This document shows, piece by piece, positions 1-64,000 of a DNA stretch of 64,000 nt (within the stretch, counting starts at the first letter, position 1; the number at the start of each line of letters is the position of its first letter). This DNA is from Leucobacter sp. PH1c (GTDB lineage: Bacteria > Actinomycetota > Actinomycetes > Actinomycetales > Microbacteriaceae), in the NCBI RefSeq assembly GCF_000633415.1, contig NZ_AYMV01000020.1, forward strand, positions 124,001 to 188,000. The letters run 5' to 3'. Both the position numbers and the translations under genes were made by a program. The notes below the pieces were generated by a model. That model saw only the letters and a program-made list of their open reading frames with translations. It was not told the DNA's origin and did no database searches.

Positions 1-1
1 C

Positions 2-670
2 GAGCGCGCCATGGCGGCGTTCAAGTCGGGCAAGAAGGACATCCTCATTGCCACCGACGTCGCCGCGCGCGGCATCGACGTCGACGACGTGACGCACGTG
101 ATCAACCACACCGTGCCGGACGAGGAGAAGACCTACCTCCACCGCGTCGGCCGCACGGGGCGCGCGGGCCGCTCGGGCATCGCCGTCACCTTCGTCGACT
201 GGGACGACCTGCACAAGTGGGCGCTCATCAACAAGGCGCTCGATTTCGGAGTGCCCGAGCCCGTCGAGACGTACTCCTCCTCGCCGCACCTCTACGAGGA
301 CCTGCGCATCCCCGAGGGCTCGAAGGGCCGCCTGAAGGCGACGCCCGTGAAGGAGCGCACCGCGGGCTCCGGTGGCGGACGCGGGCGCAGCGAGCGCTCG
401 GGCGGCGAGCGCTCGGGTGACGCCTCGCGCACCCGCCGCCGCACGCGCGAGGCGAACCCGCAGGGACAGGGCCGCCACGAGAGCCACGGGCACGAGCAGC
501 ACGGCCACGACGCCGCAGGCGGCGGCGAGCCCGGCGCGCCGCTCCAGACGGACGGCGAGGCCGCTCCGCGCCGCCGTCGCCGTCGTCGTCGGGGCGGCTC
601 GGGCGGCAGCGCCGCGGGTGAGGCCCGCCCGGCGACCGACACGAGCTCGCCCGAGACGCCCGCGGCCTAG
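2..670 (+). CDS. DEAD/DEAH-box RNA helicase, C-terminal part (5' end outside window)
   Basis: The frame is open from the first bases, so this is the tail of a longer gene. It carries the end of helicase domain 2: motif V (ATDVAARGIDV) and motif VI (HRVGRTGRAGRSG), which bind RNA and ATP in superfamily 2 helicases. About 110 residues of Arg/Gly/His-rich, low-complexity tail follow, ending in a run of eight arginines and a Gly-Gly-Ser stretch. Such basic tails are common in actinobacterial RNA helicases of the DeaD/RhlE type and help hold RNA. Likely role: RNA unwinding in ribosome assembly or cold adaptation. The subfamily cannot be fixed without the missing half. Confidence 0.9.
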   Translation, partial: ERAMAAFKSGKKDILIATDVAARGIDVDDVTHVINHTVPDEEKTYLHRVGRTGRAGRSGIAVTFVDWDDLHKWALINKALDFGVPEPVETYSSSPHLYEDLRIPEGSKGRLKATPVKERTAGSGGGRGRSERSGGERSGDASRTRRRTREANPQGQGRHESHGHEQHGHDAAGGGEPGAPLQTDGEAAPRRRRRRRRGGSGGSAAGEARPATDTSSPETPAA

Positions 671-715
671 CCGCGGCCCCCGGTCCCACTCCAGGAACCG
701 GTTCCGGAAGCCAGC

Positions 716-751
716 GAACGGGCCCGGGGCGCACGCGCCCCGGGCCCGTTC
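716..751. terminator. Bidirectional hairpin between convergent genes
   Basis: Perfect 16-bp stem (716-731 with 736-751) and a CACG loop, all G/C rich. It sits between the convergent ends of the helicase and PHP genes. There is no T-tract, as is usual in high-GC actinobacteria. Confidence 0.75.
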
Positions 752-795
752 TCGTGCGCGGATGCGGGCGTGCGCTGATGCCTGGCGCGGGCGCG

Positions 796-1647
796 TCAGC
801 GCGGGGTTGCGAGCCCGTCGCGCAGCCGTGCGACGACCGACTCCGGCGTGGTGCACTCCCCCAGCTCGTTGGGCTTCCCCGCACCGTGGAAGTCGCTCGC
901 GCCGGTCGCTGCGAGGCCGAGACGCTCCGCGGCCTCGCGGAGGGGCGGCACCCAGTCTTCGCGGTGCTCCGGGTGCTCGAGCTCGACCCCCCAGAGCCCC
1001 TCGGCGGCGAGCGCGGCCAGCTCCTCCGGACGGACGGGGCGCCGCTGGCGCAGGGCGGCGGGGTGGGCGAGCACGGCGCGGCCCCCGGCTGCGCGCACCA
1101 TACGGATAGCGTCGCGCGTGGCGATGGCGTAGGTGCCGAGGTAGTACGGTGACCCGGGGAACAGCACCCGCTCGAACGCCATGCCGCGATCGGCGAAGTA
1201 GCCCGCGGCGACGAGCGCGTCCGCGATGTGCGGCCGCCCGACGGTGCGGGCGTCCTCCGCTCCGACGACGTCGTCCCAGCTGATCCGGTAGTCGCGCGAC
1301 ACGCGCCGCACCATCTCTCGGGCGCGCTCCAGGCGTGCGCTGCGCACGAGCGCGAGCGCCGCGAACAGCTCGCCCGCCGCCGGGTCGATCCCGTACGCGA
1401 GCAGGTGGCGCGATCGGCCGTCGTGCTCGGTCGTGATCTCCATCCCGGGGAGGAAGTCGATGCCGCGCGCGGTGGCGGCGTCCCGGGCCTCGTCCCAGCC
1501 CGAGATGGTGTCGTGATCGGTCAGCGCGAAGCCCGGCAGGCCGATCGCGGCGGCCGCTGCGACGATCTCCGACGGGCTCGTCGTGCCGTCGGAGTGCACC
1601 GAGTGCGTGTGGAGATCGAAGCCCCGCGGCGCACTCGTGTCTACCAT
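796..1647 (-). CDS. PHP domain metal-dependent phosphoesterase
   Basis: 283-residue PHP-domain protein. The N-terminal DLHTHSVHSDGT motif supplies metal-binding histidines, LTDHDT follows about 30 residues later, then GMEIT, and SDFHG lies near the C terminus. These are the four conserved PHP blocks. Related small actinobacterial PHP proteins act on nucleotides or phosphoesters (RNase AM / 3',5'-nucleotide phosphatase type); the substrate here is not shown. An in-frame start exists 60 bp upstream but lies inside the divergent aminopeptidase gene. The ATG at 1647 is preferred because TAGAAT ends 7 bp before it, which suggests a leaderless message. Confidence 0.88.
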   Translation of the reverse strand: MVDTSAPRGFDLHTHSVHSDGTTSPSEIVAAAAAIGLPGFALTDHDTISGWDEARDAATARGIDFLPGMEITTEHDGRSRHLLAYGIDPAAGELFAALALVRSARLERAREMVRRVSRDYRISWDDVVGAEDARTVGRPHIADALVAAGYFADRGMAFERVLFPGSPYYLGTYAIATRDAIRMVRAAGGRAVLAHPAALRQRRPVRPEELAALAAEGLWGVELEHPEHREDWVPPLREAAERLGLAATGASDFHGAGKPNELGECTTPESVVARLRDGLATPR

Positions 1648-1654
1648 GCGGTTC

Positions 1655-1660
1655 ATTCTA
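1655..1660 (-). promoter_or_regulatory. Candidate minus-10 for PHP gene (leaderless geometry)
   Basis: TAGAAT ends 7 bp before the ATG at 1647. Its TA core is shared with the opposite-strand TACGGT at 1659-1664 of the aminopeptidase gene. Confidence 0.5.
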
Positions 1661-1664
1661 CGGT
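1659..1664 (+). promoter_or_regulatory. Candidate minus-10 for aminopeptidase P gene
   Basis: TACGGT lies 20 bp before the ATG at 1685, leaving room for a short leader with the GAGAGG ribosome binding site. It overlaps the reverse-strand TAGAAT. Confidence 0.4.
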
Positions 1665-1684
1665 CACGGTGAGAGGATGGGGGT

Positions 1685-3064
1685 ATGACTGAGAGCGCGC
1701 AGACCACTCACGAGGTGGAGATCGACAACAGCAACCGGAGCACGACGCCGCAGACGAGCAGCTTCGCCGACTACATCTCGGCGCACTGGGCCGACCGACC
1801 CGAGACGCTCCCCAGCGAGCTGCCCGTCGCGCCGCACGCGGCCGCGCGTCGCGCGGCGCTCGGGGCGCAGTTCCGCGGCGAGCGGCTCGTGATCCCCGCG
1901 GGGGCCATGAAGCAGCGCTCGAACGACACGTTCTACCCGTTCCGGGCGCACAGCGCCTTCGCCCACCTCACCGGCTGGGGCGCCGAGAGCGAGCCGGGTG
2001 CGATCCTCGTGCTCGATCCCGCGGGCGATGCCCACGAGGCCACGCTCTTCTTCCGGGAGCGAGCGGGGCGCGACAGCGACGAGTTCTTCGCGAACCCCGA
2101 GATCGGCGAGTTCTGGATCGGCCCTCGCCCGTCGCTCGGTCAGGTGGCCGCCGCCCTCGGCGTGCGCACCGCGCACCTTGCGGACTTCGTACCCGGCGAC
2201 GCGGACCGCACGATCGACGATGCCGAGCTCGCGCGAGCGGCCTCGGAGCTGCGCCTCGTGAAGGACGCGTACGAGATCGCCGAGATGCAGGCCGCCGTCG
2301 ATGCGACCGCGACCGGCTTCTCCGAGGTCCTCGCCGCGCTCCCCGCCGCGAGCGCCCACCCCCGCGGCGAGCGCATCGTCGAGGGCGTCTTCAACCAGCG
2401 CGCCCGCCTCGACGGCAACACCGTCGGCTACGAGACGATCGCGGCCTCCGGCCCCCACGCGTGCACGCTGCACTGGATCCGGAACGACGGCCCCGTGCGC
2501 GCGGGCGACCTCCTGCTCCTGGACGCGGGCGTCGAGCTCGACAGCCTCTACACCGCCGACATCACCCGCACCGTGCCGGTCTCGGGCACATTCTCCGAGG
2601 TGCAGCGCCGCGTGTACGACGCCGTGCTCGAGGCGGCGGACGCCGCACGCGCCATCGTGCGTCCCGGGATCCGCTTCGGCGATGTGCACGACGCCGCGAT
2701 GCGCGTGATCGAGGCCCGCACCCGCGAGTGGGGCATCCTCCCCGAGGACGACGGCACGGCCTACTACCGCCGCTACATGGTGCACGGCACGAGCCACCAC
2801 CTCGGCATGGACGTGCACGATTGCGCGCAGGCCCGCCGCGAGATGTACCTCGACGGCATCCTGGAGCCCGGCATGATCTTCACGATCGAGCCCGGCCTGT
2901 ATTTCCAGCCCGACGACCTGACGGTCCCGGCGGAGCTGCGCGGGATCGGCGTCCGCATCGAGGACGACATTCTCGTCACCGCGGACGGCTGCGTGAACCT
3001 CTCGGCGGACATCCCCCGCACCGCGGACGCGGTCGAGGCCTGGATCCGGGACGCGCAGGCCTGA
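1685..3064 (+). CDS. pepP: Aminopeptidase P family (Xaa-Pro) metallopeptidase
   Basis: 459-residue M24B peptidase that removes an N-terminal residue preceding proline, in the cytoplasm. The N-terminal half matches the AMP_N domain (LTGWG, ILVLDPAGD). The C-terminal creatinase fold carries the five dinuclear-metal ligands in order: two Asp in LLDAGVELDSLYTADITRT, His in HGTSHHLGMDVHD, and two Glu in FTIEPGLYF and VRIEDDI. The length is normal for bacterial PepP. The ATG follows GAGAGGATGGGGG. The gene is divergent from the PHP gene and ends in a double hairpin. Confidence 0.93.
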   Translation: MTESAQTTHEVEIDNSNRSTTPQTSSFADYISAHWADRPETLPSELPVAPHAAARRAALGAQFRGERLVIPAGAMKQRSNDTFYPFRAHSAFAHLTGWGAESEPGAILVLDPAGDAHEATLFFRERAGRDSDEFFANPEIGEFWIGPRPSLGQVAAALGVRTAHLADFVPGDADRTIDDAELARAASELRLVKDAYEIAEMQAAVDATATGFSEVLAALPAASAHPRGERIVEGVFNQRARLDGNTVGYETIAASGPHACTLHWIRNDGPVRAGDLLLLDAGVELDSLYTADITRTVPVSGTFSEVQRRVYDAVLEAADAARAIVRPGIRFGDVHDAAMRVIEARTREWGILPEDDGTAYYRRYMVHGTSHHLGMDVHDCAQARREMYLDGILEPGMIFTIEPGLYFQPDDLTVPAELRGIGVRIEDDILVTADGCVNLSADIPRTADAVEAWIRDAQA

Positions 3065-3075
3065 TCAGAGCTCGC

Positions 3076-3101
3076 GGCGGGCCAGACTCGTCTGGCCCGC
3101 C
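3076..3101 (+). terminator. Hairpin after aminopeptidase P gene
   Basis: Perfect 11-bp stem with a CTCG loop, 12 bp after the stop codon. A second, longer imperfect hairpin follows at 3105-3142 (arms of 8 and 9 bp separated by one mismatch). Confidence 0.7.
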
Positions 3102-3144
3102 CCGCCCCTCGGCCCCCGCTGATGTCAGCGGGGACCGAGGGGCC

Positions 3145-3268
3145 CTGTCTTCCTCCCACTTTCCCCGGAGCAACCTGTCCTCCTCCCATTTCCCCGGGAG
3201 AAATCTGGAATCTCGGAGTTTTCGCCCATCGAGGCTCCGAGATCTCGGATTTCTCCTGCGGGATCGGA
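3145..3268 (-). repeat. Intergenic inverted-repeat element, copy A (inverted relative to B and C)
   Basis: This fills most of the 300-bp gap between two convergent genes. Two arms face each other across 16 nt: GGAGAAATC-TGGA-ATCTCGGAG at about 3199-3220, and the reverse complement of GGAGAAATC-CGAG-ATCTCGGAG at about 3237-3258. The outer flank GATCCCGCA also matches copies B and C near 33.2-33.5 kb. The left part (3145-3203) holds a 30-bp direct repeat beginning CTGTC(T/C)TCCTCCCA. No plausible gene is present. Confidence 0.75.
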
Positions 3269-3364
3269 GGGGATCCAAGGCGCTCACGCGTGGGATGGGC
3301 AGGGATCCAAGAACACACGCACCGCCGAGCGCGCACACGCGCAGCGGCGCGAACCGCTGCCGAG

Positions 3365-3760
3365 CTAGAGCTCCTCGCCGTCCACGTAGCGCCACCCGGC
3401 CCCCGCGCGGAGGAAGCGGCTGCGCTCGCGCTGCTCGAAGCGCCCCTCGGGCCCGCGTCCGATCGCGGTGAACGTGACGAAGCCCTCCGTATCGCCTGGG
3501 CCGCCGCGGCTCGTGTCGGAGATGAACAGGCGGCGCCACTCCACCGTGTCGTCGAGCTCGAGCGAGTCGGGGCGGGTGGCCGGGTCCCAGCTCTCCACGA
3601 GGTACGCCGCGAGGCCGAGCGCGAACGCGCTGAAGCGCGAGCGCATCAGCCGCTCGGGGCTGGGGGCGGGTTCGCCCGCGTGGAGGGGCCCGCAGCAGTC
3701 GGCGTAGGCTCCCCCGCTGCCGCAGGGGCAGGGCAGACCAGCGCCCGCCCCCGCCGGCAT
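3365..3760 (-). CDS. YchJ-like protein with SEC-C zinc motif
   Basis: 131-residue protein of the YchJ (UPF0225) family. The N-terminal LPCPCGSGGAYADCCGPLH is the SEC-C type zinc-binding segment (C-x-C...C-C-x3-H), and the ERLMRSRFSAFALG block that follows is the YchJ signature. A domain with FISDTSRGGPGDTEGFVTF closes the protein. Function is unknown; SEC-C motifs often mediate protein contacts. It overlaps the DUF885 stop codon: a GTG at 3766 would give a GTGA overlap and the ATG at 3760 is two codons inside, so either start is possible. The two genes are almost surely co-transcribed. Confidence 0.85.
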   Translation of the reverse strand: MPAGAGAGLPCPCGSGGAYADCCGPLHAGEPAPSPERLMRSRFSAFALGLAAYLVESWDPATRPDSLELDDTVEWRRLFISDTSRGGPGDTEGFVTFTAIGRGPEGRFEQRERSRFLRAGAGWRYVDGEEL

Positions 3761-3762
3761 CG

Positions 3763-5433
3763 TCACGCGCCGAGCCCGCCGCGCAGCGCGCGCTCGAGCG
3801 TATCGAGGCGCACGCCGCCGAGCGCGAGCGCTTCGCGGTGGAAGTCGCGCACATCGAAGTCGGTGCCCGCGGTCGATGCGCGAAGCGCCGCCTCGTCGCG
3901 CAGCTGCTCCCAGATCCGCTGCCCCACCTTGTAGGAGGGCGCCTGGCCCGCCCAGCCCAGGTAGCGGAGCACTTCGAAGCGGACGAAGCCGTCGTTCATG
4001 TTCACGTGCTCCGCGAGGAACGCGAAGGCGCGGTCCCCGTCCCAGGTGCCGCCGTCGGGGTGCGGCTTGCCGAGGTGGACGCCGATGTCGAGCACCACCC
4101 GCGCCGCGCGCATGCGCTGGCCGTCGAGCATGCCGAGCCGGTCGGCGGGGTCGTCGAGGTAGCCGAGCTGCTCCATGAGCCGCTCCGCGTAGAGCGCCCA
4201 GCCCTCGGCGTGGCCGGAGCTGCCGGCGAGCTGGCGCCGCCACTCGTTGAGCATGCCCCGGTTCACCACGGCCTGGCCGATCTGAAGGTGATGCCCGGGG
4301 ACGCCCTCGTGGTAGACCGTGGTGAGCTCGCGCCACGTGTCGAATTCGGTGACCCCCTCGGGCACGGACCACCACATGCGGCCGGGGCGCGAGAAGTCGT
4401 CGCTCGGCCCGGTGTAGTAGATGCCGCCCTCCTGGGTGGGCGCGATCATGCACTCGAGCGCGCGGATCTCCTCGGGGATGTCGAACTGGGTGGCGCCGAG
4501 CTCGGCGACGGCGCGGTCGCTCGTCTCCTGCATCCAGCGCTGCAGCGCCTCGGTGCCGTGCAGCTTGCGGCTCTCGTCGCGCTCGAGCTGCGCGATCGCC
4601 TCGGCGACCACCCCGGGGTGTCGCGCGCCGCCCGTGATCTCGGCGGCGATGCGTTCCTGCTCGTCGACCATGCGCGCGAGCTCGTCGATCCCCCACTCGT
4701 AGGTCTCGTCGAGGTCAATGCGGGCGCCGAGGAACGCCTCGGAGGCGAGCTCGTAGCGCTCGCGCCCGAACGCGTCGGCTTCCGGGGCGCGCGGCGCGAG
4801 TTCGCGCTCGAGGAAGTCGGCGATCTCCGCGTACGCGGCGGAGGCCGCTGCGGCGGCCTGCTCGATGCCCGCGCCGTGGCCCGCGGCGAGCCGGCCGAAG
4901 AAGCCGGGCGTCTCGGGGGTGCCCGCGGTGCGGCGAGTCTGCGCGGCGACCTCGACGACCTGGCGCACGGCGGGCGCGAGGCCGCGGTCGGCGCCCGCAG
5001 CGAGCGCGGCCCGGTAGCCCGCGAGCGCCGCGGGGATCGCACGCAGGCGCTCGCCGATGTCCTCCCACTCGGCGTCGCTCTCCGTGGGCATGAGGTCGAA
5101 GCTGTCGCGGATCTGCTGCAGCGGCGACTCGATCACGTTGAGGTCGCGGAGCGCCTCGCCCGCCTCGTGCTGCGCCAGGCCGAGCCGCAGCTCCGAGCTC
5201 AGGTCGAGCTGCGTCACCGTGTCGACGCCGTCGACGGGCGTCGCCGCCGTCAGCTCGGCGAGGGCCGCGCGCTGCGCCGCGGCGAAGGCTTCGGCGCCCG
5301 CGGGCGAGTAGTCCGGCAGGCCGCCGCCGGGGCGGCCGATGTAGGTGCCGATGGTCGGATCGTGCGCGACGAGGGTGTCCACCCATGTCTCGGCGATCCG
5401 GTCGATGGGGGTCTGCTGGCGCGAGTTCGTCAT
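3763..5433 (-). CDS. DUF885 family metalloprotease-like protein
   Basis: 556-residue protein of the DUF885 family, which resembles M32-type zinc carboxypeptidases. The zinc-site signature is VYHEGVPGHHLQIGQ (HExxxHH form), followed by GHAEGWALYAERL with the third ligand Glu. No signal peptide is visible, so it is probably cytoplasmic. Peptidase activity is inferred from the fold and motif only. The start ATG at 5433 has TAGGGT ending 6 bp upstream, pointing to a leaderless transcript. The downstream YchJ-like gene overlaps the end. Confidence 0.9.
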   Translation of the reverse strand: MTNSRQQTPIDRIAETWVDTLVAHDPTIGTYIGRPGGGLPDYSPAGAEAFAAAQRAALAELTAATPVDGVDTVTQLDLSSELRLGLAQHEAGEALRDLNVIESPLQQIRDSFDLMPTESDAEWEDIGERLRAIPAALAGYRAALAAGADRGLAPAVRQVVEVAAQTRRTAGTPETPGFFGRLAAGHGAGIEQAAAAASAAYAEIADFLERELAPRAPEADAFGRERYELASEAFLGARIDLDETYEWGIDELARMVDEQERIAAEITGGARHPGVVAEAIAQLERDESRKLHGTEALQRWMQETSDRAVAELGATQFDIPEEIRALECMIAPTQEGGIYYTGPSDDFSRPGRMWWSVPEGVTEFDTWRELTTVYHEGVPGHHLQIGQAVVNRGMLNEWRRQLAGSSGHAEGWALYAERLMEQLGYLDDPADRLGMLDGQRMRAARVVLDIGVHLGKPHPDGGTWDGDRAFAFLAEHVNMNDGFVRFEVLRYLGWAGQAPSYKVGQRIWEQLRDEAALRASTAGTDFDVRDFHREALALGGVRLDTLERALRGGLGA

Positions 5434-5439
5434 ACTTCC

Positions 5440-5445
5440 ACCCTA
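5440..5445 (-). promoter_or_regulatory. Candidate minus-10 for DUF885 gene (leaderless geometry)
   Basis: TAGGGT is separated from the ATG at 5433 by exactly 6 bp (GGAAGT). Confidence 0.5.
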
Positions 5446-5472
5446 GGCCCGAGCGGCGCTCCGCGGGCCGGA

Positions 5473-5500
5473 TTGCCCGGCGGACAAAGCAGGGTAGGAT
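5473..5500 (+). promoter_or_regulatory. Promoter for the 74-residue exported protein
   Basis: TTGCCC (5473-5478), 16 bp, then TAGGAT (5495-5500). This leaves a leader of about 43 nt that contains the GAGGAG binding site. Confidence 0.5.
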
Positions 5501-5549
5501 GTGAGTATCGGCGCTCTGCGCCCACCGAACCACTCGCGAGGAGAAACAC

Positions 5550-5774
5550 GTGAAGATCCGCACCCGCATCGCTACCGCCGTGACCGCAGCGCTCGCTTCG
5601 GTGTTCGTCGCAGCCCCGGCATTCGCGACCGGCGGCGCCGACACCACCGATTCGATGTTCTCCTCGGCCGGCCAGCCGGTCGACGTCGTGGCGATCTCGA
5701 TCGTCGGTGTCGTGCTGCTCGCCGTGGTGCTGATCGGTTCGACGCTCATCGGGAACCTCTTCGAGAAGAAGTGA
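5550..5774 (+). CDS. Small secreted or membrane protein, function unknown
   Basis: 74 residues starting at GTG, with GAGGAGA placed 6-7 bp before it. Residues 1-26 form a classic Sec signal peptide ending at AFA, followed by a short Gly/Thr/Ser linker. A second hydrophobic stretch (about residues 45-67, VVAISIVGVVLLAVVLIGST) is a probable membrane anchor, and the protein ends FEKK. I do not recognise a family. The gene is monocistronic with its own promoter and a perfect 18-bp terminator hairpin, so it is likely real and well expressed. Confidence 0.8.
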   Translation: MKIRTRIATAVTAALASVFVAAPAFATGGADTTDSMFSSAGQPVDVVAISIVGVVLLAVVLIGSTLIGNLFEKK

Positions 5775-5798
5775 GTCCCGCGCTCACCAGCGCGTACG

Positions 5799-5838
5799 CA
5801 ACAGGGGCGGGGATCCATCTGGATCCCCGCCCCTGTTG
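5799..5838. terminator. Perfect 18-bp hairpin between convergent genes
   Basis: Stem 5799-5816 with 5821-5838, loop ATCT. It lies between the small exported protein gene and the decarboxylase gene and probably serves both strands. Confidence 0.85.
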
Positions 5839-5883
5839 TGTGTGCGGGACCGGCCGCGCGCAGCGCCGGTCCCGCGGGTGCAG

Positions 5884-7461
5884 CTACTCGCCGCGCAGCA
5901 CGCGGAAGCTCGCCACTGCGGAGTCGGCCGCGCCGCGCACGTACCCCGTGGGCGACGCCGCGACGGCCTGCAGGAACGCGACCGTCTCCGCGGTGATCTC
6001 CTCGCCGGGCAGCAGGTTCGGGATCCCGGGCGGGTAGGCGGCGAGCGTGTCGGTCGAGATCCGGCCGATCGCGTCGGCTGCGGGCACGAGCTCGCTCTCC
6101 GAGAAGTAGGCGTCGCGCGGGCGCACGCGGAGCGGCCCGGCCTCGGGCAGTGCGGGGAACGCGATCGCGTCGGCAGCCGGAAGCGTGGCCGCTTCATCCG
6201 CCACGGCCGAGAGCGCGGCCAGGAATCGCTCGACGTCGATCGTGCGCAGCGCGCCGAGCACGGCGACCACGCTCGTCGCGGTCGACATCTCGAGGTAGAC
6301 GCCGTGCTCGTCGCTCATGCGCCCGCGCACCCAGTGGCCGCTCTGGCCGAGGCCGGACACGTCGATCGGGATCCGGAGCAGGTCGACCTCGGTGATGTCG
6401 GCGTAGGCGTCGAAGCCGTCGCTGATCACGGTGAAGCGCTCGTCGGCCCGCAGCCGGTCGCGGATCTCGCGCGCGGCGGCGACGGTCTCGCCGATTCGCG
6501 CTTCCCCGGCGACGAGCGCGCGGCGCGCGGTGTCGAGGGAGGACATGAGGATCCCGCTCATCGACGTCGATGCGGTCATCGAGAAGGCGCGCGCGACGAG
6601 CGGCTCCAGCCGCTCGGCGAAGGGGCCGTGGCCGAGGTGCAGCATCGCGGACTGCGTGAGCGAGCCTGCGAGCTTGTGCGTGCTCGAGATCACGAGGTCG
6701 GCGCCGAGGCGCGCGGGCGACTCAGGCAGCTCGGGGTGGAAGCCGAAGTGAGCGCCCCAGGCGCCGTCGACGATGATTGCCGCATCGTGGGCGTGCGCGA
6801 CCTCGGCGAGCCCGGCGACGTCCGCGGTGGAGCCGAAGTAGCTCGGCGAGACGACGAGCACGCTCGTCACGGCCCGGCCGGCCTCGGCCTCGCGGCGGAG
6901 CGCGGCGTCGAGCATCTCGGGCGTGAGCCCGTGGGCGATCCCGTGGTGCTCGTCCACATTGGGCGACACGAAGGAGGGGATGAGGCCCGAGAGCAGCACG
7001 CCGTCGGTGAGGCTCGAGTGCATGCTGCGCTGGATGAGGATCCGCTCCCCCAGCCCGCGCACCGCGATGGCCGCCGTGCGGTTCGCTTGCGATGCGCCGT
7101 TCGTGAGGAACCAGGTGCGCTTCGCACCCCAGGCGTCGGCGGCGAGGCGCTGCGCCTCGACGAGCGGCGAGTCGTCACCGAGGTCGATGCCGGGGAGCAT
7201 GAGCGGAACGTCGAGCTGCGGCACGCGCGGGCCGTACAGCTCGGCGAGGTGCTGGGCCCCGGCCTCGGGGTCGTTGCCGTGCCCCGGGACCATGAACGAC
7301 AGCGGGGTCGAATCGGCGAAGCGTTCGAGTGCCTCGGCGTACGGCGCACGCTCGTGCCCCGGGCCAAAGCGCGGGGTCGACGTGGGAACGGGTGCGGAGG
7401 CGGGCAGCCCCGCCCCGGCGGCGATGACGGCGGGATCGGAGTGCGAGTCGTGGTGCAGCAT
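5884..7461 (-). CDS. Orn/Lys/Arg decarboxylase family PLP enzyme
   Basis: 525-residue fold-type I PLP enzyme of the Orn/Lys/Arg decarboxylase major-domain family. The Schiff-base lysine sits in ISSTHKLAGSLTQSAM, the PLP-phosphate and substrate region shows FLTNGASQANRTA, and the pyridine-contacting Asp is in IIVDGAWGAHFGFHPE. No N-terminal wing domain of the inducible enterobacterial enzymes is present. The likely product is a polyamine such as cadaverine, putrescine or agmatine; the substrate cannot be read from sequence. The start is uncertain. ATG 7461 lacks a clear ribosome binding site, and ATG 7542 is the only alternative ATG before the divergent LysR gene. The LysR neighbour is the probable regulator. 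Confidence 0.85.
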   Translation of the reverse strand: MLHHDSHSDPAVIAAGAGLPASAPVPTSTPRFGPGHERAPYAEALERFADSTPLSFMVPGHGNDPEAGAQHLAELYGPRVPQLDVPLMLPGIDLGDDSPLVEAQRLAADAWGAKRTWFLTNGASQANRTAAIAVRGLGERILIQRSMHSSLTDGVLLSGLIPSFVSPNVDEHHGIAHGLTPEMLDAALRREAEAGRAVTSVLVVSPSYFGSTADVAGLAEVAHAHDAAIIVDGAWGAHFGFHPELPESPARLGADLVISSTHKLAGSLTQSAMLHLGHGPFAERLEPLVARAFSMTASTSMSGILMSSLDTARRALVAGEARIGETVAAAREIRDRLRADERFTVISDGFDAYADITEVDLLRIPIDVSGLGQSGHWVRGRMSDEHGVYLEMSTATSVVAVLGALRTIDVERFLAALSAVADEAATLPAADAIAFPALPEAGPLRVRPRDAYFSESELVPAADAIGRISTDTLAAYPPGIPNLLPGEEITAETVAFLQAVAASPTGYVRGAADSAVASFRVLRGE

Positions 7462-7521
7462 GAAGCCAGAGTGCCCGCTCGCGCGCGCGGGCGGAACCCA
7501 CGATTCTCCTCCCGGGCGCCA

Positions 7522-7527
7522 TATACT
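7522..7527 (+). promoter_or_regulatory. Candidate minus-10 for LysR gene
   Basis: TATACT, a near-consensus hexamer in an otherwise GC-rich divergent region. It would give a leader of about 50 nt. No convincing minus-35 is seen. Confidence 0.4.
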
Positions 7528-7585
7528 GTCTTGAACGCGCATGGGAATGACCCCGGGTGCGATCCAGAAGGAATGGGGATACTCG

Positions 7586-8500
7586 ATGATCGACCTCCGC
7601 CAGCTCCAGGCACTCAGCGCGGTCGCAGCCGAGGGCTCGGTCGCCCGGGCCGCCACCCGCCTCGGGTGGAGCCAGCCCACCGTGGATTACCACCTGCGCA
7701 ACCTCGACCGGCTCGTCGGCGCCGACCTCACGACGCGCAGCACGCGGGGCAGCAAGCTCACCACGGCCGGCACGCTCATGCTCGAGCGGGGCGAGGAGAT
7801 CCTGGGGCTCACGGATCGGGCGCTCACGGACGTCCGCGACCTCGCGCAGCTCGGCCGCATCCGCCTGCGCTTCGGCACGTTCCCCACGGCCGCTGCCCGG
7901 CTGCTCCCCGGCATCGTGAGCCGGGTGAGTGAGCTCGGGATCGAGCTCGACGCGCACCTCGAGGAGCTCGCACCGCTCGTCACGCGGATCAATCAGCACA
8001 CGCTTGACGCGGCGCTCGTGTACGCCGCGGGCGGGTACCAGCTCCCCTTCCGGGCCGAGGTGCACACGACGCACCTCTTCACGGACCCAATGCTGCTCGC
8101 ACTGCCGTCGACGCACCCCGCAGCGCACCACGCGGTGTTCGACCGGGAGACGCTGCTCAGCCTCGCGGGCGACAGCTGGGTGATGGGATCGACTCCGGGC
8201 GACACGCTCGACGACCTCGTGCGGGAGGTGTTCCTCGCCGAGGGGCACAAAATCGACGTGGCCATCCGCACCGACGACTACTCGGTCGTGCTCGGGCTCA
8301 TCGCCGCAGGCATGGCCGTCGCGCTCGTGCCGAGTCTCGTGAGCAATCAGCCGCCCGAGGGCGTCGTGCTGCGCCCGATCGACGATCCCCGCTTCGCGCG
8401 CGAGCTGCTGCTCGCGGCCCCCGCGGGCCCGAGCGGCCCGTCGGCCGCCGTGCGGCAGCTGGCGGAGGCCGTGCGCCGGTCGATCAGCGCGCTGGGCTGA
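7586..8500 (+). CDS. LysR family transcriptional regulator
   Basis: 304-residue LysR-type regulator. The winged HTH is residues 1-60 (MIDLRQLQALSAVAAEGSV, then RAATRLGWSQPTVDYHLRNL), and an effector-binding domain fills the rest. The start at 7586 puts the HTH at the very N terminus as in the family, with GGGG 7 bp upstream; an ATG at 7541 would add 15 unlikely residues. It is divergent from the decarboxylase gene, the usual arrangement of a LysR regulator and its target. A hairpin overlaps its stop codon. Confidence 0.88.
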   Translation: MIDLRQLQALSAVAAEGSVARAATRLGWSQPTVDYHLRNLDRLVGADLTTRSTRGSKLTTAGTLMLERGEEILGLTDRALTDVRDLAQLGRIRLRFGTFPTAAARLLPGIVSRVSELGIELDAHLEELAPLVTRINQHTLDAALVYAAGGYQLPFRAEVHTTHLFTDPMLLALPSTHPAAHHAVFDRETLLSLAGDSWVMGSTPGDTLDDLVREVFLAEGHKIDVAIRTDDYSVVLGLIAAGMAVALVPSLVSNQPPEGVVLRPIDDPRFARELLLAAPAGPSGPSAAVRQLAEAVRRSISALG

Positions 8501-8507
8501 TCGACCG
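8477..8507. terminator. Hairpin overlapping LysR stop codon
   Basis: Perfect 12-bp stem (8477-8488 with 8496-8507) and a 7-nt loop. It is placed between the convergent LysR and MFS genes. Confidence 0.65.
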
Positions 8508-8521
8508 ACGCGGCCTCGGAC

Positions 8522-9976
8522 TTAGTGGCCCTCCTGGTCCGCGGGCTTCGAGATGAAGAACGCGAGCACCACGGGCACGAGCGCGATGCACGCCGCCGTG
8601 AAGAACGCCGCGTTCGTGCCGGGCGCACCGGCGTCCGCGGTCGACAGGCCCTGCGCCTCGCCCGTGTGGAGGAAGCCCGAGTAGATCGAGATGAGCACGG
8701 CGGTTCCCGCGGCGCCGGCCACCTGCTGCAGCGTGTTGAGCGCGGCCGAGCCGTGCGAGTACAGCGAGCGGTCGAGCGAGCCGAGCGACGCCGAGAAGAG
8801 CGGCGTGAACGAGCTCGCGAGGCCGACGGACATGGCGACCTGGACGATCATGAGGAACCACATCGGCGTGTGGGTACCGACGGTCGAGTAGACGAACATC
8901 GCGCCGGCCACGAGGATGGTGCCGGGCACGAGGAGCGTGCGTGGGCCGCGGGAGTCGTAGATGCGCCCCATCACGGGACCGAGGAGGCCCATGATGACGG
9001 AACCGGGCAGCAGCACCAGCCCGGCCGCCGTCGGGTCGAGCCCGGCGACGTTCTGGAGGTACAGCGGCAGCAGCGAGAAGGTGCCGAACATCGCGAGCGA
9101 GAGCACGGCGAGGATCACGATCGCCACGACGAAGTTCCGCGAGGTGAGGACGCGGAGGTCGAGGAGGGCGTCGTCCTTGCGCTGCAGCACGAGCTGGCGC
9201 CAGATGAACAGTCCGAGGAACGCTCCGCCGATCACGATCACGGCCCACGGCGGGAGGATGCCCGCTGCGCCGTGGCCGCCGAGCTGGCTGAGACCGAACA
9301 CGATCCCGCCGAAGGCGAACGCGGAGAGCACGATCGAGAGCACGTCGATGGGGGCGTTCGTCGTCTCGCCGAGGTTCGTCATCCACTTCGCGCCGAGCGC
9401 GAGCGCGACGAGCGCGATCGGGAGGATGATCCCGAACAGCCAGCGCCACCCGAGCGAGTCGAGCACGACGCCCGAGAGCGTCGGGCCGAGCGCGGGCGCG
9501 AGGCTGATCACGAGGCCGACGCGGCCCATCATGCGGCCGCGCGAGTGCGCCGGAACGACGTTCATCACGGTCGTCATGAGCAGGGGCATCATGATGCCGG
9601 TGCCCGCGGCCTGGACGACGCGACCCGCAAGCAGCGCCGAGAAGCCCGGCGCGACGAGGCAGATCGCGGTTCCGAGGATGAAGGTGCCGATCGCGGCAAG
9701 GAAGACCTGACGCGTCGTGAAGCGCTGCAGCAGGAATCCGGTCGTGGGGATCACCACGGCCATCGTCAGCATGAAGGCGCTCGTGAGCCACTGGCCGAGC
9801 TCGGGCGGGATCCCGAGGCTCGTGTTGAGCGCCGGGATCGCGATCGCCATCGTCGTCTCATTGAGGATTGCGACGAACGCGGCGACGAGCAGGAGCCAGA
9901 TGACGCGCATCCCCGCGGGGTCGATGGCGTCGCCCGGCTGCTGGGGCACGCGGATGGAATCGGTGTCGGGGGTCAC
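8522..9976 (-). CDS. MFS drug exporter, DHA2 (EmrB-like) family
   Basis: 484-residue major facilitator with about 14 hydrophobic segments. The N-terminal segment continues into LGIPPELGQWLTSAFMLTMA, and the motif C-like GLVISLAPALGPTLSG is typical of proton-driven exporters in the DHA2/EmrB/QacA branch. The substrate is unknown. The start is GTG at 9976 with AAGGAG 8 bp upstream. TAGACT at 10058-10063 on the same strand may be its minus-10. The neighbouring ABC operon on the same strand is separate in function. Confidence 0.88.
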   Translation of the reverse strand: MTPDTDSIRVPQQPGDAIDPAGMRVIWLLLVAAFVAILNETTMAIAIPALNTSLGIPPELGQWLTSAFMLTMAVVIPTTGFLLQRFTTRQVFLAAIGTFILGTAICLVAPGFSALLAGRVVQAAGTGIMMPLLMTTVMNVVPAHSRGRMMGRVGLVISLAPALGPTLSGVVLDSLGWRWLFGIILPIALVALALGAKWMTNLGETTNAPIDVLSIVLSAFAFGGIVFGLSQLGGHGAAGILPPWAVIVIGGAFLGLFIWRQLVLQRKDDALLDLRVLTSRNFVVAIVILAVLSLAMFGTFSLLPLYLQNVAGLDPTAAGLVLLPGSVIMGLLGPVMGRIYDSRGPRTLLVPGTILVAGAMFVYSTVGTHTPMWFLMIVQVAMSVGLASSFTPLFSASLGSLDRSLYSHGSAALNTLQQVAGAAGTAVLISIYSGFLHTGEAQGLSTADAGAPGTNAAFFTAACIALVPVVLAFFISKPADQEGH

Positions 9977-10057
9977 GAGAGAAAGCTCCTTGAAGGGCGA
10001 GAAGACGGACCCGCCCCGGGAGGAGTGTTCGGCCGATTCCTCGGAGGCAGACGTATC

Positions 10058-10063
10058 AGTCTA
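10058..10063 (-). promoter_or_regulatory. Candidate minus-10 for DHA2 exporter gene
   Basis: TAGACT, about 80 bp before the GTG at 9976. No minus-35 is evident. It could also be fortuitous, since the ABC operon ends just upstream. Confidence 0.35.
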
Positions 10064-10101
10064 CCCACACTTTTGCCCGAGATGGGCCGTGACCGGGAAA
10101 A

Positions 10102-10881
10102 TCAGGCGTCGAACGGATCCCGGAGCCGCGCGAGGAACTCCCGCGTCTCCGCCTTCTGGGGTGCGTCGAAGATCTGCTCGGGCGGACCCGACTCGATGAT
10201 CACGCCGTCCTTGAGGTACACGACCCGGTCGGCCACGCGGCGGGCGAACGACATCTCGTGCGTCGCCATCACGATCGTGGAGCCGCTCGCCTTGAGCTCG
10301 CGCACGAGATCGAGCACCTCGCCGACGAGCTGCGGGTCGAGCGCGCTCGTGATCTCATCGAGGAGGAGCAGCTCGGGATCCGTCGCGATCGCGCGGGCGA
10401 TGGCGACGCGCTGCTGCTGGCCGCCGGAGAGGCGGTCGGGGTACTCCCCCGCCTTGTCGGCGAGCCCGATCCGGCCGAGCAGGGCGCGGCCCGTCGCCTC
10501 GGCCTCGGCGCGCGGCGTGCCGAAGACCTTGCGGGCGGCGAGCGTCACGTTGTCAAGCACGTTCATGTGCGGGAAGAGGTTGTAGTGCTGGAACACCACG
10601 CCGATGCGCGCGCGCACGGCATCCGCGTCGGCTCGCGGATCGCTGATATCCTCGCCGCTCAGCAGGATCTGCCCGTCGTCGATCTGCTCAAGCAGATTCG
10701 CGGTCTTGAGCAGGGTCGACTTGCCGGACCCGGAGGCGCCGATCAGCACGACCACCTCGTGCTGCGCGACCGTAAGGTCGATCCCGCGGAGCACGGGGTG
10801 CTCGCCGAAGCGCTTGTGCACGCCGCGCACCTCGAGGACGGGCGGCGCGGCGGGGGCGCTCGCGTTCTCCTGCGCGGTCAC
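10102..10881 (-). CDS. Polar amino acid ABC transporter, ATP-binding protein
   Basis: 259-residue ATPase of the GlnQ/HisP (PAAT) type. Walker A is GASGSGKST, the Q-loop region is VVFQHYNLFPHM, the signature is LSGGQQQRVAIARAI, Walker B is ELLLLDEITSALDPQ and the switch His is in VMATHEMSFA. It powers import of a polar or charged amino acid through the permease encoded just upstream. The start is GTG at 10881, overlapping the permease stop as GTGA, so translation is coupled. It is the last gene of a three-gene operon. Confidence 0.92.
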   Translation of the reverse strand: MTAQENASAPAAPPVLEVRGVHKRFGEHPVLRGIDLTVAQHEVVVLIGASGSGKSTLLKTANLLEQIDDGQILLSGEDISDPRADADAVRARIGVVFQHYNLFPHMNVLDNVTLAARKVFGTPRAEAEATGRALLGRIGLADKAGEYPDRLSGGQQQRVAIARAIATDPELLLLDEITSALDPQLVGEVLDLVRELKASGSTIVMATHEMSFARRVADRVVYLKDGVIIESGPPEQIFDAPQKAETREFLARLRDPFDA

Positions 10882-11777
10882 ACCGCACCTCCGATCTGCT
10901 CGCGCTTCTGGGCGCGGGCGGTCACCCAGTCCGTGAGGCGCACGAAGGGCCAGGACAGGAGCACGAACAGGATGCCCGCGAGCACGTAGGGCGTGAAGTT
11001 GTAGGACGATGCGACCTCGATCTGGGCCGCGCGGATCGCGTCGACGGCGCCGAGCACCGAGATCAGGCCCACGTCCTTCTGCATCGAGACGAAGTCGTTC
11101 ATGAGCGCGGGCGTCACCTTGCGCACGGCCTGCGGCATGACGACGAGCCGCAGGGTCTTCCCGTGGCTGAGGCCGAGCGAGCGGGCGGCGAGGCGCTGCG
11201 ACGGGTGCACCGCGTCGATGCCGGCGCGCAGCACCTCGGCGACGTACGCCGAGTAGCAGAGGATGATCGCGATCGCGCCCCAGAACTGCGGCGGCATGCG
11301 TCCCGTGATTTCGAGGCCCGGGATCCCGAAGCCCACCAGGTAGAGCACGAGCAGCACGGGGATGCCGCGGAAGAAGTCGGTGTAGCCGGCCGCGAGCAGC
11401 CGGATCGGGGTGAACACCGCGCCCTTCAGCGTGCGGGCCACCGCGAGCAGCGTGCCGAGGATCGCGACGCCGATCACCGCGACGGCGAGCACCTGAATGT
11501 TCAGCCACAGGCCCTCGAGTACACGCGGCAGCGAGGCGATCGCGACGGCGGGGTCGAAGAAGGTCTCGCGCACGCGCTCCCAGCCGGGGCTGTTCACGAT
11601 CACGACGGCGATGAAGCCCGCGAACACGAGCGTGCTCGCGAGGCTGACGAGGATGGAGCGCTGCTTGCGCGAGCGACGGAAGGCGCGGCGTTCGCGCTCG
11701 ATCTCGCTCACGGCGAAGCCGCCGGTGTCGGAGGATCCGATGCCGGCGGCTCGCGGTGCGGGGGTGGGCTGACTCAC
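10878..11777 (-). CDS. Polar amino acid ABC transporter, permease
   Basis: 299-residue inner-membrane permease of the HisM/GlnP type. A charged N-terminal tail of about 60 residues precedes the first membrane span. The binding-protein-dependent transport signature and EAA-type loop lie in ARSLGLSHGKTLRLVVMPQA. One permease gene only, so the channel is probably a homodimer, or pairs with a second permease elsewhere. It begins at GTG 11777, 7 bp after the binding-protein stop codon. Confidence 0.9.
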   Translation of the reverse strand: MSQPTPAPRAAGIGSSDTGGFAVSEIERERRAFRRSRKQRSILVSLASTLVFAGFIAVVIVNSPGWERVRETFFDPAVAIASLPRVLEGLWLNIQVLAVAVIGVAILGTLLAVARTLKGAVFTPIRLLAAGYTDFFRGIPVLLVLYLVGFGIPGLEITGRMPPQFWGAIAIILCYSAYVAEVLRAGIDAVHPSQRLAARSLGLSHGKTLRLVVMPQAVRKVTPALMNDFVSMQKDVGLISVLGAVDAIRAAQIEVASSYNFTPYVLAGILFVLLSWPFVRLTDWVTARAQKREQIGGAV

Positions 11778-11784
11778 GCGGGAA

Positions 11785-12600
11785 TTACTTCAGGACCGGG
11801 GCGCCCTGATCGGCAACCCACTTCGTGATGAGCTCGTCGAGCGTGCCGTTCTCGCGGAGCGTGTCGACGGCGCGCGTGACGTCGGCGGTGAGCTCGGACC
11901 CCTTGGGGAGCACGATGGCGAACTCGTCGCCACCCTCGGTCGAGTCAAGCTGGCCCACGATCACGCCGTCGTCGAGCTGCGCGTCGCGCACATAGAACGC
12001 GCCGGGCAGATCGGTGACGAGCGCATCGATCGTGCCGTTCTTGAGCGCCGCGACCGTGTCGTCGACGTTGTTGAAGACCTGGAGCTTCTGCGTGGGAGCG
12101 ATGAGCTCTTCGGCGACCTGCAGCGAGGTCGTGCCGGAGGCGACGCCGATCACGGAGTCCTTGAGGTCGGCGAGGCTCGTCGCGTTCGCCGCGTCCGTGC
12201 CGCCGGCGGCAACGACGGCCTGGGTCGTCACGAAGTACGGCGACGAGAAGTCGACGGCCTTCTTGCGCTCGTCGTTCACGGAGAACTGCTGCAGGTTCAG
12301 ATCGAAGTTCTTCGGGCCGGGCGCGATGGCGGCGTCGAAGCTCGTGCGCACCCACTCGACATCGTTCTTCTCGTAGCCGAGCTCCTCGGCGACGGCGTAC
12401 GCGACGGCGGCCTCAAAGCCCTCGCCGCTCGCGGGATCGTCGTTCAGCACCCACGGAGCGTAGGCCGGCTCGCCCGTCGCGATGGTGAGCTTGCCCGGCG
12501 TGACGGTCGCCGAATCGGTGCCGGCCGAGCAGCTCGTGAGCGCGAGGAGAGCAGCAGCGCCGACAGCGACGGCTGCGGCGAAGCGGGACGTGCGGGACAT
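11785..12600 (-). CDS. Polar amino acid ABC transporter, substrate-binding lipoprotein
   Basis: 271 residues. The N terminus is a lipoprotein signal (hydrophobic core AVAVGAAALLALTSC with lipobox LTSC, Cys about residue 24), so it is tethered to the outer face of the membrane. The rest is the SBP_bac_3 fold (FEAAVAYAVAEELG, VDFSSPYF, VIGVASGTTS). The ligand is an amino acid of unknown identity. ATG 12600 follows AAGGAGCC. It is first in the operon, with TAGACT at 12662-12667 as a possible minus-10. Confidence 0.92.
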   Translation of the reverse strand: MSRTSRFAAAVAVGAAALLALTSCSAGTDSATVTPGKLTIATGEPAYAPWVLNDDPASGEGFEAAVAYAVAEELGYEKNDVEWVRTSFDAAIAPGPKNFDLNLQQFSVNDERKKAVDFSSPYFVTTQAVVAAGGTDAANATSLADLKDSVIGVASGTTSLQVAEELIAPTQKLQVFNNVDDTVAALKNGTIDALVTDLPGAFYVRDAQLDDGVIVGQLDSTEGGDEFAIVLPKGSELTADVTRAVDTLRENGTLDELITKWVADQGAPVLK

Positions 12601-12661
12601 GGGGGCTCCTTGGAAGGTGCGGGAGGGGTGGTGCGCGAAACGGATCCGCGCGGGTCCCCTC

Positions 12662-12667
12662 AGTCTA
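12662..12667 (-). promoter_or_regulatory. Candidate minus-10 for amino acid ABC operon
   Basis: TAGACT, 61 bp before the ATG at 12600, giving a leader of about 55 nt. Confidence 0.4.
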
Positions 12668-12726
12668 CGAGATGTCAGACCACCTCGCGTGCGGCGCCGT
12701 CACGGGCCGTCACACGGGTGCTGGGA

Positions 12727-14040
12727 TCAGGCGCCCGGCGCCCGGAAGCGCTCGACGCCGTCGACGATCGTGCGACGGGCGCGCCCCGCTCCGTCCTCGA
12801 CGAGCTCTGCGAGCGCGACGTCCGGATCCGTGCTGCCGACGGCGAAGAACGCGAGGTCGGCCACGGCGCCGACGCCGAGCTGGCCGAGCCGCCCCTTCCC
12901 CACGTGCAGCCCGAGCGCCGCGGCGCCGCCGAGCGTGGCCGCCCCGAAGAGGCGCTGATGCAGGTCGTCACCCCGGTAGCCCTGTGAGCGCGCCACGCGG
13001 TACAGGGCCGCGACGTCCGCGAGGAGATCGAGCGACGGCGAGGAGGACAGGGAGTCCGTGCCGACCGCGATCTGGTTGCCCTCGCGGAGGTAGGCGGCGA
13101 CCGGCGGCATGTCGAGCCCGATCACCTCGTTCGACCGCGGGCAGAGCGCCACACTCGTGCCGCGGGCGCGGAGGAGCGCGCGGTCCTCGGCGCTCACGTA
13201 CACGCCGTGCGCGATGTGGCAGTCCGGGCCGAGCACGCCGAGATGGTCGACGAACTGGGTCGAGGAGACCCCGATCCCGTGCGAGCGCAGCGCCCGGAAG
13301 CTGTCGGCCTCGAGCTCGGGCCACTCGCCGTGCCCGCCCGGCCCGGCGTAGCCGTCGATCCCGTCGAACTCGCGCTCCATGTGCGCCTCCGCGAGATGGA
13401 TGTGGAGCCGCAGCCCCTCCTCCCGCACGATGTCCGGCAGTTCGAGGAGCGGCTGCACCTCGAGCGAGTAGGGCGCGTGCGGGGAGACCCCGGCTCCGGG
13501 CGGCGTGGGAATGCGGCGGATCTGCTCGCGCACCTCCTCGCGCGCGGCCTCGTCCCAGTCCTCGTTGTTCTTGCCGTACACCTCCCAGTAGGCGATGCCG
13601 TGCATCCCGGCGTCGTGGAGAGCACTCAGCGCGGCGTGGTCGGTCACCACGTCGGCCGCGGCGGTGACCCCCGAGGCGAGACTGAGCGCGGCGCCCGCTG
13701 CCGCGGCCGCGCCCCAGTCGTGCCCGCCGCGGTCGTAGACCACGTCGAAGGCGTCGCCCCAGTCGTCGAAGCCCGTGTAGTTTCGAGCGGCGACCTCTGC
13801 CATGTGCGTGTACTGGAGATGCGTGTGCGCGTTCACGAGCCCGGGGGCGATCACGCCGTCCCAGCGCTCCTCCGTGTACGCGGCGCCCCGGGCGGCGAGC
13901 GCCTCGCGCACCCAGCGGCGATCGCCGACGTGGAGGATCCGGTCGCCCTGCACCGCCACGGCCCCGTCCGAGATCCGGGGACTCGTGACCGGGAAGACGA
14001 GGGGGGCGCTGTAGACGACGATCGCGGGTTCAGTACTCAC
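12727..14040 (-). CDS. Amidohydrolase of the ATZ/TRZ (cytosine/SAH-deaminase-like) group
   Basis: 437-residue metal-dependent hydrolase. Metal ligands are visible as HTHLQ (about residue 71), His in LHIHLAEAH, His in CHIAHGVYV and Asp in IAVGTDSLSSSPS. This set marks the group of deaminases and chlorohydrolases acting on purines, S-adenosylhomocysteine/methylthioadenosine or triazines. The substrate is not determined, but the gene lies 48 bp after an adenosylhomocysteinase-like gene on the same strand, which makes a nucleoside-linked substrate plausible. The GTG start at 14040 is 6 bp after TAGACT, so it may also have its own leaderless promoter. Confidence 0.82.
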   Translation of the reverse strand: MSTEPAIVVYSAPLVFPVTSPRISDGAVAVQGDRILHVGDRRWVREALAARGAAYTEERWDGVIAPGLVNAHTHLQYTHMAEVAARNYTGFDDWGDAFDVVYDRGGHDWGAAAAAGAALSLASGVTAAADVVTDHAALSALHDAGMHGIAYWEVYGKNNEDWDEAAREEVREQIRRIPTPPGAGVSPHAPYSLEVQPLLELPDIVREEGLRLHIHLAEAHMEREFDGIDGYAGPGGHGEWPELEADSFRALRSHGIGVSSTQFVDHLGVLGPDCHIAHGVYVSAEDRALLRARGTSVALCPRSNEVIGLDMPPVAAYLREGNQIAVGTDSLSSSPSLDLLADVAALYRVARSQGYRGDDLHQRLFGAATLGGAAALGLHVGKGRLGQLGVGAVADLAFFAVGSTDPDVALAELVEDGAGRARRTIVDGVERFRAPGA

Positions 14041-14046
14041 CCCAGA

Positions 14047-14052
14047 AGTCTA
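14047..14052 (-). promoter_or_regulatory. Candidate minus-10 for amidohydrolase gene (leaderless geometry)
   Basis: TAGACT is exactly 6 bp (TCTGGG) before the GTG at 14040. Confidence 0.5.
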
Positions 14053-14088
14053 GCCGCGGGCCCCGGAGGGACCGCCGGGAGTCGCTGC

Positions 14089-15699
14089 TCAGGCGCGGTA
14101 TCGGTGCACCGTCCAGGGCTGCGCCGCGCCGCCCGCGCGCGTCGCGGGAGCGGTGTCCCCCGGGGCGCCGCCGCGGGCGCGGAGCGCCGCGCGGGCGACC
14201 CGGGCCTCCTCCTCGGCCGAGAGGGCGTGCACGCCGGGCGCGAGCGGCGTCTCGAGGAGCCGGAGCAGGGCCGCCAGCTGGGTCGCGAAGGAGAGGTCCA
14301 TCACCTCGATCGGGTTGCCCTCCCCCGCCGAGTAGTTGACACCGCCGCCCTCGGCAAGGACGAGCGGCCCCGAGTCCGCCCCGGGAGCGAGCCACTCCGC
14401 GACCCGCGCCGAGCGCGGCTCGGCGCGCCAGCCCGCGGCGGCGAGCGAGTCGAGGGCGAGCTCGTCGTCGATGCCGCCGGCGACGGCCACCACGGTGCCC
14501 GGCCGCAGCAGGGCGAAGCCCGCGGCGTCGAGCGTGTGCCACACGCCGGTGGCGCTCATCACTACGTCGGCCGCGGGGAGCGCGACGGCAGCGGGCTGTG
14601 CGTCGAAGCCGTCGTGCAGCGCGGCGAGGGCGCGCACGGGGTCGGGCTCGACGACCGTGATCCGCGCCCCGAGCGCTGCCGCGAAGCGGGCGACCCCCTG
14701 GCCCACCGGCCCGTAGCCGAGCACCGCCCAGCGCGTTCCCGCGAGGCCCTCGTAGGCGGGATCGGCGGCGTCCCAGAGGTCGGCGAGGGCGAACACGCAC
14801 GACTGGCCCGTGCCGATGAGGTTGTCGAAGCCCGTCTTCGTGCGCGCGTCGTTCACGGCGATCACCGGGATCCGCAGCTCCCCGGTCGCGGCCATCTCGC
14901 GCAGGGGCCGCACGCCGCTCGTGGTCTCCTCCGCGGCGGCGCGGAGCGCGGTGAGGGCGCCGGGGCGTTCGGAGTGCGCCAGCCGGATCAGGTGCGAGCC
15001 GTCGTCGATGAGCAGTTCGGGGCCCCAGTCGAGCACTGCGGCCGCGTGCGCGGCGTCGACTCCGACGCCCACCGCAGATCCCTCCGCCAGCGGGGCCGTA
15101 GGGGCGAACACCGCGACGCGGCCCGTCGCGGCGAGCGCGGCCGCCACCTCCGGATCGGTCTCGCTCACGGCGCTGAAGAGCGCGACCTCGCAGCCCGCCT
15201 CGGCAAGGGCAAGCGTGAACGCTGCGGTCTTGGGTTCGAGCACGAGGCTCACGGCGATGCGCGGCGCACCCGCGCCGGTCGCCTCGCGCAGCGCGCCGGC
15301 GAGCTCGGCCGTGGCGGGCATCCCCTGCGCCGCCCAGGCGATGCGAGCAGCGGCGGAAGCGCCGCGGGGCGAGTCGAGGGAGCCGTCGAGGCCCACCCGC
15401 ACGGCGGGCAGCGCGCCCACCGGCGCGGTCACGGAAGCGGGCGCGGTGTGCGGATCAGGCTGAGCCGTGGCACGGGCGGGCTCCGCCCGGTCGACGAACG
15501 CGAACTCTACCCCGGGATCCTCGGCGTCGACAATCCGCGCCCCCATCCGTTCCAGAGCGGTGCGCAGCCGGCTCCGCTCGCCCGGCTCGGAGAGCGCGAC
15601 GCCCGCGATCCCGCCCGCGAGCATCCGGTTGCCCGCGCGAGCTGCGGCGCGCAGCGCCCGCTCGACCGCGAGGCCGATCGTTTCCTGGGGCTCAGTCAC
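14089..15699 (-). CDS. Adenosylhomocysteinase-like protein with altered active site
   Basis: 536 residues; about 430 align with S-adenosylhomocysteine hydrolase, after an extra 100-residue N-terminal region I do not recognise. Kept features: EETTSGV (near 254), the Lys and Asp of TKTGFDN (near 288), the Rossmann loop GYGPVGQG (near 328) and a C-terminal HRYRA like the family's HYRY. By eye, residues matching human H55, D131, H301 and H353 read Val, His, Gly and Asn. So NAD binding looks intact but normal hydrolysis is doubtful. The start is GTG 15699, overlapping the lipoprotein stop by 8 bp. It could be an inosylhomocysteine-type enzyme or a non-catalytic relative. Confidence 0.8.
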   Translation of the reverse strand: MTEPQETIGLAVERALRAAARAGNRMLAGGIAGVALSEPGERSRLRTALERMGARIVDAEDPGVEFAFVDRAEPARATAQPDPHTAPASVTAPVGALPAVRVGLDGSLDSPRGASAAARIAWAAQGMPATAELAGALREATGAGAPRIAVSLVLEPKTAAFTLALAEAGCEVALFSAVSETDPEVAAALAATGRVAVFAPTAPLAEGSAVGVGVDAAHAAAVLDWGPELLIDDGSHLIRLAHSERPGALTALRAAAEETTSGVRPLREMAATGELRIPVIAVNDARTKTGFDNLIGTGQSCVFALADLWDAADPAYEGLAGTRWAVLGYGPVGQGVARFAAALGARITVVEPDPVRALAALHDGFDAQPAAVALPAADVVMSATGVWHTLDAAGFALLRPGTVVAVAGGIDDELALDSLAAAGWRAEPRSARVAEWLAPGADSGPLVLAEGGGVNYSAGEGNPIEVMDLSFATQLAALLRLLETPLAPGVHALSAEEEARVARAALRARGGAPGDTAPATRAGGAAQPWTVHRYRA

Positions 15700-16318
15700 G
15701 CTGCTCCTTCTGCGCCCCGCTCGGCTTCGGGGTCGGTTGCTTCGTCTGTTCGTCCGTGCGCTTCGGCTGCTCAGCGCGCTCGCGAGCGAGCTGCTCGGCG
15801 CGCTGCGCGCACGCGGCCTCGGGGTCTTCGGGCAGCTCGAGTGCCGCTCGCGCGGCTGCCGAGGCTGCGGCGCTCTCATCGGCCCCCGACCAGGAGTAGG
15901 CGAGCGCATCGACCGCGTCGAGCTTCGCCACCTTCGCGGCCTGGGCGCGATCCGCGATGAGCGTCTTCCGCACGTCCGCGACGGCGGCCCGGGCGGGACG
16001 GGGCCAGGTGAACTGTTCGGGATCGAGCCCGCTGGCCGCGGTGCGGCTCGCCTCGGCGACCCCATCGAGGGCCTTCGAGAGCGCCTCCGTGTCGCGCTCC
16101 CCCAGCGTGACCGCGACGCGCAGTCGTTCGAGGGCCGCGTCCGCCTGATCCCAGGCGGCGTTCACGGGGCATACCGCATCGAGGTACGCTGCGCCGGCCG
16201 CACTCGCGCTCAGCACCTCCGGCTCGGGGTCCGGTGCGGGTGCCGCTGAGCAGCCGGTGAGGATGAGCGCCGCGGCGCCCACTCCCAGCGCCGCCCGCGA
16301 TCGTAACGATGTAAGCAC
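15692..16318 (-). CDS. Lipoprotein of unknown function
   Basis: 208 residues. The N terminus is a lipoprotein signal (LTSLRSRAALGVGAAALILTGC) with lipobox LTGC. A helical, Ala-rich domain with two Cys (VCPVNAAW and EAACAQRAEQ) follows, and then a Lys/Gln/Pro-rich charged tail. No family is recognised. The start is placed at GTG 16318 because TATTCT ends exactly 6 bp upstream and the signal peptide then has normal length. GTG 16348 would add 10 residues. The end overlaps the adenosylhomocysteinase-like gene, so the two are co-transcribed. Confidence 0.8.
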   Translation of the reverse strand: MLTSLRSRAALGVGAAALILTGCSAAPAPDPEPEVLSASAAGAAYLDAVCPVNAAWDQADAALERLRVAVTLGERDTEALSKALDGVAEASRTAASGLDPEQFTWPRPARAAVADVRKTLIADRAQAAKVAKLDAVDALAYSWSGADESAAASAAARAALELPEDPEAACAQRAEQLARERAEQPKRTDEQTKQPTPKPSGAQKEQRD

Positions 16319-16324
16319 CTCTCG

Positions 16325-16330
16325 AGAATA
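16325..16330 (-). promoter_or_regulatory. Candidate minus-10 for lipoprotein gene (leaderless geometry)
   Basis: TATTCT is exactly 6 bp (CGAGAG) before the GTG at 16318. This decides between two possible start codons. Confidence 0.5.
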
Positions 16331-16356
16331 GCCCGTGCCGCCGAGCACTCGCCGAC

Positions 16357-16362
16357 TAGGCT
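16357..16362 (+). promoter_or_regulatory. Candidate minus-10 for GNAT gene (leaderless geometry)
   Basis: TAGGCT is exactly 6 bp (GAGGCC) before the ATG at 16369. The GAGG could also act as a very close ribosome binding site. Confidence 0.45.
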
Positions 16363-16368
16363 GAGGCC

Positions 16369-16701
16369 ATGGCCCGATACTTGGACGAGACCCAGGCCGC
16401 GGCTGACGGCCTCCGCATTCTGCACGAACCGGAGCGTTCTCGCTTCGCGATCTACCAGGAGGGCGAGCTCGGCGAGCGGCTCGTGGGTGAGGCCCACTAC
16501 ACGCTCAGCGACGCGGAGGACGAACCCGGGGCGATCGATTACGACCACACGGTCGTGCTGCCCGAGTTCCGAGGCACGGGGCTCTCCGGCCTCCTCGCGC
16601 ACCGCGCGGTCACCGATCCCGTGGCGCGCGGCCGCCGTGTGCACGCATCGTGCTGGTTCATCGAGGGCTACCTGGCTCGCCATCCCGAGCTGCTCGAGTA
16701 A
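16369..16701 (+). CDS. Small GNAT-type N-acetyltransferase (YjdJ-like)
   Basis: 110-residue minimal GNAT domain. The acetyl-CoA pyrophosphate loop appears as VVLPEFRGTGLSGLLAHRAV, followed by GRRVHASCWFIEGYLARHPEL, which matches the short YjdJ/Gcn5-related N-acetyltransferase family. The substrate is unknown. The last 34 bp overlap the convergent DUF1048 gene. Confidence 0.85.
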   Translation: MARYLDETQAAADGLRILHEPERSRFAIYQEGELGERLVGEAHYTLSDAEDEPGAIDYDHTVVLPEFRGTGLSGLLAHRAVTDPVARGRRVHASCWFIEGYLARHPELLE

Positions 16702-17132
16702 CCGCTCAGCGCGTGCACTTCCGGTACGCGGCGGGCGCGCCGCTCGGCCCGACCCTTCTCGGAGCCGTCGGCGGGCTCGCCGAGCGCGGTCGCGACGGAG
16801 GCCCGGAGCCGGGCGCGCTCGCGGTCGATCCACTCCGTGCCGCGGTACGCGAGCGCGAACTCCTCGGCGAAGGCGACCGCGTCGTCGCCGAGGACATCAC
16901 GCACGGGCGTGCCGTCGACCGCGGCGCGTTCCCAGAGGTCGACGTGGTCGCCCAGCATGGCGACGAGTGTCTCACCGTCCGTGACTCCGGCGTAGTAGGT
17001 GAAGTACCGCTGCAGCGCACGCACCGTGGTCCGATAGGGCTCGGGCATGGCGTCGACGCGCGCCTGGTGTTCGCGGTACTGCTTCTTCTGTTCCAGCGAG
17101 CCCGTGAGGGTCTCGATCCACTTCGCGGCCAT
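16668..17132 (-). CDS. DUF1048 family protein
   Basis: 154 residues. The N-terminal 115 match DUF1048 (WIETLTGSLEQKKQYREHQA, then AVAFAEEFALAYRGTEWIDRE), an all-helical family of unknown function often paired with PadR regulators. The C-terminal 40 residues are Arg/Ser-rich and look like read-through beyond the usual domain. The gene starts at ATG 17132, 2 bp after the PadR stop, so the two form an operon. The end overlaps the GNAT gene on the other strand. Confidence 0.82.
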   Translation of the reverse strand: MAAKWIETLTGSLEQKKQYREHQARVDAMPEPYRTTVRALQRYFTYYAGVTDGETLVAMLGDHVDLWERAAVDGTPVRDVLGDDAVAFAEEFALAYRGTEWIDRERARLRASVATALGEPADGSEKGRAERRARRVPEVHALSGYSSSSGWRAR

Positions 17133-17134
17133 GA

Positions 17135-17506
17135 TCAGGCTCCTTCATTCGGGGTGTTGGGGGTGCTGCTGAGGGGTACGGACAGCGGTGCGCGGAGCGC
17201 CGCGATCCGCCCGGAGAGGAAGTCCCAGGTCTCCCAGAACTCGGCGAGCTGGGCCTCGCCCGTCGCCGACAGCGCGTAGACCTTGCGCGGCGGCCCTTTC
17301 TCGGAGGGCACCTTCTCCACTGCGACGAGCCCCTTGCGTTCGATGCGCACGAGAAGCGCGTAGACCGTGCCCTCCGCGATGTCGGTGAATCCGGCGCCGC
17401 GCAATCGCGCGGTGATCTCGTACCCGTACGTCGGGTCCCCCGACAGGATCGCGAGCACGATGCCTTCGAGCGTGCCCTTCAGCATCTCGGTCATCTGATT
17501 CGCCAC
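17135..17506 (-). CDS. PadR family transcriptional regulator
   Basis: 123 residues. A winged-helix PadR domain fills nearly the whole protein (LEGIVLAILSGDPTYGYEIT, then EGTVYALLVRIERKGLV and GPPRKVYALSATGEAQLAEF). Short PadR proteins of this kind are repressors that control a neighbouring membrane or DUF1048 gene and themselves. The GTG start at 17506 follows GAGGAGGA. Its promoter contains two inverted repeats. Confidence 0.9.
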   Translation of the reverse strand: MANQMTEMLKGTLEGIVLAILSGDPTYGYEITARLRGAGFTDIAEGTVYALLVRIERKGLVAVEKVPSEKGPPRKVYALSATGEAQLAEFWETWDFLSGRIAALRAPLSVPLSSTPNTPNEGA

Positions 17507-17523
17507 GTCGACTCCTCCTCAGC

Positions 17524-17571
17524 GTTACTTGCTTCCACTACAAAGTAACACCGAGTACCGGTACTTGGCAA
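17524..17571 (-). promoter_or_regulatory. PadR promoter with two operator-like inverted repeats
   Basis: On the minus strand, TTGCCA (17566-17571), 18 bp, then TACTTT (17542-17547). The spacer holds the perfect palindrome AGTACCGGTACT (17554-17565). A second inverted repeat, GTTACTT with AAGTAAC (17524-17530 and 17543-17549), straddles the minus-10. The layout suggests autorepression. Confidence 0.6.
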
Positions 17572-17689
17572 CACTGAATACCCGGGCGCACTGAAGCGGC
17601 ACGCCGACGCAGCCACGTGGACAGAGCGCGCGGACGCAGCTGTGCCCCGCTTCCCCGCAGGGACAGCCCCACGCGCCGAGCGGGTACCG

Positions 17690-18358
17690 CTAGGAGGCCC
17701 CGCGGTCCTTGCGCTTGAAGAGCCGCGGCCGCTCCTGCTTCGCGCCCGGCTGCTCCGCCACGTGCTCCTGGATCAACGAGGTGAGATCCTTCTCGATGAG
17801 CTGCTGAATCCGGCTGTCGCGCGCCTCACGGTACTCCTCGGAGTCGCCGCCGCTGTAGTACGGGTGCGTGGCGCGCTCCTTGAGCGAGTCACCGATCTCG
17901 TCCCAGGCCATGGAGCGGGCGCGCTCGGCGGTGGCGCGGAGCGAGTCCTCGTCGGCAGCGCGGGCGTGCAGCTCCGCGGCGACCCGCTCGTACACCTCCT
18001 GGCGGTGCTTCAGGGTCCGATTGTCGTCGTTGCCGTAATCGGATTCGCTCCACGAGCTGCGCCCCGTGTCGCGGATCTCGCCGCGCATCCGAGCGATGTG
18101 GCGCGCGTCGCGCTCGCGCTCGGCCGCCAGATCCTCGGTCGCGGTGCGCACCATCTCGATGATCTGCGCCTCGTCGTAGTCCACGTGCTTCTGCAGCGCG
18201 TTCATGATGATCGCGTTCTTGACCGTCATGCGGACCGCCACATCGGCGACGAGCAGGCCCTGCTCCACGATCTCCTCGACGGGCGCGAGCACGCGCTTCG
18301 GCAGCCGTCGCAACGGGCGCGCGCCGCCTCGCTTGCGCTTCTTCGACCAGCCGAACAC
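17690..18358 (-). CDS. Conserved-looking protein of unknown function
   Basis: 222 residues, highly charged, with no membrane segment. It begins with a basic stretch (FGWSKKRKRGGARPLRRLPK). A likely helical region follows (VEEIVEQGLLVADVAVRMTV, KNAIIMNALQKHVDYDEAQI, then Glu/Arg-rich coiled-coil-like sequence to about residue 120). It ends in a Lys/Arg-rich tail. I do not recognise a family. The GTG start at 18358 follows GAGAGGAGC. GATAAT about 38 bp upstream may be the minus-10. Confidence 0.75.
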   Translation of the reverse strand: MFGWSKKRKRGGARPLRRLPKRVLAPVEEIVEQGLLVADVAVRMTVKNAIIMNALQKHVDYDEAQIIEMVRTATEDLAAERERDARHIARMRGEIRDTGRSSWSESDYGNDDNRTLKHRQEVYERVAAELHARAADEDSLRATAERARSMAWDEIGDSLKERATHPYYSGGDSEEYREARDSRIQQLIEKDLTSLIQEHVAEQPGAKQERPRLFKRKDRGAS

Positions 18359-18566
18359 CGTGCTCCTCTCGCGCGCCCGCGCGGGCACACGTCCATTATC
18401 CAGGATCAGGGAGCCTCCGCGCAGCATTCGCCGCAGCGCAGCACCCGGACCTCGGGGCCACCCGGCCGGGATGCGGGGCGTCCGGGCCCGCACGCGCTCC
18501 CTGTGCAGCAGCTGGGCACGGGGCATCCCGGGGTGTGCGACACTGGGTCTCGACCCCGACGCAGGG

Positions 18567-18606
18567 GTGCGGACGAGGGAGCAGTACCCGCACACTGACG
18601 ACTGCC
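18567..18606 (+). promoter_or_regulatory. Guanidine-III (ykkC-III) riboswitch candidate
   Basis: GTGCGG (18567-18572) pairs with CCGCAC (18588-18593) to form P1. Between them lies the conserved ACGAGG and then TACC. The loop GCAGT (18581-18585) pairs perfectly with ACTGC (18601-18605) downstream, giving the compact pseudoknot typical of the class. The GGACGAGG...TACCCG core matches the known actinobacterial guanidine-III aptamer as I remember it. The pseudoknot's 3' strand ends 15 nt before the GTG of an SMR exporter gene and abuts AGAGAG, so ligand binding could change access to the ribosome binding site. Confidence 0.75.
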
Positions 18607-18620
18607 AGAGAGATGTCACT

Positions 18621-18941
18621 GTGACCCTCGCATGGATTGCGTTGATCCTGAGCGGAATGCTTGAGGCGGTCTGGGCGACCGCGCTCGACGCCTCGAAGGG
18701 CTTCCGAAAGCTCTGGCCCACCGTCACGTTCCTGGTCTCCTACATCGCCAGCATGGCCGGCCTCGCCTACGCGATGAGCTCGATCGCCGTCGGCACCGCC
18801 TACGCCGTGTGGGTCGGAATCGGCGCGGTGCTCACGGCGGCCTGGGCGATGATCACGAAGAAGGACCGCGCCACCGTACTGCGCGTGGCGCTGCTCGCCG
18901 GCCTCATCGCCTGCGTGGTCGGCCTGAAGGCGGTGAGCTAG
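18621..18941 (+). CDS. SMR family exporter subunit A (Gdx/SugE-like)
   Basis: 106-residue, four-helix small multidrug resistance protein. The membrane-embedded Glu lies in SGMLEAVWATAL, and GTAYAVWVGIGAV is the conserved third-helix region of the guanidinium-exporter (Gdx) branch. The Lys that usually follows WAxxL in that branch is Asp here. A guanidine-III riboswitch candidate sits directly upstream and a second SMR gene follows after 2 bp, so the pair probably works as a heterodimer exporting guanidinium or a related cation. Confidence 0.9.
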   Translation: MTLAWIALILSGMLEAVWATALDASKGFRKLWPTVTFLVSYIASMAGLAYAMSSIAVGTAYAVWVGIGAVLTAAWAMITKKDRATVLRVALLAGLIACVVGLKAVS

Positions 18942-18943
18942 CC

Positions 18944-19303
18944 ATGACTCAGGAGACGAAGACCGCTTCCACCCGCCACTGGGTAATCCTGTTCCTGAGC
19001 GCCGTGCTCGAGGCCGTCTGGGCACTCGCACTGAAGGAGTCGCAGGGCTTCACGGTGCTCGGGCCGACGATCCTCTTCGGCATCACCAACCCGATCAGCC
19101 TGATCGGCCTCGGCTACGCCATGCGGGGTCTCCCCGTGAGCGTCGCCTATGCGATCTGGACGGGGCTCGGAGCGGCGCTGACCGTTGCGGCGTCGTTTGT
19201 CCTGGGGCTGGAGGCGCCGTCCGTCCTGAAGCTGCTGTTCCTCGCCGGAATCGTCGGCTGCGTGATCGGGCTGAAGTTCGCGAAGGATCCCGCCGAGCGC
19301 TAG
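18944..19303 (+). CDS. SMR family exporter subunit B (Gdx/SugE-like)
   Basis: 119 residues with four membrane helices. It keeps Glu in SAVLEAVWALALKES, including the Lys absent from subunit A, and VAYAIWTGLGAALT in helix 3. It has a longer N-terminal tail (MTQETKTASTRH) and a charged end (DPAER). ATG 18944 is 2 bp after the stop of subunit A, so the genes are coupled. Paired, unequal SMR genes are known as heteromeric exporters (YkkCD, EbrAB). Its stop codon sits inside a 22-bp palindrome shared with the convergent DtxR-like gene. Confidence 0.9.
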   Translation: MTQETKTASTRHWVILFLSAVLEAVWALALKESQGFTVLGPTILFGITNPISLIGLGYAMRGLPVSVAYAIWTGLGAALTVAASFVLGLEAPSVLKLLFLAGIVGCVIGLKFAKDPAER

Positions 19304-19312
19304 CGCTCGGCG
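19291..19312. terminator. 22-bp perfect palindrome spanning two convergent stop codons
   Basis: The sequence reads the same on both strands. The TAG stop of the SMR gene (19301-19303) and the stop of the DtxR-like gene (19300-19302 on the other strand) overlap at its centre. Both proteins end in Ala-Glu-Arg. As a hairpin it has almost no loop, so cruciform or terminator function is inference. Confidence 0.5.
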
Positions 19313-19998
19313 GCGTCCTCCACGCTCTGCACCGACACCCACATCGCGGCGGCGGCGGCCGTGCCGAGGCTGACCGGCTCCTCCGAGCCTTCCACGCGCA
19401 CGGTCACCGTCTCCGAGTACGGCTCCCCCGGGAGCACGTCGAGCTGGGCGTCGACCACGAGCCCGCGGCTCGCGAAGTACTGCAGCATCGCCGTGTCCGA
19501 GTCGGAGATCCGCTCGACACGCACCCGGTTCGGCGCGGGCACCTCAGCGAGGATGATCGCGTCGGGCCGGTGCACTCGCCCATCGGCGCTCGGAATCGGG
19601 TCGCCGTGCGGATCTCGCGTCGGGTAGCCGAGCGCGCGGTCGACCCGGTGGATCAGCTCGTCGGAGACGGCGTGCTCGAGCCGGTCGGCCTCCGCGTGCA
19701 CCTCGTCCCACTCGTACCCGAGGGCCTGCACGAGGTAGGTCTCCAGGAGGCGGTGACGGCGGATCATCGACACCGCGTGCTCGCGCCCGAGGTCCGTGAG
19801 CGTCACGCTGCCGTAGCGCACGTGACTGATCAGCTCGAGCTCGGAGAGCTTCCGCAGCGCATCGGACACCGTGGACAGCCGCACCCCGGCCGACTCCGCG
19901 ATCGCCGAGTTCGAAACGGGCGCGTCTGACCACTCCTGCAGCCCCCAAATCACCTTGAGGTAGTTCTGCATACTCGCCGAAAGATCGTCAACGCTCAC
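19300..19998 (-). CDS. DtxR/MntR family metal-dependent regulator
   Basis: 232 residues. The N-terminal winged helix (residues 1-60: SMQNYLKVIWGLQEW, then SAGVRLSTVSDALRKL) is followed by the metal-binding and dimerisation domain with RRHRLLETYLVQALGYEWDE and HAEADRLEHAVSDEL. The last 75 residues match an SH3-like FeoA-type domain. The family senses Fe(II) or Mn(II); no metal transporter is adjacent. The GTG start at 19998 lies 6 bp after TATCCT, suggesting a leaderless message. Confidence 0.9.
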   Translation of the reverse strand: MSVDDLSASMQNYLKVIWGLQEWSDAPVSNSAIAESAGVRLSTVSDALRKLSELELISHVRYGSVTLTDLGREHAVSMIRRHRLLETYLVQALGYEWDEVHAEADRLEHAVSDELIHRVDRALGYPTRDPHGDPIPSADGRVHRPDAIILAEVPAPNRVRVERISDSDTAMLQYFASRGLVVDAQLDVLPGEPYSETVTVRVEGSEEPVSLGTAAAAAMWVSVQSVEDAAER

Positions 19999-20004
19999 GC
20001 CCCC

Positions 20005-20010
20005 AGGATA
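20005..20010 (-). promoter_or_regulatory. Candidate minus-10 for DtxR-like gene (leaderless geometry)
   Basis: TATCCT is exactly 6 bp (GGGGGC) before the GTG at 19998. Confidence 0.5.
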
Positions 20011-20051
20011 GCCCGCACGGCCCCGCGGGAGCCCGACGATCGCCGCGCGGC

Positions 20052-20065
20052 CGTGTCGCGACACG
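20052..20065. promoter_or_regulatory. 14-bp perfect palindrome in a divergent promoter region
   Basis: CGTGTCGCGACACG lies between the DtxR-like gene and the prenyl synthase promoter, 13 bp before the latter's minus-35. A regulator binding site is possible; which protein binds is unknown. Confidence 0.35.
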
Positions 20066-20077
20066 TGCTGAATCGAT

Positions 20078-20106
20078 TTGGCAGGCCGCGCGGCGCACCG
20101 TACGCT
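20078..20106 (+). promoter_or_regulatory. Promoter for prenyl synthase-LacI operon
   Basis: TTGGCA (20078-20083), 17 bp, then TACGCT (20101-20106). This is the best minus-35/minus-10 pair in the window. The start codon is 36 bp downstream. Confidence 0.65.
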
Positions 20107-20142
20107 GAGGAGCACCCACTGGCCCAGTACCGAGGGAGCTGC

Positions 20143-21099
20143 ATGACATCGCCGACCCCGCCCGATCCCGCCCCGCAGGAACTCCTCGCGGCCGTCGCGG
20201 AACGGCTCGTCGAGACGATCGGCGACGCGCTGGAGCGCTTCCCCTGGGCCGCGGAGCACCCGCGGCAGCTCTCCGCACTCGCGGGCGGCAAGCATGTGCG
20301 GGCGGAGGCGTTCCTCTCGGTCGCCCTCGCGTACGGGGCCGCCGAGCGCTCGGCGCTCGTCGAGACGGCCGCAGCGATTGAGCTGCTGCACACCGCATCG
20401 CTCGTCCATGACGACATCATCGATGGCTCGGAGCTGCGGCGCGGCGAGCCCGCGCTCTACCGCGCGACGGATCCGGGCACCGCGATCCTCGTCGGGGACC
20501 TGCTCATCGCGCTCGCGCTCGACGCGAGCGCGGCGCGACCCGAGGGGGTCGGCGCGGAACTCGCCGCGGCATTCCGGGGGCTCTGCGAGGGGCAGCTGAT
20601 CGAACCCACCCTCACGTGGGCGGCGGACGGGCTCCCCCGCATCGAGCACTACGGCTCGCTGAAGACCGGCGCGCTCTTCGGCGCGGCCTACGCGCTCGGC
20701 GGCCGGGCAGCGGGCCTCCCCGCGACCGAGCAGGACGCACTGCGCGCGGCGGGGATCCGGCTGGGGCTCGCCTTCCAGTTGCGCGACGATCTGCTCGACA
20801 TCCACGCGGACGCGGAGGAGCTCGGCAAGGACGCCGCGGCGGATCTGCGCAATGGCGTGCCGACGTTCCCGCTCTGGCATGCGGCGCGCGCGGCGCGCTC
20901 CGGAGCCGAGGAGGCGATCGATCGGGATCGCCTCGCGGCCGCTGCGGCCGCGCCCGAGATCGCCGGGATCGCGCGCACGCGGATCGCCGAACTCTCCGCC
21001 GAGGCCGCCGCGCTCATTCCCGCAGCACCCGCCCCCGCCTTCCTGGCGCGCGCTCGCGCCGCGATCCTGCCCGAAACGGATGGAGCACCCGCCGCATGA
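20143..21099 (+). CDS. Polyprenyl (geranylgeranyl-type) diphosphate synthase
   Basis: 318-residue trans-isoprenyl diphosphate synthase. The first Asp-rich motif is LVHDDIIDGSELRRG, the second is LAFQLRDDLLDI, and GGKHVRAE is the substrate-binding Lys/Arg block near the N terminus. It condenses isopentenyl diphosphate with an allylic partner. Chain length cannot be read safely; products feed carotenoids, menaquinone or lipid carriers. ATG 20143 follows GAGGGAGC. The end overlaps the LacI start (ATGA), an unusual partner for an isoprenoid gene. Confidence 0.9.
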   Translation: MTSPTPPDPAPQELLAAVAERLVETIGDALERFPWAAEHPRQLSALAGGKHVRAEAFLSVALAYGAAERSALVETAAAIELLHTASLVHDDIIDGSELRRGEPALYRATDPGTAILVGDLLIALALDASAARPEGVGAELAAAFRGLCEGQLIEPTLTWAADGLPRIEHYGSLKTGALFGAAYALGGRAAGLPATEQDALRAAGIRLGLAFQLRDDLLDIHADAEELGKDAAADLRNGVPTFPLWHAARAARSGAEEAIDRDRLAAAAAAPEIAGIARTRIAELSAEAAALIPAAPAPAFLARARAAILPETDGAPAA

Positions 21100-22112
21100 A
21101 GTCACGTCGCGTCACCATCAAGGACGTCGCCCAGGAGGCCGGCGTCTCCGTCGCCACGGCCTCCGAGGCGCTGAACGGGAAGGGGCGCGTGGCCGCCGCG
21201 ACGCGGCAGAACGTGATCGACACGGCAGACCGCCTCGGGTACTCGGCGAACCGGCTCGCGAAGAACCTCAACGCGGGGCGCACGGGCTCGCTCGCGCTCA
21301 CCGTCTCGCCCATGGCGTCGCACGCCTCAGCCCCCGGAATGCAGCCGGAGTGGGACGTCGAGTACTACTTCCGGGTGCTGAGCGGCGCGAGCGCGCAGGC
21401 GTTCCACCGGGGCTTCCTCCTCTCCATGATGCCGTCGGGCGAGCCCTCCCGCGCGCTGCTCGCGGCGACGGACGGCCTCATCGTGGTCGACCCGAGCCAG
21501 GACGACCTCATCGTCTCCGCGGCGCTCGCCATGGGCCTCCCCTGCGTCACGATCGGCCGCAACGGCGACGATCTGAGCTGGGTCGACAACGATTTCGCGA
21601 CGGGGACGACCACCGCGCTCGCGCACCTGAGCGCGACGCGGCCAGCCCGGCCCGCGCTCTTCCTCAGCGAGACGAGTTCGTCGTACGTCCGCGATGAGCT
21701 GTCCGCGTACCTCGACTGGTGCGACGGCGCCGGGGTCGAGCCCGTCATCATCCGCTCCCCCGGACCCCGCGTCGACGAGGCAGAGCCCGTGATCCAGCAG
21801 GCGCTCGCGGCCCCGGATCGCCGCTTCGACGCGGTCGTCACGACACTCGACACGCTCGCGCACGCGACGGAGCGCAGCGCGCAGACGCTCGGGCTCCGGA
21901 TTCCCGAGGAGTTGCAGATCCTCAGCCTCTCGGACAGCCGCTATCTCGACTACGGGCTACAGACCCCGGTGACGGCGCTCGATCTCGCCCCCGTCCGGCT
22001 GGGCGAGATCGCAGTCGACCTGCTGCTCGACACGCTCGATGGCGCGGGTGAGCGCCGCCGGGAACTTGTCCCGACGGCGCTCACGGTGCGCGGCTCCTCG
22101 CTCGGCGGCTAG
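21096..22112 (+). CDS. LacI family transcriptional regulator
   Basis: 338 residues. The LacI-type HTH covers residues 1-50 (VTIKDVAQEAGVSVATASEA, hinge RLGYSANRLAKNLNAGRTGS). The periplasmic-binding-like effector domain follows (TDGLIVVDPSQDD, then LGLRIPEELQILSLSDS). It is translationally coupled to the prenyl synthase gene by ATGA. The convergent APC permease gene, the nitrilase gene and the agmatinase-like gene carry GAAACGTTTC-type sites in their promoters, and this is the only LacI gene nearby, so it is the likely regulator of those three. Confidence 0.9.
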   Translation: MKSRRVTIKDVAQEAGVSVATASEALNGKGRVAAATRQNVIDTADRLGYSANRLAKNLNAGRTGSLALTVSPMASHASAPGMQPEWDVEYYFRVLSGASAQAFHRGFLLSMMPSGEPSRALLAATDGLIVVDPSQDDLIVSAALAMGLPCVTIGRNGDDLSWVDNDFATGTTTALAHLSATRPARPALFLSETSSSYVRDELSAYLDWCDGAGVEPVIIRSPGPRVDEAEPVIQQALAAPDRRFDAVVTTLDTLAHATERSAQTLGLRIPEELQILSLSDSRYLDYGLQTPVTALDLAPVRLGEIAVDLLLDTLDGAGERRRELVPTALTVRGSSLGG

Positions 22113-23632
22113 CCCGCGATCGCTCCACGGGCGGCACGTCCGCGCGCCGCGCGGGGATCCTGCTCGGGATCCGGATCCGCGTCGTCCTCCGATTCGTCGC
22201 GCTCGAAGACGACGATCGTCGATCCCGTCGAGGCTGCGTGCAGCCGCTTGCGGTGCACCCACGCCTCGACGACCACGCCGAGGACCCCGACCGCGCCGAC
22301 CCCGATCACGGTCGACCAGTCGGTCACCCACCCGGCACCCGTGGGCCGCGGGAACGCGACGTTGACCACCTGGAAGAGCAGCCAGACGAGCGCGAGCGCG
22401 CTCACGATCTTGCCGGCCCGCCCGAGGAACAGGGAGGGGTCGTCGCGCCAGGTGCCGCGGGCTCGCGCAATCGCGAGCCCGAGCACCGGGAACAGGAAGG
22501 AGATGAAGAAGCCGACCGAGGAGAACGAGATGAGGGCCATCTGGATCCCCTCGCTCTGGAACGGGAGGAAGAGGAGCACCGCGATCGCCGCCGTGATGAG
22601 CACGGCGCGGCGCGGCAGGCCGGTGGCCCCCGAGAGCTGTGTGAGGAAGCGGGCGAAGGGGAGCTCTCCGTTGCGCGCCGTGGCCCACACGATCCGCGAG
22701 ACGGTGATCTGGATCGTCATGAGGCTCGCAGCGAAGGCGATGACGAAGAGCGCGAGGATCCCGCGGAACACGGGCTCGGGGAACGTCGCCGCAATGATCG
22801 CGACGGCCGGATCGGCCGCGTTCTCCGGATCCTGCAGGAACGCATCGTTCGGCACGGCGAGGGTGAACGCGAGCGTGCTCAGCAGCACGATGATCATGAT
22901 CGCGAAGAAGGACACCACCATCGCCCGCGGCACGGCGCGCTTGGGCCGCTGCACTTCCTCGGCGATCGAGCTGGCGCTCTCGAAACCGATCGCGAAGTAG
23001 CTGGAGAAGGCGATCGCCATGACGAGCGGCGCGGAGAAGAACGCCCCGCTGTAGTCGCCGAGGCTCGCCGGGGAGAGATAGTCGAGCCCCTGGTGGCGCT
23101 CGAAGAAGAGCAGCCAGACCGCCACGCCGATCGAGCCGACCGCCTCCGCGATGATGACCCCCACCATGAGGATCTTGATGAACACTCGGCCCGCGAGGTT
23201 CACGATCGTACTGAAGGCGAGGACCGCGACGGCGAGCCAGGTGACGAGGCCGTGATCCGCGGCGGGGACGTCGAAGATCGGCGGGATGAGCACGGCGCCC
23301 GCGTAGGCCACTGCGGGCAGCGTGATGAGCAGGGTCCAGATGTAGGTCCACGAGGCGAACCAGCCGTAGCGGTGGCCGAGGAGGCGGCGGGACCACTGGT
23401 AGATACCACCCGAGTCCGCCCACTTCGAGGCGAGGACGCCGAGCGTGAGGACGACGATGAACTGGCCGAGGTACAGGATCATCCCTCCCCAGATGAACGC
23501 CGGCCCCGAGGTCGCCAGCCCGACACCGAGCACGCTGTACAGCGCGACGATGGGCGAGACGAACGCGAACGCGACGGAGAGCGCGGAGAACATGGTGAAT
23601 TCTCTCTTCATCACCGTGGGCGCCGAGGTCAT
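22109..23632 (-). CDS. APC superfamily amino acid/amine permease
   Basis: 507 residues, about 12 membrane spans. The start (MKREFTMFSALSVAFAFVSP) and the helix-1 region GVGLATSGPAFIWGGMI fit the APC branch that includes GabP/BAT1-like and amine permeases. The C-terminal 40 residues are charged and disordered (Asp/Glu/Arg-rich). ATG 23632 follows AAAGGAG. The gene is divergent from the nitrilase gene and controlled by a promoter holding a LacI-type operator. Its stop codon overlaps that of the LacI gene. The substrate is probably an amine or guanidino compound, judging from its neighbours. Confidence 0.87.
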   Translation of the reverse strand: MTSAPTVMKREFTMFSALSVAFAFVSPIVALYSVLGVGLATSGPAFIWGGMILYLGQFIVVLTLGVLASKWADSGGIYQWSRRLLGHRYGWFASWTYIWTLLITLPAVAYAGAVLIPPIFDVPAADHGLVTWLAVAVLAFSTIVNLAGRVFIKILMVGVIIAEAVGSIGVAVWLLFFERHQGLDYLSPASLGDYSGAFFSAPLVMAIAFSSYFAIGFESASSIAEEVQRPKRAVPRAMVVSFFAIMIIVLLSTLAFTLAVPNDAFLQDPENAADPAVAIIAATFPEPVFRGILALFVIAFAASLMTIQITVSRIVWATARNGELPFARFLTQLSGATGLPRRAVLITAAIAVLLFLPFQSEGIQMALISFSSVGFFISFLFPVLGLAIARARGTWRDDPSLFLGRAGKIVSALALVWLLFQVVNVAFPRPTGAGWVTDWSTVIGVGAVGVLGVVVEAWVHRKRLHAASTGSTIVVFERDESEDDADPDPEQDPRAARGRAARGAIAG

Positions 23633-23741
23633 GGAAACTCCTTTGCTTCGAGATCTGCGACGATGTGCAACGATGATCGGCGCACCCGTCCGGAACCGCT
23701 GGGCGAACCCGCGACGCTGCGGGAACGCGATTCCTGCGCTC

Positions 23742-23770
23742 ACGTTACAGCGGCCGAAACGTTTTAGCAA
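23742..23770 (-). promoter_or_regulatory. Permease promoter with LacI-type operator in the spacer
   Basis: On the minus strand, TTGCTA (23765-23770), 17 bp, TAACGT (23742-23747). The spacer contains GAAACGTTTT (23756-23765), a near-perfect copy of the GAAACGTTTC palindrome. Confidence 0.6.
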
Positions 23771-23792
23771 TACTCGATTGATTCCTTTTGCG

Positions 23793-23821
23793 GAAACGAA
23801 ACGATAGAGTCGAAACGATTA
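23793..23821 (+). promoter_or_regulatory. GAAACG half-sites upstream of nitrilase gene
   Basis: GAAACGAAAC (23793-23802) and GAAACGATTA (23812-23821) repeat the left half of the LacI-type operator at 19-bp spacing, which would place them on one face of the helix. TAGAGT between them (23805-23810) could be the minus-10. Confidence 0.45.
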
Positions 23822-23864
23822 ATCACGCTGGCAGCACGCCAAGCGAACGGCCGAGAGGAGCCCC

Positions 23865-24638
23865 ATGTCCCCCGAGACCCTGCGCGTCGCGATCGTTCAG
23901 GATGCACCGACGCCCCGCGATCTCGCGGCCAACCTCGCGCGAGCGCAGTCGCTCGTCGAGGAGACCGCGGCGGATCTGATCGTCCTCCCCGAGCTGTTCC
24001 TCACGGGCTACCAAACCGAGCGGCTCGACGAGCTCGCGCTCACACCAAAGGACCCGCGGCTCATCCCGCTCGCCGCCGCCTGCCGAGCGGCCGGCCGCGC
24101 ACTGCTCACCGGCTTCGTCGCCCCGCTCGGCGACGGGTTCTCCGACGCCTACCTGGCGATCGACCGCGACGGGGCAATCCGCGAGCCGATCCACAAGACC
24201 CACCTCTTCGGCTCAGAGCGCGCGGCATTCCGCGCCGGGGACGCGCTCTCCCCCATCACGCTCTGCGGCACGCGCATCGGCGTGATCAACTGCTTCGAGA
24301 TCGAGTTCCCCGAGGTCGCGCGCACGCTCGCACTACGCGGCGCCGAGGTACTCGTCGCGGGCTCGGCGAACATGCACCCCTACACCCTCGACCACCGGAT
24401 CGCGGCGCAGTCGCGCGCGCTCGAAAACCGGCTGGCGCTCGCGTACGCGAACCGCGTCGGCGCTGAATCCGGGCACGACTTCTGCGGCGGGAGCTGCGCC
24501 GTCTCCCCCGACGGCGCGCTGCTCGGCGAGCTCGACGACCGCGAGAGCGGCACGATCACCGTCACCGTCCCGCTCCGGCGCGAGACGGGCGGCCCCACCG
24601 ACATGCTCGCGCAGCGCCGCCCCGAGCTCTACGCATGA
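23865..24638 (+). CDS. Carbon-nitrogen hydrolase (nitrilase superfamily)
   Basis: 257 residues with the full Glu-Lys-Cys triad: Glu in VLPELFLTGYQ, Lys in EPIHKTHLFGSE and Cys in GVINCFEIEFPEVAR. The family cleaves amide or nitrile C-N bonds; members include N-carbamoylputrescine amidase and omega-amidase. The agmatinase-like and permease neighbours under the same operator suggest an amide in polyamine or guanidino-acid breakdown. ATG 23865 follows GAGAGGAGC. A 17-bp hairpin follows the stop. Confidence 0.88.
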   Translation: MSPETLRVAIVQDAPTPRDLAANLARAQSLVEETAADLIVLPELFLTGYQTERLDELALTPKDPRLIPLAAACRAAGRALLTGFVAPLGDGFSDAYLAIDRDGAIREPIHKTHLFGSERAAFRAGDALSPITLCGTRIGVINCFEIEFPEVARTLALRGAEVLVAGSANMHPYTLDHRIAAQSRALENRLALAYANRVGAESGHDFCGGSCAVSPDGALLGELDDRESGTITVTVPLRRETGGPTDMLAQRRPELYA

Positions 24639-24641
24639 CAC

Positions 24642-24691
24642 GAGGCCGCTGGGGGCCGCGGAGCTTCCGCTCCACGGCCCCCAGCGGCCTC
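24642..24691. terminator. Strong hairpin between convergent nitrilase and agmatinase-like genes
   Basis: Outer stem of 17 bp (24642-24658 with 24675-24691), one mismatch, inner 5-bp stem and a TTCC loop. Confidence 0.85.
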
Positions 24692-24708
24692 ATCCGCGAA
24701 GGGCGCAC

Positions 24709-25698
24709 TCAGCCCACGAACACGGGCGTGCTCGGGCAGCCCGCGTGGAATGCGAGCGCCTCGAGCGCGATCCGGCCGGCGATGAGCTGGGTGCGCGTCG
24801 AGTGGTCGAGCGACGGCGCAGGCTCGGCGACGTCGAGCCCGATGAGCCCGGCGGGTGCGATCCCCCGGATGATCTCGAGCGCCTCGCGGATCGTCATGCC
24901 GCCCGGCGTCGGCGCGCAGGTGCCCGGCGCGAACGCGGCATCGAGCGCGTCGACGTCGAACGTCAGGTAGAAGCCCTCCTCGCCGACCCGCTCAAGGATC
25001 TGCTCGACGGCCCAGACGGTGCCCTTCTCCCAGATCTCCTCGAGCCAGATCACGCGGATTCCGTGGTCGCGGCAGTACTTCAACTCGGTCTTCGGGTTCA
25101 TCCAGCCGCTGATGCCCACGAGGACGATCTTCGCGGGATCGTAGCCGTTGTCGACCGCGCGCGTGATCGTGCAGCAGTGGTTCAGCTCCTCGCCGCCGAC
25201 GTTCGGGGCGGCATCGAGGTGCGTGTCGAACTGCACCCAGCCGGGGCTCGTCCCCGGCCGCTTCGCCGCCTTGCCGACGGGGATGCTCACCGAGTGGTCA
25301 CCGCCGAAGACGACCGGAATCGCGCCCGCGGCGACGATCTCGGCAATGTCGGCCTCGACGCGCTCGAACGTCTTCGGGGTGTTCCCGAGCGCGACGTTGC
25401 AGTCGCCGCCATCGACGAGTGGCAGGTGCGCGAACAGGTCGAAATCGAAGGTGGCCTGGAAATTCGTGTACTGCACCGAGGTCTCGCGGATCGCCCGCGG
25501 GCCGTAGTTCGCGCCGCTGCGGCTAATCGTGGTGCCGTCGAAGGGGAAGCCGTACACGACCGCCTTGGCGCCCGATGCCGCGATCGCCGCGCGGTCGAGC
25601 TCCACGCGGGGCACCCCCATAAAGGTGCCGCCGATGCCGCCGTGCAGCAGCCCGTTCCACATCGTCTCGTCGAACGAGCCGGCCGAGTTCTCAGTCAT
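24709..25698 (-). CDS. Agmatinase-like ureohydrolase
   Basis: 329-residue arginase/agmatinase-fold protein. Metal ligands are in GGDHSVSI, QFDTHLDAAP and LTFDVDALDAAFAPG. In most agmatinases the second motif reads DAHxD; here it is DTHLD. The N-terminal SRSGANYGPRAIRE is the family's substrate-side block. The protein releases urea from a guanidino compound; whether it acts on agmatine, a guanidino acid or guanidine itself is open. ATG 25698 follows AGAGGAACC. Two operator-like sites lie upstream, shared with the permease/nitrilase pair, so it belongs to that regulon. Confidence 0.85.
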   Translation of the reverse strand: MTENSAGSFDETMWNGLLHGGIGGTFMGVPRVELDRAAIAASGAKAVVYGFPFDGTTISRSGANYGPRAIRETSVQYTNFQATFDFDLFAHLPLVDGGDCNVALGNTPKTFERVEADIAEIVAAGAIPVVFGGDHSVSIPVGKAAKRPGTSPGWVQFDTHLDAAPNVGGEELNHCCTITRAVDNGYDPAKIVLVGISGWMNPKTELKYCRDHGIRVIWLEEIWEKGTVWAVEQILERVGEEGFYLTFDVDALDAAFAPGTCAPTPGGMTIREALEIIRGIAPAGLIGLDVAEPAPSLDHSTRTQLIAGRIALEALAFHAGCPSTPVFVG

Positions 25699-25742
25699 GG
25701 TTCCTCTTTTCGCATTCGCCGCGTCAGCGCGGGATCGGTGGT

Positions 25743-25795
25743 GAAACGTTTGGAGCATCTTTGCTACATCAGCGAAGTATCTGCCGTAACGTTTC
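25743..25795 (-). promoter_or_regulatory. Two LacI-type operator sites upstream of agmatinase-like gene
   Basis: GAAACGTTTG (25743-25752) and GTAACGTTTC (25786-25795), 43 bp apart centre to centre, about four helical turns. They match the site in the permease promoter. Confidence 0.55.
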
Positions 25796-25942
25796 GGCAA
25801 GCGTAACACTCCCCCGCGCCGGGCGTCCAGGCCCGCCTTGTCTTCGGGCACCTCGCGCGCGCAGACTGTAAGGTGCACCGGGCGGCGGCGCGGGCGGGCC
25901 CGGACCCGTGCGCCGGCGGACCGGCCGAGCCGAGGAGGAAGC

Positions 25943-26329
25943 GTGCCCGCACAGATCACCCTGAAACGCGTCTACGACCCCGCTGATCCAGAGGGCGGCG
26001 TGCGCATCCTGGTCGACCGGCTCTGGCCCCGCGGTGTGTCGAAGGAGCGTGCCGCGCTCGACCGCTGGGCGAAGGACGCCGCGCCGAGCGCCGAGCTGCG
26101 GCAGCGCTGGCACGCGGATCCCGACGCGCACCTGCCGGATCACTTCGCGGCGTTCGCGGCCGACTACCGCGCCGAGCTCGCGCAGGGTCCGGCCGAGGCC
26201 GAGCTCGCCCGCCTCGCGGAACTGGCCCGCACGCACCCGAAGATCAGCCTGCTGTACGGCGCGCGAGATCCGCGGGTGAACCACGCGGTGGTGCTCCGCG
26301 ACGCGCTCCTCGCCCGGCTCGCCGAGTAG
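25943..26329 (+). CDS. DUF488 family protein
   Basis: 128 residues. The DUF488 signature VRILVDRLWPRGVSKERA is near the N terminus, with KDAAPSAELRQRW and ISLLYGARDPRVNHAVVL further on. The family is small, cytoplasmic and of unknown function; some members are found near metal or sulfur stress genes. The start is GTG 25943 after GAGGAGGAA. It stands alone between the agmatinase-like gene and the convergent Lrp-like gene. Confidence 0.88.
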   Translation: MPAQITLKRVYDPADPEGGVRILVDRLWPRGVSKERAALDRWAKDAAPSAELRQRWHADPDAHLPDHFAAFAADYRAELAQGPAEAELARLAELARTHPKISLLYGARDPRVNHAVVLRDALLARLAE

Positions 26330-26332
26330 CGC

Positions 26333-27361
26333 TCAGGCGCGCGCTCGCACGAGCGGCACCGGCACCCGGCCCATCCTGCGGCCGGCGGCGTCGAGCCGAT
26401 GCCCTACGCGCTTTACGCTCGCGAGCTCGACCTCGCGCCCCACCACCCGGACGGCCGGCGCCAGCGCGGCGGCCTCCCGCTCGATGTCGTGCAATTGCGC
26501 GAGGTGCGGCACCCAGAGGCTCACGAGCAGGTTCCCGATCCCGAGCACCTCGGCGCTCACCCGGCAGTCCGGGCGATCGCCGAACCAGCGTCCGAGCGCG
26601 TCGAGCTGCTCCGGGGGAACGTCGAGCAGCAGCGTCACCGCGCGGCGCCCCTGCCGCACTGCGGTCGCGGCCTCGCAGCGCAACGAGAACACTCCCGCGG
26701 CGAGCAGGCTCTCGGTGCGCCTCCGCGCGGTCTGCGGTGCGAGCCCGCAGACCGCGCCGAGCTCCGACCAGCTGGCGCGGCCGTCCGCACCGAGCGCCTC
26801 GATGAGCGCCACGTCGACCGCATCGCGCACCGTCGGCACTGGGTGCCCGCTCTGCCCCTCCCCGAGCCGACCGGCCGGACCGGGAGCCAGCGCGCCAGCG
26901 CGCCAGGCCGAGCCGTCGCGGTGCATCCGAGTGGTGAAGAGGATGTCCCGGCCCGTGACGCCGGGAAGGGTCGTCCCGGGGCCCGTGAGGAAGCGGGTCA
27001 GGTCGTCGCGGGTCGGGGCGAAGCAGTCGACGAGGAAGTCGTGGGATCCGGCCACCCGCTCGACGGTCCCGGTGGCGGGTTCCGCGCAGAGCGCTTCCGT
27101 GACCGCTGCCTGATGGGCCGGGTCGACCCGGAGGAGCAGGAACGCCGATGCGCCCACCTCCAGGTGGTTACGGCCTGGAGCCGTCGCCACCCAGGCGCGC
27201 CGCGTGGCAGCGAGCCGGGCCCAGCGTCGGGACAGGGTCGAGGGGGCGACGTCGAGCGCCTCGGCGAGACGCTGCCAGCTCGCCCGCGGACTGATCTGGA
27301 TGGCGTGGATGAGCGCGAGATCGAACTCGGAGAGCTCGGCATTTTCCAGCGTTTCCTCCAT
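26333..27361 (-). CDS. Lrp/AsnC family regulator with two Lrp modules
   Basis: 342 residues, twice the normal Lrp length. Module 1 has an HTH (FDLALIHAIQISPRASWQRL, DVAPSTLSRRWARL) and a RAM-type domain. Module 2 repeats the plan from about residue 180 (DVALIEALGADGRASWSELG, LAPQTARRRTESLL, then RAVTLLLDVPPEQLD). Double-module Lrp proteins occur in actinobacteria. ATG 27361 follows GGGAGA. The gene is divergent from an MFS exporter gene and M20 hydrolase gene, which are its likely targets. Confidence 0.87.
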   Translation of the reverse strand: MEETLENAELSEFDLALIHAIQISPRASWQRLAEALDVAPSTLSRRWARLAATRRAWVATAPGRNHLEVGASAFLLLRVDPAHQAAVTEALCAEPATGTVERVAGSHDFLVDCFAPTRDDLTRFLTGPGTTLPGVTGRDILFTTRMHRDGSAWRAGALAPGPAGRLGEGQSGHPVPTVRDAVDVALIEALGADGRASWSELGAVCGLAPQTARRRTESLLAAGVFSLRCEAATAVRQGRRAVTLLLDVPPEQLDALGRWFGDRPDCRVSAEVLGIGNLLVSLWVPHLAQLHDIEREAAALAPAVRVVGREVELASVKRVGHRLDAAGRRMGRVPVPLVRARA

Positions 27362-27405
27362 GAAATCTCCCGATTCGTGCAAATTGAGCCCCACTTTTGC
27401 TGCCC

Positions 27406-27415
27406 ACCCTACGGT
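27406..27415. promoter_or_regulatory. Overlapping divergent minus-10 elements (Lrp and MFS genes)
   Basis: ACCCTACGGT reads TAGGGT on the minus strand (27406-27411) and TACGGT on the plus strand (27410-27415), with the TA core shared. Confidence 0.4.
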
Positions 27416-27484
27416 AACCACACCTGCACTCCGTGCGGGACGCATCGAGCCGCAGCGCCGCGGCTCCCTCACAGAAGGTCCAGC

Positions 27485-28906
27485 ATGACTGCTCCCATCG
27501 CTCCCGCCCGGGCCGGGACCTCCCGCACCCCGATCGCCGTCATCATCCTCGCCATGGCCATCATCGAGACCCTGAGCGGCGTCACCCAGGGCTATCTCAC
27601 CCCGCTCCTGCCCGCGCTCGGCCCCGTCATCGGGATCGACGACCCCGGGATCAACGGCCTCTTCCTGATCTCGAACGTCTCGTTCGCGGTGATGACCCCG
27701 ATCGTCTCCCGCCTCGGCGACAGCTACGGCTACCGCCTCGTGCTGCGGTGGTCGACCGTGGCCGTCGCACTCGGTGCCGTCCTTATGGCCGCGCTGCCCT
27801 CGCTCGCCACCATCACGATCGGGCTCGTGCTGCTCACCTGCGTGGTGGGGTTCATCCCGCTCATGATGGGGATCCTGCGCACCACCGACGACTCCCGCAC
27901 GCGCAGCGGGGTCAGCGTGCTCATCGGGGTGCTCATGATCTCCGTGGGCTTCGGCGGCCTCATCGCGGGGATCGTCGGCGCGGAGAACCCCGTGACCGGA
28001 TTCTGGATCGCCGTTCCCGTTGCCGCGCTCGCCCTCGCGGCGACGTTCGCCCTGCCCGACGCCGGCGTGCCCTCCCGCGAGCCGATCGCGATCGCACCGC
28101 TCGCCGCGTGCTCGCTCGGCATCATCGGCTTCGTCGTCGCCCTCGCGATGGGCCCCGAGTGGGGCTGGGCCGACGTCCGGACCCTCGCCTCGGGCGTCGC
28201 GGGGATCGCCCTCCTCGCCCTGTGGGGGCGCCTCGACGGGGCGCCCAGCGGAGCCCGCCGCCGCTTCCTCGACCTCTCGATGCTGCGCATCCCGCGGATC
28301 CGCTCGATCACGATCGCCACGTTCTGCTTCGGCTTCGCCACCATCAGCTACTTCGGCACGAACGGCCTGTTCCTCCACGCCGATCCGGCCACCGCGGGCT
28401 ACGGCTTCGGCCTGAACCCATTCGACATCGCGCTCGTCGTCGCGCTCACCTCGATCGCCTCGTTCCTCGCGTCGCTCGGGACGTCCCGGCTGATGTCCCG
28501 GATCGGCGAGCATCGCACGCTCCTCACCGCCGGGCTCGTGCTCGCGGCGGGCTTCGCGACGATGGCACTCGGACACACGAGCTTCCCGCTGTACTGCGCG
28601 GGCTTCACCCTGCTGAGCGTCGCGCTCGGCATGTACCAGGCCGCCACCCGCGCGCTGTCGGTGGAGGGCGTCCCCGTCGACCGTACCTCCGCCGCCGCGG
28701 GATTGAACGAGCTCGCGCTCTCGGTCGGCATCGCTGTCGGCGCCGCGATCGTCCGCATGATCTCCGCTGCGAGCGTGACCGACGCGGGGAAGATCTCGGA
28801 GGGCGGCTTGTGGGCGATCTGGATCGTCCTCGCCGCCGTCGCGCTGATCGCCGGCTGCGTCGGGGCCGGATACCGCCGCGGCGCAGCGCAGGAGGCCGCA
28901 GCATGA
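27485..28906 (+). CDS. MFS transporter
   Basis: 473 residues, 12-14 membrane spans. Helix 1 runs IAVIILAMAIIETLSGVTQG and the first loop carries VSRLGDSYGYRLVLRWS, a DHA-type motif A variant. The substrate is unknown. ATG 27485 follows AGAAGG. Its stop overlaps the start of the M20 hydrolase gene (ATGA), which argues that the carrier imports or exports the substrate or product of that enzyme. The divergent Lrp-like gene probably controls both. Confidence 0.88.
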   Translation: MTAPIAPARAGTSRTPIAVIILAMAIIETLSGVTQGYLTPLLPALGPVIGIDDPGINGLFLISNVSFAVMTPIVSRLGDSYGYRLVLRWSTVAVALGAVLMAALPSLATITIGLVLLTCVVGFIPLMMGILRTTDDSRTRSGVSVLIGVLMISVGFGGLIAGIVGAENPVTGFWIAVPVAALALAATFALPDAGVPSREPIAIAPLAACSLGIIGFVVALAMGPEWGWADVRTLASGVAGIALLALWGRLDGAPSGARRRFLDLSMLRIPRIRSITIATFCFGFATISYFGTNGLFLHADPATAGYGFGLNPFDIALVVALTSIASFLASLGTSRLMSRIGEHRTLLTAGLVLAAGFATMALGHTSFPLYCAGFTLLSVALGMYQAATRALSVEGVPVDRTSAAAGLNELALSVGIAVGAAIVRMISAASVTDAGKISEGGLWAIWIVLAAVALIAGCVGAGYRRGAAQEAAA

Positions 28907-30156
28907 TCGTTTCGCCCGCACCCGCGCAGTTTCCCGCGTCCGAGGCGTCTCCCGCACCCCGGGTGCTTCCCGCACCCGAGCAGCTCCCCACGCCCCTCCT
29001 GCTCCCGGCGCTCCGCGCCCGCATCGGCGCGGCCGTCGCGGCGGCGGCGGCAGATCTCCGCGGGCTCAGCCACGCGCTCCACGCCGACCCCGAGCTCGGC
29101 GGCGAGGAGCACCGCGCCCGCGCCCGGATCGAGCAGCGGCTCCTCCGCGCCGGCTTCACGCTCGACGCCGTGCAGCCGTCGGCCCCGACGGCCCTCGCGG
29201 CCCGGGCGGGCGACGGCGAACTCGTCGTCGCGTGCTGCATCGAGGTGGACGCCCTGCCCGGGATCGGCCACGCCTGCGGCCACAACGTGAACGCGGCCGC
29301 GGCGCTCGGCGCGGCGCTCGCCCTCGCGGCCGTCGCCGCCGACGCGGGCCTCACGGTGCTCGCACTGGTCACGCCCGCGGAGGAGACCACGGGCGGCAAG
29401 ATCGACCTCATTGAGGAGGGCTTCTTCGATGACGCGCACCTGGCGGTCATGGCCCACGCCGCCGGCTCCGACGCGGTCGGCAACGCCTCGCTCGCGATGA
29501 CCCTGTGGGCGTTCGACTACGCGGGGCGCGCGGCGCACGCTGCCGCAGCCCCGGCCGAGGGCGTCAACGCGCTCGACGCCGCCGTCGTCGCGCAGACGGC
29601 GATCGCGCTCGCGCGGCAGCAGCTCCCGCCCGGGGCCGTCGTCTCGATCGTGCTCGACGAGGGCGGCTCGGCGGTGAACGTGATCCCGGACCGCGTGCGC
29701 GGCCGCGTGGAAATGCGGGCACGCAGTCAGGCGGATCTTGCGGCGGTGACCCGGCGCGTGCGCGCGTGCCTGGACGCGGGGGCCCTCGCGACGGGCTGCG
29801 CGCTCGTCGTCGCCGAGCAGGGTCGGCCCTTCGCGGCGCTCGAGCAGGATCCGGCGCTCTGCTCTGCCTACCGCGAGGCGCTGGCGCTCCGCGGGCGCGA
29901 CGTCGCGCTGACGAGCGCCCCCGTCGCCTCGACCGACATGGGGAACGTGTCGCTGCTCGTGCCGAGCCTGCATCCGATGATCGGCTACGACGTGGGCGGC
30001 GCCGCCCACCACACCGCCGAGTTCGCGCGCCACGGCACGACCGCCTCGGCCGATCTCGCGGTCGTCGACGCGGCCTTCGGCCTCGCAGCGGCCGCCGCCG
30101 CTGCCGCCGCCGACCCCGCCGAGCGTGCCCGGCTGCTCACGCGCACCCGGGCGTGA
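28903..30156 (+). CDS. M20 family amidohydrolase/peptidase (AbgB-like)
   Basis: 417 residues. Metal-site motifs are present: CCIEVDALPGIGHACGHNVN, AEETTGGKIDLIEEG, VMAHAAGSD and AAHHTAEFARHG near the end. The dimerisation domain is GRAAHAAAAPAEGVNALDAA. The first 30 residues are Pro/Ala-rich and repetitive. This branch hydrolyses N-acyl or aminobenzoyl-glutamate-like amides. ATG 28903 overlaps the MFS stop and follows GGAGG. The gene ends in an Ala-rich helix. Confidence 0.88.
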   Translation: MIVSPAPAQFPASEASPAPRVLPAPEQLPTPLLLPALRARIGAAVAAAAADLRGLSHALHADPELGGEEHRARARIEQRLLRAGFTLDAVQPSAPTALAARAGDGELVVACCIEVDALPGIGHACGHNVNAAAALGAALALAAVAADAGLTVLALVTPAEETTGGKIDLIEEGFFDDAHLAVMAHAAGSDAVGNASLAMTLWAFDYAGRAAHAAAAPAEGVNALDAAVVAQTAIALARQQLPPGAVVSIVLDEGGSAVNVIPDRVRGRVEMRARSQADLAAVTRRVRACLDAGALATGCALVVAEQGRPFAALEQDPALCSAYREALALRGRDVALTSAPVASTDMGNVSLLVPSLHPMIGYDVGGAAHHTAEFARHGTTASADLAVVDAAFGLAAAAAAAAADPAERARLLTRTRA

Positions 30157-30166
30157 GCGGGTGCGG

Positions 30167-30272
30167 GTACGCGGTGTCGGTGCGCGGTGCCGGTGCGCGG
30201 TGCCGGTGCGCGGTGCCGGTGCGCGGCCCGGGTCCTCGTACTGGGCGCGCGGCCCGGGTCCTCGTACTGGGC
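30167..30272. repeat. Two tandem repeats between M20 and MocR genes
   Basis: A 13-bp unit GTGCGCGGTGCCG recurs four times (30167-30218, the first copy diverged), with a partial fifth. A 26-bp unit (30221-30246 and 30247-30272, identical) follows directly. The repeats lie after the M20 stop, just before the end of the convergent MocR gene. No gene is seen in them. Confidence 0.85.
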
Positions 30273-30300
30273 GTGCGGAGCGAGCGCCGGGAACGCGGGA

Positions 30301-31896
30301 TCAGCGCGCGTCGAGGATCGCGCGCAGCCGCACGAGCGCGCGCACGAACTCGTCATCGTCCGCGCCGCCCATCCCGATCACGAGGCCTGACATCCCGGTC
30401 CCGGAATCCCGGCGCTGCCAGTAGCGGCCGAGCGCCGCGGCCCCAAGCCCCTCAGCGCGGCCGCGCTCGACCGCCGCGGCCTCGCGCTCGCTCCCCCCGC
30501 TCGTGAACTCGAGCACGGCGTGCAGCCCGCCGTCCATCGGGCGCACCCGCACCCCGGCGGCGCCCGCGAGCAGCTCGGACACGGCGTCGCGCCGCGCGGC
30601 GTAGCGGCGCAGCATCCGGGCGGTGTGGCGCCGCAGCTCGCCGCTCGCGAGATAGGCGGCGAGCGCGGCCTGCACCACCCCGGAGACCGGGCCGCCGAGC
30701 TCGCGCCGCACGGGCTCGATGAGCGCGCGGAGACCGGCGGGCGCGAGCAGGAACCCCGCCGAGAGGCCCGGGGCGATCGTGCGCGAGAACGTGCCGAGGA
30801 GCACGACGGAGCCGCGATCCGGATCATCGAGGGCGGCGAGCGTGGGCAGCGCGCTGCCCGTGTAGCGCAGCTCGGAGTCGAAATCATCCTCCACCACCAC
30901 GACGCCCGTGCGCCGCGCCCACGCGAGGAGCGCCCGGCGCCGCGGCAGGGGCAGCGAGCCGCCGAGCGGGTACTGGTGGCTCGGCGTGACGATCACCACG
31001 TCGAGCATGCCCTCAGGCAATCGGCTCGTGTCGAGTCCCTCGCCGTCGGCGGGCAGCGCGACGATCCGCGCGCCGTAGCGCTGGGCGGCGCCGCGGAGCG
31101 ACGGCAGTCCCGGATCCTCCACCCCGACGACGAGCTCGCGCCCGCGCGTCCCCCCGAGCGCGGTGAGCAGCAGCCCGAGGCCGTCGCGGGTGCCCGCGGT
31201 GACGAGCACGTCGCCCGCACCACGGGCGGTCGCGCGCATGCGGCGGAGGTGGTCGGCGATCTCGGTGCGGAGCGCGGGATCCCCCAGCGCGGGCGGCACC
31301 GCGTCGACGAGCGCCGCCGCGTGCCGCCAGGCGCTCCGCCAGGCCGGGCCGACCACCGCGTCGGTGATCGGCTGCCCGGGCGTGAGCGGCGCGGGCGGCT
31401 CGTCGCGGTCGAGCGCGGCCGCGAGCGGTGTCGCTGGCGCGGCCGAGCCAGTGGTGTTCTGAGCAGTGCTCGCAGTGGCGGCCGGAGTGCCGCCCGCCGC
31501 TGTGCCCGCCGTGGTGCCCGCCGCTGCGCCGGCAGTGGCGCCCGCCATTGTCCCGGGCTTCGCGGCCGCCCGGGCGGCGGGCTCGGCGCTCCACGCCGCC
31601 TCCGGATCCGCGGGATCCGTGCGCTCGAGCGCCGGGTTCACCATTGTGCCCCGCCCGTGCGCCGAAGCGAGATACCCCTCCGCGATGAGCTGCTCGTACG
31701 CCGCGACCACGACGCCGCGCGCGATCCCGAGCCGCCGCGCGAGCTCCCGGGTCGCGGGGATCTGCTCCCCCGGCCGCAGGGTCGCAGCGTCGATCGCCTC
31801 GCGCAGCGCGGCCGCGAGCTGGACGGGCAGGGGCGCCTCGGCCGCCCGGTCGAGGTGGACCGGGAACGCCGCGCTCGCGCCGCCCGAGCCGCTCAC
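30301..31896 (-). CDS. MocR-type regulator (GntR HTH plus aminotransferase fold) lacking the PLP lysine
   Basis: 531 residues. GntR winged helix at 15-85 (QLAAALREAIDAATLRPGEQ, RRLGIARGVVVAAYEQL), then an Ala/Gly/Thr-rich linker at about 105-150 made of near-repeats of TAG and AAG. A fold-type I aminotransferase domain follows. TPSHQYPLG and VEDDFDSELRY are conserved PLP-site blocks, but the position of the Schiff-base Lys (FSK in the family) reads FSRTIAPG (near 369, codon CGC). MocR proteins sense PLP or amino compounds. The GTG start at 31896 overlaps the methylase stop (GTGA). Confidence 0.87.
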   Translation of the reverse strand: MSGSGGASAAFPVHLDRAAEAPLPVQLAAALREAIDAATLRPGEQIPATRELARRLGIARGVVVAAYEQLIAEGYLASAHGRGTMVNPALERTDPADPEAAWSAEPAARAAAKPGTMAGATAGAAAGTTAGTAAGGTPAATASTAQNTTGSAAPATPLAAALDRDEPPAPLTPGQPITDAVVGPAWRSAWRHAAALVDAVPPALGDPALRTEIADHLRRMRATARGAGDVLVTAGTRDGLGLLLTALGGTRGRELVVGVEDPGLPSLRGAAQRYGARIVALPADGEGLDTSRLPEGMLDVVIVTPSHQYPLGGSLPLPRRRALLAWARRTGVVVVEDDFDSELRYTGSALPTLAALDDPDRGSVVLLGTFSRTIAPGLSAGFLLAPAGLRALIEPVRRELGGPVSGVVQAALAAYLASGELRRHTARMLRRYAARRDAVSELLAGAAGVRVRPMDGGLHAVLEFTSGGSEREAAAVERGRAEGLGAAALGRYWQRRDSGTGMSGLVIGMGGADDDEFVRALVRLRAILDAR

Positions 31897-32741
31897 GCGA
31901 ACCGCACTTCCCGCTCGGCGAAGCGGCGCCGCATCACCTCGGTGGCCTCGGGGTTGTCGTCGATCAGCACGAAGCGGCGCCCCAGCTCGGCCGCGGCGGC
32001 CCCGGTCGTGCCACTCCCCGCGAAGGCGTCGAGCACCCAATCCCCGGGACGCGACGACGCCTGGATGATCCTGCGCAGGATCCCCTCGGGCTTCTGCGTC
32101 GGGTAGCCCGTGCGCTCGCGCCCCGTCGGCGACACGATCGTGTGCCACCACGTGTCCGTCGGCAGCTTGCCGCGCGCGGCCTGCTCCGGGGTCACGAGCC
32201 CGGGCGCCATGTAGGGTTCCCGGTCCACGGCCTCCGCGTCGAAGTAGTAGTGATCCGGCAGCTTCGCGTACACGAGGATGTTGTCGTGCTTCGCCGGCCA
32301 GCGCCGCTTCGTGCGCGCGCCGTAGTCGTAGGCCCAGATGATCTCGTTGATGAAGCACTCGGGACCGAACATCGCGTCGAGCAGCACCTTCGCGTAGTGC
32401 ACCTCGCGATAGTCGAGGTGCAGATACAGCAGCCCGTCCGGCGAGAGCACCCGCCACGCCTCCTCGAGGCGCGGTTCGAGGAACTCCCAGTAGTCGACGA
32501 AGCGGTCGTCGTAGGCGAGGGTCATCTCGCGCGTCACGTCGTAACCCTGCCCGCGGAAGCCCAGCCGACCGCCGGGCGACCGCACGCCGCGCACGCGCTC
32601 CGCCTGCCGCGAGCGCCCCGTGTTGAAGGGCGGGTCGAGGTACACCGTCGCGAATGCGCTCCCGGGGAGGCTGCGCAGGATCGGCAGATTGTCGCCCTCG
32701 TAGACCAGGTCGGGGCCGGCCGGATCCCAGCGTTCATTCAC
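31893..32741 (-). CDS. Orphan DNA methyltransferase, beta-class N4/N6
   Basis: 282 residues. The catalytic motif IV YLDPPFNTG precedes the SAM-binding motif I VLDAFAGSGTT, the order of beta-class amino-methyltransferases. PTQKPEGILRRII is the family's motif X region. It methylates adenine or cytosine in a specific DNA site. No restriction gene is nearby, so it is an orphan, perhaps for regulation or host protection. The start is GTG 32741, 6 bp after TACGCT. It is coupled to the MocR gene. Confidence 0.88.
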   Translation of the reverse strand: MNERWDPAGPDLVYEGDNLPILRSLPGSAFATVYLDPPFNTGRSRQAERVRGVRSPGGRLGFRGQGYDVTREMTLAYDDRFVDYWEFLEPRLEEAWRVLSPDGLLYLHLDYREVHYAKVLLDAMFGPECFINEIIWAYDYGARTKRRWPAKHDNILVYAKLPDHYYFDAEAVDREPYMAPGLVTPEQAARGKLPTDTWWHTIVSPTGRERTGYPTQKPEGILRRIIQASSRPGDWVLDAFAGSGTTGAAAAELGRRFVLIDDNPEATEVMRRRFAEREVRFA

Positions 32742-32747
32742 CCCACC

Positions 32748-32753
32748 AGCGTA
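32748..32753 (-). promoter_or_regulatory. Candidate minus-10 for methylase-MocR operon (leaderless geometry)
   Basis: TACGCT is exactly 6 bp (GGTGGG) before the GTG at 32741. Confidence 0.5.
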
Positions 32754-32847
32754 CCGGGCGCGCTAGCGTGGTGCGGGAGCGCCGCCGCCCGGGTCGGCGC
32801 GGGAGCGCCGCCGCTGCGCGGGCTCGGACGACGGAGGAGGACCTCGC

Positions 32848-33207
32848 ATGATCCAGCTCGGAATGATCACCCTCGATACGGAGGATCCGCGCCCCCTGGC
32901 GGCGTGGTGGGCGGAGCGTCTCGGCGGCGAGATCGCGTACGACGCCGACGGCTGGTTCTGCATGGTGCGCGCGCCCGAACTCCCGGTGGCGCTCGGCTTC
33001 CAGAAGGTCGAGGCGCCCACCCCCGGGAAGAACCGCATGCACCTGGACCTCAACCGCACGGCCGACGTCGACCGCGACGCGCTCGTGGCCGAGTGGACCG
33101 CGGCGGGCGCCGAGCACCTCGGGCTCCGCGGCGAGGAGGGCTTCTCGTGGGACGTCTTCACGGATCCCGCGGGCAACGAGTTCTGCATCGGCGACCCGCA
33201 CGAGTAG
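32848..33207 (+). CDS. VOC family protein (glyoxalase-like)
   Basis: 119 residues forming one vicinal-oxygen-chelate unit: IQLGMITLDTEDPRPLAAWW at the start, KNRMHLDLN in the middle and VFTDPAGNEFCIGDP at the end. The actinobacterial subgroup is often called glyoxalase-like; the substrate is unknown. ATG 32848 follows GGAGGAGG at good spacing. The repeat elements B and C lie just downstream. Confidence 0.9.
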   Translation: MIQLGMITLDTEDPRPLAAWWAERLGGEIAYDADGWFCMVRAPELPVALGFQKVEAPTPGKNRMHLDLNRTADVDRDALVAEWTAAGAEHLGLRGEEGFSWDVFTDPAGNEFCIGDPHE

Positions 33208-33225
33208 GGCGCGCGCGGCGCGCGC

Positions 33226-33312
33226 ACAGATCCCGCAGGAGAAATCACGAATCTCGGAGGCAGAGCCCGCAATTTCTCCGAGATCCTAGATTTCTCCGAG
33301 GAAACGGAGGTG
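33226..33312 (+). repeat. Intergenic inverted-repeat element, copy B
   Basis: Arms GGAGAAATC-ACGA-ATCTCGGAG and, inverted, GGAGAAATC-TAGG-ATCTCGGAG face each other across a 16-nt loop region. The flanks are GATCCCGCA on the left and GGAAACGGAGG on the right. Confidence 0.85.
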
Positions 33313-33373
33313 TGCGGGCGGGGCGAGGAAGGGCGGCGCGCGTTCTGCCCGCGCATCTGTGGCGCCCCCGCGC

Positions 33374-33460
33374 ACAGACCCCGCAGGAGAAATCACGAAT
33401 CTCGGAGGCAGAGCCCGCAATTTCTCCGATATTCCAGATTTCTCCGAGGAAGCGGAGGCG
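33374..33460 (+). repeat. Intergenic inverted-repeat element, copy C
   Basis: Same orientation as copy B at a constant offset of 148 bp, with few differences. The arms are GGAGAAATC-ACGA-ATCTCGGAG and, inverted, GGAGAAATC-TGGA-ATATCGGAG. The rest of the 419-bp gap (33208-33626) is GC-rich, partly duplicated sequence with no convincing gene. Confidence 0.85.
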
Positions 33461-33626
33461 GGCAAGCGAGGCGGGCAAGGCGCGGGAGCGAACGCGGGAG
33501 CGAGACGCGAACGCCGGAGCGAGCCCGCGCACGCCCCACCCGATCTCCCGCACAGAACCACCCAGCGCGCGAAGCCCCAGCACTCCAGCACACATCACCC
33601 CGACCCCAACCCCGAGAGGACCATCC

Positions 33627-34136
33627 TTGGACACCGCACGCGTACGCACACACCTCGCCGCCCTCGGGTGGACGGGAGAAATCCTCGAGTTCGCCGAGTC
33701 GAGCGCCACGGTCGAGCTGGCCGCCGAGAAGGTCGGCACCGAGCCCGCGCGCATCGCGAAGACGCTGGGCTTCACCGACCCCGAGGACGCGGATCGCGCC
33801 GTGCTCGTCGTGGCCGCAGGAGATGCCCGCGTGAACGGCGGCCGCTTCAAGCGAGCGTTCGGCGCCAAGCCGCGCATGCTGCGGGGCCCCGAGGTGCTCG
33901 AACGGACGGGCTACCCGATCGGCGGGGTCTGCCCGTTCGCCCCGGCGCCCGGCGCGCGCGTCTTCCTCGATGCCTCCCTGCGCCGCTTCGAGACCGTGTT
34001 CCCAGCCGCGGGCACGGCGACGAGCGCCGTCGAGATCCCGGTCGACCGGCTCGTGGAGCTCACCGGCGCCGCCGGGTGGGTCGACGTGACGCTCGGCTGG
34101 CAGCCCGAAGCGGACGAGGCCGCCCCGGCGTCCTAG
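33627..34136 (+). CDS. YbaK/EbsC family aminoacyl-tRNA deacylase-like protein
   Basis: 169 residues. Family blocks include ARIAKTLGF, AVLVVAAGDARVNGGRFKRA, GYPIGGVCPFAP and SLRRFETVFPAAGT. YbaK proteins remove wrongly attached amino acids from tRNA, classically Cys from tRNA-Pro. The start is TTG 33627 with GAGAGGA 6 bp upstream; no ATG or GTG fits the family's N terminus. The last codons overlap the convergent enoyl-CoA hydratase-like gene by 4 bp. Confidence 0.88.
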   Translation: MDTARVRTHLAALGWTGEILEFAESSATVELAAEKVGTEPARIAKTLGFTDPEDADRAVLVVAAGDARVNGGRFKRAFGAKPRMLRGPEVLERTGYPIGGVCPFAPAPGARVFLDASLRRFETVFPAAGTATSAVEIPVDRLVELTGAAGWVDVTLGWQPEADEAAPAS

Positions 34137-35323
34137 CCCCGGGGATCCGCGGGCAGCTCGGGATCGAGGTCGAGCGCCCATTCGCCGTCCCGAAGCTCGG
34201 GATCGAGGATCGCCGCGACCTCGGCCGGTTCCAGCTCCGCGATCGTCGCCGGGCACCAGGCGGGGCTGCGATCCTTGTCGATGACCTGTGCACGCACGCC
34301 CTCGGGGAAGTCCGGGCGCGCGGCGAGACGGCCGAGCACGCGAAGGTCGTCGGCGAGCACGGCCGCAAGGTCGAGGTCGAGGCGGCGCGTGCGGTCGAGC
34401 TGCGCGAGCGTCACGACGACTGATGCGGGGCACATGCCGCGCACCAGCTCCGCCGTCGCTGCCGCAGCGGGGACGGGGCTCGCGTCGAGGGCGGCGAGGA
34501 GCCGAACGGCCGCCGCGATCGCCTCGGCCCCGCCCTGAGCGGCGGGAGCGGCGGGAGTGGCGGAAGCGTCGGGAGCGCCGGCTCCGAGCGCGAACTCGGC
34601 GATCGGGTCCCACCAGGCCGCCGATTCGAGGATGGGCGCCGGGCCAGGCGGCTGCTCGGCGTGGCGCGCGCAGGCGGCCGCGGGCGCCTCACCTGCGGCG
34701 AGCGCGGCGCGGAGCTCGGGGATCCGCTCGGAGGGGACGAACCAGTCCGCGAAACCGAGCCCGATCGCATCGGCCGCGCCGAACTCCCCCGCTGTGATCG
34801 CGAGCAGCTCGCCGAGCCGCCCGGGAGCGCGGGCGAGGAGGAGGTGGCCGCCCACGTCGGGCACGATCCCGATCCGCACCTCCGGCATGGCGAGGCGGCT
34901 CCGCTCGGTCACGACGCGCTGCGCGGCGTGCCCGCCGAGCCCGATCCCGCCGCCCATCGCGATGCCGTCCATGATGACGACGACGGGGAGCGGCGAGCGC
35001 GCAATCCAGTGGTCCACCGCGTACTCCAGGGCGAGGATCCCGCGCGGATCCGCTCCGGCGATCTCCTTGATGTCGCCGCCGCCGCAGAAGCCCCGGTCCC
35101 CCGCGCCGTCGATCAGGATGCTGCGGGGGGCCGCGGCGCCGCTCGCACCCGCTGTTTCGCGCGTCTCGCGAAGCGCGTGGGCGAGGATGCCGAACATCTC
35201 GCTCGAGAGGGCGTTGATCGCTCGCGGCCGGTTGAGCGTGATCCGCGTCATCGCGCCCTCCGCTCGCACGAGAACGAGGGGTTCAGAGGGGGCGGGGCTC
35301 GGGGCTGCAGCGGCGGTGCTCAT
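34133..35323 (-). CDS. Enoyl-CoA hydratase/isomerase family, 3-hydroxyisobutyryl-CoA hydrolase-like
   Basis: 396 residues, longer than simple crotonases and in the range of 3-hydroxyisobutyryl-CoA hydrolase. Oxyanion-hole blocks are FCGGGDIKEIAG and DGIAMGGGIGLGGHA, followed by MPEVRIGIVPDVGGHLLLAR. The C-terminal half with LDRTRRLDLDLAAVLADDLR is typical of that enzyme. A step in valine breakdown is likely. An Ala/Pro-rich insertion sits near residue 250. ATG 35323 lies 6 bp after TACGGT. Confidence 0.87.
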   Translation of the reverse strand: MSTAAAAPSPAPSEPLVLVRAEGAMTRITLNRPRAINALSSEMFGILAHALRETRETAGASGAAAPRSILIDGAGDRGFCGGGDIKEIAGADPRGILALEYAVDHWIARSPLPVVVIMDGIAMGGGIGLGGHAAQRVVTERSRLAMPEVRIGIVPDVGGHLLLARAPGRLGELLAITAGEFGAADAIGLGFADWFVPSERIPELRAALAAGEAPAAACARHAEQPPGPAPILESAAWWDPIAEFALGAGAPDASATPAAPAAQGGAEAIAAAVRLLAALDASPVPAAAATAELVRGMCPASVVVTLAQLDRTRRLDLDLAAVLADDLRVLGRLAARPDFPEGVRAQVIDKDRSPAWCPATIAELEPAEVAAILDPELRDGEWALDLDPELPADPRG

Positions 35324-35329
35324 GGCAGC

Positions 35330-35335
35330 ACCGTA
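35330..35335 (-). promoter_or_regulatory. Candidate extended minus-10 for hydratase-like gene (leaderless geometry)
   Basis: TGC-TACGGT is exactly 6 bp (GCTGCC) before the ATG at 35323. Confidence 0.5.
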
Positions 35336-35370
35336 GCATCGCGGCGGCCCGGACGGCCGCAGCCACGGGG

Positions 35371-35430
35371 GCAGCAGCCGCAGCCACCGGGCAGCAGCCG
35401 GAGCCACAGCGCAGCAGCCGCAGCCGGAAC
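35371..35430. repeat. Three tandem copies of a 20-bp unit
   Basis: GCAGCAGCCGCAGCCACCGG and two diverged copies begin at 35371, 35391 and 35411. They fill the gap between two same-strand genes; no gene is seen in it. Confidence 0.8.
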
Positions 35431-35452
35431 CCCGGAGCAGCGGCAGCCGTCT

Positions 35453-36772
35453 CTACGGCGTCGGGCGCAGCGCGTCGTACGCCATGAAGCCGCGCGCCGT
35501 GCGCAGCAGCACGAGCATCACCCCGAGGATGACGAGACCGCCGAGGAGCGGCGGCGCCCAGAGCGCGAGGAGCGTGGCGAGGCCGCCCGCGATGAGGTCG
35601 CCGACGCGGGGGCCGCCCGCCACCACCACGTAGAACAGGCCCTGCATGCGTCCGCGCACATCGTCGGGCGCCGCGGTCTGGAGGATGGTCGTGCGGAACA
35701 CGGCGCTCACGTTGTCGGCGGCGCCCGTCCCCGCGAGCGCCAGCCCGCCGAGCAGGATCGCGGGGACGACGGGGGCGGCGGGTGCCTGCCCGCCACCGAG
35801 GATTCCCGTGACGAGCAGCACGACGCCGAAGAGCGCGGTGCAGGCGCCGAACGCCGCGATCGCGAGGGTCACGGCGCGGCCCTGGCAGCGCACTGCGCCG
35901 AGCGGCCCCGAGAACAGCCCGGAGAGGAGCGCGCCCACGGCGAACGACGCGGTGAGCACGCCGACGGTGACGGGGCCGCCGCCGAGCACGAGCGCACCGG
36001 CCGCGGGGAACACGACGCGCGGCGAGCCGAGGGTCATGGCGACGAGATCCCAGACGAAGGTGGCGCGCACGTTCGGTGCGGTGCGCAGGAAGCGGAGGCT
36101 CTCGACGACCGATCCGAAGCCCACGCGAGCGCGGCCACCCTCGGGCACCATGGCCGGCAGGCTGAGGATCCCGAGGAAGGCGCCCGTGAAGAGGACGGCG
36201 TCGAGGAGGTAGGTCCAGGGGAACCCGACGCTCGCGACGAGCACCCCGGCGACGGCGGGGCCGACCGTGATCGCGAGCCCCATCGTGATGCCGCTGAGCG
36301 CGGCGGCCGCGGGGAGCAGCTGCGGCGACAGCAGCCGGGGCAGGATCGCGCCGCGCGTCGCCCCGAGGATCGTGGCGGAGGTGGCGTTCACCGCGGCGAG
36401 CAGGTAGTACGGCCAGGTGGCGGTGACGTCGAGGAACGCGATGACCGTCATCGTGCCGACGCTGCTCCACGCGATGAGCGCGGTGACGAGGGAGACCCTG
36501 CGCCGGTCGAAGGTGTCGGCGAGCGCGCCGCCGACGAAGCCCGCGAGGATCATGGGGCCGAGCGCCCAGAGCGCGACGAGCGAGACCGCGAGCGTCGACT
36601 GGGTGAGCGCGTAGACGTGGAGGCCCACGGCCACGATCGTGATCTGCGCGCCGATCTGCGCGACCGAGGTGCCCACCCAGAGCTTCGCGAACGCCGGGCT
36701 GGCGCGCAGCGGCGTGACGTCGACGAGGAGAGATCGGAGGCGGCGCCGCGGTGGGCGATCATCGGTGGTCAC
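35453..36772 (-). CDS. MFS transporter (EntS/MFS_3-like)
   Basis: 439 residues, 12 spans. The first helix region is FAKLWVGTSVAQIGAQITIV, and motif A appears as GGALADTFDRRRVSLVTALI. The second-half signature DNVSAVFRTTILQTAAPDDV, then RGRMQG, is typical of the MFS_3/EntS group of exporters (enterobactin exporter, macrolide efflux). The substrate is unknown. The GTG at 36772 lies 6 bp after TAGCGT. It is divergent from the DUF3097 gene. Confidence 0.88.
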   Translation of the reverse strand: MTTDDRPPRRRLRSLLVDVTPLRASPAFAKLWVGTSVAQIGAQITIVAVGLHVYALTQSTLAVSLVALWALGPMILAGFVGGALADTFDRRRVSLVTALIAWSSVGTMTVIAFLDVTATWPYYLLAAVNATSATILGATRGAILPRLLSPQLLPAAAALSGITMGLAITVGPAVAGVLVASVGFPWTYLLDAVLFTGAFLGILSLPAMVPEGGRARVGFGSVVESLRFLRTAPNVRATFVWDLVAMTLGSPRVVFPAAGALVLGGGPVTVGVLTASFAVGALLSGLFSGPLGAVRCQGRAVTLAIAAFGACTALFGVVLLVTGILGGGQAPAAPVVPAILLGGLALAGTGAADNVSAVFRTTILQTAAPDDVRGRMQGLFYVVVAGGPRVGDLIAGGLATLLALWAPPLLGGLVILGVMLVLLRTARGFMAYDALRPTP

Positions 36773-36778
36773 CGCAGC

Positions 36779-36784
36779 ACGCTA
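36779..36784 (-). promoter_or_regulatory. Candidate minus-10 for MFS gene (leaderless geometry)
   Basis: TAGCGT is exactly 6 bp (GCTGCG) before the GTG at 36772. Confidence 0.5.
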
Positions 36785-36813
36785 TCAGTCGCCCCCGTCA
36801 GCGGGTGGGCCGG

Positions 36814-36819
36814 TAGGCT
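36814..36819 (+). promoter_or_regulatory. Candidate minus-10 for DUF3097 gene (leaderless geometry)
   Basis: TAGGCT is exactly 6 bp (CGGAGC) before the GTG at 36826. Confidence 0.5.
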
Positions 36820-36825
36820 CGGAGC

Positions 36826-37662
36826 GTGTTCGACGATCGCTACGACGGTGACCCCCTCGCCCGCATGAAGCCCCGCCGCGGCCCCGTGCAGCGCCGGGAG
36901 GTGGTGCTCGCACGCGACCTCGTCGTGGAGCACAGCGAGACCGAGTGGTGCGGCGCCGTGGTCGGCGCGCGCGAGGGGCTCGTGCAGCTCGAGGACTTCC
37001 GCGGCAAGGTGCGCGCCTTCCCTCTGAGCGACGGCTTCCTGATCGATGACGAGCCGGTGCGGCTCGTGATGCCGCAGCGCCGCCCCGCAGGCCGGCAGCG
37101 CACGGCCTCCGGTTCGTTCGCGACGGCCCCGCAGCGGGCCCGGGTCGCGATGCCAAGCCGGATCTTCGTCGAGGGCAAGCACGACGCCGAGCTCGTCGAG
37201 CAGGTGTGGGGCGACGACCTCCGGGTGGAGGGCGTCGTCGTCGAGCTGCTGCAGGGCGCCGACAATCTGCAGGACGTGCTCGCCGAGTTCGGGCCGGGGC
37301 CCGAGCGCCGCGCCGGCGTGCTGCTCGACCACCTCGTGAAGGGCAGCAAAGAGACCCGCATCGCCGAGCAGATCGCGCGCGGGCCGCACGGCCAGCACGT
37401 GCTCATCGTGGGGCACCCGTTCGTCGATATCTGGCAGGCGGTGAAGCCGGGGCGGGTGGGGCTCACGGAGTGGCCCGTGATCCCGCGCAGCATCGAGTGG
37501 AAGGCCGGGATCTGCCGCGCGCTCGGCTGGCCGTCGGACGAGCCCGCGGACATCGCCGAAGCGTGGTCGCGGATCCGTGGCCGGGTGCGCAATTTCCGGG
37601 ACCTGGAGCCCGAGCTCGTGGGCCGCGTGGAGCACCTCATCGATTTCGTGACGGTCGGCTGA
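36826..37662 (+). CDS. DUF3097 family protein
   Basis: 278 residues, an actinobacterial family of unknown function. Characteristic blocks are VLARDLVVEHSETEWCGAVV near the N terminus, RIFVEGKHDAELVEQVWGDD, VVVELLQGADNLQDVLAEFG, GVLLDHLVKGSKETRIAEQI and HVLIVGHPFVDIWQAVKPG. The VEGKHDAELV segment resembles the Glu motif of TOPRIM domains, and the later Asp-rich strands would fit; this is inference. The start is GTG 36826, just after TAGGCT. Confidence 0.88.
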   Translation: MFDDRYDGDPLARMKPRRGPVQRREVVLARDLVVEHSETEWCGAVVGAREGLVQLEDFRGKVRAFPLSDGFLIDDEPVRLVMPQRRPAGRQRTASGSFATAPQRARVAMPSRIFVEGKHDAELVEQVWGDDLRVEGVVVELLQGADNLQDVLAEFGPGPERRAGVLLDHLVKGSKETRIAEQIARGPHGQHVLIVGHPFVDIWQAVKPGRVGLTEWPVIPRSIEWKAGICRALGWPSDEPADIAEAWSRIRGRVRNFRDLEPELVGRVEHLIDFVTVG

Positions 37663-37675
37663 GCCGCGCCGTCCT

Positions 37676-37693
37676 CCGTGCGCGAACGCACGG
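37676..37693 (+). terminator. Small hairpin after DUF3097 gene
   Basis: A 7-bp stem CCGTGCG/CGCACGG with CGAA tetraloop, 14 bp after the stop codon. Confidence 0.4.
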
Positions 37694-37752
37694 CTCGCTT
37701 CCGGCCCCGCGGGATTACCATGGGATCCCACGCAGTGTGCAGGAGGTCTCCG

Positions 37753-38619
37753 GTGTCCAAGCCCGCGTTTCTGGTGATGCCTCAGTGGCAGGGTTCGCCC
37801 TCGTCCCGCGCGATGCGCCTGGTCGAGGGCGCTGAGCTGCTCCGGGAGGATCTGCCCCCGAGCGCGCGCGTCGACATCCCGGTCCCGCTCGAGGCGGGCG
37901 ACGCGCTCGGCACCCCCGTCGCGCGCTTGAGTAGCCTCGTCCAGGCGCGCTCGGCCGCGCGCGAGGCGATCCTCGCGAGCGCGGGGCGCGGGCTCGAAGT
38001 GCCGATCCTGCTGGGCGGCGACTGCGCGTCGTCGCTCGCAGGCCTCGAGCACGCCGTCGGCGCCGCTGCGGGCGAAGCGCTCGCCGTGCTCTGGTTCGAC
38101 GCGCACCCGGATCTGCAGCACCCGAGCACCTCGCCGTCGGGTGCCGCCTCGGGGATGACGCTCCGCCACGCGCTCGGCGACGGGGCGCCGGATCTCGCGC
38201 TCGCCGAGCCGGTGGCCGCTCCCCACGTCTCCCTCATCGGCGCCCGCGCATTCGACCCCGAGGAGCTCGCGGAGTCGGAGTCGCGCGGGCTGCGACGCAT
38301 CGAGGCCGATCCGGATCCCGAGGCGTTCGCGGCTCAGATCGTCGCGGCGGTCGCACCGGCACGGCGGCTCTACGTGCACATCGACCTCGACGTGCTCGAC
38401 CCCGCAGAGTTCGGCTCGGTCCACACGCCCGTGCCGTTCGGGCTCTCGGTCGCGCAGCTCACGGCGGCGCTCCGGGCCGCCGTCGCGGAGGTGCCCCTCG
38501 TCGGCGGGGCGATCTGCGAGTTCGCGCCGGCCAGCGCTGAGCGGGCGGCGGAGGATCTGCCGACCGTGCTGCGCACCCTCGGCGCGCTCACCTCCGGTCT
38601 CCTGCGAGGAGCAGCGTGA
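37753..38619 (+). CDS. Arginase-family ureohydrolase with Cys in place of a metal-ligand His
   Basis: 288 residues with the arginase fold. Metal motifs are WFDAHPDLQHPS and VHIDLDVLDPAEF. The first motif, GGDHS in arginases, reads LLGGDCASS here. The substrate loop FGLSVAQLTAALRA and EFAPAS follow. It is probably a ureohydrolase or formiminoglutamase relative; the His-to-Cys change leaves activity uncertain. The start is GTG 37753 with AGGAGG 7 bp upstream. Its stop overlaps the start of the next gene (GTGA). Confidence 0.85.
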   Translation: MSKPAFLVMPQWQGSPSSRAMRLVEGAELLREDLPPSARVDIPVPLEAGDALGTPVARLSSLVQARSAAREAILASAGRGLEVPILLGGDCASSLAGLEHAVGAAAGEALAVLWFDAHPDLQHPSTSPSGAASGMTLRHALGDGAPDLALAEPVAAPHVSLIGARAFDPEELAESESRGLRRIEADPDPEAFAAQIVAAVAPARRLYVHIDLDVLDPAEFGSVHTPVPFGLSVAQLTAALRAAVAEVPLVGGAICEFAPASAERAAEDLPTVLRTLGALTSGLLRGAA

Positions 38620-38999
38620 CCGGCCGCACGGCGAGCGGCACGCGTCGCCGCTCCCGCCCGCTCCCCCTCGCCGGGCTGGGCTTCGCCTGCGCGACGGCCT
38701 TCGGATTCGTCTGGGGACTCATCTGGAGCACGGGCCGCGTCCGCAGGCACGAGGGGCTCTGGGTGTTCACGGGGCTTCCGAAGTGGGCGTTCGGCCGCGG
38801 CGGCGTCTGCGTGGGCTCGTGCTACCTCACCGACCGGAACACGCGCCCCTCGGTGCTGCGCCACGAGCTCGTGCACCGCGAGCAGTGGCGCCACTACGGC
38901 TTCGCGATGCCCTTCCTCTACCTCCTGGCCGGCCGCGACCCGCTGCGCAACCGCTTCGAGATCGAGGCGGGGCTGCGCGACGGCGGGTACGTGCGCTGA
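38616..38999 (+). CDS. Small membrane protein with HExxH motif
   Basis: 127 residues. A basic N terminus precedes one clear membrane span (LAGLGFACATAFGFVWGLIW, about 18-37). The outer part has CVGSCY and VLRHELVHREQWRHYG, an HExxH zinc-protease-like motif, and ends EIEAGLRDGGYVR. I do not know a named family; as I recall, relatives in databases often carry the name Fe-S oxidoreductase, which the sequence does not support. The GTG start at 38616 overlaps the ureohydrolase stop. Confidence 0.78.
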   Translation: MTGRTASGTRRRSRPLPLAGLGFACATAFGFVWGLIWSTGRVRRHEGLWVFTGLPKWAFGRGGVCVGSCYLTDRNTRPSVLRHELVHREQWRHYGFAMPFLYLLAGRDPLRNRFEIEAGLRDGGYVR

Positions 39000-39012
39000 G
39001 GCGGACACGACC

Positions 39013-39018
39013 TAGACT
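39013..39018 (+). promoter_or_regulatory. Candidate minus-10 for alpha/beta hydrolase gene (leaderless geometry)
   Basis: TAGACT is exactly 6 bp (GAGCGC) before the ATG at 39025. Confidence 0.5.
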
Positions 39019-39024
39019 GAGCGC

Positions 39025-39960
39025 ATGACGACCGCCGACGCTCAGGATCCCGAGTTCCGCTTCCTCCCCGGCGACGCTCTGCGGGCCGGGCGCACGGCGC
39101 CGCTGCCGCCCGTGACGCGCGTCTCCGCCTCGGTCGGCGAGGGGCGCCGGCTCAGCGGCCTCTCGTTCGATACTCCTGCGGCGCCGCGGATCGTGGCGCT
39201 CCACGGCGCGGGGTTGAACGCGCACAGCTTCGATCCTTTCCTCCTCGCGCTCGGGGCCCCCGCGCTCGCGCTCGACCTCCCGGGGCACGGCCGCAGCGAC
39301 TGGCGGGCCGACGGCGACTACCGCCCCGATCACCTCGCGGACGACGTCGCGACGGCGCTCGAAGCGCTCGCCCCCGAGCCCGTCGTGCTGCTCGGCCACT
39401 CCCTCGGCGGGCTCACCGCGGCGCTCGTCGCCGCGGCGCAGCCGGAGCGCGTGCGGGCCCTCGTCATCGTGGACATCACTCCGGGGCTCTCTCCCGCGCG
39501 CGACGCCGGAGCGGTGACGGAGTTCATCCGCGGGCAGCGCAGCTTCGCCGACGTCGCGGAGGCCGTGGATCGCGCGATCGCGTTCGGGATCGGCTCCGAC
39601 CGCGCCGCGCTCACCCGCGGGGTGACGCTGAACACGCGCACGCGCGCCGACGGCCGACTCGAGTGGACGCACCACCTCGCCCACCTCGATGCGCCCGCAA
39701 CGGGCGCGGACCCGGCGGGCGAGGACCCGCAGCCCTACGCCCCCATCTGGGCCTCGCTGCAGACCGTGACGGCCCCGATCCTCCTCGTTCGCGCGAGCTC
39801 CGGGATGGTGAGCGACGCCCTCGCGAAGGAGTGGCGGGAGCAGCTGCCCGAGGCGACCATCCGCGAAGTGTCCGGGCCGCACAATCTGCACGAGGCAGCG
39901 CCCGTCGCACTCGCCGAGGCGGTCGCCTCACTGCTCGCCACGGCACCGGACCGCACGTAA
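39025..39960 (+). CDS. Alpha/beta fold hydrolase
   Basis: 311 residues. The catalytic Ser is in VLLGHSLGGLTAAL, the oxyanion region is VALHGAGLNAHSFD, and the His is probably in SGPHNLHEAAP near the C terminus. The helix-turn DLPGHGRSDW is classic for this fold. Esterase or C-C hydrolase roles are possible; the substrate is unknown. No signal peptide is seen. ATG 39025 follows TAGACT by 6 bp. Confidence 0.88.
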   Translation: MTTADAQDPEFRFLPGDALRAGRTAPLPPVTRVSASVGEGRRLSGLSFDTPAAPRIVALHGAGLNAHSFDPFLLALGAPALALDLPGHGRSDWRADGDYRPDHLADDVATALEALAPEPVVLLGHSLGGLTAALVAAAQPERVRALVIVDITPGLSPARDAGAVTEFIRGQRSFADVAEAVDRAIAFGIGSDRAALTRGVTLNTRTRADGRLEWTHHLAHLDAPATGADPAGEDPQPYAPIWASLQTVTAPILLVRASSGMVSDALAKEWREQLPEATIREVSGPHNLHEAAPVALAEAVASLLATAPDRT

Positions 39961-40104
39961 CAACCCTGCAACAAGGCTCGGCTCAGGTGGAGTCGGCGCG
40001 GAGCGAGGCGTAGTCTCGGCTACCGATGCTCGCGCAGGGTCGCGCGGGGAATCGCTGTTCTTCCCCACGCGCGACCGCCGCGCGCTCGACCCGAGGAGTC
40101 CGTC

Positions 40105-40194
40105 CCCGTGCCCCATTCCCCCGTGCCGGAATCTGCCGCGCCCGGATCCCCCGTGCCCGATTCCGTCGTGCTCGATTCCGTCGTGCCCGATTCC
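40105..40194 (+). repeat. Six tandem 15-bp units at the start of a coding region
   Basis: The unit, best seen as GTCGTGCCCGATTCC (40180-40194), repeats in frame six times with drift. It encodes pentapeptides of form (P/L)-x-S-x-x. The proposed start codon (40108) lies inside the first unit, and several later units also offer an in-frame GTG. Confidence 0.85.
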
Positions 40195-41748
40195 AGCGCG
40201 CGAGGAACGGGAGCGCGGCCGCGCAGGCGGCGCGGCAGGATCGCCGCTGCCGCGATCGCGCTCGCGCTCGCCGTGGGCGCGATCGGCACGGGCGCGTACG
40301 CCCTCACTCGCCCGGGCGACGCTGACGGCGCGCACGCGGCGATCGGCGTGATCCTCGAGCCGACGAGTCTCGACGTGCGCCACACGCCGGGCGTCGCCGC
40401 GGGGCAGATCCTCATCGACAACGTGGTCCAGGGCCTCGTCGGCATTCGCCAGGGCAGCGTCTCCGAGGTCGTCCCGGTGCTCGCGACCGAGCTGCCCGAG
40501 GTGAGCGCCGACGGCCGGGAATACACCTTCGTGCTGCGCACGGGAGTGACGTTCCACTCCGGCGCCCCGCTCACCGTCGACGATGCGGTCGCCTCGCTGC
40601 ACGACGCGCTCGGGTCCGCGGAGCCGGGCCGCGCCGCGGTCGAGGTCGCCGGGCTCGACGCGCGCACGGTCCGCCTCACGCTCGCGGAGCCCGATCGGGA
40701 GTTCCTGCGCGAACTCGCGGGGCCGGCCGGGCTGATCGTCCCCGCGTCGCGCGCCGCGGAGCGGGATCGCGGCGTCCGTGTGGACTCCCCCGAGTTCGCG
40801 GTCGACGGGACCGGCCCTTACGCGTTCACGAGTTGGGAGCGCGGGGAGCGGCTCACGCTCACCCGGAATGCCGACTACTGGGGCGAGGCGGGAACGCTTG
40901 CCACGGTCGATTTCCGGTTCCTCCCGCAGGGCCGCGCGGCCGTGCAGGCGCTGAAGTCGGGCGAGGTCGACGTGCACACGGCACTCCTCCCCTCGCTCCG
41001 CGAGGAGTTCGCGGAGAGCCCCGATTTTGCGCTCGAGCGCGCGACCGGGCCCGATGTGTTCACGCTCGCCTTCAACTCCGCGAAGGCCCCGCTCGACGAT
41101 CCGCGCGTCCGCGCGGCGCTCAGCCGTGCCGTCGATCCGGCGGCCATCATCGCCTCGCAGCACGGCGACGGCGCCCCGCTCGGCGGGCCCATCACCCCGG
41201 GCGAGCCCGGCTACGCCGATCTCACGGACGTGAACGCCTACGATCCGGACTCGGCGAGGCAGCTGCTCAGCGAGGCGGGCCAGGAGCACCTGAATCTCAC
41301 GCTCACCGTGCCCGACCACTACGACACCGCCCCGCTCGACCTCCTGAAGGGCCAGTTCTCGGCCGTCGGCGTCGCGCTGACGGTGCGCCGGGTCGAGTTC
41401 CCCGTCTGGCTGGAGCAGGTGTACACGAACCACGACTACCAGCTGAGCTACGTCGACCACGCGGAGACCGACGCCCTCGCGAACTACGGGGACCCCGAGT
41501 CCTACTTCGGCTATGACAGCCCGTTCGTGCGGGATCGGCTGGCCGCGGCGTCGACGGCACCCGATGCCGCGTCTGCCGCGCAGCTCCGCGCCGAGGCTGC
41601 GGAGCGGGTGGCCGCGGACGCACCGGCGAAGTGGCTCTTCACCTACACGCCCACGAACGTGGTCGGCAGGCACGTCGGGGGCTTCCCGAGCGCGAACACG
41701 AACGCGCGGATCAACCTGGCGGGCGTCACGGTCGACGCGCGCAGCTGA
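40108..41748 (+). CDS. Peptide/oligopeptide ABC transporter substrate-binding protein (SBP_bac_5), solitary
   Basis: 546 residues. After six pentapeptide repeats (PHSPV, PESAA, PGSPV...) and a basic patch (RPRRRRGR), one hydrophobic segment (IAAAAIALALAVGAIGTGAY) serves as signal or membrane anchor; there is no lipobox Cys. The rest is the DppA/OppA fold (VILEPTSLDV, LVGIRQG, YTFVLRTGVTFHSGAPLTVD, DGTGPYAFTSW). Binding of peptides or nickel chelates is possible. No permease or ATPase gene is adjacent. The start GTG 40108 lies in the repeat, so other in-frame GTGs could be used. Confidence 0.85.
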   Translation: MPHSPVPESAAPGSPVPDSVVLDSVVPDSSARGTGARPRRRRGRIAAAAIALALAVGAIGTGAYALTRPGDADGAHAAIGVILEPTSLDVRHTPGVAAGQILIDNVVQGLVGIRQGSVSEVVPVLATELPEVSADGREYTFVLRTGVTFHSGAPLTVDDAVASLHDALGSAEPGRAAVEVAGLDARTVRLTLAEPDREFLRELAGPAGLIVPASRAAERDRGVRVDSPEFAVDGTGPYAFTSWERGERLTLTRNADYWGEAGTLATVDFRFLPQGRAAVQALKSGEVDVHTALLPSLREEFAESPDFALERATGPDVFTLAFNSAKAPLDDPRVRAALSRAVDPAAIIASQHGDGAPLGGPITPGEPGYADLTDVNAYDPDSARQLLSEAGQEHLNLTLTVPDHYDTAPLDLLKGQFSAVGVALTVRRVEFPVWLEQVYTNHDYQLSYVDHAETDALANYGDPESYFGYDSPFVRDRLAAASTAPDAASAAQLRAEAAERVAADAPAKWLFTYTPTNVVGRHVGGFPSANTNARINLAGVTVDARS

Positions 41749-41759
41749 GCCGGCGCACG

Positions 41760-41775
41760 GGCTGCCCCGGCAGCC
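41760..41775. terminator. Short hairpin between convergent binding-protein and RsrA genes
   Basis: GGCTGC and GCAGCC arms with a CCCG loop, flanked by one more pair. Confidence 0.4.
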
Positions 41776-41781
41776 GGACTG

Positions 41782-42024
41782 CTATTCGGCGCGGAGGCCC
41801 TGCAGGATCGCGTTGCGCAGATCGACGGGGGCCGCGTTCTCGCGCTCCTCCTCGCAGGCGCGGCGCACGACCTCGGTGAGGCGCAGGCACACGCTCTGCT
41901 CGTTCTGGCACCCCGAACAGGTCTCGATGTGCTCGCGGATCGGAGCGGACTCCTCCGCGCAGAGCTCGCCGCGCAGCAGCTCGTAGAGGTTCGCCTTCGC
42001 CTTCTCGCAACCGCAGTCGCTCAT
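41782..42024 (-). CDS. rsrA: Mycothiol-system anti-sigma factor RsrA
   Basis: 80-residue zinc-binding anti-sigma factor. HIETCSGCQ is the HxxxCxxC core, and further Cys residues occur upstream (CGCEKAK, GELCAEE) and downstream (VCLRL, RRACEEE). In the family, oxidation of the zinc-site Cys releases the sigma factor SigR, turning on thiol defence. ATG 42024 overlaps the SigR stop (ATGA), the usual coupled arrangement. Confidence 0.92.
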
Positions 42025-42656
42025 GACGCGTCTCCCTTCGCTGTGCGTTTCGCCGTGGTCTTCTTCTGTGCAGGCTTCGTAGTGAGTCCAACGCCCTGCT
42101 CGCGCGCGTATTCCCCGAGCGACTTCCTGAGCCGCGCGCGGCCGCGATGGAGGCGGCTCATCACGGTACCGATCGGCACGCCCGCGATGTCCGCGATCTC
42201 CTGGTAGCTGAAGCCCTCGACGTCCGCGAGGTACACAGCCATGCGGAAGTCCTCGGGGAGCGCGTTGAGCGCGTCGGTCACCACCGTGTCCGGGGTGCGA
42301 TCGATCGCCTCGGCCTCCGCGGAGCGGGCCGACATGGCCGTCGTCGACTCCGCGCCTCCGAGCTGCCAGTCCTCGAGCTCCTCGACCGCGCCGAGATGCG
42401 GCTCGCGCTGCTTCTTGCGATACGTGTTGATGTACGCGTTCGTCATGATCCGGTAGAGCCAGGCCTTGAGGTTCGTGCCCTCCTCGAACGAGGCGAACGC
42501 GGCGAACGCCTTCGCGAAGGTCTCCTGCACGAGATCCTGCGCGTCCGGCGGATTGCGCGTCATCTTCATCGCGGCCCCGTAGAGCTGGTCCAGCAGCGGG
42601 AGCGCCTCGTCGGTGAAGCGCTGCTCGAGCCTCGCCTGGGATGCGGTATCAGTCAC
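42021..42656 (-). CDS. sigR: ECF RNA polymerase sigma factor SigR
   Basis: 211 residues. Region 2 has [20 protein letters not shown] and [20 protein letters not shown]; region 4 has [20 protein letters not shown], then [20 protein letters not shown]. This is the SigR/SigH group that answers disulfide and heat stress and directs thioredoxin and mycothiol genes. The C-terminal 30 residues are Lys/Thr-rich and longer than usual. The GTG start at 42656 lies 7 bp after TAGGAT. No GGGAAT-N-GTT autoregulatory promoter was seen. Confidence 0.93.
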
Positions 42657-42663
42657 ACTCCCG

Positions 42664-42669
42664 ATCCTA
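42664..42669 (-). promoter_or_regulatory. Candidate minus-10 for sigR-rsrA (near-leaderless geometry)
   Basis: TAGGAT is 7 bp (CGGGAGT) before the GTG at 42656. Confidence 0.45.
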
Positions 42670-42724
42670 GCGGGGCAAGCTCCGAGCCCCCGGGATCCCG
42701 CGCACCGCGGGCGGGCGAGCCGGG

Positions 42725-42730
42725 TAGACT
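42725..42730 (+). promoter_or_regulatory. Candidate minus-10 for aroA operon (near-leaderless geometry)
   Basis: TAGACT is 8 bp (CGGTGGGG) before the ATG at 42739. Confidence 0.4.
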
Positions 42731-42738
42731 CGGTGGGG

Positions 42739-44250
42739 ATGCTGATAGGAAAACTGAACCCCGGCAAGGACGGCGATGAGGCGCGCTCCGGCGACGCCCA
42801 GGCGGAAGCGATCCCGCACTGGCCCGCGCCCGCGGGGGACGCGCCGCTCGCGGCCCGCGTCGCACTCCCCGGGTCGAAGTCCCTCACCGGCCGCGAGCTC
42901 ATCCTCGCCGCGCTCGCTGACGGGCCCGGCGTGCTGCGCGCGCCGCTCCACTCGCGCGACTCCGCCCTGATGATCGACGCGCTCCGCGCGCTCGGCACGG
43001 GGATCGAGGAGGTGCCGAGCGCGCACCGCTTCGGCGCGGATCTCCGGGTGACCCCCGCGGCGGAGCTCACGGGATCCACGAGCATCGCGTGCGGCCTCGC
43101 CGGCACCGTGATGCGCTTCGTGCCGCCGCTCGCCGCGCTCGCGCTCGGCCCGGTCGCCTTCGACGGCGACCCCTACGCGCGCAAGCGCCCCATGCGCCCC
43201 CTCCTCGACGCGCTCCGAGCGCTCGGTGCCGACATCGCCGACGAGGGCCGCGGCGCCCTCCCCTTCACGGTGCACGGCACGGGCGGACTGCGCGGCGGCC
43301 GCGTCGAGCTGGACGCGTCGCTGTCGAGCCAGTTCGTCTCGGCGCTGCTGCTCGCGGGCGCGCGCTTCACCGACGGCGTGCACGTGGTTCACACGGGTGA
43401 CCGGCTGCCGAGCGTTCCCCACATCGAGATGACGCTCGCGGCGCTCCGCGCGCGCGGCGTCGACGCGCACTCCCCCGCCCCGGGCGAATGGCGCGTCGCC
43501 CCCGGCCCCATCGCGGCGCTCGATACGACGATCGAGCCGGATCTGTCGAACGCCGCCCCGTTCCTCGCCGCAGCCCTCGTGCTCGGCGGATCCGTCACCG
43601 TGCCCGACTGGCCGGAAACGACCACGCAGGTGGGCGACCAGCTGCGCGCCCTGCTCCCCGAGTTCGGCGCCCGGATCTCGGTCGCTGACGACGGGGCCGT
43701 CACCGCGCACGGCGACGGCCCGCTCCGCGGCGTGCGGCTCGACCTCCCGGAGGCGGGCGAGCTCGCCCCCACCCTCATCGGCCTCGCCGCCCTCGCGGCT
43801 CACGGCAGCGACGGCACCGACGGCGTCGGGAGCGAGATCACGGGCATCGGGCACATCCGGCACCACGAGACCGACCGGATCGCCGCGCTCGTCGCCGAGA
43901 TCCGCGGGCTCGGTGGCGCCGCGGAGGAGCTCCCGGACGGCATCCGCATCGCCCCGGCCGCCCTCCACGGCGGCGTGTGGAACAGCTACGCCGACCATCG
44001 CATGGCGACGACAGGCGCGCTCATCGGGCTCCGGGTGCCCGGCGTCGAGGTCGAGGACATCGCGTGCACGAGCAAGACCCTGCCCGAGTTCCCCGAGCTC
44101 TGGCAGCGCATGCTCGGACGCCACGCGAGCGACGCCGGTGCCGACCCGCTCGACGCGATCGTCGAGCAGAGCGCCGATGGCCTCGGCGCGGCGGCGACCG
44201 CGCTCGGCGGGCTCGGCCGCGCCGCCCGCTCGTTCATCGAGGGGCTGTAA
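42739..44250 (+). CDS. aroA: 3-phosphoshikimate 1-carboxyvinyltransferase (EPSP synthase)
   Basis: 503 residues. It joins shikimate-3-phosphate and phosphoenolpyruvate, step six of the shikimate pathway. Family blocks are [59 protein letters not shown], the catalytic-loop [24 protein letters not shown] and [11 protein letters not shown]. The usual GNAGT is GLAGT here, a form seen in actinobacteria. ATG 42739 gives a 45-residue lead-in before the conserved core. rsgA follows 2 bp after the stop. Confidence 0.95.
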
Positions 44251-44252
44251 GC

Positions 44253-45311
44253 GTGAGCTGGCTCCTCCCGGACGACGACGAGGACGTGCCCTACGGCGAG
44301 TACGCCGATCACCGGGTGCGCGAGCGCCCCAATCCGAAGGCCAACCGGCCCCGCACGAAGCGGCGGCCCGATCACGAGGACGCGATCGTCGGGATGGTGA
44401 CCGGCGTCGACCGCGGGCGCTACGCGGTGCTCGTGCCCGCGGGCGCCGACCCCGAGGACCCGAGCGAGCGCGAGATCGTCGCGGCCCGCGCGCGCGAGTT
44501 GCGTCGCACCCCGATCGTCATCGGCGACCGGGCGCAGATCGTGGGCGACACGAGCGGCGCCGAGGGCAGCCTCGCACGCATCGTCGGGCTCGACGAGCGC
44601 CGCACCCTCCTGCGGCGGAGCGCCGACGACAGCGACACCGTCGAGCGGGTGATGGTCGCGAACGCCGATCAGATGCTCATCGTCATCGCCGCGGCGAACC
44701 CGGAACCGCGCGTGCGCCTCGTCGATCGCTACCTCGTTGCGGCCTACGATGCGGGGATTCAGCCGCTCCTCTGCATCACGAAAGTGGATCTCGCCGACCC
44801 CGATCCCTTCCTCGCCCACTTCGCGGGCCTCGAGGTGCCGGTGTTCCGTTCCGCCCGAGGCGACGAGCCGCTCGCGGAGATCCGCGAGGCACTCGCCGGC
44901 CGAACGACCGTGTTCGTCGGCCACTCCGGGGTCGGGAAGTCGACGCTCATCAACGCGCTCGTCCCCGAGGCGGGTCGCGCCACCGGGCACGTCAATGAGG
45001 TGACCGGGCGCGGGCGCCACACCTCGTCCTCCTCGGTCGCCCTGCGGGCGGCGACCCCCGGGGCCGTCGACGGCGAGACCGGGTGGGTCATCGACACGCC
45101 GGGCGTGCGCTCCTTCGGTCTCGGCCACGTGACGAGCGATGGGATCCTCCGCGGCTTCACCGACCTCGCCGAGCTGATCGAGCGGTGCCCACGCGGCTGC
45201 ACCCATCAGGAGGATGCCCCCGACTGCGAGCTCGACGTCGCGATCGCCGACGGCCGGCTCGACGCGCTCGGCGCGCTGCGCGTGGAGTCGCTGCGCCGGC
45301 TCCTCAAGTAG
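44253..45311 (+). CDS. rsgA: Ribosome small-subunit-dependent GTPase A
   Basis: 352 residues. Circularly permuted GTPase: G4 (ITKVDL) precedes G1 (GHSGVGKSTLINAL) and G3 (DTPGVRSFG). An OB-like N-terminal domain and a C-terminal zinc site (CPRGCTHQEDAPDCELD) frame it. RsgA matures the 30S subunit late in assembly. The GTG start at 44253 comes 2 bp after aroA, so the two are co-transcribed; the aroA-rsgA pairing is common in actinobacteria. Confidence 0.95.
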   Translation: MSWLLPDDDEDVPYGEYADHRVRERPNPKANRPRTKRRPDHEDAIVGMVTGVDRGRYAVLVPAGADPEDPSEREIVAARARELRRTPIVIGDRAQIVGDTSGAEGSLARIVGLDERRTLLRRSADDSDTVERVMVANADQMLIVIAAANPEPRVRLVDRYLVAAYDAGIQPLLCITKVDLADPDPFLAHFAGLEVPVFRSARGDEPLAEIREALAGRTTVFVGHSGVGKSTLINALVPEAGRATGHVNEVTGRGRHTSSSSVALRAATPGAVDGETGWVIDTPGVRSFGLGHVTSDGILRGFTDLAELIERCPRGCTHQEDAPDCELDVAIADGRLDALGALRVESLRRLLK

Positions 45312-45339
45312 GGGTCGGCCCGCTGTCGGCGGTGCTCGC

Positions 45340-45345
45340 TAGGCT
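45340..45345 (+). promoter_or_regulatory. Candidate minus-10 for bcp (leaderless geometry)
   Basis: TAGGCT is exactly 6 bp (GGATGC) before the ATG at 45352. Confidence 0.5.
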
Positions 45346-45351
45346 GGATGC

Positions 45352-45834
45352 ATGACTGAACGTGTGATCCTCGAGCCCGGCCAGCCCGCCCCCGACTTCT
45401 CCCTTCCCGATCAGGACGGCGTCACCCGCACGCTCGCCGAGTTCCGCGGTGAGAAGGTGGTGCTCTTCGTCTACCCGCAGGCGATGACGCCAGCCTGCAC
45501 CAAGGAGGCGTGCGAGTTCCAGGAGTCGGTCGCCCCGCTCGCGGAGGCTGGCTACCGGGTGCTCGGCCTCTCGCGCGACGCGGTCGAGCGCCAGCGCCGC
45601 TTCGCGGACCGGGACGGCCTCGAGTACCCGCTGCTCAGCGACCCGGACGCGAGCGTGCACCGCGCCTACGGCGCCTACGGCGAGAAGAACAGCTACGGGC
45701 GCATCATCGAGGGCGTCATCCGCTCGACCTTCGTGATCGACGAGGAGGGGCGCATCGAGCACGCCCTCGTGAACATCAAGGCGACGGGCCACGTCGCGCG
45801 CGTGCTGAAGCTGCTCGGCGTCGCGCAGGGCTAG
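45352..45834 (+). CDS. bcp: Peroxiredoxin Bcp (thioredoxin-dependent thiol peroxidase)
   Basis: 160 residues. The peroxidatic Cys is in AMTPACTKEACEFQES, with the second Cys five residues on, the Bcp/PrxQ pattern. The N terminus (ILEPGQPAPDFSLPDQDGVT) and VIRSTFVIDEEGRI are typical. It reduces H2O2 and organic peroxides using thioredoxin. A perfect 19-bp terminator follows. ATG 45352 lies 6 bp after TAGGCT. Confidence 0.93.
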   Translation: MTERVILEPGQPAPDFSLPDQDGVTRTLAEFRGEKVVLFVYPQAMTPACTKEACEFQESVAPLAEAGYRVLGLSRDAVERQRRFADRDGLEYPLLSDPDASVHRAYGAYGEKNSYGRIIEGVIRSTFVIDEEGRIEHALVNIKATGHVARVLKLLGVAQG

Positions 45835-45843
45835 CCCCGGCTG

Positions 45844-45890
45844 CGCCACGGGCGCCGCACCCGCGTGATCGGGGTGCGGCGCCCGTGGCG
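45844..45890. terminator. Perfect 19-bp hairpin after bcp
   Basis: Stem 45844-45862 with 45872-45890 and a 9-nt loop. It lies between bcp and the convergent membrane protein gene. Confidence 0.85.
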
Positions 45891-45914
45891 TCTCCGCGCC
45901 TTCGACGCGGGCCC

Positions 45915-46328
45915 CTAGGCCTCCGGCACGGCGGGGGCGTCGGGCTTCGCCAGCACGGCCGCGACAAAGCCCACGAGGGCGAGCACGAGCAGTTCCAAGC
46001 CGAGCGTGGCCTGCGGGCCGAGGAGCCCCTGCAGGATCCCCGTCGCCGCGGCGAAGAGCAGCACGTGGATCGTGATCGAGGAGCCGCGCACCCAGCTCGC
46101 GCGGCGCTTCCATGCGCCCCACGCGGTGGCCGCGATCCAGACCCACCAGATGGCCACGGCGAGCAGCAGGCTGAGGCGGCTGCCGAGCGGCTCGTCACCC
46201 GCGGCGAAGAAGCCGATGAGCACGTTCCAGAGCAGCCACGCGCCGCCGATCACCTCGATCGCCAGCACGATGCGCAGCGCGACCCACCCGACCCGGGTCG
46301 GCAGGTGATCGGAGGGTGTCGCGTTCAT
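45915..46328 (-). CDS. Small integral membrane protein, function unknown
   Basis: 137 residues with four predicted membrane spans (about 14-36, 48-66, 80-98 and 105-125), among them IVLAIEVIGGAWLLWNVLIG and LSLLLAVAIWWVWIAATAWG. Both ends are short and charged. I do not recognise the family. The start ATG 46328 has AGAGAG upstream; a start at 46355 is less likely because it reads through the AT-rich regulatory region. It is divergent from whiB. Confidence 0.8.
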   Translation of the reverse strand: MNATPSDHLPTRVGWVALRIVLAIEVIGGAWLLWNVLIGFFAAGDEPLGSRLSLLLAVAIWWVWIAATAWGAWKRRASWVRGSSITIHVLLFAAATGILQGLLGPQATLGLELLVLALVGFVAAVLAKPDAPAVPEA

Positions 46329-46350
46329 TTCGGCTCTCTTTCCCAGTGAT

Positions 46351-46397
46351 TGCAAATTGACTATTGATTTGCATTCATTTCCGTGGAACTATATATT
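46351..46397 (+). promoter_or_regulatory. whiB promoter with inverted repeat over the minus-35
   Basis: TTGCAT (46369-46374), 17 bp, TATATT (46392-46397) in an unusually AT-rich patch. TGCAAAT (46351-46357) and ATTTGCA (46367-46373) form an inverted repeat with a 9-bp spacer that overlaps the minus-35. The leader before the start codon is about 115 nt. Confidence 0.6.
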
Positions 46398-46519
46398 CCG
46401 TCGAGTTTCGCGCACACCGACGTGAGCATTCTCAGCCACGTATTCAGGTAACGGCGGCGCGAATTCTAGGCTATCCGGTCTCTCTGAGTTCGCGTGCCCG
46501 CGTCGCACTTAAGGAGAAC

Positions 46520-46771
46520 ATGATGGATTGGCGTGAACAGGCTGCGTGCCTCACTGTGGACCCCGAGCTTTTCTTCCCGGTCGGCAACACCGGCCCCGCG
46601 GTGGAGCAGATCGAGCGCGCCAAGTCGGTCTGCGCCCGCTGCACCGTCACCGAGATGTGCCTCCAGTACGCGATGGACACCGGCCAGGATTCCGGCGTCT
46701 GGGGCGGTCTCAGCGAAGATGAGCGCCGCGCGCTGAAGCGTCGCGCCGCGCGCGCACGCCGCGCCTCCTAA
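46520..46771 (+). CDS. WhiB family Fe-S transcription factor (WhiB1-like)
   Basis: 83 residues. The four cluster Cys are in WREQAACLTVDP and SVCARCTVTEMCLQ (C, then C-x2-C-x5-C). The turn is SGVWGGLSEDERRALKRR, followed by a basic tail. The short form fits WhiB1/WhmE. It binds a [4Fe-4S] cluster and the housekeeping sigma factor. AAGGAG precedes two tandem ATGs (46520 and 46523); the first is given, but the second has the better spacing. Confidence 0.93.
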   Translation: MMDWREQAACLTVDPELFFPVGNTGPAVEQIERAKSVCARCTVTEMCLQYAMDTGQDSGVWGGLSEDERRALKRRAARARRAS

Positions 46772-46808
46772 TCCCCCGCGCCGCGCGCGAGACTCGCAGC
46801 CCGCGCTG

Positions 46809-46856
46809 CACGCAGCAGGTCCCGGTCCTCCTCGGAGTGCCGGGACCTGCTGCGTG
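46809..46856. terminator. Perfect 17-bp hairpin after whiB
   Basis: Stem 46809-46825 with 46840-46856 and a 14-nt loop. It lies between whiB and the convergent PLDc_N gene. Confidence 0.8.
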
Positions 46857-46862
46857 TGCGCG

Positions 46863-47201
46863 TCACTCGGCGCGGGCTCGTTCCGCGCCGTCGGCTCCGG
46901 CGGAGCGCTCCGATCGCTTCCCGCGGCCGCGAGCGAGCAAGTACACGCCCGCGCCGAACAGCGGGAACATCAGGATCACCGCGATCCAGAGGAAGAACTC
47001 CACGAGCGACACCTCGTTCTGACGCTTCACGAGCACTGCGAGCGCCCACACCGCGAGCCCCAGGATGAGCACGGCGATCACGGAGAAGGCGACGTCGTAC
47101 CCCGTCGGCAGGAGCGGGTTCACGCGCTCCGCAGCGGGCGCGAGCACCGGAGAAACGGCGGCCGGCACGGCCAGCTCGGTCAGCGCACTCAGCGCGGTCA
47201 T
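46863..47201 (-). CDS. PLDc_N domain membrane protein
   Basis: 112 residues. The core is FSVIAVLILGLAVWALAVLV, then QNEVSLVEFFLWIAVILMFP, LFGAGVYLLA: two spans of the PLDc_N domain, which is found alone in small membrane proteins or ahead of cardiolipin synthase. The N terminus is Ala/Val/Pro-rich and weakly hydrophobic. The tail is charged. The exact start is unclear (ATG 47201, GTG 47210 or TTG 47219); none has a strong binding site. Function unknown. Confidence 0.8.
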   Translation of the reverse strand: MTALSALTELAVPAAVSPVLAPAAERVNPLLPTGYDVAFSVIAVLILGLAVWALAVLVKRQNEVSLVEFFLWIAVILMFPLFGAGVYLLARGRGKRSERSAGADGAERARAE

Positions 47202-47255
47202 GGGGGTCACGGCTCTCAACTCTCGGTGCGGCGGGAACGGGGCCGGCGCAGACAG

Positions 47256-47294
47256 CGAAGCGCCCCCGCACCAGAATAGTGCGGGGGCGCTTCG
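47256..47294 (-). terminator. Perfect 16-bp hairpin after argG
   Basis: Stem 47256-47271 with 47279-47294, loop CAGAATA, 35 bp past the argG stop. Confidence 0.85.
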
Positions 47295-47328
47295 GATGCC
47301 CAGGTCGGCCCGGATCCCGGGCCGCGTT

Positions 47329-48759
<1,431 letters not shown>

Positions 48760-48762
<3 letters not shown>

Positions 48763-50382
48763 GGGTCTGCCGTGGCCGCTCGAATCCCAGCACTCCTCGG
48801 CGAGGAGCGCGAGGTGCACGCCCATCCGCGTATCCACGCTGCTGAGCTCGGTGCCGAGCACGGCTTCGATTCGCCGCAGGCGCGCGTAGACGCTCGGCCG
48901 ACTGAGGTACACGGCACGCGCGACCTCGGCGATATTGCCGTTCGTCTCCAGGTATGCGCGGAGCACGCGGAGGTGGTCCTCGCCCTCCGCGCGGAGCTCG
49001 GCGAGGCTCTCCGCGACGAAGCTCTGGATCCGCGGATCGTCCCCCAGCTCGCGGAGGAGGCGCCGCAGGCGGACGTCTGCGGCGGTCACGAGGGGGCCCG
49101 ATCGCGTCTCGGGCCCGGCCGCCTCCGCGATGGCGAGCGCCTCGGCCGCGCCCGCCGTATTCGCGGCGCCGAGCTCCTCCTCCGCGGGGCCCACGGCGAG
49201 CACGGGCCGCGCAGCGGAGCGGAGCTCGGCGGCTCCCGCAGCTGCCGAGCCGAGCGCGGCCGCGAGCGCGTCGAGCACGGGCCGCGACTCGGCCAGCCGG
49301 GGCCCGGGGGCGCCGATCACCCCGACGACCGCGCCCGCGTGCTCCCGCGCGACGAGTGGAACGCTCGCGCTGGCGGCGGCGTCGAACACGGCGTCGAGCG
49401 CGGCCCCGCGCACCGCGATGGGCAGGTAGCTCGCTGCGCGCGGGAACCCTCCGGCCTCGGCCCGCACGAGCGCGTCGGCGTCGTCCGGGCGCGGCCGAGC
49501 CGCGAGCTCGCGGCTCACGGCGGCGAGCGCGCGGTGCCGGACCGCGCTCGGGCGGTCGACATTCTCATGGCAGTGCGCGAGCACCTGTGCGGCGCGCTCG
49601 AGGATCGCCGCCGCGAGCGGATGCGCGGGAGCAGCGGGCACGACGAGCGCGCCGGCCGCCTCCCCGCGCTCGCGATAGGGGGCGCGCAGCCAGCGCTCCC
49701 CGGACGCCGGGTCGCCGCCCGCGGCCCCGAGGCGCGAGCGGCGCGTCCAGTTCGCGAGCAGCCGGGGCTCGGGAACCCCGGCGCATGCCGCGTCGACGAC
49801 GCGCTGCTGCAGGTCCTCGTGGACGACGGGGGCGAGGAGCAGCTCGGCCGTGCGCCGAAGCACCTCGGCGGGGTCTGCGTTGACGACGCTCAGCTGCTCG
49901 ATGAGCCGCAGCGGATCGACGCCCCCGCCCACAGCGCCGGCCCCGGATGCACCGACTCCGGGGGCGGGCGCCGTGTCGGCCGCGCTTCCCGAGGCGAGGA
50001 GCATCCGGTGCACGGCCTCGGTGAGCTCGACGAACGCGACCCGGTCGCGCAGGAGCACGACCGGGAGCCGCGCCGTGCGCGCCGCGGCGCGGAGCACCTC
50101 CTTCGCGCCGGCGCGCTCCGTGAGCGGCGAGACGAGCACGCCGGAGGCCCCGTTCTCGACCAGGTTGTCGAGGTAGGCGACGGCGTCGGCGAGCGATCCC
50201 GTCCAGCGCTCCCCCGCGGTGAGGATGAGTTCCCCGCCGCGCAGCAGGCCGGCGAGATCGGTCCCGTCGGTCGTGTGCAGCCAGCGCACGGGGGCACCGA
50301 GGCCGGTCGCGCCGCCGAGCACTTCCGGCTCGCCTGCGGCGACCGCAGGGACCCGCAGAACATCAGCGATCGAGGGCATCAT
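48760..50382 (-). CDS. PucR family transcriptional regulator
   Basis: 540 residues. The N-terminal PucR domain (MPSIADVLRVPAVAAGEPEV, then LLRGGELILTAGE and FVELTEAVHRMLL) senses a ligand. The C-terminal PucR HTH is LRAYLETNGNIAEVARAVYL, then RPSVYARLRRIEAVLG. The middle holds Ala-rich, weakly conserved sequence. PucR regulators control purine, amino acid and amine breakdown. It is divergent from the NCS1-ADH-ALDH-ureohydrolase operon, its probable target. ATG 50382 has no ribosome binding site; TACACT lies 6 bp upstream inside a palindrome. Confidence 0.9.
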
Positions 50383-50395
50383 TTACACAGTGTAA
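50383..50395 (-). promoter_or_regulatory. Palindrome covering the PucR minus-10 and transcript start
   Basis: TTACAC-A-GTGTAA on the plus strand directly abuts the PucR start codon. It includes the minus-strand TACACT (50389-50394), which is exactly 6 bp before the ATG. It is probably an autoregulatory operator. Confidence 0.6.
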
Positions 50396-50550
50396 CCCCG
50401 CGCGCCGCGGCTCGATACAGCCCGCATCTTGAGCCCGCAGCGCGGCAACTCAATACTGAGACGGACGAGGCAGAGCCCCGGGAGCCCGCACCGCGGCACC
50501 CCGGCACTCCGTCCCCGTCCGGCCCCGCTCACCGACGAGCTCCCCGGGCC

Positions 50551-50563
50551 GTGAACCGTTCAC
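50551..50563 (+). promoter_or_regulatory. Palindrome GTGAACCGTTCAC upstream of the NCS1 operon
   Basis: Perfect 6-bp arms around a central C, 23 bp before the first ATG of the operon. It is a candidate regulator site. Apart from the two palindromes nothing else is seen in the 50396-50585 gap. Confidence 0.45.
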
Positions 50564-50585
50564 ACGACGAAGTTTGGACAGTCCC

Positions 50586-50807
50586 ATGACGCAGCATCCC
50601 GCACCGCAGAGCGCCGCGCTCTCCGGCAGTATCCGGATCGACATCGACGGCGCCGAGGAGGAATTCCGGCGCCAGCGCGACGAGGTGTGCCTCGAGTACG
50701 CGCAGAGCGAGGGCACGCGCCTGCCGGGCCAGCTCACCCCCGCCGAGTACGCCATCGCGATCATCGCGCTCGTCGCCGCCTTCATCGGCATCCTCCTCTG
50801 CCGCTGA
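50586..50807 (+). CDS. Small single-span membrane protein preceding NCS1 permease
   Basis: 73 residues. The N-terminal 45 are polar and charged (IRIDIDGAEEEFRRQRDEVC). One membrane span follows near the C terminus (EYAIAIIALVAAFIGILLC). No known family. It is encoded 37 bp before the NCS1 permease gene on the same strand, so it may be a small accessory subunit of that carrier. The ATG at 50586 lacks a clear ribosome binding site; an in-frame TTG lies 12 bp upstream. Confidence 0.7.
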   Translation: MTQHPAPQSAALSGSIRIDIDGAEEEFRRQRDEVCLEYAQSEGTRLPGQLTPAEYAIAIIALVAAFIGILLCR

Positions 50808-50844
50808 GGCACTCCGCACATCGTTCTTCTCCGAAGGAGCCATC

Positions 50845-52296
50845 ATGGATTTCGCTCTCGAGGCCGAGCGCGGCCGCGCCCCGCTTCCCGCACGGATGCG
50901 GTTGTGGGGATTCTGGGAGTACACGTGGGCGAACTCCGCCCTCGCCATCGCCACCTGGGGATTCCTGATCGGCGGGTCCCTCGCAGGCATCGTCGGCGTC
51001 ACCGACGGACTCCTCGCAATCCTGCTCGGCAACGTGGTCGGCGTGCTCATCGTGAGCCTCGCCGTCAGCGTCTCGTCGGGCAAGTACGGGGTCGAGCAGT
51101 ACACCTTCCTGCGCAGCGTCTTCGGGCCGAACGGCAGCCGCGTCGTGTACATCCTCGCGATCGTCCTCCTCACGGTGGGCTGGCTCGTCGTGCTCGGCAC
51201 GATGTTCGGCCGCTCGGTCGACTCGGCCATCGCGGTGGTGAGCGCCCGGGATCCCGAGCCGAACGCCTGGTACATCCCCGTCATCACGATCGCCGCGATC
51301 GCGCTCACCGCGATCATCGTCGCGAAGGGCCCCACCTCGATCAAGATCTTCAACACCGTCGTCGCCCCCGCGCTCTTCGTGATCATGGGCGTGATGGTGG
51401 TGCTCTACCTCCGGGAGTACTCGCTCGGCGAGCTGCTCGCCCTGCCGGCGCTCGACCAGATCTCGCCATCGCACGCGATGAACTTCATGATCGCGGTCGA
51501 GATCAACATCGCGGCGGGCTTCTCCTGGTGGCCGTACATCGGCAACCTCTCGCGCATCACGAAGACGGAGCGCGTCGCGTTCTGGCCGAACCTGATCGGG
51601 ATCTGCTTCGCCGCCTGCGTGGGCGAGGCCGTCGGCCTCGTGGGCGCGATCGTCTACGGCAACGCCGATCCCACCCACTGGATGACGCAACTCGGCGGCG
51701 TCTGGCTGAGCGTCATCGTGCTCGTCTTCATCGCGTTCGCCAACGTGACGAGCATGGCGAACATCCTGTACACCGCGATCGCCGGGCTGCGCCAGGCCTT
51801 CCTCCGACAGCTCGAACGCTTCGGCTGGGAGCGCCTCACCTACCTCTTCTGCCTCGTCCCCGTGGTCGCCATGTTCGTGCTCCCGGGCCTCTACGACGGC
51901 TTCATCACCTTCATGGTGTGGACGGCGGCGCTCTACTCGGCGCTCTCCGGCATCATGATCGTCGACTACTACTGGCTGCGGCGCAGCCGAGTGCCGCTCG
52001 CCGATCTGTTCGACACGACGCCGGCCTCGCGCTACTACTACGCCCGCGGCTTCAACCCGGCCGCCGTCATCGCGCTCATCGCGGGCATCGCGGCGTCGGT
52101 CGCCACGTTCAACCCGCAGACGCTCAGCTCGGGCCTGTTCTTCGAGCACACGACCGCCTCCGTGTTCTCGCTCGTCGTGGCCGGGCTCGTGTACGCGCTC
52201 GTGAACCCGTTCTTCGTGCGGCGGCGGGGCTGGGGCGCCTACCCCGTGGCGCCGGGCGCCCCGGCGGCGCAGCAGCCGAGCCCCGCCGCCGCGTAG
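50845..52296 (+). CDS. NCS1 family permease (cytosine/purine-type)
   Basis: 483 residues, 12 spans. The NCS1 signature at the N terminus is LWGFWEYTWANSALAIATWG. Later blocks are NFMIAVEINIAAGFSWWPYI, LSRITKTERVAFWPNLIG and IMIVDYYWLRR. NCS1 carriers import cytosine, purines, allantoin, thiamine or hydantoins with H+ or Na+. The enzymes that follow suggest a nitrogenous small molecule, possibly with a guanidino group. ATG 50845 follows AAGGAGC. It is part of the operon 50586-57409. Confidence 0.9.
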   Translation: MDFALEAERGRAPLPARMRLWGFWEYTWANSALAIATWGFLIGGSLAGIVGVTDGLLAILLGNVVGVLIVSLAVSVSSGKYGVEQYTFLRSVFGPNGSRVVYILAIVLLTVGWLVVLGTMFGRSVDSAIAVVSARDPEPNAWYIPVITIAAIALTAIIVAKGPTSIKIFNTVVAPALFVIMGVMVVLYLREYSLGELLALPALDQISPSHAMNFMIAVEINIAAGFSWWPYIGNLSRITKTERVAFWPNLIGICFAACVGEAVGLVGAIVYGNADPTHWMTQLGGVWLSVIVLVFIAFANVTSMANILYTAIAGLRQAFLRQLERFGWERLTYLFCLVPVVAMFVLPGLYDGFITFMVWTAALYSALSGIMIVDYYWLRRSRVPLADLFDTTPASRYYYARGFNPAAVIALIAGIAASVATFNPQTLSSGLFFEHTTASVFSLVVAGLVYALVNPFFVRRRGWGAYPVAPGAPAAQQPSPAAA

Positions 52297-52340
52297 CGCA
52301 TCGCTCTTCCCTCCCCGCTCTCCCTCTGGAAAGGACCCCC

Positions 52341-53354
52341 ATGTCAACGATGAAGGCCGCCGTCCTGGCAGGCACCCGCGCCCCGCTCGAGATCACCGAG
52401 ATCCCTCGGCCCGAGCCCGGGCCGGGCGAGGTGCTCGTGCAGCTTGAGGCGAGCGGCGTCTGCCACTCCGACGTGCACTACTGGAACGGCGAGGACGCGC
52501 TTCCCGAGGGGCGCGAGCGTCCCGTCCTGGGCCACGAGGGCGTCGGCAGGATCGTGGGCCTCGGGCCGGGTGCGCGCGGGGAGCTCGGCGCGCGCGTCGG
52601 CATCGGCTTCGTCTACCGCAGCTGCGGCGAGTGCCGCGAGTGCCGCACGGGCGGCGAGACCACCTGCCCGCGCGCGGAGGCCACGGGCGTCGACGTCGAC
52701 GGCTGCTTCGCGGAGTTCATCGTGGCGCCCGACACCTGGGTGACCGCGATCCCGGATGCGCTCGACACTGCGGAGGCCGCGCCCCTGCTCTGCGCGGGCG
52801 TCACGGCGTTCAGCGCGATCGGGAAGACCGGGCTCGGGCCGGGCAAGATCGGCGTCGTCTTCGGTCTCGGCGGCGTGGGCATGTACGCGCTCCAGTTCGC
52901 GGTGCTCACGGGGGCGACGGTCGTCGCGCTCGACTTCGACGAGGCGAAACTCGCGCAGGCCCGCGCGTACGGCGCGGCCCTCGCGCTCCCGCCCGGAGAC
53001 GAGGCGACGGCAGCGATCCTCGAGCTCGGCGGAGCGGACGCCTGCCTCAGCTTCGCCCCGAGCCCGCGCGTGCTCCGCTCGGAGATCGAGGTCGCCGCCC
53101 CGCGCGCCACGATCGTGCAGGTCGCGCTGCCCCCGCAGGAGCTGTCGTTCTTCGCCTGGGAGATCATCAACAAGGGCCTCACGATCCGCGGCAGCGCCGA
53201 CGGCACGCGGCTCGAACGCGACACGGTGGTGCGGCTCGCGGCCGAGGGCCGCGTGCGCTCCCGCGTGCTGCCCATCCCGTTCGCCGAGCTCACGCGCTCC
53301 CTCATCGAGCTCGACGAGGGCCGCGCACCCGGCCGCTACGTCGTCACGTTCTGA
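52341..53354 (+). CDS. Zinc-containing alcohol dehydrogenase
   Basis: 337-residue medium-chain dehydrogenase. Catalytic zinc ligands are in GVCHSDVHYW and LGHEGVG. The structural zinc site is the four Cys of CGECRECRTGGETTC, and NAD(P) binds at VFGLGGVGMYALQ. It oxidises an alcohol to an aldehyde; the next gene encodes the matching aldehyde dehydrogenase. ATG 52341 follows AAAGGACC. The substrate is unknown. Confidence 0.92.
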   Translation: MSTMKAAVLAGTRAPLEITEIPRPEPGPGEVLVQLEASGVCHSDVHYWNGEDALPEGRERPVLGHEGVGRIVGLGPGARGELGARVGIGFVYRSCGECRECRTGGETTCPRAEATGVDVDGCFAEFIVAPDTWVTAIPDALDTAEAAPLLCAGVTAFSAIGKTGLGPGKIGVVFGLGGVGMYALQFAVLTGATVVALDFDEAKLAQARAYGAALALPPGDEATAAILELGGADACLSFAPSPRVLRSEIEVAAPRATIVQVALPPQELSFFAWEIINKGLTIRGSADGTRLERDTVVRLAAEGRVRSRVLPIPFAELTRSLIELDEGRAPGRYVVTF

Positions 53355-53380
53355 CCGCCACGCACCCCCGAGGAGTTCCT

Positions 53381-54898
53381 ATGTCCTTCCCTCCGGCCCT
53401 CGAGGCCTACGTCACCCGTTTCGGACTGTCCACGGCGACGCGCGCCTTTCTCAGCCGCTCGCACGGCATCTGCATCGACGGAACCTGGTCGTCCGGCGAC
53501 GAACGCGCCCCCGTCGTCGAGGCGAGCACGGGCGAGGTGCTCACGAGCCTCACACTCGGCACGACCGCCGACATCGACCGGGCCGTCGCGGCCGCACGTC
53601 GCGCCTTCGACGCCGGCCCCTGGCCCCGGTTGAAACCGCTCGAGCGCGAACAACTGCTCGGCCGCCTCGCCGACCTCATCGAGGAGCACCACGAGGAGCT
53701 CGCCGAGCTCGAATCGCTCGATGTCGGGAAGCCGCTCGTCGAGGCGCGGGACATCGACGTGCAGGGCACGATCGACACCCTCCGCTACTTCGCCGGCTGG
53801 GCGTCGAAGGTCGGGGGCCGGAGCGGCGAGGCGTCGAGCCTCCCCGGCTCGTACCTCACGTACACCCGCAGGGAGCCGGTCGGCGTGATCGGCGTGATCG
53901 TGCCCTGGAACTTCCCGCTCCAGACCCTCATGTGGAAGCTCGGCGCCGCGCTCGCCGTCGGCTGCACCGTGGTGGTGAAGCCCGCCGAGCTCACCTCCCT
54001 CAGCGCGCTCCGCTTCGCCGAACTCGTCCACGAGGCCGGGATCCCCGACGGCGTCGTGAACGTCGTCACCGGCAAGGGCTCGGTCGTCGGCGCCCACCTC
54101 GCCGGGCACCCCGGCATCGACAAGATCACGTTCACGGGCTCCACCCGCACCGGGCACGCGGTCGGGACGGCCGCCCTCGCGAACTGGACCCGCATGACCC
54201 TGGAGCTCGGCGGGAAGTCGCCCGTCCTCGTCTTCGACGACGTCGACCTCGAGCAGACCGTCGAACGCGTCGCGCTCGGCATCTTCGGCAACGCCGGCCA
54301 GGTCTGCGACGCCGGCTCCCGCGTCTACGTGCACGAGTCGATCGCCGAGGCCTTCACCGCGCGCATCGCAGCGCACGCGGACCGCATCGTCGTCGGCCCC
54401 GGCCTCGATCCCGCGACGGAGATGGGTCCGCTCGTCTCCGAGGCGCAGCGCGCGCAGGTGGTCGCGTGCATCGAGGCCGGCATCGCGGAGGGGGCCCGCC
54501 TCGTCGCGGGCGGTCCCGAGACGGACGGTCCCGGGTTCTTCATCCGGCCGACCGTCTTCGCGGGAGTGGAGCAGTCAATGTCGATCGTCCGCGAGGAGAT
54601 CTTCGGCCCCGTGCTCACGGTCGCGAGCTTCTCGGACGAGGAGGAGGCGATCCGCCTCGCGAACGACAGCCCCTACGGCCTCGCCGCGACGATCTACTCG
54701 GAGTCGCTCAGCCGCGTGCTGCGCATCGCCCCGCGCCTCCAGGCCGGCACCGTCTACGTGGGCGCGCAGAGCACGATCGATCCCGCCATGCCCTTCGGCG
54801 GGTACAAGGCCTCCGGCTTCGGCCGCGACCTCGGCGCCGAACAGCTCGATCACGTGACCGAGACCAAGACCGTCTGGATCACGATCGACGACGCATAG
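53381..54898 (+). CDS. NAD(P)-dependent aldehyde dehydrogenase
   Basis: 505 residues. The catalytic Cys is in IFGNAGQVCDAGSRVYV and the Glu in MTLELGGKSPVLV. The NAD-site WNFPLQTLMWKLGAAL and FTGSTRTGHAVG are intact, and EIFGPVLTV and PFGGYKASGFGRD close the protein. It belongs to the betaine/gamma-aminobutyraldehyde-type group by general look, so it probably makes an amino or guanidino acid. ATG 53381 follows GAGGAG. A GC-rich hairpin follows the stop. Confidence 0.92.
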   Translation: MSFPPALEAYVTRFGLSTATRAFLSRSHGICIDGTWSSGDERAPVVEASTGEVLTSLTLGTTADIDRAVAAARRAFDAGPWPRLKPLEREQLLGRLADLIEEHHEELAELESLDVGKPLVEARDIDVQGTIDTLRYFAGWASKVGGRSGEASSLPGSYLTYTRREPVGVIGVIVPWNFPLQTLMWKLGAALAVGCTVVVKPAELTSLSALRFAELVHEAGIPDGVVNVVTGKGSVVGAHLAGHPGIDKITFTGSTRTGHAVGTAALANWTRMTLELGGKSPVLVFDDVDLEQTVERVALGIFGNAGQVCDAGSRVYVHESIAEAFTARIAAHADRIVVGPGLDPATEMGPLVSEAQRAQVVACIEAGIAEGARLVAGGPETDGPGFFIRPTVFAGVEQSMSIVREEIFGPVLTVASFSDEEEAIRLANDSPYGLAATIYSESLSRVLRIAPRLQAGTVYVGAQSTIDPAMPFGGYKASGFGRDLGAEQLDHVTETKTVWITIDDA

Positions 54899-54905
54899 CC
54901 CCGGT

Positions 54906-54935
54906 CGGGCGGCGGATCCGCCCACCCGCCGCCCG
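54906..54935 (+). terminator. Hairpin between ALDH and ureohydrolase genes
   Basis: 10-bp stem (54906-54915 with 54926-54935). It may reduce or stabilise read-through within the operon rather than end it. Confidence 0.45.
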
Positions 54936-54992
54936 GCCGGCGACCCCTCCCTCCTCGCCCGCTCAGCGGGCACCAACGAAAGGACCCTCCCC

Positions 54993-55940
54993 ATGGTGGC
55001 TCACGAACCCGTCGGCCCGGTCGAAGCGACCGAGGTGCCGCGCTACGCCGGCCTCGGCACCTTCGCCCGGCTCCCCCAGCTCTCCGAGGTGCCCGACTAC
55101 GATGTCGCGATCCTCGGCGTCCCCTACGACGGCGGCGTCTCGTTCCGGCCCGGGGCGCGCTTCGCGCCCGCCGCCATCCGCGAGGCGTCCCGGCTCCTCC
55201 GCCCGGGATACCACGTCGAACTCGACACGACCCCGGTCGCCCGCAAGCAGTTCGTCGACGCGGGCGACGTCGCCTGCACTCCGTACCGGATCGAGACCGC
55301 CGTCGCGCAGATCGAGGCGGCCGCCGCGAAACTCGTCGGCCCCGAGCGCGTCGTGATCGCCCTCGGCGGCGACCACACGATCGCCCTCCCCATGCTCCGC
55401 GCCACCGCGCAGGTGCACGGCCCCGTGGCGCTCCTCCACTTCGACGCCCACCTCGACACGTGGGACACCTACTTCGGCGAACCCATCACCCACGGCACCA
55501 TGTTCCGCCGCGCCTTCGAGGAGGGGCTCCTCATCGAGGACCGCTCGATGCACGTGGGCATCCGCGGCCCCGTCTACGATCGCGAGGACTTCACGCGCGA
55601 CCGGGACGCGGGATTCCGCACGCTCCGCTGCTCGGACATCGACCGCATCGGCGTCCCCGAGGCGATCCGCCTCGTCCGGGAACGGATCGGCGATGCCCCC
55701 GTCTACCTGTCCGTCGACATCGACGTCCTCGACCCGGCCTACGCGCCCGGCACGGGGACTCCCGAGATGGGCGGCCTGCACTCGCGCGAGCTGCTCCAGC
55801 TGCTGCGCGGGCTCGATGGGCTCCGCATCGTCGGCGCCGACGTGGTGGAGGTCGCCCCGGCCTACGACCACGCGGACACGACGGCGCTCGCCGCGGCCAC
55901 GCTCGTCTTCGACTACATGGCGCTGCTCACGCGGCCGTAG
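54993..55940 (+). CDS. Agmatinase/guanidino-acid ureohydrolase (SpeB/GbuA-like)
   Basis: 315 residues with a complete ureohydrolase metal site: GGDHTIALPM, LLHFDAHLDTWDTYFGEPIT and VYLSVDIDVLDPAYAPGTGT. THGTMFRRAFEEGL is the substrate-side loop. The enzyme splits urea from agmatine, 4-guanidinobutyrate or 3-guanidinopropionate. The preceding alcohol and aldehyde dehydrogenases favour a guanidino acid, but this is inference. ATG 54993 follows AAAGGACC. A hairpin follows the stop. Confidence 0.9.
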   Translation: MVAHEPVGPVEATEVPRYAGLGTFARLPQLSEVPDYDVAILGVPYDGGVSFRPGARFAPAAIREASRLLRPGYHVELDTTPVARKQFVDAGDVACTPYRIETAVAQIEAAAAKLVGPERVVIALGGDHTIALPMLRATAQVHGPVALLHFDAHLDTWDTYFGEPITHGTMFRRAFEEGLLIEDRSMHVGIRGPVYDREDFTRDRDAGFRTLRCSDIDRIGVPEAIRLVRERIGDAPVYLSVDIDVLDPAYAPGTGTPEMGGLHSRELLQLLRGLDGLRIVGADVVEVAPAYDHADTTALAAATLVFDYMALLTRP

Positions 55941-55943
55941 CCC

Positions 55944-55973
55944 GTGCGGTGCCCCCGGGACGGGGCACCGCAC
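55944..55973 (+). terminator. Perfect 12-bp hairpin after ureohydrolase gene
   Basis: Stem 55944-55955 with 55962-55973 and loop CGGGAC, 3 bp after the stop. It may end the operon before the HAD phosphatase gene. Confidence 0.75.
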
Positions 55974-56015
55974 CTCTCCGACGGCCACTGGGGGGACGTC
56001 GGCGCCGGTGCCACG

Positions 56016-56050
56016 CGCACCGCATCGCACCGCACCGCACCGCACCGCAC
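56016..56050 (+). repeat. Seven tandem CGCAC pentamers
   Basis: Seven units with one change (CGCAT in the second). They lie 31 bp before the TTG start of the exported phosphatase gene, in its leader or promoter. Confidence 0.9.
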
Positions 56051-56080
56051 CCACGCTCACACGCACGAAGGAGTCCGACG

Positions 56081-57409
56081 TTGGCGAAACCCATCCCCCT
56101 CATCGCGACGGCCGCGGTCGCGCTCGCCGCAGGCGCGCTCATCGGCGGTCTGCGGGTCCCCGCGCTCGCATCGACACCGTCGAACAGCCCCGCCGAGGGG
56201 CAGCAGCTCGAACCAGGCAACTGGGCGCCCGATGCCTACGCCGCCCTCACGCACATGATCGACCAGCACCGCGGCGCCGATCCCAGCGCCCCCGACGCGG
56301 CGTACGCCGTCTTCGACTGGGACAACACGAGTGTGATCAGCGACGTCACCGACAAGCTGTTCCTCTCCCAGATGATGACGCTGAGCTACGCGCTCTCCCC
56401 CGATCAGTTCGCCGAGGTCCTCGTGGCGGACGTGCCCGCGGGCGAACTCGGCGACGGCTTCCGCAATCTCGCGGGCGAGCCCATCACCCGCGACGCCATC
56501 GTCTCCGACATCGTGGCGGACTACCGGGTCCTCTTCGACGCCTACGAGGGCCTCGGGGGCGAGCAGTCCCTCGCCACCGTGCAGGCGAGCCCGGAGCACC
56601 AGGACTTCCGGGCGAAGCTGTTCTTCTACTACACCGCGCTCATCGACACCCACGGGCCGGAGATCGCATACCCGTGGGAGACGTTCTTCTTCGCCGGGAT
56701 GACGCCCGAGGCCTTCACCGAGCTCGCGACCGAGGCGATCCGCGAACAGCTCGGATCGGAGATCACGACGGTCCGGCTCGCGAGCCCGGCGGAGACGCCC
56801 GGGGCCGCGGGGCGCGTCGAGACGGAGTATCTCGACGGCATCCGCACGGTCCCCGAGATCATCAACCTCATGCACACCCTCCAGTCGAACGGCATCGACG
56901 TCTACGTCGTGACCGCCGGTTTCGAGTGGATGATCGAGGCCATCGCGACGAACCCCGCATTCGGCTACGCGCTCGACGCCGATCACGTCTTCGGGCTGCG
57001 CCTCGAGACCGCTGAGGACGGAACCGCCCTCCCCCTCGCCCGCGCGGGCTGGCCGTTCACCTACGACGCGGGCAAACCCGAGCTCGTGCGGCAGGAGATC
57101 GCGCCGCAGCACGGAGGCCGGGACCCGGTGTTCGTCGCGGGCGACAGCGGCTCGGACTACGGGAACTTCACCGAGTTCGGCGACACGGAGGTGCTCGTGC
57201 TCGTGAACTACCTCCCCACGGGCCGCGTCGGCGAGCTCGCCCAGCGCGCCGCGGACACCCGCGGCACCGCGGAGGCGCGCATCTTCCTCCAGGGCGTCGA
57301 CGAGCGCATCGGGCTCTGGCGCCCGAGCGCGAAGAGCATCCTGTTCGGCGAGCGCGAACCGCGGCTCCTCGCCGCCGAGCCGCCGCGCGCGGACGAGGAG
57401 GCCTCCTGA
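56081..57409 (+). CDS. Exported HAD superfamily phosphatase
   Basis: 442 residues starting at TTG with AAGGAG 7 bp upstream. A signal peptide or anchor covers residues 1-32 (IPLIATAAVALAAGALIGGL, cleavage near ALA). HAD motif I is AVFDWDNTSVISD, motif II is VYVVTAGFEWM, and motif IV is FVAGDSGSDYGNFTEFG. It looks like a phosphoserine/phosphorylcholine phosphatase-type enzyme acting outside the membrane, perhaps scavenging phosphate or choline. No ATG or GTG fits the signal peptide, so the TTG start is preferred. Confidence 0.85.
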   Translation: MAKPIPLIATAAVALAAGALIGGLRVPALASTPSNSPAEGQQLEPGNWAPDAYAALTHMIDQHRGADPSAPDAAYAVFDWDNTSVISDVTDKLFLSQMMTLSYALSPDQFAEVLVADVPAGELGDGFRNLAGEPITRDAIVSDIVADYRVLFDAYEGLGGEQSLATVQASPEHQDFRAKLFFYYTALIDTHGPEIAYPWETFFFAGMTPEAFTELATEAIREQLGSEITTVRLASPAETPGAAGRVETEYLDGIRTVPEIINLMHTLQSNGIDVYVVTAGFEWMIEAIATNPAFGYALDADHVFGLRLETAEDGTALPLARAGWPFTYDAGKPELVRQEIAPQHGGRDPVFVAGDSGSDYGNFTEFGDTEVLVLVNYLPTGRVGELAQRAADTRGTAEARIFLQGVDERIGLWRPSAKSILFGEREPRLLAAEPPRADEEAS

Positions 57410-57425
57410 TCCGCGCGCGGCGTCC

Positions 57426-59269
<1,844 letters not shown>

Positions 59270-59355
59270 CAAATCTCCCATCCGGTGATGCGTACAGTCG
59301 GCAGTCTACGCCCGGGGAGGCCGCATCGCTCCCGGCCTGAAATAATGGGAGGATC

Positions 59356-62300
59356 ATGACACTCCCCGCGCTCCGCATCGACTTCCCCGAGGATCTGCCG
59401 GTCTCGCAGATGCGTGACGAGATCGAGGCCGCGATCCGCGATCACCAGGTCGTCATCGTCGCCGGCGAGACGGGATCCGGCAAGACCACGCAGCTGCCGA
59501 AGATCGCGCTCGCACTCGGCCGCGAGCGCATCGCGCACACCCAGCCGCGCCGCATCGCCGCCCGCACGATCGCCGAGCGCATCGCCGAGGAGCTGGGCTC
59601 CGAGCTCGGCGGCCTCGTCGGCTACCAGGTGCGCTTCACCGACAAGGTGTCGGCCGACACACGGATCCGGCTCATGACGGACGGAATCCTGCTGAACGCG
59701 ATCCACCGGGACCGCGATCTGAGCGCGTACGACACGATCATCATCGACGAGGCCCACGAGCGCAGCCTCAACATCGACTTCCTGCTCGGCTACCTGCAGA
59801 CGCTGCTCCCGCGCAGACCCGATCTGAAGGTGATCATCACCTCGGCGACGATCGACCCCGAGTCGTTCGCGAAGCACTTCGCCGACGTGCGCACGAAGCA
59901 GCCCGCGCCCATCATCGAGGTGTCCGGGCGAACGTACCCCGTCGAGCTGCGCTACCGGCCCCTGGTGGAGCGGATCGAGGTGCCCGACGCCAAGGGCGGC
60001 CCGCCGAAGGTGCGCACGATCGAGCGCGACCTCTTCGACGCGATCGGCGACGCCGTCGACGAGCTCGCGAAGGAGGCGCCGGGCGATGTGCTCGTCTTCC
60101 TCTCCGGCGAGGCCGAGATCCGCGACGCCGCCGACGCGCTCGGCGGCCGCACGCGCGCCTCGGGCCGCGGGGCGCGCACCGAGATCCTGCCGCTCTACGG
60201 CCGGCTGAGCGCCGCGGAGCAGCACCGCGTGTTCGAGCGCCCGAGCGGCGCGAACGCGGGCGCGCGCCGGATTGTGCTCGCCACGAACGTTGCCGAGACC
60301 TCGCTCACCGTGCCGGGGATCCGCTACGTGATCGACGCCGGGACGGCCCGCATCTCGCGCTACAGCGCGCGCAGCAAGGTGCAGCGGCTGCCGATCGAGG
60401 CCGTCTCGCAGGCGAGCGCGAACCAGCGCTCCGGCCGCTCGGGCCGCACGAGCCCCGGCATCGCGATCCGCCTCTACAGCGAGGAGGATTTCGCGAATCG
60501 CCCCGAGTTCACGGAGCCCGAGATCAGGCGCACGGGCCTCGCGTCCGTGATCCTGCAGATGCTCTCGCTCGGCCTCGGCGACATCGCGCGCTTCCCCTTC
60601 CTCACCCCGCCGGATCAGCGCGGGATCGCCGACGGTCTCGGGCTGCTCGCCGAGCTCGGCGCGGTCACCGCGGGCACGGGCGGCGGGCGCGGACGCGGCG
60701 CACGCGACGAGCGCGGGCGGGATGACCGCGGGCGGGACGGCGCGGGGAAGCGCTCGGGCGCGACGCACCGCATCACGCCCGTGGGCCGGGAGCTCGCCCG
60801 TCTCCCCATCGAGCCGCGCTTCGCGCGCATGGTCGTCGAAGCCCGCAGGCACGAGGTGGTCCCGGAGGTGCTCGCCATCGTCGCGGGACTCACCATCCAG
60901 GACGTGCGGGAGCGGCCGCAGGCCGAGCGCGGCCGCGCCGACGAGCTCCACGGGCGCTTCAGCGACCCGCAGGGCGATCTCATGACGCTCCTGAACCTGT
61001 GGAACTACCTGCAGCAGGAGCAGCGCGAGCGCTCGTCGAGCGCGTTCCGCCGGATGTGCAAGGCCGAATACCTGAACTTCCTGCGTGTGCGCGAGTGGAT
61101 GGATCTGTTCCGCCAGCTGGCGCGCATCGCGGGCGTGAAGCGCGCCGAGGCCGACGCCGCCGCTCAGCAGGTGACGGGCGGCGCGGGAGAGGCGGTCCAC
61201 CGCTCGGTGCTCGCGGGTCTGCTCTCGCAGCTCGGCGTGCGCGACGATCGACAGAATCGCAGCGCGCCGCAGGGACGCGGCGTCGCGGGGGCGGTGAAGC
61301 GGAAGCCCGCGCAGGAGTACGTCGGGTCGCGGGGAACCCGCTTCGTACTGTACCCGGGCTCCGTGCTCGCGAAGCGCCCGCCCGAGGTGGTCATGAGCGT
61401 GGAGCTCGTCGAGACCTCGCGCCTCTTCGCGCGCTCGAACGCGGTCGTCGATCCGGCGTGGGCCGAGGAGCTCGCCGGTCCGCTCGCGAAGCGGCAGATC
61501 TCGGAGCCGCACTGGGAGAAGAAGCAGGGCGCCGCCGTGGCGTTCGAGCGCGTCACCCTGTACGGGGTGCCGATCGTCGATCGCCGGCGGGTGCAGCTCG
61601 CCCGCTTCGATGCCCCGCACGCGCGCGAGCTGTTCATCCGGCACGCGCTCGTCGACGGGGAGTGGGATTCGCCGCAGGCCTTCGACCGGGCGAACCGGCA
61701 GCTCCGGCGCGAGCTCGAGCAGCTGGAAGAGCGCACGCGTCGGCGCGACATCGTCGGAGACGATGAGGCGGTGTTCGAGTTCTACGACGCCAGGATCCCT
61801 GCGGACGTCGCGTCAACGCGGGACTTCGAGGGCTGGTGGAAGGAGAAGCGGCGCAGCGAGCCGAACTTCCTGCACCTGAGCCGAGCCGATCTCGTCGAGG
61901 ACGAGGCCGAGGACGTCGACGAGGCCGAATACCCGCGGCAGTGGCAGCACGGCGACCAGTCGCTGAAACTGCGCTACCGCTTCGACCCCACCGCGGAGGA
62001 CGACGGCGTGACCGTCAACGTGCCGCTGCCGCTCCTCCCCCGGCTCGACGGCGCCGACTTCGAGAAGCTCGTGCCCGGGCTGCGCCAGGAGCTCGTCACC
62101 GCGCTCATCAAGACGCTGCCGAAGGCGATCCGCAAGCACGTGGTGCCCGCCGCCGACTGGGCGCGCACGCTGCTCGCGACGGTCGCGCCGCAGCTCGACG
62201 CTCCCGTGCCTGCCGGGGGCGAGGCGCCGCAGCTGACCGCGCTGCTCGCGACGGAGATCCGCCGCCGCACGAGTGTGCCGGTGTCGGCTGCAGACTTCGA

Positions 62301-63363
62301 TCCGTCCCGGCTGCCCGCGCACCTGACCCCGACGTTCCGCGTGATCGATGCGCGCGGCCGCACGGTCGGCACGGGCAAGGATCTCGCGGAGCTCCAGGCC
62401 GCGCACAAGGACCGCGCCACGCAGGGCGTCGCGAAGGTCGCTGCGGCGGCGCTCCCGAAGAGCGAACTGGAGAAGACGGGTGCGACGACGTGGGAGTTCG
62501 GCGATCTCCCCCGGCACGTCGACACGGCGTACGCCAAGGGCCGCGCGGGCGGCGCCGGCGTCGTGCGCGCCTACCCGGCGATCCTCGACCGGCGCACGAG
62601 CGTCGACCTCGTCCTCGTCGCCGACGAGGCGGAGCAGGCCCGCATCTCCCGGAAGGGCATCCGCCGGCTGCTCGCCCTCAGCTCGCCGTCCCCCGCGAGC
62701 TACATCCGCGCGCACCTCTCGAACCAGGAGAAGCTGCTCCTCGGCGCGGGCCCCTACCGCTCGCTCGAGCAGGCGATCGCCGACGTCTCGCTCGCGGCAG
62801 CGGATCGCGTGATCCGGCGCCACGCCCCCGACGGGCTCGTGTGGCGCGCGGACGTGTTCGAGTCGCTCGCGAACGACTACGCCCGCACGCTCATCGACGA
62901 CATCTACGCCGCGATCGCGCTCACGGCCCGGGTGCTCGACGGGGCCCGGCTCGCCCGCAAGGCGATCGACGGCGCCAAGGCCATCCAGGTGCTCGGCCAG
63001 GTCGCCGACGCGGCGCAGCAGATCGACGGCCTCGTGTGGGCGACGAACACGATCGGCTTCGTCTCCCACACGGGGCTCGACCGGCTGGAGCGACTGCCCG
63101 TGTACCTGGAGGCCATCCAGCAGCGCATGCGCGGGCTCACGGAGAATCCCGGCCGGGATCGCGCCTGGCAGAACGAGGTGGACCGCGTGCGCGGCGCGTT
63201 CGCGCAGGCGGGGGGCTCAGTGCCCCTTCCCGAGGATGCTCCCGAGCACCTCGTGCGGGCGCGCTGGCTGATCGAGGAGTTGCGGGTGAGCCTGTTCGCG
63301 CAGCAGCTGCGCACGGCGGAGCCGGTCTCTGCGCAGCGCATCCTGAAGGTGCTCGCGGGCTAG
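59356..63363 (+). CDS. hrpA: ATP-dependent RNA helicase HrpA
   Basis: 1335 residues, the full HrpA length. Walker A GETGSGKTTQL is at residues 37-47, the DEAH box TIIIDEAHERS near 131, and motif VI SANQRSGRSGRTSPG near 355. HA2 and OB domains follow, then the long C-terminal DUF3418 region specific to HrpA. An Arg/Gly/Asp-rich insertion (GGGRGRGARDERGRDDRGRD) lies near 440. HrpA resolves stalled or colliding ribosomes in other bacteria. ATG 59356 follows GGGAGG. Confidence 0.95.
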   Translation: MTLPALRIDFPEDLPVSQMRDEIEAAIRDHQVVIVAGETGSGKTTQLPKIALALGRERIAHTQPRRIAARTIAERIAEELGSELGGLVGYQVRFTDKVSADTRIRLMTDGILLNAIHRDRDLSAYDTIIIDEAHERSLNIDFLLGYLQTLLPRRPDLKVIITSATIDPESFAKHFADVRTKQPAPIIEVSGRTYPVELRYRPLVERIEVPDAKGGPPKVRTIERDLFDAIGDAVDELAKEAPGDVLVFLSGEAEIRDAADALGGRTRASGRGARTEILPLYGRLSAAEQHRVFERPSGANAGARRIVLATNVAETSLTVPGIRYVIDAGTARISRYSARSKVQRLPIEAVSQASANQRSGRSGRTSPGIAIRLYSEEDFANRPEFTEPEIRRTGLASVILQMLSLGLGDIARFPFLTPPDQRGIADGLGLLAELGAVTAGTGGGRGRGARDERGRDDRGRDGAGKRSGATHRITPVGRELARLPIEPRFARMVVEARRHEVVPEVLAIVAGLTIQDVRERPQAERGRADELHGRFSDPQGDLMTLLNLWNYLQQEQRERSSSAFRRMCKAEYLNFLRVREWMDLFRQLARIAGVKRAEADAAAQQVTGGAGEAVHRSVLAGLLSQLGVRDDRQNRSAPQGRGVAGAVKRKPAQEYVGSRGTRFVLYPGSVLAKRPPEVVMSVELVETSRLFARSNAVVDPAWAEELAGPLAKRQISEPHWEKKQGAAVAFERVTLYGVPIVDRRRVQLARFDAPHARELFIRHALVDGEWDSPQAFDRANRQLRRELEQLEERTRRRDIVGDDEAVFEFYDARIPADVASTRDFEGWWKEKRRSEPNFLHLSRADLVEDEAEDVDEAEYPRQWQHGDQSLKLRYRFDPTAEDDGVTVNVPLPLLPRLDGADFEKLVPGLRQELVTALIKTLPKAIRKHVVPAADWARTLLATVAPQLDAPVPAGGEAPQLTALLATEIRRRTSVPVSAADFDPSRLPAHLTPTFRVIDARGRTVGTGKDLAELQAAHKDRATQGVAKVAAAALPKSELEKTGATTWEFGDLPRHVDTAYAKGRAGGAGVVRAYPAILDRRTSVDLVLVADEAEQARISRKGIRRLLALSSPSPASYIRAHLSNQEKLLLGAGPYRSLEQAIADVSLAAADRVIRRHAPDGLVWRADVFESLANDYARTLIDDIYAAIALTARVLDGARLARKAIDGAKAIQVLGQVADAAQQIDGLVWATNTIGFVSHTGLDRLERLPVYLEAIQQRMRGLTENPGRDRAWQNEVDRVRGAFAQAGGSVPLPEDAPEHLVRARWLIEELRVSLFAQQLRTAEPVSAQRILKVLAG

Positions 63364-63374
63364 CGGCGCCCGCG

Positions 63375-64000
63375 CTACACCGGGAGAGGCGCGTCCGCCC
63401 AGTGCCCGCGCGGATGCGGTGCGCGGTCGCGCTGGGCGGCGAGCAGCCGCTCGCGCACCGCACGGTCCTCGACCGCCGCGATCGCCGTCCGCGCGAGCGC
63501 GAGTGCGCCGTGCAGCACCGCCGTGTCGCCCGCCGGGGACACGACCGCTGCGGCGAACTCGTGCTGGTGCGGCGTCGCGGCGGTCCCGTCGAGCGCGATC
63601 ATGGGGTGGATCGCGGGCAGGTACCGCGACACGTCGCCCATGTCCGTCGAGCCGAGCGTCATCCCGGGCCCCCACGCGGCCCGATCCTCGCCACGGAGCT
63701 CGGCGAGTGCCTGGTCGAAGAACTCGGACAGCTCGGGATCCTGTTGCAGCGGCGCGTACCCGGGCGTCGGCACCGCAACGTCCACCGTGCACCCTGCGGC
63801 GAGCGCAGCGCCCTCGACCACCTGGCGCACACGCGATTTGGCGGTCTCCCACGACTCGGCGGTGTTCCCGCGGATCTCGAGCTGCATGGTCGCGGTCTCC
63901 GGGATCACGTTGACGGCCGCGCCCGTCGTCGCGATCGAGGAGATCACCACGTCGCTCGGCAGGTGCTGGCGCAGCAGCCCGATCCCGACCTCGGTGAGCG
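63375..64000 (-). CDS. M20 family peptidase/amidohydrolase, C-terminal part (5' end outside window)
   Basis: The frame stays open to the right edge, so only the C-terminal 200 or so residues are seen. AAVNVIPETATMQLEIRGNT is the end of the M20 dimerisation domain, STDMGDVSRYLPAIHPMIAL carries the later metal-site region, and ATPHQHEFAAAV matches the closing block, where most members have HTxEF. It resembles aminoacylase/IAA-amino acid hydrolase-type amidases. It is convergent with hrpA. Confidence 0.88.
   Translation of the reverse strand, partial: LTEVGIGLLRQHLPSDVVISSIATTGAAVNVIPETATMQLEIRGNTAESWETAKSRVRQVVEGAALAAGCTVDVAVPTPGYAPLQQDPELSEFFDQALAELRGEDRAAWGPGMTLGSTDMGDVSRYLPAIHPMIALDGTAATPHQHEFAAAVVSPAGDTAVLHGALALARTAIAAVEDRAVRERLLAAQRDRAPHPRGHWADAPLPV

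Follow-up and report, generated by a model that had tools for sequence, protein, structure and literature searches.

The 64,000-nucleotide stretch of Leucobacter sp. PH1c DNA analysed here (the window) raises the question as to whether an RNA element missed by standard annotation, placed before two Gdx-like SMR genes, is a guanidine-III (ykkC-III) riboswitch, and what it would control. The element is a real, well-conserved guanidine-III pseudoknot, located at 18553-18605 on the forward strand, before a paired Gdx-like exporter and under Rfam's threshold; it represents a divergent form within a known riboswitch class and is ordinary in kind. Its sequence, its structure (through covariation), its conservation, its gene context and the opposite charge bias of the two gene products are established by the comparisons given below. 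We infer the ligand, the ON direction, the level of control, the assembly of the exporter and transport; the reading favoured here, with a probability of about 0.88, is that of a guanidine-III ON riboswitch of a guanidinium exporter operon, which would act mainly on translation and whose exporter would be heterodimeric. Counted against this reading are the sub-threshold Rfam score, the two nucleotides missing from L3, the null result of leader folding, the SugE cut-off and a spacing to the start codon that varies (12 to 46 nt) outside Leucobacter. The literature searched, a weak sample in that subscription papers lay mostly outside the search, gave no account of guanidine-III in Leucobacter or of the L3 deletion.

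Anatomy of the Element

The pieces named in a preliminary description of the locus are all in place: GGACGAGG at 18571, GTACC at 18584 and the pseudoknot strands GCAGT (18581-18585) and ACTGC (18601-18605). That description set the start of the element at 18567; the boundary is moved upstream here, the element beginning at P0, 18553 (Table 1). The ACGA of the core is invariant in an alignment of 37 element sequences, and the ligand-contact residues C6, G7 and G17 as well as the C20-G29 pair are present, at 18574, 18575, 18584 and 18587-18597; the roles assigned to the core residues of ACGAGGG are those given in the accessible part of PMC5696562. A single occurrence of the pattern GGACGA-N5..10-GTACC-N5..12-GACGAC is found in the window; the genome as a whole has two, and none of 100 dinucleotide shuffles contains one.

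Table 1. Coordinates of the leader features and exporter genes (positions in the window; element residues in T. fusca numbering).
Feature	Position	Strand	Evidence or remark
Putative promoter: TGGGCAC (18513-18519), 14 nt, TGTGCGACACT (18534-18544, extended -10-like)	18513-18544	+	Predicted
P0 hairpin, ACCCC (18553-18557) / GGGGT (18564-18568)	18553-18568	+	Abuts P1; pairing against upstream shuffles; hairpin also in the Rfam model
P1 5' strand, GCGG, positions 1-4	18569-18572	+	Pairs 1-24 and 2-23 covary, paired in 74/74
ACGAGGG, conserved core and third strand of P2	18573-18579	+	C6 = 18574, G7 = 18575
P2 5' strand, GCAGT	18581-18585	+	G17 = 18584; covariation of 16-37, 15-38, 14-39
A19 C20; C20 pairs with G29 (18597)	18586-18587	+	C-G in 74/74; role per accessible part of PMC5696562
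P1 3' strand, CCGC, positions 21-24	18588-18591	+	Covariation
L3 strand, ACACTGACG, 9 nt	18592-18600	+	Two-nucleotide gap in the Rfam alignment
P2 3' strand (pseudoknot), ACTGC	18601-18605	+	Covariation
Shine-Dalgarno-like GAGAG, 8 nt before GTG	18608-18612	+	Sequence
gdx1, SMR exporter subunit, GTG start, K/R bias -5	18621-18941	+	PF00893 4.8e-21; Gdx-Clo 7e-18
gdx2, second SMR subunit, 2 nt downstream of gdx1, K/R bias +5	18944-19303	+	PF00893 5.3e-19; Gdx-Clo 5e-15

In comparison, the guanidine-III riboswitch of T. fusca (RF01763, 5NWQ), as described in the available text of PMC5696562, shares with the window an H-type pseudoknot with a 4-bp P1, the ACGA core, G17 and UACC, and also the G29-C20 pair, the P2 pseudoknot and a place just before an SMR gene. 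The two differ in that L3 in the window lacks the equivalents of A32-A33 and that P2 comprises five straight pairs, against seven in T. fusca.

Family Membership below the Rfam Threshold

The covariance search with the Rfam guanidine-III model, which the preliminary description had proposed as its check, has a two-sided outcome. At the gathering score, Rfam yields no match in the 64 kb of the window; in a search of 401 bases limited by E-value, RF01763 is aligned over its full length (1-67) at 18549-18609, with 22.7 bits and an E-value of 0.01, and is the only match among all Rfam families. The element thus lies under the gathering cut-off of RF01763, which stands at 36 bits and is a curation threshold rather than a structural feature; in the genome, it tops the 29 RF01763 matches found at E up to 10 (E 0.019). 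A sub-threshold match is weak by itself, and three further tests were therefore made, relying on orthologous context, a held-out model and covariation.

An SMR match of some kind is present in 45 of 54 Leucobacter genomes, and in 39 the gdx1 match is strong (E <= 1e-30); the motif is found upstream of gdx1 at all 39 of these loci. The Rfam cut-off, applied with Infernal's stricter filters, is reached by 10 of the 39 elements, the other 29 lying under it; the latter comprise six of the 16 elements whose L3 is full-length and all 23 in which it is shortened, of which 22 score 21.5-31 bits and one (L015) goes unreported at E 0.05. When a covariance model is trained on 17 other Leucobacter elements, with the window element and its five nearest relatives withheld, the window element scores 75.4 bits in its genome (rough E 5.6e-14), the next place reaching 24.8 bits. 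The second-best matches to this model, at 43663-43721 (+) in the window (20.6 bits) and at G000:C28:81297-81366 in the genome (24.8 bits), are probably due to chance.

The H-type pseudoknot formed by P1 and P2 is backed by covariation in 25 distinct Leucobacter cores and in 74 distinct cores when those of other actinobacteria are included: pairs 1-24, 2-23, 16-37 and 15-38 are formed in 25/25 and 74/74 cores, and pair 14-39 in 23/25 and 63/74. Each covarying pair occurs as two to four standard pair types, and none of 500 shuffles, which ignore relatedness, attains the above counts of formed pairs; pairs 3-22, 4-21, 20-29, 18-35 and 17-36 are invariant and thus uninformative on covariation. The Leucobacter cores were chosen by protein and not by RNA structure, and their counts are given apart; the elements from outside the genus were found through the Rfam model or sequence patterns, so that their P2 pairing is partly selected for, which makes the Leucobacter set the fairer sample. 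Duplicates were removed, two of 101 elements (L059 and L088) were left unparsed and L067 was dropped, being the same place as L032. The membership in guanidine-III proposed in the preliminary description is thus upheld by the full-length Rfam alignment, by congeners that have the same core and pass the cut-off, by the covariation of P1 and P2 and by the gene context; by analogy with the described members of the class, the element is very probably a sensor of guanidine, a toxic metabolite.

P0 and the Length of P1

P0 can form with all five pairs in 53 of the 74 distinct elements, whereas shuffles of the upstream sequence allow this in 227 of 1480 cases. Within Leucobacter, a five-pair P0 is possible in each of the 23 shortened elements, with an outer pair that is A-T in 17 and G-C in 6; such raw pairing counts lean upward because the 5' strand of P0 was picked as the best complement, the shuffle control being given separately. 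The preliminary description drew P1 with six base pairs, of which four belong to the conserved helix (GCGG 18569-18572 with CCGC 18588-18591). Fourteen of the 23 shortened elements, that of the window among them, and none of the 16 full-length Leucobacter elements could form the other two pairs (18567-18568 with 18592-18593), which would consume the last two bases of P0. A six-base P1 was consequently rejected as the conserved fold, and P0 with a 4-bp P1 is preferred, since the longer helix conflicts with P0 and is not conserved. The two extra pairs may form in the window as an alternative outside the conserved fold.

A Pair of Oppositely Biased Exporter Subunits

That an SMR gene comes next downstream, as the preliminary description had it, is confirmed: gdx1 starts with a GTG 15 nt past the pseudoknot, belongs to PF00893 and has Gdx-Clo as its nearest solved structure. 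This guanidinium exporter is the nearest solved structure for both proteins, the best EmrE match being only 4.5e-11 for gdx1 and 6.1e-5 for gdx2. The NCBIfam SugE equivalog NF008512 is the best family for both, with 84.5 and 73.7 bits; as these scores lie under its cut-off of 126, the proteins are named Gdx-like. A search of the genome with the gdx1 query at 1e-5 gave no further SMR match. Both subunits share the SMR fold with Gdx-Clo (6WK5) and with paired SMR exporters, and the positions of the central Glu, Tyr, Trp and GxG are, by eye, present in each; Gdx-Clo is one dual-topology protein, whereas two genes with opposite charge bias are present here.

The K/R bias is opposite in all 28 Leucobacter pairs counted (gdx1 -6 to -2, gdx2 +2 to +6) and is 0 at all 10 single-gene loci, with loop limits set on the gdx1 of the window and some termini cut where tblastn stopped; a 29th pair, L073, was excluded from the count for its partial gdx1 match. 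Shortened elements precede pairs in 23 of 23 cases and full-length elements precede six pairs and 10 single genes, a gene being termed single when the gdx1 query finds one SMR match in the entire genome. According to the charge-bias rule, as given in the accessible part of PMC9574504, a pair of opposite bias forms an antiparallel heterodimer and a balanced single gene a dual-topology homodimer. With biases of -5 and +5, the pair in the window is thus expected, by analogy, to assemble as a fixed antiparallel heterodimer exporting guanidinium, and the single genes are expected to encode dual-topology homodimers.

Two regulator genes lie nearby on the reverse strand: a DtxR/MntR-type metal regulator with a FeoA domain (19300-19980), convergent to gdx2 and overlapping its stop codon, and a PadR regulator gene adjoining a DUF1048 gene (16668-17506).

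Promoter, Leader and Mode of Regulation

A box reading TGTGNGANA is present at 18534-18542, and its general form TGTGN[GAC]ANA is found at 20 of the 23 shortened-type Leucobacter loci, at two of the 16 others and in none of 690 control stretches; an upstream box precedes this -10-like box by 13-14 nt at 10 of the 39 loci, and a sigma-70 scan for a promoter found no site. The conserved box suggests a transcript start near 18551 and thereby a predicted leader of about 70 nt.

The leader of the two-gene operon would fold as a guanidine-III riboswitch in which P1 (4 bp) stacks with the P2 pseudoknot (5 bp). By homology, guanidinium would be bound at the Hoogsteen edges of G18575 and G18584 and stacked on C18574, and its binding would lock the ACGAGGG third strand and the pseudoknot beside the ribosome binding site, turning the operon ON. 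This direction is that given for guanidine-III in the available part of PMC5696562; a 2025 review (PMC12186494), in its accessible text, reports that guanidine-III activates gene expression both through release of the Shine-Dalgarno site and through protection of the mRNA from RNase E. In the window, the pseudoknot ends at 18605 and is followed by GAGAG (18608-18612) and the GTG (18621), a purine-rich stretch being present at a similar place in relatives (by eye).

Translation initiation would be the most likely route of control, since 15 nt separate the end of the pseudoknot from the start codon, a distance retained across the genus; a compact 5' fold may also guard the mRNA against decay. 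The distance from P2 to the start is 12-18 nt at 38 of the 39 Leucobacter loci, the 39th (L016) being scored at 26 nt from a later GTG and having an ATG at 17 nt by eye. Outside Leucobacter, the distance has a median of 17 nt (12-45) in 45 full-length elements and of 24.5 nt (16-46) in 14 shortened ones. The constant distance within the genus fits a coupling to initiation.

Folding of the 39 Leucobacter leaders with and without the aptamer gave no consistent change in the accessibility of the ribosome site. When the aptamer is taken out of competition, median accessibility goes from 0.45 to 0.46 in the 23 shortened elements and from 0.44 to 0.46 in the 16 full-length ones; in this folding without pseudoknots, the site is opened by more than 0.1 at eight of the 39 loci and closed by as much at 13. 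For L017, L025 and L026, the start used was 7 nt past P2, where the spacing count gives 13-16 nt. This modelling is a null result and not a disproof of ribosome-site masking; the translational control predicted in the preliminary description is plausible, given the conserved distance to the start, and a consistent unmasking was not obtained.

An anti-aptamer helix masking the start was also considered, as all six bases of CGAGGG (18575-18580) could pair with CCCTCG (18626-18631) in codons 2-4 of gdx1. The six-base complement lies downstream at only five of the 39 loci (the window, L010, L011, L012 and L035), and the helix was therefore rejected as a codon coincidence.

The same aptamer may instead act mainly by stabilising the mRNA, with a bound pseudoknot near the 5' end that blocks a scanning RNase and with no masking of the ribosome site. 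Such stabilisation is reported for guanidine-III in the accessible part of PMC12186494, citing Richards and Belasco 2021; it would suit the short predicted leader, with P0 near its 5' end, and the finding of no conserved masking structure in the Leucobacter leaders. A pure stability mechanism would not, however, need the tight distance from P2 to the start kept in Leucobacter, and the transcript start on which it leans is a prediction only, so that stabilisation as the main mode is judged somewhat unlikely. Translational ON control is moderately favoured, with mRNA protection as its main rival or its partner.

A Recurrent Shortening of L3

The preliminary description took the spacing of the element for that of the ykkC-III class; this does not hold for L3, the strand linking P1 to P2, which is two nucleotides shorter than the class consensus. 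It reads GACGAC in the window where the consensus reads GACAAGAC, and lacks the two nucleotides that match A32-A33 of the latter. The GACGAC form is found in 23 of the 39 Leucobacter elements, the other 16 being full-length. In T. fusca, according to the available text of PMC5696562, G28, A30, C31, A32 and A33 form a continuous stack towards P2, C20-G29 is a fifth pair of P1, and C6, G7 and G17 contact guanidine; the C20-G29 pair and the guanidine-contact residues are retained in the window element.

Three full-length elements from other Leucobacter (L025, L032 and L034) share with the window the core GCGG-ACGAGGGAGCA-GTACCCGC as well as the arrangement of gdx genes in a pair; unlike in the window, their L3 GACAAGAC is intact, and they score 43, 47 and 42.3 bits, over the Rfam cut-off. 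L032 is identical to the window letter for letter from GCGG through GTACCCGC, and the chief difference between the window and the three elements is L3.

A strict-pattern scan of about 85,000 species genomes returned 36 stretches; an SMR match lies no more than 1500 nt away in 32 of them, and four have none. Nine of the 32, from Actinoplanes and its kin, read GCAAAGAC or GCGAAGAC and are not shortened; the 23 truly shortened ones comprise 13 from Leucobacter and 10 others, namely five from Streptomyces, two from Pseudactinotalea and one each from Agrococcus, an Aeromicrobium-labelled bin and another actinobacterial bin. An L3 of the form GC(A/G)AAGACGACC precedes SMR genes in L128, L130, L132, L133, L142, L148, L152, L153 and L158 (Actinoplanes and relatives).

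Of six shortened elements from other genera, four pass the Rfam cut-off (L144 at 47.2, L096 at 47.1, L095 at 42.4 and L119 at 40.5 bits) and two lie under it (L123 at 30.3 and L120 at 29.9 bits). The L3 deletion alone thus does not exclude family membership, and an intact L3 is not counted as class-defining; the deletion is a recurrent shortening and not a new class. In the gdx1 tree, the 23 shortened and four full-length paired elements fall together at a weakly supported fork (88/84) with little inner order. The shortened label requires at least three changes, and a single change suffices in 0% of 200 bootstrap trees; as the starred branches alone force only one change, one event with reversals or several events both fit this tree.

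A more far-reaching reading would make the shortened elements a compact guanidine-III subtype of more than one origin, in which the strand is re-routed across the binding core, affinity, kinetics or ligand preference differ, and translation is controlled through a fixed distance to the ribosome with no unmasking; this is regarded as quite doubtful. The shortened form might also keep the fold and have lost or changed its ligand preference (towards methylguanidine or agmatine, for example), in keeping with the place of A32-A33 in the strand passing the binding core (PMC5696562, accessible part) and with the shortening of 23 of the 39 Leucobacter loci as well as of loci in other genera; since neither the contact residues nor the gdx gene have changed and the same text describes A32 and A33 as stacked bases and not as ligand contacts, such a change is improbable. 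That the element is a chance resemblance or a degenerate, non-functional relic, as its sub-threshold Rfam score might suggest, is scarcely credible against the compensatory changes, the conservation in the genus and beyond, the 75.4 bits in the held-out model, and pair 16-37, which in all 23 distinct shortened cores is A-T, T-G or C-G, a count attained in none of 500 shuffles.

Elements before a Small Membrane-like Protein

A non-SMR gene follows the guanidine-III element in several families of the order (L062, L107, L121/L161, L101/L163, L102/L162 and L166). The product is a membrane-like protein of about 85-95 aa with the pattern VQ.VGSLLVLAGFA.AQ ... NLVGS.VLAV ... QWGFLLLEGVWA; it is fused to an ACT domain in L101 and, by eye, similarly in L102. 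A Pfam scan of three of these small proteins matched no family. The protein has 10 matches in nine of 297 genomes of the order, four of them with a guanidine-III element upstream, three over the Rfam cut-off and one (L166) degenerate by eye. It is a candidate for a new guanidine-associated membrane protein.

Significance

For Leucobacter, a curated threshold hides most of the riboswitches of a genus, 29 of 39 elements. The one feature that merits experimental work is the recurrent L3 deletion. Several lineages can lack two nucleotides of the strand that crosses the binding core, and natural matched pairs, such as L032 and the window, are available for asking what role these two nucleotides play. 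For the exporters, one genus in which the same switch stands either before a single gene of balanced charge or before two oppositely biased genes offers a clear-cut setting in which to study how antiparallel heterodimers evolve.
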